From a virus, in IMG/VR virus record IMGVR_UViG_3300044953_000236, positions 1 through 23,782 of that record: DNA of 23,782 nt; one strand, written 5' to 3'. A program made the translations under genes and the position numbers. This document shows, one piece after another, positions 1 to 23,782 of the stretch. The first letter of the stretch is position 1. Every line of letters starts with the position of its first letter. The notes beneath the pieces were generated by a model. That model saw nothing but the letters and a program-made list of their open reading frames with translations. It searched no databases and was not told the origin of the DNA.

Positions 1-520
1 AACCAGTTTGTGGTGTACGTGTCTCCAGTATTTCCGTTACCGATCTGATACCGTCTTTTAATTTGGTTACTACATCCCCTGCAATCTGTTTAACACTACC
101 AATAATATCAGTACCCCCGGTGCTGGAGGGGGGTTGCGGTGCGCCCGCGCTAGTAGATGTACCACCCGTTGGTATAAGTTTGTTTGCTATGTCGGTTATG
201 TTATCACTTTCAAGGAATTTTTTTATCGATTCAATACCACCAGCAGTAGTACCACCTGTAATACCTTGTATTGTATACAATAAAGAACTAATAGCTGAAT
301 TGGTTAATAGCTCATATTCTTTCAATACACAGTATGGTGTTTTAGATTTCAAGTAATCGGTCATGTTACTACCTGTGAATCTCATATCATTAATGACGTC
401 TATAATACCAGCATTTGTGTTCGGAGTTGCAACGTATACATCACCTTGCAAACCAACAGGATTTGGAGCTATCTTGACTGTGCGTTCGTCAGATTTTTTT
501 AAATTAAAAATTGTAGGCAT
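1..520 (-). CDS. Partial structural-type protein, cut by left edge
   Basis: This open frame starts with ATG at 520-518 and runs off the left edge after 173 codons, so the C-terminus is missing. The product begins MPTIFNLKKSDERTVK. About residues 120-135 form a low-complexity Gly/Ser/Thr/Pro stretch (around GAPQPPSSTGG), encoded by unusually GC-rich DNA near 110-165. A Lys/Val-rich, probably helical stretch (IIGSVKQIAGDVVTKLKDG) follows. I recognise no family. It is the last minus-strand gene visible, 28 nt downstream of the tape-measure-like gene. It is therefore most likely a tail or baseplate component, but that rests on position only. An ACTAAATA sequence (527-534 on the minus strand) precedes the start and there is no Shine-Dalgarno. 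Confidence 0.75.
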   Translation of the reverse strand, partial: MPTIFNLKKSDERTVKIAPNPVGLQGDVYVATPNTNAGIIDVINDMRFTGSNMTDYLKSKTPYCVLKEYELLTNSAISSLLYTIQGITGGTTAGGIESIKKFLESDNITDIANKLIPTGGTSTSAGAPQPPSSTGGTDIIGSVKQIAGDVVTKLKDGIRSVTEILETRTPQTG

Positions 521-548
521 TTGAAATATTTAGTTATTGTACTGTTTG

Positions 549-2144
549 TTATGTGTAGTAAGCAGAGGCTCTAAAAGCCTGTCTTGCATCTGCAAAGCTG
601 TCCGGTTTACCGAGTGTAGCGCTAGGCGCTACACTACCTCCACCACCACCTACCTTTAAATTACTTAACAATCCACTATGAGCTTGTAATTCAGCTAGCT
701 GTTGTTTTTGAATCGACAACTGCTCAGTCAAAATAGCATTTGTTTTGGTCATCTCTGGACTGAATGCGTTCACACTCATCACAACCTTACCTAAGTTCGT
801 AGCAAGCAAGGCGAGCTTTGCAAAACTCACTTGGTTGATAGAATCACCAATATCCCGAACACTCTTACTAACCGTTGAAAGGCTTTCTGCTACTTTTACA
901 CTGACATCTTCTAACTTGCCAGTATCAATACTCATAAAATCAGTTAGGAACTTAATATGTTCTGTCGGTATGGTTGTGGTTGCACCAGCTATAGTTTTAA
1001 TAGCCCCACCTATATCTTTTATTGCATCGGGTATAAGAAATAACCCAATACCTTTAGCAATGCTCAGATTTGCAATTAAGTTGCGTAATAATCCATTAAT
1101 GTTCGACCCAACTGCAGGTAAGTTAGATGTATCAGGTATACCCGAAATAGTCTTGAATAATACTACAAGACCACCACAGAGCACGAGTAGCATAGGTGCC
1201 ATTAGAAGTAACCCTGCTCCTTCTGCAAGATCCAATTCACCAACCAGATTAGATAAAAACTGACTAATGTTTGTACCAACTGTGGGTAGTCCTTCTAAGT
1301 CTAACTCACTAAGCTTGCTGAGGACAAAGCCAAGAATTCCTAACGTAGCTGCAATACCGACAATTACTAACAGACCAAGACCCGCAAGCCCTGCTACTAC
1401 AGGGACACCCAATCCAATTACAACACCCAATATAACACCTATTATCAACCCAGCTTCACCTAAAGTACCCCATGGTATAGAGCCGAGTTGCGTCATAGCA
1501 CTAGCTAGTTCTACCAACCCTAATGAGAAAATTATTAGAGCACCACCTAGTCCTGCTATCAGAACTACACCCATCGCCGCATTCCACATGAACGCATGTA
1601 TTACTGCTTCAACTGTAGCAAGGCCTGCTAGCACCGCTGGTGAAATTGGAGCTAAAGCAGCTAAACCAAGAACTATAAGACCTATAGGTATTGCAGCTAA
1701 CCCTAGAGCACCCCACGTAACAAGTGATACCATCGCACCCATACTGCTTAAGCTTGTTAATGTTTTGATAATAGTGTTTATTCCATCTGTAACTGTGATA
1801 GCATATTTAACATCCTGATCCATCATCGTTAGATCGAGTAAAAACTCTTCTAGGTACTCAGCAGCAACAGACAACATCTGCCAATCTAAATCTTTGAACG
1901 CTAGTAAGCCTGGTACGGATAGTCCGAGGTTTGTCGAAAGCTCTAATATTTGTTCACTGTCCACCCCCAGGATACCAAACGGGTTTGAACCTAAACCTGT
2001 AGATCCTGCAGAATCTGTAGATTTTATTACACGTGGATCACTCTTGCTACCAGCTGGTGGTGTGGGCACACCGAGTCGTTCTGTTAATTTTGTGAGAACG
2101 TCAATTAATTTAAGTACAGCTATTGTTTCCAAGTTACTATCCAT
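549..2144 (-). CDS. Tape-measure-like hydrophobic tail protein
   Basis: I chose ATG at 2144 (531 aa, MDSNLETIAVLKL); a TTG three codons upstream would give 534 aa. AAGG lies directly next to this ATG, too close to be a normal ribosome-binding site. The product has a polar N-terminus (1-130), long Gly/Ala/Leu/Ile/Val-rich hydrophobic segments at roughly 135-220, 228-280 and 310-335, and then a helical Ser/Thr/Lys region (380-500). A short glycine linker and a polar tail (SFADARQAFRASAYYT) end it. Hydrophobic middle segments and long helices are typical of phage tape-measure proteins, and T4 gp29 is of similar size (about 590 aa). It directly follows two gp26/gp51-like genes, and T4 also has 26 and 51 close to 29. 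Role inferred: setting tail length, and possibly membrane passage of DNA. A membrane-active structural protein is the alternative. Confidence 0.55.
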   Translation of the reverse strand: MDSNLETIAVLKLIDVLTKLTERLGVPTPPAGSKSDPRVIKSTDSAGSTGLGSNPFGILGVDSEQILELSTNLGLSVPGLLAFKDLDWQMLSVAAEYLEEFLLDLTMMDQDVKYAITVTDGINTIIKTLTSLSSMGAMVSLVTWGALGLAAIPIGLIVLGLAALAPISPAVLAGLATVEAVIHAFMWNAAMGVVLIAGLGGALIIFSLGLVELASAMTQLGSIPWGTLGEAGLIIGVILGVVIGLGVPVVAGLAGLGLLVIVGIAATLGILGFVLSKLSELDLEGLPTVGTNISQFLSNLVGELDLAEGAGLLLMAPMLLVLCGGLVVLFKTISGIPDTSNLPAVGSNINGLLRNLIANLSIAKGIGLFLIPDAIKDIGGAIKTIAGATTTIPTEHIKFLTDFMSIDTGKLEDVSVKVAESLSTVSKSVRDIGDSINQVSFAKLALLATNLGKVVMSVNAFSPEMTKTNAILTEQLSIQKQQLAELQAHSGLLSNLKVGGGGGSVAPSATLGKPDSFADARQAFRASAYYT

Positions 2145-2154
2145 CCTTATCAAT

Positions 2155-2162
2155 TATTTATG
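2155..2162 (-). promoter_or_regulatory. CATAAATA late-promoter-like box
   Basis: On the minus strand CATAAATA ends 10 nt before the ATG at 2144. It matches the NATAAATA form of T4-type late promoters. If it is used, the leader would be only a few nucleotides long. Confidence 0.35.
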
Positions 2163-2206
2163 ATGAGGTGGCTGTGAACCTATATACTCTTCAGCTAGAT
2201 ACCAAA

Positions 2207-2944
2207 TCAACTAGCAGTCAAAAACAGTGTATTGAGCTGTACTACAGCGTTATCATTGAATGTAATGAGCTTGTTTTCAATTTCACGAACACTTGTCATG
2301 AAATCAATGATTTGCTGGTTTAACTTCATCGGTAAACTTTCAACAATCTCTTTCTTTTCTGTTATAGATATATTATCGAAGGTAACAACAATATCTTGAT
2401 AACTTATTGTGGTGATGAACTTTGCAATTTCATACACATACATAGTTGTCAGCGATTCTTTCACCTTATCATCTCCTAATTTTGCCGTTTCAGATATCGT
2501 TTTGACTAGGAAATTGTTATCTTGTTTAAGTGTTGGTAACTCTAAAGTTACTTTGAACCCATTATAATTGATCTCTTTCTTAGTTGGTATAACTGGTAAT
2601 GTGTTTGATTTAGGTAAATCACCGATATTATACTTTTTGCTATTGATTGTAACACTATTACCCATCGCTTGCTGTCTTAATGCTAGCAGAATAGGATACT
2701 TATCGGTTGTGAGGAAATTAACTGTTTTATCAACACAGTTTTCCATGATTATTGTATTCAGTTCCTTTAAGATGCTGATTGCACCTGAACCACCATCGAT
2801 TGAATGCCTCAACAACATCTTTTGCTGCTTTACATTGATCGGATAGAAGCTAATTGCTTTACCGATAGATGGGATTTCAACTGAAACCACATCTTGTTGT
2901 CTTGCTTCGTTTAGCTTTTCTAGAAAGTTAGTAGTGTTTGACAT
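2207..2944 (-). CDS. T4 gp26/gp51-like baseplate hub assembly protein (paralog 2)
   Basis: A 245-aa soluble protein starting MSNTTNFLEKLNEARQ, with no signal peptide or membrane segment. Its layout is that of the T4_baseplate family (gp26/gp51): an N-terminal strand pair (VEIPSIGKAISFYPINVKQ), helices with an LxxLRxxA-type core (ILLALRQQAMG), a central beta strand region (NYNGFKVTLELPTL), and a C-terminal helix bundle ending in KEIVESLPMKLNQQIIDF. The last part aligns with the next gene upstream (KQKIYELLPSKFIGELQRF), so the two are paralogs. In T4, gp26 and gp51 act in baseplate-hub assembly and have been proposed to chaperone the tape measure; this gene sits just before the tape-measure-like gene. 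ATG at 2944 lies 6 nt after the upstream stop. Family call moderate, exact role inferred. Confidence 0.6.
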   Translation of the reverse strand: MSNTTNFLEKLNEARQQDVVSVEIPSIGKAISFYPINVKQQKMLLRHSIDGGSGAISILKELNTIIMENCVDKTVNFLTTDKYPILLALRQQAMGNSVTINSKKYNIGDLPKSNTLPVIPTKKEINYNGFKVTLELPTLKQDNNFLVKTISETAKLGDDKVKESLTTMYVYEIAKFITTISYQDIVVTFDNISITEKKEIVESLPMKLNQQIIDFMTSVREIENKLITFNDNAVVQLNTLFLTAS

Positions 2945-2950
2945 TTTTAG

Positions 2951-3781
2951 TTATTTATGTTTTGGGTTTTGCTTTTTCAACTCTTCGTTTTGCTTCTTAA
3001 CTTCATCAACATAGAAGTTAAACATGATTTTACAATCGTTAATATTGAGTTTAAGGAAATCACTAAAACTACCACCAACTTTATTGACGAACTGATACAT
3101 AAACTCTAAGAAAGAGGTAATATCTTGTGAATATAACTGTTTTATAAAATGGCAAGGCTGGTTTGATAAGAAATTGATATTAACTTCATCGATGTTGAAT
3201 GTTGTGTTTTCTTCAAACACAACTAAGCTACCTAGAGCTGTCATGAGATTAGTATAAAACCGTTGCAACTCACCAATAAACTTAGATGGTAATAGTTCAT
3301 AGATCTTTTGCTTTTCTTCTTCGGTGATAGCATCAAAATCAACCTTTATACCATCATATGTGAACGAACGTACTAAGCTAAAATATAGCTCGTCTATGGT
3401 TTTAAAATATAATTGAGTGGGTATACCAAGCTCGATAGTAAACCTACCCATATCAACAGTTTCATTTGGTGGTGGTGTTACAGATTCGAATTTTTCTAAT
3501 ATTAGATTCAATGATAGACTTATCTTATTTGTAAATGAATTTTTCAGACCGATTGTTATTTCTTCACCAAGTGAAATTATTCGTAAAAATAATAGAACAT
3601 AAAATTTATCGACTATAGACAATGGTGGTATGCGGTTAAAAATAATACTATTAATACATCGCTCAAACCCCTCGATATCATCAGCTACACAAAACTTTAT
3701 CAGAGTGTATATGTCTTGGTTGGTTATCTCAGGTACTCTTACCTTGTTACCAGATGGTAATATCAGTGGGAAATCAAACAT
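2951..3781 (-). CDS. T4 gp26/gp51-like baseplate hub assembly protein (paralog 1)
   Basis: A 276-aa soluble protein starting MFDFPLILPSGNKVRVPEIT. It has the same plan as its downstream neighbour: an N-terminal strand pair and helix (EITNQDIYTLIKFC), a helical core (KFYVLLFLRIISLGEEI), a central MGRFTIELGIPT strand region, and the C-terminal signature ITEEEKQKIYELLPSKFIGELQRF split over residues ~155-180. It carries about 80 extra residues at the C-terminus (a helical region with MFNFYVDEV), ending in a Lys-rich tail (KKQNEELKKQNPKHK). Two adjacent genes of this family match the T4 pair 26 and 51. Expected role: assembly of the baseplate hub, perhaps binding the tape measure. An ATG start at 3781 is used and there is no Shine-Dalgarno. 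Which of the two corresponds to gp26 and which to gp51 cannot be told. Confidence 0.6.
   Translation of the reverse strand: MFDFPLILPSGNKVRVPEITNQDIYTLIKFCVADDIEGFERCINSIIFNRIPPLSIVDKFYVLLFLRIISLGEEITIGLKNSFTNKISLSLNLILEKFESVTPPPNETVDMGRFTIELGIPTQLYFKTIDELYFSLVRSFTYDGIKVDFDAITEEEKQKIYELLPSKFIGELQRFYTNLMTALGSLVVFEENTTFNIDEVNINFLSNQPCHFIKQLYSQDITSFLEFMYQFVNKVGGSFSDFLKLNINDCKIMFNFYVDEVKKQNEELKKQNPKHK
2952..2959 (-). promoter_or_regulatory. CATAAATA late-promoter-like box overlapping a stop codon
   Basis: CATAAATA on the minus strand contains the TAA stop of the upstream gene (2951-2953 region) and ends 7 nt before the ATG at 2944. Confidence 0.35.
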
Positions 3782-3790
3782 GTTTGACTA

Positions 3791-3798
3791 TATTTACA
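3791..3798 (-). promoter_or_regulatory. TGTAAATA late-promoter-like box
   Basis: TGTAAATA on the minus strand, 9 nt before the ATG at 3781. It differs from TATAAATA at the second base. A 15-nt palindrome (3802-3816) lies just upstream of it. Confidence 0.3.
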
Positions 3799-3801
3799 CG
3801 C

Positions 3802-3816
3802 ATATCACAGTGATAT
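3802..3816. repeat. Perfect 7-bp inverted repeat, operator-like
   Basis: ATATCAC-A-GTGATAT: two perfect 7-bp arms around one base, in the only noncoding gap of its size in this part of the minus-strand block (3782-3935). It sits directly upstream of the late-promoter-like box of the gp26/gp51-like gene. It could be a protein-binding site; the arms could also form a weak hairpin. No T-run follows on either strand, so it is not a terminator. Confidence 0.35.
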
Positions 3817-3935
3817 CCAGATTACAAGGCTTGCTCTAACTGTTATCGAACCAAGGGTTGGGTTACCCTTTTAGCTGGAGAATCGATGACTGGTAAGTCT
3901 CTTTTCGTGCAAAAGATTCTTGCTCGAGCTCAACG

Positions 3936-4667
3936 CTAATTTTTAATGATAAAATGTGCGGTTGGGAGCTTCCCACCAGCACCACCAGGGGGCACCCCAC
4001 CAGTACCACCAGGGGGCCTCCCACCCTGAATATAGTAACTTTTGTATGTAAATGTGCACGGGTGTACAATTGCTGCATTGTCAGTACTTTCGTAGTTTAG
4101 AGTATCACCAGTCACTCCTATTGGAGCCACACCTTCAAATACCACCCTCTTACGTATTGCCCAATTATCTTCATCATATCTGGTGTACATGTTAGCTACT
4201 AAATTAGTCTTGATAAATGTTTCACCATCCTCTATTAATCCTTTATGTGCTACAGCTATAACCCATGGTCTTAACATGTAATCTATTATATCTTCATTTG
4301 TCTCTAAGAAATCGATTTGAATTGAGTTATATGACTCTCGTTGTTTGGTGTAGTACCCACCAATTAAACCACCCATATTACTATTGTCTGTATATGCTTG
4401 ACTTACAGAATCGGTTGGAAACGATATTTTCTGTGCTAATAATGTTGGTATGGTGGAATTACCAAATATTGTATCACTTATTTTAAAATCTACAGGAAAC
4501 TTACCAACACTTGAATTGGTGCGCTCAGTGTTACCAAGTATTACATTAACACTTCCCATAACTAGCGGTAAATTATCAAACGATAGCGTCCATAAATTAC
4601 GCAGTGGAATGCTTTGATTCCATTTACCGGAGATGTAGTTAAGAAACTGTAAGGTTGCGTCTGGCAC
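3936..4667 (-). CDS. Tube-fold baseplate/tail-tube-type protein (gp48/gp54-like) with Gly/Pro tail
   Basis: 243 aa with a GTG start at 4667 (MPDATLQFLNYISGKW); no in-frame ATG precedes it. The body resembles tail-tube-fold proteins such as T4 gp19, gp48 and gp54. It has a strand-rich N-terminus (PLRNLWTLSFDNLPL), the segment KISFPTDSVSQAY, the strand-turn-helix YNSIQIDFLETNEDIIDYML leading to an aromatic RPWVIAVAHKG, and a final beta region (RKRVVFEGVAPIGVTGD, then FTYKSYY). T4 gp54 shows the same order at the top of the baseplate, where the tube begins. Position next to gp19 and the gp26/gp51-like pair supports a baseplate or tube-initiator role. The C-terminus is odd: a 24-bp DNA repeat encodes PPGGTGGV and PPGGAGGK. 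Exact equivalence to gp48 or gp54 is not established. Confidence 0.55.
   Translation of the reverse strand: MPDATLQFLNYISGKWNQSIPLRNLWTLSFDNLPLVMGSVNVILGNTERTNSSVGKFPVDFKISDTIFGNSTIPTLLAQKISFPTDSVSQAYTDNSNMGGLIGGYYTKQRESYNSIQIDFLETNEDIIDYMLRPWVIAVAHKGLIEDGETFIKTNLVANMYTRYDEDNWAIRKRVVFEGVAPIGVTGDTLNYESTDNAAIVHPCTFTYKSYYIQGGRPPGGTGGVPPGGAGGKLPTAHFIIKN
3972..4025. repeat. 24-bp tandem repeat in the 3' end of a tube-fold gene
   Basis: Two full copies, at 3972-3995 and 3996-4019, begin CCCACCAG(C/T)ACCACCAG and are followed by the start of a third. On the minus strand they encode the 8-residue units PPGGTGGV and PPGGAGGK. Runs of five Cs on the minus strand and the high GC content contrast with the AT-rich surroundings. 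Such a tract is expected to vary in copy number or slip. Confidence 0.75.
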
Positions 4668-4687
4668 CTAATTATTTAATGGACCTG

Positions 4688-5272
4688 TTAATTCTCTCCA
4701 AGAGGTTGTTGAAGAGCTTGACCAAGCGATCCAATAGTATAGTAGTGATATGACATAGTGGCTTTGAGTTCCACTAATTCACCTTTACCTTCAGCGATTT
4801 TATATTCAATACCAGCAATCTTTCTCAACTGCGCGCCGATAAGATTGTAGTAATTACCAATAGGTGATAGATCTTTATTAAGCTGAGACAGAACGATAAT
4901 ATTTGCAACACCTGGCATTTGATAGTTACCTGTGCCGGTACCATCATTGAAGATTTCTCTAGATGCTACTTCAAATTTTGTTCTTAGATCTTCGTCACTA
5001 GCATCAAGATAGAATGTAATATCGTAAGAGTCAGAACCATCGTATGTTGCAGCACCAGGGAGGTTAAATTTCAACCCCATATAGCTTGCATTAATATTTT
5101 CAATTGTTCTACCAGGAATGCTAGCTGCTTTAGCATATACTAGGTCTTCATCTGTAAGATCTGGTAGCCCTACCCCCTGCATCCTAACAACTCTAAAGAG
5201 GAAATCTCTAGAGAAGTCCTTATTAGCAGCTTGGGTGTAAAACGATTGGATATTTTGATTAATTGATGCCAT
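4688..5272 (-). CDS. gp19: Tail tube protein (T4 gp19-like)
   Basis: A 194-aa protein (T4 gp19 is about 163 aa) with the layout of the T4-type tube protein. The N-terminal helix (NIQSFYTQAANKDFSRDFLF) leads into a first strand (RVVRMQGVG). The family segment follows (AKAASIPGRTIENI, NASYMGLKFNLPG), in which a conserved Pro-Gly-x-Thr turn links two strands. YDITFYLDASDEDLRTKFE is the strand/helix contacting neighbouring subunits, and a final beta region is seen in ELVELKATMSYHYYTIGSL. Hexamer rings of this protein stack to make the inner tail tube inside the sheath. In T4, 18 and 19 are adjacent; here a homing-endonuclease locus separates them. ATG at 5272, with a perfect TATAAATA box 21 nt upstream and no Shine-Dalgarno. 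Confidence 0.85.
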   Translation of the reverse strand: MASINQNIQSFYTQAANKDFSRDFLFRVVRMQGVGLPDLTDEDLVYAKAASIPGRTIENINASYMGLKFNLPGAATYDGSDSYDITFYLDASDEDLRTKFEVASREIFNDGTGTGNYQMPGVANIIVLSQLNKDLSPIGNYYNLIGAQLRKIAGIEYKIAEGKGELVELKATMSYHYYTIGSLGQALQQPLGEN

Positions 5273-5293
5273 ATAAATTGGTTGTTACAAATA

Positions 5294-5301
5294 TATTTAT
5301 A
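5294..5301 (-). promoter_or_regulatory. TATAAATA late promoter for the tail tube gene
   Basis: Perfect T4 late-promoter -10 box on the minus strand in a 129-bp gap, 21 nt before the ATG of the tube gene. This is the best-placed promoter candidate in the window, because it leaves room for a short leader. Confidence 0.6.
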
Positions 5302-5401
5302 GTTTGTAGATGTCTTTATAGTAGTTGCTTCAGGAAAATCAATATATTATTGATATGAAACCACTGATCGTTTGCTTAGCTATTAACATTAGTCTTAAGC
5401 A

Positions 5402-6193
5402 TTATCGATACACCCGTTCATATAAAATATGACCACAATCATAGATTTGCGAATAACCATTACGTTTCATATTTTCAATCTCGGTTAGATTGCTATCGTA
5501 ATTGGGTAGTTTTTTAATCAATGTATGTTTTGCAAAGTTAAACCGATGTAGTAATTTAACTGTGTTAGCTGCGCTAGGTTTGAAATAATAATAATTAGGT
5601 GATGTTTGTTTAGTTTTCTCAAAACCTAGAGTTGTATATACATTACCGGTTGAATATCTTAAATTTGCATATGATATTATCTTATGCGGTGTGTGGGTCT
5701 GTACAAAAAACTTTAGTAGTTTGCTTAACCCACCAACAACGGTAACGTTGAGCTTTGAACAAAATCTTATTAACTCAATTACCTGTTCTGATATATCAGC
5801 TCTTGTTATTTTTCGTACACCCAGAGTAGCTATGGCTACTAATTCATTATCATGAAACAATCCATATGCATACTTACACCGACTATCACCTTGTATGTGA
5901 TTAGCTTGTAAAAACTGTCGTTTGGTAACCTCGTCAACGTGACGAATATTACACTTTCTTGCATATATCTTCGTGGGTATATTACCAGTTTTGCTTCTAA
6001 TTATTGATTTAATGAGTTCCGAGTTAGATGCCCATTCATTTTCAAATATATGGATCACCGTATATCCGAGTCTATTGAAGTATCTAGTTTTGTTGATGCG
6101 GTGGTTACTATCTTTTAGATCAGATGAATGGTAATATAACCCATTATATTCAATAACTAGCTTATATTTTTCGCTTAAAATATCTACTTGCAT
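5402..6193 (-). CDS. Vsr/EDxHD-like homing endonuclease, probably truncated by an upstream stop
   Basis: ATG at 6193 gives 263 aa, but the same frame stays open 44 codons further up to a TAA at 6326-6328. Those codons (containing YEYSSAGQKQLFDWFVGEI) belong to the nuclease fold, so this start loses its first helix. Nuclease core: VDIL (Asp), KLVIEYNGLYYHSS (Glu, then the His of YYH), NKTRYFNRLGYTVIHIFENE. This resembles the Vsr-type PD-(D/E)XK fold of phage homing endonucleases. The C-terminal half (~90-263) has features common in this family: YARKCNIRHV, FLQANHIQG, YGLFHDNELVAIATLG, a GNAT-like SYANLRYSTGNVYTTLGFE, and a final GYSQIYDCGHILYERV. Expected role: a selfish DNA endonuclease that spreads its own gene. 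It lies between sheath and tube genes on the same strand. As it stands it is probably inactive. Confidence 0.65.
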   Translation of the reverse strand: MQVDILSEKYKLVIEYNGLYYHSSDLKDSNHRINKTRYFNRLGYTVIHIFENEWASNSELIKSIIRSKTGNIPTKIYARKCNIRHVDEVTKRQFLQANHIQGDSRCKYAYGLFHDNELVAIATLGVRKITRADISEQVIELIRFCSKLNVTVVGGLSKLLKFFVQTHTPHKIISYANLRYSTGNVYTTLGFEKTKQTSPNYYYFKPSAANTVKLLHRFNFAKHTLIKKLPNYDSNLTEIENMKRNGYSQIYDCGHILYERVYR

Positions 6194-7092
6194 CCTAACA
6201 CCACCATCATATATAAACTTATCAGAAACAGCATCGGTATCAATTTCACCAACAAACCAATCGAAGAGCTGTTTTTGACCTGCAGATGAATATTCATATC
6301 TATGAATGTACCCTACATCAAAAGATTAAAAGTACATCTTACCCTTATCTGTATCAGGTTTGCCGTTCAATAAAAAATAACACACTTCAGAAAATTTAGT
6401 AATATCTAATTTAGATCCGTAGTGTGTGATACTCTTTGCAAGAACTGGGTTTCTCTTGATGATACTCTGCTCTGACCTACAAATCGTAGCTGCTACTTTA
6501 TACCCTTTACTAAAACTAACAAACTTACCTTCAATAGGAATAGATATATTGTTGTGTATAATATGATATAACTTCTGAGATAATGTGTCACCAGGTGCTA
6601 ACAGTATTGCTTTTGTGATTGACTTCTGAGCTACTGGTATATGGGTGAAAAAGCACCTAGATTACCCTGTGGGTTACTGCGATTATATGTATTATAATAC
6701 TCTATAACGTCACTATATGCTGCGGGTTGTATTGTTGTATCGTTTTCGATGTTTTGCATCACTTCACTACATCTATAGTAGTTTGTACGATTCTTGTGTG
6801 CGTTAATTCGCACATTACGTGGCATCACACCACGCTTACCATATACTCTGTATTGGAACTCATTGGTGATAAAATTCAGGTGTTTGTGTGATGGGACACA
6901 CTGGTATTTTGATAAGATCGGTTAGCCAATGAAAATACATCTGAGGTGTACATGTATATCGAATATCATGGTTTTCACAAAAAGATCGTGCAGCTTCATA
7001 TATGTGGTTATGATATCTCTTTATCATCACATTATAGTGTTTGGGTATTTCACCTTTAATTGTGTAAAAGTATCTTTAAGTTGTGTTGTCAT
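6194..7092 (-). pseudogene. Degenerate 5' part of the homing-endonuclease locus
   Basis: This is the stretch between the sheath gene and the endonuclease frame. On the minus strand I can read consecutive coding-like pieces in changing frames: MTTQLKDTFTQLK (from ATG 7092), then NHIYEAARSFCENHDI in another frame, then NEFQYRVYGKRGVMPRNV to NPQGNLGAF (ending in TAG at 6631), and then a frame from about 6661 to the TAA at 6326-6328. The last piece is in frame with the endonuclease. It contains DTLSQKLYHIIHNN (6589-6548) and KFVSFSKGY, which parallel DITQRLYHIVNN and KFQNFSTGY in the terminase-associated endonuclease. A GCTTTTTC homopolymer at 6647-6654 sits where one frame change occurs. I read this as the decayed front of one homing-endonuclease gene. 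The earliest pieces may come from another, unrecognised gene. Sequencing errors are possible, though every neighbour is intact. Confidence 0.55.
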
Positions 7093-7141
7093 ATATCTGA
7101 ACCCTCAATTAGCTGTAGAAGTAATTATGTTTGATTACAAT

Positions 7142-7177
7142 AAAAAACGGAGATAAAATTAATTATCTCCGTTTTTT
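7142..7177. terminator. Bidirectional Rho-independent terminator after the tail sheath gene
   Basis: Perfect 15-bp stem (left arm 7142-7156, right arm 7163-7177) with a 6-nt AATTAA loop. The core is CGGAGATAA/TTATCTCCG, flanked by A6 on one side and T6 on the other, so it can act on either strand. It starts 6 nt beyond the sheath stop codon and would limit read-through from the abundantly needed sheath gene into the endonuclease locus. Confidence 0.85.
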
Positions 7178-7182
7178 ATTAA

Positions 7183-9546
7183 TTATGCTTTTGCGATCAA
7201 CTCTTCGAAGTTTGCACCAGTCTTAGTAGCATAGAAGTTCACCAAAATGAACTCTGCAGCGCGAACAGGCTTCAAATATATATCGACAATAAGCTCGTTC
7301 TCGTCGATCGTATTAGGTGTATTATTACGATCATCGCACACGACTAAGAAGTCATACACACCTTGCGCAGATCTGATCTGTTCAAAGAATGGATTGAGTA
7401 GACCCAATACTCTGTTGCGGGTGAACTCAGTGTTAGGTTCGAACACAAAGTACTTCATCGAAGACTTCACTGACTTCTCGTAGTAAAGGAATCCACGACG
7501 TACGTTAATTCTATCAAACGCACTTGGTTTGGTCTGTAGTGTTTTCTGACCGAAAATCACATTACCTTGACCTGGGAACTGTGCGATTGGGTTCATTCTC
7601 GCTTTGTAAAGATCATCGCGCTGACGTTGGTTTGGTGTGAATGCAATGTCAACAATACCTTTAACACCACCACGATTAAAACCAGCTGGTGCAATCCACG
7701 GACCAGCCATTTCATCTGTAGCTACCATGCGAGCTGCAACGAAACCTGAAGGTGGCATCCACACTTTAGTATTTGTTACATTATCAATAACAGCTACCCA
7801 GTTAGCATATGTAGCTGCATATGATGTATTAATATTGCTGTATAGATTTCTTAGAGCCCAATAGATATCACGGGAGAACAAGAATGACTCGTTCTGTGAT
7901 GTCTTTGTATTAGCGCCTTGTATAAACAAGTGTCTAATTGGATCTGCAATAAAGAACGTATCACCGCGACCACCTTGCTGGAATGTTGTTGCAATTCCTA
8001 AGAACTCTTCAGCAATCGCATTGTAGTATGTTTGAATGTCGGTACCTGTTACATTCTTTGTTCTCTGAATGCTAGTTAATGCTGCATTCCATGTTTGATT
8101 GTTGGATGCGTCGTCATATGAAGCTTCACCGGTAATCTGTGTAAATGCATAGATTGTACCAAGACCACCTTCGAGTAACATATCAACGTCATAAAGTTCA
8201 TCGTCTTTAATGATTGATAAAGATCTGTTAAGCTTGTCAACAAGGTTACCAATAACTTTATCGTTCTGTGGACCAGTCGGCGAATACGAACCAAGAGGTA
8301 ATAACGAGTCAACATAGCCAAGTGAGCTAATTGTTGAATTGATAGTAGCTTGAGGAATGCTATAACCAACAGATGCTGATAATTCGGTATAGTTACTAAT
8401 CATGTTATGATTAATCGTTCTTACCTTCTTAAGTGTCTTAACTGTGCTGTTTGAGTCAAACGATGTACCTTTACCAATGCTATCAAGAGCTTGGTTATTG
8501 ATATATGGGTTAACAATCAACGAAATATTTGCACTTTTATCTGCAATAATGTTTTGCAACGAATATGTTACAGGAGCACCACCATTTGTGGGAGCGAACT
8601 GTCTAAACGGATCTGTAAATGAACCGGTATACAATTCTTGAGGAATTAAAATTAACTTATTCGGATCATCAAGGAATACACTGTTGTTGAGCTTGAATAC
8701 ACCAACGTTAAGTACATCGTCATACTGATTGTCATCACCAATGATATAACCTTTTGATGCTGTTTCCATCGTGTATGACAGTGAGTCGGATGAATTACCA
8801 GCAGCACTTGTAAGACTGAATGTCAATACGCTTGATGGTATGTTAGTGTAATTACTAAGACCACCAACAGCTGTTTGCGAAACTGTCAACGCTGTTTGAA
8901 TCTTATTGAAGCTCGAACCAATGTTATCTGCATCAACGTTATCAACCATGCTGATATAATAACCTTTAAAGCCTTGATCAATTGTTGTCTGGCCTTTGTT
9001 TATAACAATCGCACCTGCTTTGCTGAAGTCAGAAACACTATTAATTGCAGAAATAGGAGCTGCTATAGAACTCCAAGTAAATCCAGTACCATCTATAAGT
9101 GACTGATATTGAGCTTTTGTGAGTGAGAACTGCTTTGGCTTACCTAAGAAATATACACCGGAGAGACCATCGAGATCGTTGGTCATTACATTGGTGTTGG
9201 CATTATAAAACTTAGCTGGAAAAACAAGAGCTGTATAAAAGCTACCAAACCCCGTACCGTTATTAGAACCGTAAGGTAAACGGTTAATGGTTACACGAGC
9301 ACTTCTATTTTGGAAGACTGCTTTTGTGGTGTGGTATAGGTAACGTTCTGCGGCATTTGTCGGTTTACCGTAGACAAGCTCGAAATCGTTCATACTAGAG
9401 ATTTCTGTAACCTCATCTGTTGGTCCCTGCTTTGCAAAGCCGGAAATATAAATGCTTGTACCCTGTGGTGGTGATAGTCTCTCTGATAAATCAAATTCTC
9501 TAATTTCAACACCTGGAGATTGGATAGTTCTTCTTATTGTTGCCAT
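7183..9546 (-). CDS. gp18: Contractile tail sheath protein (T4 gp18-like)
   Basis: 787 aa, somewhat longer than T4 gp18 (659). The N-terminus has the sheath hallmark SPGVEIREFDLSERL, followed by GTSIYISGFAKQGPTDEV and a segment (FELVYGKPTNAAERYLYHTT) typical of the sheath start. The middle (about 100-480) is a variable, surface-exposed beta-rich region that accounts for the extra length. The C-terminal part is the conserved core: GFVAARMVATDEMAGPWIAPAG, INVRRGFLYYEKSVKSS, LLNPFFEQIRSAQGVYDF, and the closing strand region DIYLKPVRAAEFILVNF. Six-fold rings of this protein surround the tube and shorten on contraction, driving the tube through the host envelope. ATG at 9546 is preceded by AATAAATA and no Shine-Dalgarno; a strong terminator follows. 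Confidence 0.92.
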   Translation of the reverse strand: MATIRRTIQSPGVEIREFDLSERLSPPQGTSIYISGFAKQGPTDEVTEISSMNDFELVYGKPTNAAERYLYHTTKAVFQNRSARVTINRLPYGSNNGTGFGSFYTALVFPAKFYNANTNVMTNDLDGLSGVYFLGKPKQFSLTKAQYQSLIDGTGFTWSSIAAPISAINSVSDFSKAGAIVINKGQTTIDQGFKGYYISMVDNVDADNIGSSFNKIQTALTVSQTAVGGLSNYTNIPSSVLTFSLTSAAGNSSDSLSYTMETASKGYIIGDDNQYDDVLNVGVFKLNNSVFLDDPNKLILIPQELYTGSFTDPFRQFAPTNGGAPVTYSLQNIIADKSANISLIVNPYINNQALDSIGKGTSFDSNSTVKTLKKVRTINHNMISNYTELSASVGYSIPQATINSTISSLGYVDSLLPLGSYSPTGPQNDKVIGNLVDKLNRSLSIIKDDELYDVDMLLEGGLGTIYAFTQITGEASYDDASNNQTWNAALTSIQRTKNVTGTDIQTYYNAIAEEFLGIATTFQQGGRGDTFFIADPIRHLFIQGANTKTSQNESFLFSRDIYWALRNLYSNINTSYAATYANWVAVIDNVTNTKVWMPPSGFVAARMVATDEMAGPWIAPAGFNRGGVKGIVDIAFTPNQRQRDDLYKARMNPIAQFPGQGNVIFGQKTLQTKPSAFDRINVRRGFLYYEKSVKSSMKYFVFEPNTEFTRNRVLGLLNPFFEQIRSAQGVYDFLVVCDDRNNTPNTIDENELIVDIYLKPVRAAEFILVNFYATKTGANFEELIAKA

Positions 9547-9551
9547 AACAA

Positions 9552-9559
9552 TATTTATT
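9552..9559 (-). promoter_or_regulatory. AATAAATA late-promoter-like box before the sheath gene
   Basis: AATAAATA on the minus strand in the 56-bp gap between the sheath gene and its upstream neighbour, 5 nt before the ATG at 9546. Confidence 0.4.
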
Positions 9560-9602
9560 ATCTATCAGCTATGTTTTTTTCCTACAAGTTGATTTTAATT
9601 TG

Positions 9603-10169
9603 TCATACGTTAATCAAATTCATTCGCAATTGTGAGAATGCGAAGGAGAAACTGCATTCTAATTCATCACCAACACGGTAGTCATAGTCAAGCTGACTTA
9701 ATGACACTGGAAATGCTTTGGTATATGTGAATTTTGCAACTTTATTGTCGAATTCATCTAGTGCGGTGATTGTAAATTCTGTCTGATAATCTTTGAACCT
9801 GTCTTTATTAGACAGGTTGCGCTGGTCGTATATACCAACCTGCTCATCTTGCAATAAATTCAACCACTGATATATTACCCAGTAGTTATTATACCTGTTA
9901 TCAACAGTAAATTTAACATCAACCGGTGGGAATGCGTTGATTGAGTGAGCTGAATTATGTAATGTGTTACCAGAATATCTTATTTCAACTGTAGGTTTTT
10001 CAATTTTAGGTACTATAACACCATATACAGAAAATTGCATAGAGTTCTGACTAACATGCATATTATCTCTTGTCGTGGACTGCATTTTCCTTAGCGCATT
10101 TGGTAAAGAAAAGGTAAGTAGAAACTTGTCTTTACGTGATTTGTTAAGTACTGTTTGAATATTACTCAT
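9603..10169 (-). CDS. Tube-fold virion protein encoded between terminase and sheath
   Basis: I chose ATG at 10169 (188 aa, MSNIQTVLNKSRKDKF); a TTG eight codons upstream would lengthen it to 196 aa and the terminase overlap to 32 nt. With the ATG the overlap is 8 nt, which suggests translational coupling. The protein has the gp19-type layout: RKDKFLLTFSLP as first strand, KIEKPTVEIRYSGNTLH as the strand-turn-strand, a strand-helix with aromatic residues (NYWVIYQWLNLLQDEQ), and a closing TKAFPVSLSQLDYDY...LECSFSFAFSQL that strongly recalls the FP-x-S-ending strands of tube proteins. T4 itself has nothing between 17 and 18. It may be a second tube subunit, a tube terminator or a baseplate tube ring. 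Family fairly sure, exact role open. Confidence 0.6.
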   Translation of the reverse strand: MSNIQTVLNKSRKDKFLLTFSLPNALRKMQSTTRDNMHVSQNSMQFSVYGVIVPKIEKPTVEIRYSGNTLHNSAHSINAFPPVDVKFTVDNRYNNYWVIYQWLNLLQDEQVGIYDQRNLSNKDRFKDYQTEFTITALDEFDNKVAKFTYTKAFPVSLSQLDYDYRVGDELECSFSFAFSQLRMNLINV

Positions 10170-12900
10170 ATATTGACCAACCGTCTTGTTCAAGCATATT
10201 TATATCACTTCCAAGTTGTTCATCCAAACCAAACACACATGGTAATGTAAAAATATCGTTTTTAAACATTTCATCATCACTATAAATCGATTTAGGATTT
10301 ACCACCAGACCCATACCAAAGTCAGATACTACTAATCTTTTAGGTTTACCATTATCATCTGTCTCAGCGATTTCAAAATACTGTTGGACAATATCATCAT
10401 ACAATGCCATAAGAGCCCAAACAGTGGACATTACTTTATCATCATGGCAACTATCTTTTGCTGCCCATGTACCGTTTGGATATCTAGTAAAGTCTCTAAA
10501 TTCTCTTATTGTGTCAACGTCATTAAACCTAACACATTTAAGTTCAGATACCCAATATCTCATATTAGTAACTGCTTTATTTTTTGTATTTGAGTGGCAA
10601 ATTACTCCATTTTGTTGCTTACGATTTGCTAACTGACCACCCCAATTTACAAGTTTTTCATAAACAAATCTATTCCTCAAATTATCTGCAACCTGCGCAC
10701 CAACACCATTTCTCTCAACAAGTGCTAGTGGTTTACCCCACTGGGTTAAAATTTCATTAACTTTGGTTGTGAAATCATAAGGAGATATCTTATTAGATGA
10801 ATATATAGCTACTTGCTCTATATTAGATAAATCTGTGAGATCGTAGATGTTAATTATAGAATAATCTTTTCCTATACCTTCAGCTGTATCAACACCTGCT
10901 GCATAAATTCTACCATCTTTAGGTTCATCAAATATTCTATATGCACCATCTTCGTATATACCTATAGGTTGTTTTACACTCTTCATTAACTTGTCAAAAT
11001 ATTCATGATCGATAGCACCATCACCATGCTGGAGGAACACATTTTCAAACTCCTGAAGCCAAGCTTCATACGAACCTAATATTTCTATTGTCTTTCGTTT
11101 GAACTCTTCAGTACGACCGGGCGGTTCATCCCACTTGATCTCATCATATCCAAACCCATTATCACCACGTATAGCCCCCATCCACAATTTATGAAACAGA
11201 TTACCCACACCATTTGGTGTAGATGCAATTAGGATTTTAGATTTTTCAGCAGACGAGATAGTGGGATATACTGATCTCCAAAATTCGGTGGCCAAATTCT
11301 CGTCCAAGAACGCAAGTTCGTCAATGAATAAACAATTGTGATTCAATACATTACCTGCAACATAATACTCACCATCACAATCTACTAGATCATATACAAT
11401 ATGTTTACCTTCTAAGGGTGTAACTGTTATGATTTCATCATAGCCATTAATTGATTTAATTTTCATACCTGGTAGTATATCTGACACATATAACCGATTA
11501 TCATTTTCACCCAAAAATGAATGATCATATGTACATTTTATAGTAATATTGCTCGTTAGTTTGATTTCAACGACATCTTTAAGCTGTTTCCGAACGCCTT
11601 TGAATCGCTCAATACCACTCAGCCCAACACTACTCAAATCTCCAACTTTATCATTGAAGTTAATAAAATTGATTTTATCACCAAGATATTTTTTACATGT
11701 CGCAACAAACGCATCATACTTTCTTTTCTTTGACTTGCGCTTAATTTGTAGATTATCAAACACAACAACCACCGAATAACCGCTATTGACTAGGTCTGAA
11801 TATTTTTGAATATCTTTCTTAAGTTGACTCAGATACAGGTGATGTGATTCATTAACTTCCACCACTATCGAGTTATCTATAAAGACGCCATCCACGAAGT
11901 ATGATTTGATTTGTTGTGTCCTACAAAGTTTACCTAGCAGACCATGAGATATGCGTTCGATTGTATCTAAAACCCGATTTTTATTATTACCAATATTGGT
12001 TTGGTAGCTACTAGAATTTATCTTATTATTCTTAATTCGTTTTGCTATATTATCTCTAAACTTATTATTACAGACTGAACTACAAGTTGCAGCATACCCG
12101 AGTGTTGATTTGAATCGATGTATTTCAGACTTACATACAGGGCATAATGGGTATACATCAACACCATATATGATGTTATAAATATTTTGTATAATATCAT
12201 CAGTTTTTATAATACCACGGTATGTGTTTTTAATAAACTCAGTAATCGACGATATGCGTTTATATTTCTGTGTTAGTTTAAATCGTTTCCGGTCTATATC
12301 GTCAATCAACATCCAGTTCCGCAGAAACTCAATTTTTTGATCGTATGTGAAGTTATCGAACTTATACTCTATATTACATCTTTCACTAATGCGATCTTGT
12401 ACCAGTGAATGGGTTGGTGGTAGTAGTGTGTTATTTTTGGATATTAATGGTGTTGTGATATTAGCTTTAAGATATCTCAATCTCATCGTTAAATCGCAAT
12501 TGTAATCATCTAAAAATGATGTATTATTGATTAATACAGATTTAAGTCGTTTATTGGTGATAATATTTTTTATTTTTATTTCAGGGTTTTTGATATAGCT
12601 GAGTATATCCCTATCATCGAACTTTTCCCACGTTAGTGGTGTCCAATACTTTGTTTTATGATACCCGGTGCTAAAATTTTGAAACTTCTTAGGCCAGTTT
12701 GTGGTAGTTACATCAACCACAGTAGTATTGTTTACGATATGATACAGGCGCTGAGTGATGTCTCGTTGTATGAACTTATCTAGATATGATGTTCTTCTGT
12801 TTAGTTCAGATTGTAATTCTTGCGAGTCCTTTATAGCTCGTATAGTGGAATTTAAATTTAAGTTTTTGCTAGACAGCAATTGATCGAGATCTCTATTCAT
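10162..12900 (-). CDS. terL: Terminase large subunit C-half, preceded by homing endonuclease and C-intein
   Basis: 912 aa from ATG 12900. Residues 1-~405: homing endonuclease. ~408-522: C-intein. 523-912: terminase. The terminase part resumes with Cys523 in CLFIDELAFLDE (Walker B, catalytic Asp-Glu). Next come the coupling motif IASTPNG and the RNase H-like nuclease, whose three acidic sites are GVDTAEGIGKDYS, LVERNGVG and CHDDKVMS, matching LDCSEG, IELNSTG and YHDDLVMS of T4 gp17. All nuclease and Walker B residues are present. It lacks the P-loop, which the upstream gene encodes, so it can work only after joining to that half. A perfect TATAAATACTATT stands just before the ATG. Role: the ATP-driven DNA packaging motor and headful nuclease at the portal. 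I infer trans-splicing. Confidence 0.88.
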   Translation of the reverse strand: MNRDLDQLLSSKNLNLNSTIRAIKDSQELQSELNRRTSYLDKFIQRDITQRLYHIVNNTTVVDVTTTNWPKKFQNFSTGYHKTKYWTPLTWEKFDDRDILSYIKNPEIKIKNIITNKRLKSVLINNTSFLDDYNCDLTMRLRYLKANITTPLISKNNTLLPPTHSLVQDRISERCNIEYKFDNFTYDQKIEFLRNWMLIDDIDRKRFKLTQKYKRISSITEFIKNTYRGIIKTDDIIQNIYNIIYGVDVYPLCPVCKSEIHRFKSTLGYAATCSSVCNNKFRDNIAKRIKNNKINSSSYQTNIGNNKNRVLDTIERISHGLLGKLCRTQQIKSYFVDGVFIDNSIVVEVNESHHLYLSQLKKDIQKYSDLVNSGYSVVVVFDNLQIKRKSKKRKYDAFVATCKKYLGDKINFINFNDKVGDLSSVGLSGIERFKGVRKQLKDVVEIKLTSNITIKCTYDHSFLGENDNRLYVSDILPGMKIKSINGYDEIITVTPLEGKHIVYDLVDCDGEYYVAGNVLNHNCLFIDELAFLDENLATEFWRSVYPTISSAEKSKILIASTPNGVGNLFHKLWMGAIRGDNGFGYDEIKWDEPPGRTEEFKRKTIEILGSYEAWLQEFENVFLQHGDGAIDHEYFDKLMKSVKQPIGIYEDGAYRIFDEPKDGRIYAAGVDTAEGIGKDYSIINIYDLTDLSNIEQVAIYSSNKISPYDFTTKVNEILTQWGKPLALVERNGVGAQVADNLRNRFVYEKLVNWGGQLANRKQQNGVICHSNTKNKAVTNMRYWVSELKCVRFNDVDTIREFRDFTRYPNGTWAAKDSCHDDKVMSTVWALMALYDDIVQQYFEIAETDDNGKPKRLVVSDFGMGLVVNPKSIYSDDEMFKNDIFTLPCVFGLDEQLGSDINMLEQDGWSIYE
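11335..12900 (-). mobile_element. Endonuclease-C-intein segment of a split TerL intein
   Basis: Residues 1-522 of the downstream terminase gene. The first ~405 residues hold a DNA-binding-like front (DITQRLYHIVNN, KFQNFSTGY), a four-Cys knuckle (CPVC at 253-256 and CSSVC at 273-277), and a Vsr/EDxHD-like nuclease (VDGVFIDNSIVVEVNESHH with Asp, Glu and His; then KKDIQKYSDLVNSGYSVVVV). The C-intein follows: INFINFNDKVG at its start, block B with TxxH in ITIKCTYDHSFL (His460), DILPGMKIKSING, block F HIVYDLVDCDGEYYVAGN, and block G VLNHN, ending in His521-Asn522 with Cys as the +1 residue. All residues needed for the C-terminal cleavage step are present. There is no Met between the nuclease and block B, so a separate C-intein start is unlikely. 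Confidence 0.8.
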
Positions 12901-12910
12901 ATCATAATAG

Positions 12911-12918
12911 TATTTATA
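12911..12918 (-). promoter_or_regulatory. TATAAATA late promoter inside the split terminase
   Basis: Perfect TATAAATACTATT on the minus strand, within the 24-nt gap between the two terminase genes and 10 nt before the ATG at 12900. Initiation at the T4 distance would leave almost no leader, so the box could instead be an AT-rich translation-start element. Confidence 0.5.
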
Positions 12919-12924
12919 TTCTAG

Positions 12925-13023
12925 TTACGATATAGTACGACCACGTGAAAGAAGTTCTATAGGTGTGTTGTATATTTGCTTCGTACTATCTTGAATGCAG
13001 ACAAGTGTATCACCAGTAACGCA
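12925..13023 (-). mobile_element. N-intein (block A) of the split TerL intein
   Basis: The last 32 codons of the upstream terminase gene plus its stop. The piece begins with Cys174 in CVTGDTLVCIQD, a clear intein block A (Cys nucleophile, then G-D-T), continues YNTPIELLSRG, and stops at TAA (12925-12927). Block B is absent here and lies in the next gene. A split straight after block A with so short an N-intein is the atypical class; AceL-TerL has an N-piece of about 25 residues. The extein residues before it are GMSIS. Confidence 0.85.
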
Positions 13024-13542
13024 GCTGATTGACATACCACGAGCTGCACTACCTGTTGTAGTCGAAATGCTGATTTCAGACCCATTAGCTAACTTCATTG
13101 AAGTCTGTGCGTATATCTCAACACCTGGTTTGAGCCATGGTGGTAATTCTTCATATGCTAATCTAATACGCTTAAAAATTTCAGTCGCTGTTGCTTCCTT
13201 GTTTGCTACAATAACAACACGCTTGTCATTTTCAAAACACACATGCCATAAAGCATAAATGGTATACATTGTCGTTTTAGATGCTTGTCTAGGTGATAAC
13301 AAGATAAAAAATCTATTATCACGCATCTTTCGTAGGATTCGACGCTGATATGGTCTTAGAGGTATTTTCATTCTACCCTTATCTGGATGGATGATATAAA
13401 AATAATCAGCAAAGTGTAATATATTTTGAGTGCACTTTTTAATTTCCTTTACCATCGTTGGTGTATATTCAAATACTGCACCTGATGTTGGTAGACTTGG
13501 ATTATTTAAGTAAGTTTGTTTCTTTTTTGGGGACCCTGCCAT
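12925..13542 (-). CDS. terL: Terminase large subunit N-half (ATPase) ending in an N-intein
   Basis: 205 aa from ATG 13542. Residues 1-173 are the N-terminal part of a gp17-type terminase. IPLRPYQRRILRKMRDNRF is the adenine-binding/Q-motif region, LLSPRQASKTT (residues 81-91) the Walker A loop, and VVIVANKEATATEIFKRIRLAYEELP the following strand and helix. SGSEISISTTTG-type residues (LANGSEISISTTTG) and AARGMSIS lead up to the Walker B strand, where the intein cuts in. The P-loop has Ser in place of the usual Gly before Lys89 (SKT, not GKT). Residues 174-205 are the N-intein. Alone the product lacks Walker B and the nuclease. The start is only 17 nt from the divergent plus-strand ATG and no Shine-Dalgarno is seen. 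Confidence 0.9.
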   Translation of the reverse strand: MAGSPKKKQTYLNNPSLPTSGAVFEYTPTMVKEIKKCTQNILHFADYFYIIHPDKGRMKIPLRPYQRRILRKMRDNRFFILLSPRQASKTTMYTIYALWHVCFENDKRVVIVANKEATATEIFKRIRLAYEELPPWLKPGVEIYAQTSMKLANGSEISISTTTGSAARGMSISCVTGDTLVCIQDSTKQIYNTPIELLSRGRTIS

Positions 13543-13559
13543 ATATCTAAATATTATAT
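13543..13559. promoter_or_regulatory. Divergent start region between the two transcription blocks
   Basis: A 17-nt all-AT segment except for one C, between the ATG of the terminase N-half (minus) and the ATG of a small plus-strand gene. It contains TCTAAATA (13546-13553) on the plus strand, a weak version of the late box. The leaders of both genes must be near zero, or the promoters lie inside the opposite gene. Confidence 0.4.
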
Positions 13560-13781
13560 ATGTCTAACCCCCACATAACTAGTAGCCGTGCTGCAAGCTT
13601 GTGCGAGGAATTCTGCGATTATATTCTTTATGACGATGTGCATCGTAGTATTATAGTTAATGTAAATATTGATCGGTTTCCAATATTGAGAAAAGAATTA
13701 AAAAAATACAGATTTTATATCAAGCATATGACAAAATTTGAAGAGACTGAATCTATTACCTGTGTTTTTATTCAAATTTAA
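13560..13781 (+). CDS. Small protein of unknown function
   Basis: 73 aa, starting MSNPHITSSRAASLCEEFCD. I do not recognise it. It has a mixed helix/strand look: an N-terminal helix with two Cys (SLCEEFCDYILYDD), a strand (SIIVNVNI), a basic helix (LRKELKKYRFYIKHMTKFEE) and a closing strand (SITCVFIQI). No membrane segment. The frame fills the gap between the divergent start and the next gene, and nothing better is seen on the other strand. The stop overlaps the AT-rich leader of the next gene. It is probably a real gene: it is short, but its composition resembles its neighbours. Confidence 0.55.
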   Translation: MSNPHITSSRAASLCEEFCDYILYDDVHRSIIVNVNIDRFPILRKELKKYRFYIKHMTKFEETESITCVFIQI

Positions 13782-13788
13782 ATAAATA
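13781..13788 (+). promoter_or_regulatory. AATAAATA late-promoter-like box
   Basis: AATAAATATATTTAT leads directly to the ATG at 13796, with the box ending 7 nt before it. Confidence 0.4.
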
Positions 13789-13795
13789 TATTTAT

Positions 13796-14641
13796 ATGTC
13801 AAAACAATCATTATATAAACTTGGTCACATTTATGGTAATATGCTTAACAACATTTCTGTTGTAGAAGAAAAAACCTTACCCACAAAGGCTGGGCCTGGT
13901 GCTAAAGAATTAAACGACGAAGATGCAGCAAAATTACAAAATGGTGGACCATCTGAAAAAGGTGGGTTTAAGCCTGCTGAAATTGATGCTAATAAAATGT
14001 CTGAAAAGGATAACGTTTATGGTACTAAAAATTTAACCGTAGAAGAAAACCCAGATGAAGACGAAGAAAATTTTGGAAAAATTAATCATGATGCTATAAA
14101 TAATTTCATGAGTAAATCTATTTTTGAAAAATTATACGAAAACGTAATGGCAGGTAACGACGTTGCCGATACTGATGAACTTAGCGCCCTTGGCATTGAA
14201 ACTTCTGATGAAAAAGGTAGTGATGTGGATGTGAGTGGTGGAGAAGAAACAGTAACGATTACCCTTGATAAGCAGCTTGCTCAAAAGCTACACACTGCAC
14301 TCATGGAAGTAATCGATGGCAAAGAAAAGGATGAGACTGAAGATGTGGGTGACGAAGAAGAAACGGGTAGTGTTGGTGAAGAAGATGAAGAAACAATAGG
14401 TCACGCACTTTGTGATGCTAAAGTGCCTTCTGAATTCCACAGCAAAGACAATAAGGTTAGCTCAATGAAGCTTAAGCCCAATGGTAAAGCTGGTGACGGT
14501 AAGTATACCGATGAAGTTGATGATGAAGCTGATGAATTAGGCCACGCTCTTTATAGTACAAAAGCACCTGATGCTGGTAAGAACAACAAGGTGAAGTCTA
14601 CTAAGACAAGCAAGCCTGGTTCTGACGCTTTTGCGGCATAA
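13796..14641 (+). CDS. Acidic prohead-core-like protein with a C-terminal repeat
   Basis: 281 aa, very rich in Asp/Glu and Lys, with few hydrophobic residues and one Cys. The start MSKQSLYKLGHIYGNML is helical. A short conserved-looking helix (KSIFEKLYENVMAGND, ~107-122) is followed by a strand-helix (ETVTITLDKQLAQKLHTALMEV). The tail has two copies of a ~47-residue unit: IGHALCDAKVP...DNKVSSMKLKP (from 201) and LGHALYSTKAP...NNKVKSTKTSKP (from 248). Such charged, low-complexity proteins with an FEKLYE-type helix occur as internal prohead core or scaffold proteins in T4-like phages. That is my best guess, not a firm family match. A strong terminator follows 24 nt after the stop. Confidence 0.6.
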   Translation: MSKQSLYKLGHIYGNMLNNISVVEEKTLPTKAGPGAKELNDEDAAKLQNGGPSEKGGFKPAEIDANKMSEKDNVYGTKNLTVEENPDEDEENFGKINHDAINNFMSKSIFEKLYENVMAGNDVADTDELSALGIETSDEKGSDVDVSGGEETVTITLDKQLAQKLHTALMEVIDGKEKDETEDVGDEEETGSVGEEDEETIGHALCDAKVPSEFHSKDNKVSSMKLKPNGKAGDGKYTDEVDDEADELGHALYSTKAPDAGKNNKVKSTKTSKPGSDAFAA

Positions 14642-14665
14642 CAAAAATAGATCAAATAACACATG

Positions 14666-14693
14666 AAAAACCTGAGCATATGCTCAGGTTTTT
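14666..14693. terminator. Rho-independent terminator after the acidic protein gene
   Basis: A perfect 28-nt palindrome: AAAAACCTGAGCA (14666-14678), TA, TGCTCAGGTTTTT (14681-14693), followed on the plus strand by CTTTTTT. It separates the acidic protein gene from the neck-protein operon. The A-run on the other side means it could also act on the minus strand. Confidence 0.85.
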
Positions 14694-14717
14694 CTTTTTT
14701 GTGTATTAAATAATATA

Positions 14718-15050
14718 GTGAAGTCATTTAAACAATTCTTCAAGAATAACCTCAATGGGTTGACCCAATCTATGGTTCGTCGCAACCCTCGGCGTAATAT
14801 TTTTAATCCGAAGATAGCCAAAGATCATAAAATATCAGGTCAAAGAAAAACAACCGCAAGTGAGGTTATAGCAAAAGGTTTATCAGGTAAAGTATTTTTA
14901 CCACCTAGTGAAGCTTCAAATATTGCTCAAGAATATGGTATTAACCTACCAGAAGAAGGTGAAGAAAAGAAGCTTAACTCAAACTCTCAACAAACTATCA
15001 TTAAACAAGGTGGTGTTTTTTATTTAACGGGCCCTAAAGTAACGACATGA
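14718..15050 (+). CDS. Conserved-looking small basic protein, unknown function
   Basis: 110 aa from a GTG at 14718 (no upstream ATG in frame; the terminator lies just before). It starts MKSFKQFFKNNLNGL, an amphipathic helix opening seen on many T4-like phage proteins. A strongly basic stretch follows (MVRRNPRRNIFNPKIAKDHK), then SEVIAKGLSGKVFLPPSEAS and a C-terminal QQTIIKQGGVFYLTGPK. Its stop TGA overlaps the next ATG (ATGA), so it is translationally coupled to the neck protein and probably belongs to virion assembly. ATTAAATA at 14705-14712 may be its promoter. No function can be named. Confidence 0.6.
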   Translation: MKSFKQFFKNNLNGLTQSMVRRNPRRNIFNPKIAKDHKISGQRKTTASEVIAKGLSGKVFLPPSEASNIAQEYGINLPEEGEEKKLNSNSQQTIIKQGGVFYLTGPKVTT

Positions 15051-15766
15051 ACAACTGCAGACCATTACAACAATGTCAAATATTTGCAGCTCAAGCTAAT
15101 CCTGCTTGTCAAGTCTTTAATGCGGATGAGTTTCAGGGTGAATCAGTAATCTTTAATAGTGCTTTTGATGAACTCATAAACAACTTTGGATCTAATGTAA
15201 ATTATTATGTCAATACATATAATGTATCAGCTATTGATAACCTTTACGGTGAAGATCCAACGAAAGCATATTTAGATCCGCAGCGTATACGTATGTATAT
15301 AACAGTATCCGACAACGCAATTACACTAAAAAAGTTTGGTTTTGCTAGTGATGAGGAATTTACAGGTTACATTTCTATCGATACATTCACAAATCAATTC
15401 AGTAGCTTAAACTACACATCGTTCGGTCAACGCGTTGAACCGAAATCTGGTGATGTTGTTGAACTGGTAGATTATGCATGCAGACCAGGTAATAGGGGTC
15501 CAAGATTTTACGAAATAACTGAGCGTGTTGACGAAGATATACCAAATCTAAACCCAATGTATGGTTCGTATGTGTATAGATTAAAAGGTAAACGCCTCGA
15601 ATATTCATTTGAGCCTGGTCTCAGTGGTGGTGAACAAGGTAATAAACAAGTTATGGATAATAGTGACGCTTCTAAGTCATATCCAGGTGATATAGATACA
15701 TTAAGTATTACCAAAGTGTTCGACCAAACAGTTAATAATACTGATATCTACGGCACTTATGGTTGA
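15047..15766 (+). CDS. gp14: Neck protein (T4 gp14-like head completion)
   Basis: 239 aa (T4 gp14 is 256), starting MNNCRPLQQCQIF. Shared features with gp14, in order: YYVNTYNVSAIDNLYGEDPTK (gp14 has YYVPREYV...FGEDL), KKFGFASDEEFTGYISIDTF (gp14 FGMQVQDEVTLSI), VEPKSGDVVELV (gp14 EPKEGDLIYF), FYEITERVDEDIP (gp14 FEINWVEP), and the closing YVYRLKGKRLEYSFEPG (gp14 KITAGKFIYSGEE). In T4, gp13 and gp14 form the collar ring that closes the filled head and receives the tail. Its start overlaps the stop of the 110-aa gene, and a large structural gene begins 3 nt after its stop. No separate gp13-like gene is seen in the window. Confidence 0.72.
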   Translation: MNNCRPLQQCQIFAAQANPACQVFNADEFQGESVIFNSAFDELINNFGSNVNYYVNTYNVSAIDNLYGEDPTKAYLDPQRIRMYITVSDNAITLKKFGFASDEEFTGYISIDTFTNQFSSLNYTSFGQRVEPKSGDVVELVDYACRPGNRGPRFYEITERVDEDIPNLNPMYGSYVYRLKGKRLEYSFEPGLSGGEQGNKQVMDNSDASKSYPGDIDTLSITKVFDQTVNNTDIYGTYG

Positions 15767-15769
15767 TAG

Positions 15770-18700
15770 TTGGCTGTATCGATAAATAATAGTGTGAGTT
15801 TACAGAGATATAGTTTCACCCAAATAGCATCACCTTCAGCTGAGTTTACCGATAATGTTCTGTCTATTAAACAGAACAAGGTTAGCTTCGAACAAGGATT
15901 TAAGCTCAATTATATTGCTGCATTATCTGGTATAAACGATAACACTATCAACAACTACAGTGCATTATACCTTACTAATCTAAAGCATGATGATGAAATC
16001 TTTAGCTTTGATGAACTAGCTTACCCTGTACATGATTATGTTACAACTTTCAGAAACGCTAATGAGTTTTTGATATTCGATATTGTTAATACATCTGAAA
16101 AGCCAGGCGCTCACACATATAGCTTTGGTCAGTCAGCGTCAGTAGTGGATAAGTCTGTTATGTTTTTTGAGATCGAGGTCTACGACGAAAATCTATGCCG
16201 TATTAAGAGACGGGATGGTGATCGTAACTACTATTTGACTTATGATAGTATAGAGAGTAGTTTTTGTTTTCTCACATCATATGGTTTTGCAGACTATAGT
16301 AACTTTAATTTGCAGAGTATAGACGCGTTTAGCTATATTTTAGATAAAGATGGCTATGGTGTATTCTTTAAGAAGGTTGGGTTAGATACGTATGTGTTGA
16401 GCGTTAGCAACCAGTTATTCACACTAACACCATATACTAGTAGCTATAACTACTTAAACATTGAATCGCTTTTCTATGTTGATCTTCTATTTAGTGCTAA
16501 CATTGCACCAAAGCTAAACACAAGTTGGGTTAGTTATAATACAGATACAGATTTCAATAAGCTAACAATTAACAGTTCAAAAAGCTTAGATAATATCGTC
16601 AGTAACAATATATGCCATTTTGAGTATAACAATATAAGTGACACTTCTAAAATTAACATGAACGTGTTCAAGGCAAAGAATATATTATCTGATAACAACT
16701 TCATAAAACGAAAAAATCAGAACTTTATATCATCTAATAACATACCTGCTCCGCTATTCAGAGAATATACATCTTTATTCACTGGTAATAATGAAGAAGG
16801 TGGGTATAAAAACATTGCGCTAAATTACGTGTGTTATAATCAAGACTATGCTATACCTATAGGTAAGACAGTTGTAACCGCTCCATCATCTATGTTTCCA
16901 TATGATAGATTGAATGTTAACGATACGTCTTTCATAAAAGATGGTGCATTAGCGTCTTTAAATCCTGTTCTAGCTGATAAGATATATAAACAAGAAACAG
17001 ACGCAACGAACCTATTTGCTGGTAACTATATTATGACATGGCTATCTGCGGGTGGTACTTATAATGCATGGGTTGATAGGTATTATTTTCCTAATGTTAA
17101 TGAATTATTGAATGTAGTTCAATCATCGACGGTATTTTCATCAATTACTAGCAACCCCGTTGTTGCTTTTTTATCAGCCCCCGCAAATCGTGATATTGTT
17201 GCTAATAATCAATACATAGATATCATATCTAATGTCGTTATAACACCTGAAAGTAAATTCACGTATGATAGACTAACAAACTCAGCTGTTACAGACGTGG
17301 TGAATAGTATACCCGGTAACATACAGACAGGGTTTAACCAGTACATCACTCTGAATGGAACCCCAATCACCATATCAACAAATTCTTTAGCATTTAACGG
17401 TGATAAGAGTGTATCTATACCTATTACAAATATAGCTCAAAGTGGTTCATTCACAATCTCATTTGAGATTAAAGGTACATGGCAAGGCAATACTAGTTAT
17501 ATTGTAACACCAGCAGTAGATTCAGGTATCACTATCTATAACGATAACAGAATAACACCTTTCATATATACGAAGGTTAAAAATAATGTACGTGTGTATA
17601 ATACCCAGAATACACTGATTTATAGTTTAAGTTTTCCATCTGACGTGCTGGATGTCATCACTACAAACCACCTTCAGAACTATTTTATAACAACTAAAAA
17701 TAATATCTTATATAAGATTAGCCCGACAGGTGTAATAAAGTCAAAATACAACTTAGATAGCGTAGTACCATCATACAACTACATAAACTATACATTAAGC
17801 GGTGATGTGATTGCGTTAATGATTGATAGTGGTGGGTTCTGTGTTGAAATCAACACACTAAATGGCCAAATAGGCCCGAGATTAGCAACACCATTTGTCG
17901 GTAACACTACAGATAATAAATTTACATCTATCTATTATAATAACGATACTTTATTTTGTTTCGAAGGTGATAAGATAGCACGACATGGCAACACGCTGTA
18001 TAGTCTAGTTTCAAATAATAGGATCGATAGCTATAACACACTAATATCAGGTAGTAAAGAAGTGTTCTTGACAACCAGCTCTTATATTACTGATTTTACA
18101 ATAGATAATAATGGTGTGGTTTATGTTCTTCATGATGGTAGTAAGCTAGCTAAAATTAACCAAGCGAGAAAGCTATTAAGTGATGAAACGTTATTTGATG
18201 GTCTAACAGCTGTTCAGATTGATCACATTTCAGAGTATACCACCAACCATCAGTTTATACCGCTTGTTTTAGCAAGAGACCCTTTATCAAACCACACGAT
18301 ATATAACTTAACACCAACACTCTCATCAACACCCACAGATATGCCAGAGCTTTCTGGTGATAATTATATATTCAATTATAGTGGTAAGACATTTGATGAG
18401 TATAAAACGTTCATTGCAAGAAACAAACCACATGCATTAACAAACTACATGTATGGTTGTAATACAACTCCACAGAAATTTCTTAATATCGATCTTAAGC
18501 TTAAAAATATTTTTGATGATGCAGATGTACGAACAATACACTATGAGATTGACCTATCGAAGTTAAGTGAGTATAAAAATTCAGTACTAATCACCTATAA
18601 TACTGAAGAAGGTTATTATAAAATAGTTATTAACAATAACGTTGTGTATGAAGCTACTATTGATAAGAGCAAATATCGTTTTAACGTGATAGCTAGTAAT

Positions 18701-19108
18701 GATATTCGATTAGGGTCTATTAGCGTTGGTAACAATCTAACTTTGGATAAGTTTGTAGGTATACCAGGTTATAACGTTCTTAGGAACGCAACTATCGATA
18801 ATTTAAAGGTATATAGCACTGGGGTTACTGATCTGCAGCAGCATGCTGTATTATTGAATAACGTTGATATATCACCTATTAATATCACCTTACCATGTGG
18901 GCAGCGCAATAGTATTGAAGAAATTCAAACATTATTTAAATTTACCCAGCCGTATAGTAAGAGTAACAAGGTTAATGTGATTGTTAAGAATGCAAATATT
19001 AATAACAGTGATCTAGAGCAGGAAATAGCTAGTAACATCCACAATAACCTACAGGACATTTTACCTGCAGATGTAGATATAAACAACATTTCATTCATTA
19101 ATTATTAA
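15770..19108 (+). CDS. Large baseplate/fibre-type structural protein with lectin-like and propeller regions
   Basis: 1112 aa from a TTG at 15770 (MAVSINNSVSLQRYSF), 3 nt after the neck gene; no ATG fits better. Roughly 1-430 is a strand-rich virion region containing a motif seen in phage structural proteins (YIMTWLSAGGTYNAWVDRYY). About 555-575 (SGSFTISFEIKG) starts a concanavalin-like jelly-roll. About 590-830 holds strand repeats like a small propeller (ILYKISPTGVIKSKYNL, VYVLHDGSKLAKINQARKLL). About 920-1010 is a second jelly-roll (IHYEIDLSKLSEYKNSVL). The end (DLEQEIASNIHNNLQDILPA) is a helix with a final strand, common at the C-terminus of baseplate and fibre-connector proteins. Likely a virion surface or baseplate protein. 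Family not identified; the domain reading is by eye. Confidence 0.65.
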   Translation: MAVSINNSVSLQRYSFTQIASPSAEFTDNVLSIKQNKVSFEQGFKLNYIAALSGINDNTINNYSALYLTNLKHDDEIFSFDELAYPVHDYVTTFRNANEFLIFDIVNTSEKPGAHTYSFGQSASVVDKSVMFFEIEVYDENLCRIKRRDGDRNYYLTYDSIESSFCFLTSYGFADYSNFNLQSIDAFSYILDKDGYGVFFKKVGLDTYVLSVSNQLFTLTPYTSSYNYLNIESLFYVDLLFSANIAPKLNTSWVSYNTDTDFNKLTINSSKSLDNIVSNNICHFEYNNISDTSKINMNVFKAKNILSDNNFIKRKNQNFISSNNIPAPLFREYTSLFTGNNEEGGYKNIALNYVCYNQDYAIPIGKTVVTAPSSMFPYDRLNVNDTSFIKDGALASLNPVLADKIYKQETDATNLFAGNYIMTWLSAGGTYNAWVDRYYFPNVNELLNVVQSSTVFSSITSNPVVAFLSAPANRDIVANNQYIDIISNVVITPESKFTYDRLTNSAVTDVVNSIPGNIQTGFNQYITLNGTPITISTNSLAFNGDKSVSIPITNIAQSGSFTISFEIKGTWQGNTSYIVTPAVDSGITIYNDNRITPFIYTKVKNNVRVYNTQNTLIYSLSFPSDVLDVITTNHLQNYFITTKNNILYKISPTGVIKSKYNLDSVVPSYNYINYTLSGDVIALMIDSGGFCVEINTLNGQIGPRLATPFVGNTTDNKFTSIYYNNDTLFCFEGDKIARHGNTLYSLVSNNRIDSYNTLISGSKEVFLTTSSYITDFTIDNNGVVYVLHDGSKLAKINQARKLLSDETLFDGLTAVQIDHISEYTTNHQFIPLVLARDPLSNHTIYNLTPTLSSTPTDMPELSGDNYIFNYSGKTFDEYKTFIARNKPHALTNYMYGCNTTPQKFLNIDLKLKNIFDDADVRTIHYEIDLSKLSEYKNSVLITYNTEEGYYKIVINNNVVYEATIDKSKYRFNVIASNDIRLGSISVGNNLTLDKFVGIPGYNVLRNATIDNLKVYSTGVTDLQQHAVLLNNVDISPINITLPCGQRNSIEEIQTLFKFTQPYSKSNKVNVIVKNANINNSDLEQEIASNIHNNLQDILPADVDINNISFINY

Positions 19109-19109
19109 T

Positions 19110-20891
19110 ATGATTAATTTCAGCAAAAAATTTAGCTATACAACAGGTGATGCATTTACACTCACAGGTAAAAATTACACAGGCTATTTTAATGTTGTTA
19201 ATGGAACTGCTTTCACCACAAAGACGACCACAACAACCACACTTTCAAATAAATCGAACTACGAAAATGATGTGCATCTATCATCGTTTTACTTTGATAG
19301 AGATATTACCGAAACACCTGTGCTACCATATGGTATAGATGATGTTAGATTCAAAATAAATGAGTTTATTACAGCAGATTCGATAAACGAGAAACTATAT
19401 AGACTAAATTTGAATAATCAGTTTTTATATTCACGGTTCTTTATTCAAACTAGTGATTTACCACCGATATATACCGGTACAATTACAGTTACCGGTAACA
19501 CGGTACAGTTTTTTACCAGCTTCACAGACCTATCAGTAACAACAACACCTTTAACATTCTTATCAGTATTATCAGGTAGTGTAGGTTGCGAAGCAATGTT
19601 TGATGCTAATGAAGATCACTACGCTGTTTTCATACCAACACCCACAATGTTAACAGTATTGACTGGTAGCAGGAGTAACTCTACTGCTGGTATTGCTATT
19701 TCAACGACGTTCTGCACAAATGAAACGAAAAACATCTTGTCGTTTGAAAAAATCGTTGATATCGATTTAAATGGTAACTTACTATTTGTTGCTGATGCTA
19801 ATGCAAGAGCTGTATATAAGTTTAATGTGGAACATTTTTATAATCCTGATGAAAGTCTAAGTACAAAAATGATGTTAGTCGATATGCAAGGCTCTGCTAA
19901 CAATAATAATAAGCTAGCTTTAAAGAGACCGCGCTATATCACCACATCGAATAAACATCTGTTCATATATGATAGCATAACCAGATATTTTAAACAATAT
20001 GATTTTAACTTCAATATTGTTCGAGCTACTCGTCTCATAAGTCGAAAAGAAAACATAATAGGGGTTAGCTATAACAAGTTTTTAGATTATTTGACGATAT
20101 TAACCGAGCGTAATAGTCAGATCCACTGCAACCTCTTTCAGAATTTCAAGTTAGTAGATCGACAACCAGTGGGTATTGTTCTAGGCCGCGACGAAACAGT
20201 TTTAAAAATTAAGTACTCTCAAAATGACTCTAATGTTTTCTATATAGTTACTTCGAGATTTACATATAAGCTGTTCGTTAATTCACCATCTAAGATCATT
20301 GGCATTTTTAAGGATGCGAACATGCAAATCAATGGTTCAGCTGGGCTTTATACCGGCCTGGCAATATGCCCATCGAAAAATAATTACGATACATTATTTG
20401 TAAGCATGCAAGATCGACTTGTATTGTGTCGGGATTTCACATCTCATAAGAATGTATTGAAGAATACCAATATTGATAACTACAACTTTAACAGTATTCG
20501 GATAAACCAGAACGAATATATCCAAGCAAACTACTTTAATAAAGAGCTGTTCAAGATTACTTCTAACATTATTCGTCTTAAAAATCAAATTATTGGTAAA
20601 TTTTTAACTCGGTTTATTGCACCTAACGCAAATATCACATATCAACAAAGTTTGCTTACAGAAAATCAAGAATTATTAGGATATACGTACCTAACTAACT
20701 ATAACTTTTTAAAAGTACCAACCACTGACAATCTATTTGTACATGAAAATGAAAAAATTAGTTATGGTGTTATAAACAGATGTATCGACCAGATACACGA
20801 TTTACAAAATTCTATATTAGATGTATCTAAACCAACAAATAATACTTTAGTTCAATATCTCTGCGCTGATGGTATCTTGAATTTGAGCTAA
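19110..20891 (+). CDS. Structural protein with an NHL-like propeller region
   Basis: 593 aa starting MINFSKKFSYTTGDAFTL, one nucleotide after the previous stop and so in the same transcript. A Thr-rich patch (KTTTTTTLSNK, ~38-48) precedes an N-terminal strand region. Residues ~215-430 contain propeller-type repeats: DIDLNGNLLFVADANARAVYKF, LKRPRYITTSNKHLFIYDS with FKQYDFNFNIV, and others ending in a Tyr/Phe-Lys strand. NHL-like propellers bind partners or sugars. The C-terminal 100 residues look helical (VINRCIDQIHDLQNSIL). Its neighbour also has a propeller, so the two may form one virion substructure. No family name can be given. Confidence 0.62.
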   Translation: MINFSKKFSYTTGDAFTLTGKNYTGYFNVVNGTAFTTKTTTTTTLSNKSNYENDVHLSSFYFDRDITETPVLPYGIDDVRFKINEFITADSINEKLYRLNLNNQFLYSRFFIQTSDLPPIYTGTITVTGNTVQFFTSFTDLSVTTTPLTFLSVLSGSVGCEAMFDANEDHYAVFIPTPTMLTVLTGSRSNSTAGIAISTTFCTNETKNILSFEKIVDIDLNGNLLFVADANARAVYKFNVEHFYNPDESLSTKMMLVDMQGSANNNNKLALKRPRYITTSNKHLFIYDSITRYFKQYDFNFNIVRATRLISRKENIIGVSYNKFLDYLTILTERNSQIHCNLFQNFKLVDRQPVGIVLGRDETVLKIKYSQNDSNVFYIVTSRFTYKLFVNSPSKIIGIFKDANMQINGSAGLYTGLAICPSKNNYDTLFVSMQDRLVLCRDFTSHKNVLKNTNIDNYNFNSIRINQNEYIQANYFNKELFKITSNIIRLKNQIIGKFLTRFIAPNANITYQQSLLTENQELLGYTYLTNYNFLKVPTTDNLFVHENEKISYGVINRCIDQIHDLQNSILDVSKPTNNTLVQYLCADGILNLS

Positions 20892-20897
20892 TAAATA
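20890..20897 (+). promoter_or_regulatory. AATAAATA late-promoter-like box
   Basis: TAATAAATACTAATATG: the box overlaps the TAA stop of the upstream gene (20889-20891) and ends 5 nt before the ATG at 20903. The extended match AATAAATACTA follows the T4 late consensus TATAAATACTATT closely. Confidence 0.45.
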
Positions 20898-20902
20898 CTA
20901 AT

Positions 20903-21205
20903 ATGGCAAATAAAATTGAGATTTTAGAAAACACTATTATCAAACTACTATTTAGACGTGGGACTGATACCGAGCGTCAAAGTGTTGTATTTGCTCTTGG
21001 TGAGCCTGGGTTTACAACAGATACAAACCGGTTAGTTGTTGGAGATGGTGTAACTGCAGGTGGTATACCAATAGGTGTTAAATTTCATGGTATGGTAAAT
21101 GCACCACCAGCTACATCTTCTGCAGTTATTGGTGACTTATATTATAACACTCAAACATCGAAGATGTATTTCTTATCAGCTTCAGATGCATGGGGACCAC
21201 TGTAG
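20903..21205 (+). CDS. Short Mtd_N-type tail fibre / receptor-binding subunit
   Basis: 100 aa. After a helix (MANKIEILENTIIKLL) comes the phage-fibre signature FRRGTDTERQSVVFALGEPG, then FTTDTNRLVVGDGVTAGG. This is the pattern of the N-terminal domain of the Bordetella phage major tropism determinant and of many phage fibres, where it anchors or trimerises the adhesin. The end (GDLYYNTQTSKMYFLSASDAWG) is a typical YNT...YxYxxxxW turn of virion adhesins. It is short, so it may be only an anchor or a small decoration. The next gene encodes a lectin-like protein and the one after a fibre with RCC1 repeats, so this is an adhesin cluster. Confidence 0.7.
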   Translation: MANKIEILENTIIKLLFRRGTDTERQSVVFALGEPGFTTDTNRLVVGDGVTAGGIPIGVKFHGMVNAPPATSSAVIGDLYYNTQTSKMYFLSASDAWGPL

Positions 21206-21253
21206 TAATGTCAGGTTACTACTTGTAATAAGGGTAGACACTTTTTAATATTA

Positions 21254-22174
21254 ATGAAAACTACAGGCTTTCAGTATAATGGTAAATTTAACGCAAATTA
21301 CGATGTGGTTTGGTCGTTTAAGTTTTCATTATGTGGTTCATCATTACAAAGCCAAGGTGCTTTTTGCACATTCTTAAAAGAGCATGGACCAACTCTATCT
21401 CCTGGCATATCGGGTATTTATCTAGGTTACGTAGCTGGATTCGAATATGATGATCTCAACTGCTTAGCTACTGAAAACTGCAGCTGTATCTTCACCGAAA
21501 GTAATACCACATCGGGTACATCCACCATAAATGTTGGTGATGACGAAATCTTGCTTGAACAACCTGTAGAATCAGCTGGGTATGCCACGGCTACTGGATT
21601 ATCTGGTGGGTTGATTGGTATATCGTTTGATACAACTGGTAATTTTGCTCTATCAACAGAATTCACTGAATGTAACGTTATACCTGGTGTTGCTCCCACT
21701 AGCGTTATTCCAAATTCTCTGATTATTAGAGGCCCTGCTCCGGATTGCGAGGTATTATATAATATACCACTATCATCGATGTCAACAAGCTTCACATTAC
21801 TCACATCTGTTGAGTCGTATTGCTGGTTGAGATTTAGGGTTGGTAATTTCTTCAAGACTGTAACTATAGATTACAGGTACGATGATGATACTCAGTATAC
21901 CCAATTAACATCTTTACCGATTTCTGTACCGATAGTAAATACGACGTTTGTTAATATTGGGTTGTCATATACAACACCAATGACATCAACATCTACTAAT
22001 GAAGCAATCTTTAGAATTAAGAACTTTCATGTTGAAGGAACTGATAGTTATCCTAATATCACATTCACCGCACCAGTTACATCTACCATTACAACTCTGA
22101 TGCACGCGAATAATAATAACAGATATCCAAGTGATGAAGTTGTAACTGAAGATGAACATATTATTCTAACATAA
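21254..22174 (+). CDS. Cys-rich lectin-like adhesin protein
   Basis: 306 aa, all-beta in appearance, starting MKTTGFQYNGKFNANYDVVW. Several features recall L-type lectins or concanavalin-like jelly-rolls: VVWSFKFSLCGSS as a front strand, GAFCTFLKEHG, and SGGLIGISFDTTGNFAL (~115-131), the strand with the Asp expected in the metal/sugar site. Near the end IFRIKNFHVEGTDSY matches the closing strand of such folds. There are nine or so Cys, several clustered (LNCLATENCSC), unusual for a phage cytoplasmic product and suggesting metal binding or stabilising pairs. It has no signal peptide. It lies between two fibre-type genes. Likely role: virion receptor binding, inferred. Confidence 0.6.
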   Translation: MKTTGFQYNGKFNANYDVVWSFKFSLCGSSLQSQGAFCTFLKEHGPTLSPGISGIYLGYVAGFEYDDLNCLATENCSCIFTESNTTSGTSTINVGDDEILLEQPVESAGYATATGLSGGLIGISFDTTGNFALSTEFTECNVIPGVAPTSVIPNSLIIRGPAPDCEVLYNIPLSSMSTSFTLLTSVESYCWLRFRVGNFFKTVTIDYRYDDDTQYTQLTSLPISVPIVNTTFVNIGLSYTTPMTSTSTNEAIFRIKNFHVEGTDSYPNITFTAPVTSTITTLMHANNNNRYPSDEVVTEDEHIILT

Positions 22175-22177
22175 ATA
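22170..22177 (+). promoter_or_regulatory. CATAAATA late-promoter-like box overlapping a stop codon
   Basis: CATAAATAACTACATG: the box contains the TAA stop of the lectin-like gene (22172-22174) and ends 5 nt before the next ATG. It has the same geometry as the box at 2952-2959 on the other strand. Confidence 0.38.
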
Positions 22178-22182
22178 ACTAC

Positions 22183-23782
22183 ATGAGTTCAATCATTGTC
22201 CCAGGACTAAAAGTTTCGCAGCTACCAATCGCAACAGAGTTAACACCACAAGATGCATTTTATGTTGTTGATGTAGAGACAGATACATCTAGGAAAACAA
22301 CATTCGCAACTATCTCGGCGGAGCTTGCAACTACTATTGGTCATATAATCACCAGTGCTCATATATATGTTATGCGATCTGGTGATACAATGACTGGTGA
22401 CTTAATTTTAGATAGCGATCCAACCGTACCATTACAAGCAGCAACTAAGCAGTATGTTGATTCAATCGTATTAAGTGGTGATGGTGTTCCAGTGGGTGTG
22501 TTCTTACCAGTATCGGGTATCGGTGCCGGATTAGCTGGTACCGGAATGACTGGTTACTTAACGTTAACTGCAGACCCAACACAACCACTGCATGCTGTAA
22601 CTAAACAGTACACATATAAATTCATGCCACTTTCAGGTGGTACAATGACAAATTATTTAACTTTAAATGCAGATCCTGTTTCTAATTTACATGCTGCTAC
22701 CAAGCAGTATGTTGATTCACTAGTTCCAAATGTAACTGGTGGTGGTGGTAAATTTGGTAAGTTCGTTCATAGTTTATCAGACAGCGCTAATACTGAATCA
22801 GGTAGATACATAGTATATTTTAACGATGATGCAAACCGGCTACGGGTGGGTGGCTTGTTCGGTACTGATATCGGTTTTAATGGTGGTCAGGGAGATCAAG
22901 CAGGATACAATCACGGGGTAACTATTTATGATTACACCATTTCAAGTATAGATTTCCACCCATACACAAACCAGCATGTCATTAGTGTTGTTGGTCTAAA
23001 TCACGCGCAATGGGCACTAACTAATGGTGGTTATGTATGGGGAACTGGTACTAATGACGATGGTATTCTAGGTATAAATAATAGAACAACAGACCCAGAA
23101 TTTGGTAATCGCCACTTTCCATACTGGGCTCAAATATACCCGTCTTTGTTTAATAATAACCCAGTGCGTCAGTTGATAACATCAACAGGTTACCCTGATG
23201 GTACTCGTAATAATGGATCTATATTTGCAATTACTAGTGCAAACGAGTTATTTGGGTGGGGACACAACCACCATGGTCAGTTGGGGTTGAGTAATAGTAT
23301 TAATACAGGGGCAGCAATACACCCAACTGCACACAGTGTGAGTGGTGTGCCTGGTAGCGGTAATTATGAGTTTAGATCACCAGTGCAGATTGCACCGACC
23401 GCGGGTACGGGGGTGAATGGGTCTGTTAATGGTAAATATATTAAATTTGTAGCGTCTGGTGGTTACAGTTCTCAGGGGCAGACATTTGTTATTGCGACGG
23501 ATAATACAGTACACTCAACTGGATGGAACAGTTTTGGTGGTTTAGGCCTTGGTGACACCACAATTAGGTATAGATTCAACAGTGTTGGCATGACTGGAGA
23601 TGCGGTGTTTGTTGGTGGTGGTGGTACCGGATCATGTACATACATTCTCACGGGTGGTCAGGTATGGGCTGCTGGCATAAACAGTTATAGTCAGCTAGGT
23701 GATGGTACTGGTACTCAGCGGAACTCGTTTGTGCGGGTATTGAGTGGTCCAGGTGCACCGATCGGTGGTGTGAGTCGAGTAA
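22183..23782 (+). CDS. Tail fibre with phage-fibre repeats and RCC1-type propeller, partial
   Basis: Open from ATG 22183 to the right edge (533 codons, C-terminus missing). Residues 1-60 (SSIIVPGLKVSQLPIATELT) form a virion-attachment-like start. Three copies of the phage tail-fibre repeat follow at ~64-95, ~122-150 and ~155-180, with the pattern SGGTMTGDLxLxxDP...AATKQYVDS. From ~240 the protein has RCC1-type blades, each with G-x-x-xxG-LG: YVWGTGTNDDGILGIN, ELFGWGHNHHGQLGLS, VHSTGWNSFGGLGLGD and VWAAGINSYSQLGDG. RCC1 repeats build a seven-bladed propeller in eukaryotic RCC1 and UVR8; bacteria and phages also carry them. Here a propeller head on a fibre shaft suggests a receptor-binding tip. 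Function inferred. Confidence 0.8.
   Translation, partial: MSSIIVPGLKVSQLPIATELTPQDAFYVVDVETDTSRKTTFATISAELATTIGHIITSAHIYVMRSGDTMTGDLILDSDPTVPLQAATKQYVDSIVLSGDGVPVGVFLPVSGIGAGLAGTGMTGYLTLTADPTQPLHAVTKQYTYKFMPLSGGTMTNYLTLNADPVSNLHAATKQYVDSLVPNVTGGGGKFGKFVHSLSDSANTESGRYIVYFNDDANRLRVGGLFGTDIGFNGGQGDQAGYNHGVTIYDYTISSIDFHPYTNQHVISVVGLNHAQWALTNGGYVWGTGTNDDGILGINNRTTDPEFGNRHFPYWAQIYPSLFNNNPVRQLITSTGYPDGTRNNGSIFAITSANELFGWGHNHHGQLGLSNSINTGAAIHPTAHSVSGVPGSGNYEFRSPVQIAPTAGTGVNGSVNGKYIKFVASGGYSSQGQTFVIATDNTVHSTGWNSFGGLGLGDTTIRYRFNSVGMTGDAVFVGGGGTGSCTYILTGGQVWAAGINSYSQLGDGTGTQRNSFVRVLSGPGAPIGGVSRV

What the first reader, a model, noticed from the sequence alone, without database searches (positions are those of the whole stretch)
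10162..13542. Packaging terminase split in two genes by an atypical split intein
The N-half carries Walker A and ends in a 32-residue intein piece starting CVTGDTLV (block A). The C-half carries blocks B (TYDH), F and G (LNHN then Cys) and restarts the terminase at CLFIDELAF, the Walker B strand. Joining GMSIS to CLFIDELAF would rebuild a normal gp17. The cut directly after block A is the rare AceL-TerL-type split, described for phage terminases from aquatic metagenomes. Complete splicing residues on both sides argue that trans-splicing is maintained.
Basis: partly seen in the sequence, partly recalled or inferred. Interest (0 to 1): 0.9.

Follow-up and report, generated by a model that had tools for sequence, protein, structure and literature searches.

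The report
Split terminase intein carrying a DNA-cutter
In an uncultured T4-like phage the DNA-packaging motor gene is cut in two by a self-splicing protein element that should rejoin the halves, and the second half carries, fused in front of the splicing part, an apparent DNA-cutting enzyme that would spread the element, at a place where such enzymes have been said not to occur.

Summary
The N-half (12925-13542, minus strand) is gp17 residues 1-173 plus a 32-aa IntN. The C-half (10162-12900, minus strand) ends in IntC, Cys+1 and the rest of gp17. Close relatives (L001-L006) carry the same terminase unsplit and intein-free; their empty site, GMSIS|LLFIDELAF, lies exactly at the predicted junction, and the spliced product would have their length (563 aa). 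Both exteins are under purifying selection (dN/dS 0.06-0.13). Three diverged contigs (L014, L084, L093; 28-43% identity) have the same HEN-IntC-terminase fusion, and L007 has a homologous free-standing HEN in a split terminase intein at another site. The C-half has its own late-promoter-like signal. The terminase Walker B site is an intein hotspot with many layouts. What is new is the in-frame endonuclease at the N-terminal split site rather than the canonical site between blocks B and F, which published work calls the only site. Trans-splicing and DNA cleavage are inferred, not shown. Verdict: real; new variant of a known kind (fractured gene / atypical split intein).

The parts
13024..13542 (-). 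N-extein: gp17 residues 1-173 (ATPase N-part, Walker A RQASKTT)
   Evidence: phrog_5989 E 1.3e-47; intact homologs L001-L006; dN/dS 0.06-0.08
12928..13023 (-). IntN, 32 aa, block A C1-V-T-G-D-T
   Evidence: IntN HMM trained on other loci, E 4.4e-10
12925..12927 (-). TAA stop ending the N-half, in frame with the C-half
   Evidence: TAA is the commonest stop in the window, 12 of 18 genes
12906..12918 (-). TATAAATACTATT, T4-type late promoter-like signal of the C-half
   Evidence: only 0-mismatch site in the window; TAAATA within 30 nt (mostly 11-17 nt) upstream of 12 of 19 starts, P about 2e-13; NATAAATA late promoter in cyanophages, PMC2984593
11680..12900 (-). Homing endonuclease part of the C-half, residues 1-407
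   Evidence: PF04480 DUF559 E 1.2e-4, above its gathering score; homologs L014, L084, L093, L007
12061..12150 (-). Zinc-ribbon-like motif P-x-C-x2-C ... T-C-S-x2-C-N-N-K, residues 251-280
   Evidence: C253, C256, C273, C277 conserved in the fused HENs; C253, C256, C273 also in L007
11731..11988 (-). Nuclease core, residues 305-390 (D337-G, E348, E351, H354, K362-D363)
   Evidence: residues invariant in five HENs; predicted fold matches I-Bth0305I 3r3p and Vsr 1cw0
11335..11646 (-). IntC, residues 419-522 (about 104 aa)
   Evidence: HMM E 4.7e-16; model aligns to gp41-1 Z 13.1 and Cat Z 12.9
11521..11532 (-). Block B TYDH, residues 457-460
   Evidence: T and H invariant among IntC sequences
11335..11400 (-). 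Blocks F and G, residues 501-522, ending NHN
   Evidence: D504, H521, N522 invariant; F-block His is Glu here
11332..11334 (-). Cys+1 (residue 523) in place of the Leu of intein-free alleles
10165..11334 (-). C-extein: gp17 Walker B strand, rest of ATPase and RNase H-like nuclease
   Evidence: PF17289 E 2e-5; gp17 3ezk E 9.8e-24; dN/dS 0.08-0.13
11335..13023 (-). The whole insertion (1689 bp) relative to the empty alleles
   Evidence: alignment with L001-L006

Best explanation
A mobile, naturally split intein with its homing endonuclease fused to the C-terminal half. Two late genes make precursors: gp17(1-173)-IntN, and HEN-IntC-gp17(174-563). IntN docks on IntC to complete the HINT fold; Cys1, Cys+1 and Asn522 then splice the exteins into a 563-aa gp17 with Cys at position 174 (inferred). 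The by-product is a 522-aa HEN-IntC protein with IntN bound. The EDxHD/Vsr-type nuclease is inferred to cut intein-free terL alleles of co-infecting phages, so that repair copies the 1.7 kb insertion into them. Shown by sequence: anatomy, exact empty site, selection on both halves, recurrence of the HEN-IntC fusion in three other contigs, C-half start signal. Inferred: splicing, cleavage, homing, timing.
For: Empty site in six relatives exactly at the junction. IntN and IntC HMMs trained without the window hit at 4e-10 and 5e-16. IntC predicted as HINT, matching atypical and phage split inteins. dN/dS 0.06-0.13 on both exteins. HEN-IntC-TerL fusion also in L014, L084, L093 at 28-43% identity; in L014 the two halves lie in different frames, so the break there is not one nonsense mutation. 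Homologous HEN free-standing between the halves of another split TerL intein, L007. Nuclease fold like I-Bth0305I and Vsr with invariant D/E/H/D residues. Late-promoter-like signal ahead of the C-half, with the same type of signal ahead of L014's C-half and L007's HEN. Terminase divergence is concentrated in about 230 codons around the insertion (about 75% nt identity to all relatives, then 93-98% to L001), as expected if flanks were co-converted with the element.
Against: No experimental splicing or cleavage data. Walker A glycine is Ser (RQASKTT); a Ser there also occurs in L036 and L049, which carry split inteins too. F-block His is Glu; the solved Cat IntC, an engineered consensus TerL intein, also has no His there. 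The AF2 read-through model did not place IntN confidently (pLDDT about 50). One contig; no close relative with the same insertion. N-half and C-half are in the same frame, so the window alone would also fit a contiguous intein with one stop.
Confidence: 0.8

Rival explanations
1. A contiguous endonuclease-bearing intein recently broken by a single in-frame TAA; terminase is non-functional or the phage genome is decaying.
For: N-half stop and C-half ATG are in one frame, 8 codons apart; Walker A glycine is replaced.
Against: Both exteins under purifying selection; homologous fusion in L014 has the halves in different frames; own start signal before the C-half; neighbouring structural genes intact.
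Confidence: 0.1
2. The TAA is read through at some rate (UAA-CUA context), giving a cis-splicing precursor of about 1126 residues.
For: Same frame across the stop; the 8 intervening codons are open.
Against: TAA ends 12 of 18 genes in the window; a start signal at the usual spacing follows; the different-frame case L014 cannot use it.
Confidence: 0.05
3. The two halves act as separate subunits without splicing, as in endonuclease-split genes-in-pieces, and the intein pieces are relics.
For: An endonuclease-split phage ribonucleotide reductase that works as two chains is known (cited in PMC3322345 and PMC10448857).
Against: Key splicing residues C1, TxxH, HN and C+1 retained on both sides; the break lies in the Walker B strand of the ATPase, where unjoined chains are unlikely to work.
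Confidence: 0.05

Closest known systems
AceL-TerL / GOS-TerL / Cat-TerL atypical split inteins
   Same: Phage terminase host gene, IntN of 25-37 aa, IntC of about 104-115 aa, Cys+1 (PMC11766414); IntC aligns to Cat 6dsl, Z 12.9, 22% identity
   Different: Here IntC is preceded in the same chain by a 407-aa endonuclease; insertion at Walker B, whereas the AceL-like intein L007 sits at QEYE|CIFL (that AceL's own C-extein is CEFLG is from memory)
Fractured-gene arrangement with split inteins and intervening HEN gene (Dassa et al. 2009; AceL NrdHF, PMC7891396)
   Same: Essential gene split by a split intein with a homing endonuclease between the halves; Vsr/EDxHD-type nuclease as in I-Bth0305I
   Different: The HEN is fused to IntC instead of free-standing; the break is the atypical N-terminal one
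I-Bth0305I (EDxHD/Vsr-like homing endonuclease)
   Same: Predicted nuclease fold (Foldseek prob 1.00; Z 7.4, 20% identity over 77 residues), D/E/H/D residues
   Different: Own zinc-ribbon and helical N-terminal region; fused to an intein half
Classical endonuclease-bearing inteins (PI-SceI, PI-PfuI, TliVMA)
   Same: Endonuclease and HINT in one polypeptide
   Different: Their HEN sits at the C35 site between blocks B and F; here it precedes block B, ahead of about NpuDnaE residue 25

Membership tests
Atypically split intein (TerL type) | Short IntN with Cys/Ser1 and block A on one chain | tested here: met
   32 aa, CVTGDT; HMM E 4.4e-10
Atypically split intein (TerL type) | IntC with blocks B, F, G, HN and nucleophile at +1 on a second chain | tested here: met
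   HMM E 4.7e-16, TxxH, D504, H521-N522, Cys523; F-block His absent
Atypically split intein (TerL type) | Exteins join to an intact host protein; empty alleles exist | tested here: met
   L001-L006
Atypically split intein (TerL type) | Protein trans-splicing activity | not testable with these tools
   needs co-expression
Fractured gene (Dassa 2009) | Free-standing HEN gene between the two halves | tested here: not met
   HEN is fused in frame to IntC; L007 and PspYZU05 do meet it
EDxHD/Vsr-like homing endonuclease | Nuclease fold and conserved acidic/His residues | tested here: met
   residues invariant in five HENs; fold match 3r3p and 1cw0 at Z 7.4; residue-by-residue match to I-Bth0305I was not checked
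EDxHD/Vsr-like homing endonuclease | Cleaves the intein-free allele | not testable with these tools
   needs in vitro digestion
T4 gp17 large terminase | ATPase with Walker A/B plus RNase H-like nuclease | tested here: inconclusive
   gp17 3ezk E 9.8e-24 and PF17289, Walker B intact after joining; Walker A glycine replaced by Ser

The most novel reading that the evidence does not exclude
A natural intein architecture in which the homing endonuclease is inserted in frame at the N-terminal (atypical) split position, not at the C35 site, and the chain break just upstream of it is what makes that position tolerable: trans-splicing rebuilds the terminase and at the same time releases an active endonuclease-IntC enzyme.
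Probability: 0.5. Interest if true: 0.75.

Novelty: new variant of a known kind. Interest (0 to 1): 0.6.

Why it matters
Beyer et al. [quoted passage not shown] The window and three relatives carry an in-frame endonuclease about one strand ahead of N35, with the chain broken beside it; related loci fuse a GIY-YIG endonuclease to the IntN side or nest an HNH gene out of frame at the same place. Why HENs sit where they do, and whether splitting is the price of the other site, can now be tested on short constructs. It also gives compact split inteins and an uncharacterised nuclease subfamily.

Tried and rejected
Close relatives of the 522-aa HEN-IntC: none by single-sequence scan of IMG/VR, by tblastn in GenBank phages or in GTDB genomes; homologs came only from a Walker B junction pattern and a HEN motif pattern. 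No Rfam match, so no known intron family explains the split. No near DNA match of window 1-12000 in GenBank phages. Joint AF2 fold of IntN with IntC: a read-through chain was used, but IntN stayed at low confidence, so docking is untested; a mixed IntN/IntC alignment failed. The Foldseek top hits to mitoribosome proteins have rmsd over 24 A and were disregarded. I first took the HEN position as exactly N35; structural alignment puts it ahead of NpuDnaE residue 25, about one strand earlier. Dassa et al. 2009 itself was not held and is cited through other papers. The literature searches covered open-licence PMC papers only, so novelty of the fusion is not proven.

Full report
What is there. On the minus strand the window carries two adjacent ORFs: 12925-13542 (205 aa) and 10162-12900 (912 aa). 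The first is the N-terminal part of a T4-type large terminase (phrog_5989, E 1.3e-47) followed by CVTGDTLVCIQDSTKQIYNTPIELLSRGRTIS. The second ends with a C-intein, Cys, and the rest of gp17 (PDB 3ezk E 9.8e-24). Six contigs in IMG/VR (L001-L006) carry the same terminase at 77-86% identity in one uninterrupted ORF (563 aa in three of them), with GMSIS (or GMAIS) LLFIDELAF at the place where the window has GMSIS-[1689 bp]-CLFIDELAF. The junction is thus fixed by comparison, not only by motif; the joined window protein would be 563 aa with Cys for Leu.

Is it an intein? Profiles built from other terminase loci only hit the window pieces at E 4.4e-10 (IntN) and 4.7e-16 (IntC), with the best unrelated window ORFs at 0.11 and 0.41. 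C1, the TxxH of block B, D of block F, HN and Cys+1 are present; the block F His is Glu, but the solved Cat IntC, an engineered consensus TerL intein, also lacks it. In an AF2 model IntC (model 470-573 = C-half 419-522) aligns to gp41-1 with Z 13.1, rmsd 1.8 over 102 residues, and to Cat with Z 12.9.

Residues 1-407 of the C-half are an endonuclease. Pfam DUF559 hits at E 1.2e-4, above its gathering score; the predicted nuclease core (305-386) resembles I-Bth0305I (Foldseek prob 1.00, Z 7.4, 20% identity) and Vsr (Z 7.4). These Z values are only moderate on their own, but residues D337, E348, E351, H354 and D363 and three Cys of a zinc ribbon are invariant between the window, L014, L084, L093 and the free-standing endonuclease of L007. 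L014, L084 and L093 have the same HEN-IntC-terminase order, 28-43% identical to the window; L084 and L093 are truncated upstream. In L014 the N-half and C-half are in different frames, so there the break cannot be one nonsense mutation. In the window the halves are in one frame, separated by TAA and eight codons.

Expression. Genes of this phage lack clear Shine-Dalgarno sequences but 12 of 19 have TAAATA within 30 nt upstream, mostly 11-17 nt (P about 2e-13 against AT-rich background). This resembles the T4/cyanophage late promoter TATAAATA/NATAAATA (PMC2984593). The only exact TATAAATACTATT in the window lies just upstream of the C-half ATG; the C-half of L014 and the endonuclease of L007 have TAAATA at similar spacing. 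The C-half therefore looks like a separately started late gene.

Is the terminase alive? dN/dS against L001, L003 and L004 is 0.06-0.07 for the N-extein and 0.08-0.13 for the C-extein (0.08 for the N-extein against L005, whose C-extein is saturated). The Walker A glycine is Ser (RQASKTT against RQSGKST); RQMSKTT and RQSSKSI occur in L036 and L049, themselves split-intein terminases. I treat this as a caveat, not as proof of decay. Divergence from the relatives is confined to about codons 60-290 around the insertion (about 75% nt) and then gives way to 93-98% identity with L001 over codons 300-480, which fits import of the element with its flanks, although L001 is itself mosaic against L004.

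Context. A degenerate pattern for HN-C-xxx-DE-x-AF found 79 stretches (74 usable IntC, 43 clusters at 85%). They include contiguous mini-inteins, inteins split after block A with a free-standing HEN, inteins with a GIY-YIG domain in frame after IntN, and contiguous inteins with an HNH gene nested in another frame. Cultured phages PspYZU05 and CP21 have split terminases too.

Comparison with the known. The split type is that of AceL-TerL, GOS-TerL and Cat-TerL (PMC11766414). An endonuclease gene lying between halves is the fractured-gene arrangement (PMC7891396, citing Dassa 2009). The fusion of the endonuclease to IntC, ahead of block B, was not found in the papers searched, and runs against the statement that all intein endonucleases sit at C35 (PMC6801210). 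Hence: new variant of a known kind.

Limits. No wet evidence; one contig; no second isolate with this insertion; literature limited to open-licence papers. Endonuclease activity, splicing and homing are inferences from family knowledge.

Noticed in passing
L038 2190-2975, L046 1161-1898, L083 2368-3120, L060 848-1651, L013 6857-7606, L023 624-1361, L073 256-951 (coordinates on the coding strand of each locus): Contiguous terminase inteins whose block A to block B linker (about 230 aa) is read through a complete HNH homing endonuclease gene (HNH, NUMOD3, phrog_655) in another reading frame. The intein frame has 0 stops in 7 of 7 loci against 12-21 expected after synonymous shuffling, always with the same frame offset. 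Looks like a nested, overprinted endonuclease gene; deserves its own study.
   Followed up: partly
L021, L025, L045, L059, L061, L062: N-half of the split terminase continues in frame from IntN into a GIY-YIG endonuclease, the mirror image of the window's HEN-IntC fusion.
   Followed up: partly
L028 against L015/L053: Near-identical inteins with and without the nested endonuclease stretch between block A and block B, i.e. HEN-plus and HEN-minus alleles.
   Followed up: no
L007 3658-6611: Same terminase split at another site (QEYE|S......SHN|CIFL) with Ser1/Cys+1, a free-standing DUF559-like HEN and a separate C-half: AceL/GOS-like layout.
   Followed up: yes
L014, L016, L012 (phage CP21): Two inteins only a few residues apart around Walker B (AAFIE|CVTGDTQ), in CP21 together with a further one at Walker A.
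   Followed up: no
window 5402-6828, minus strand: Remnant of a homing endonuclease between tail sheath and a tail tube gene: only the C-terminal half of phrog_3339 (positions 282-533 of 536) is open, the upstream part is interrupted.
   Followed up: partly
window, 12 of 19 gene starts: TAAATA within 30 nt (mostly 11-17 nt) upstream of start codons with no clear Shine-Dalgarno sequence; late-promoter-like signals very close to the starts.
   Followed up: partly
L086 1252-1254 on the coding strand: Mini-intein with an in-frame TAG between block A and block B and no start nearby; perhaps a phage with recoded TAG, or a broken intein.
   Followed up: no
L011 2405-2995 (phage phiM12): Extra terminase N-terminal gene (gp17.2) directly upstream of the full gp17.
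   Followed up: no
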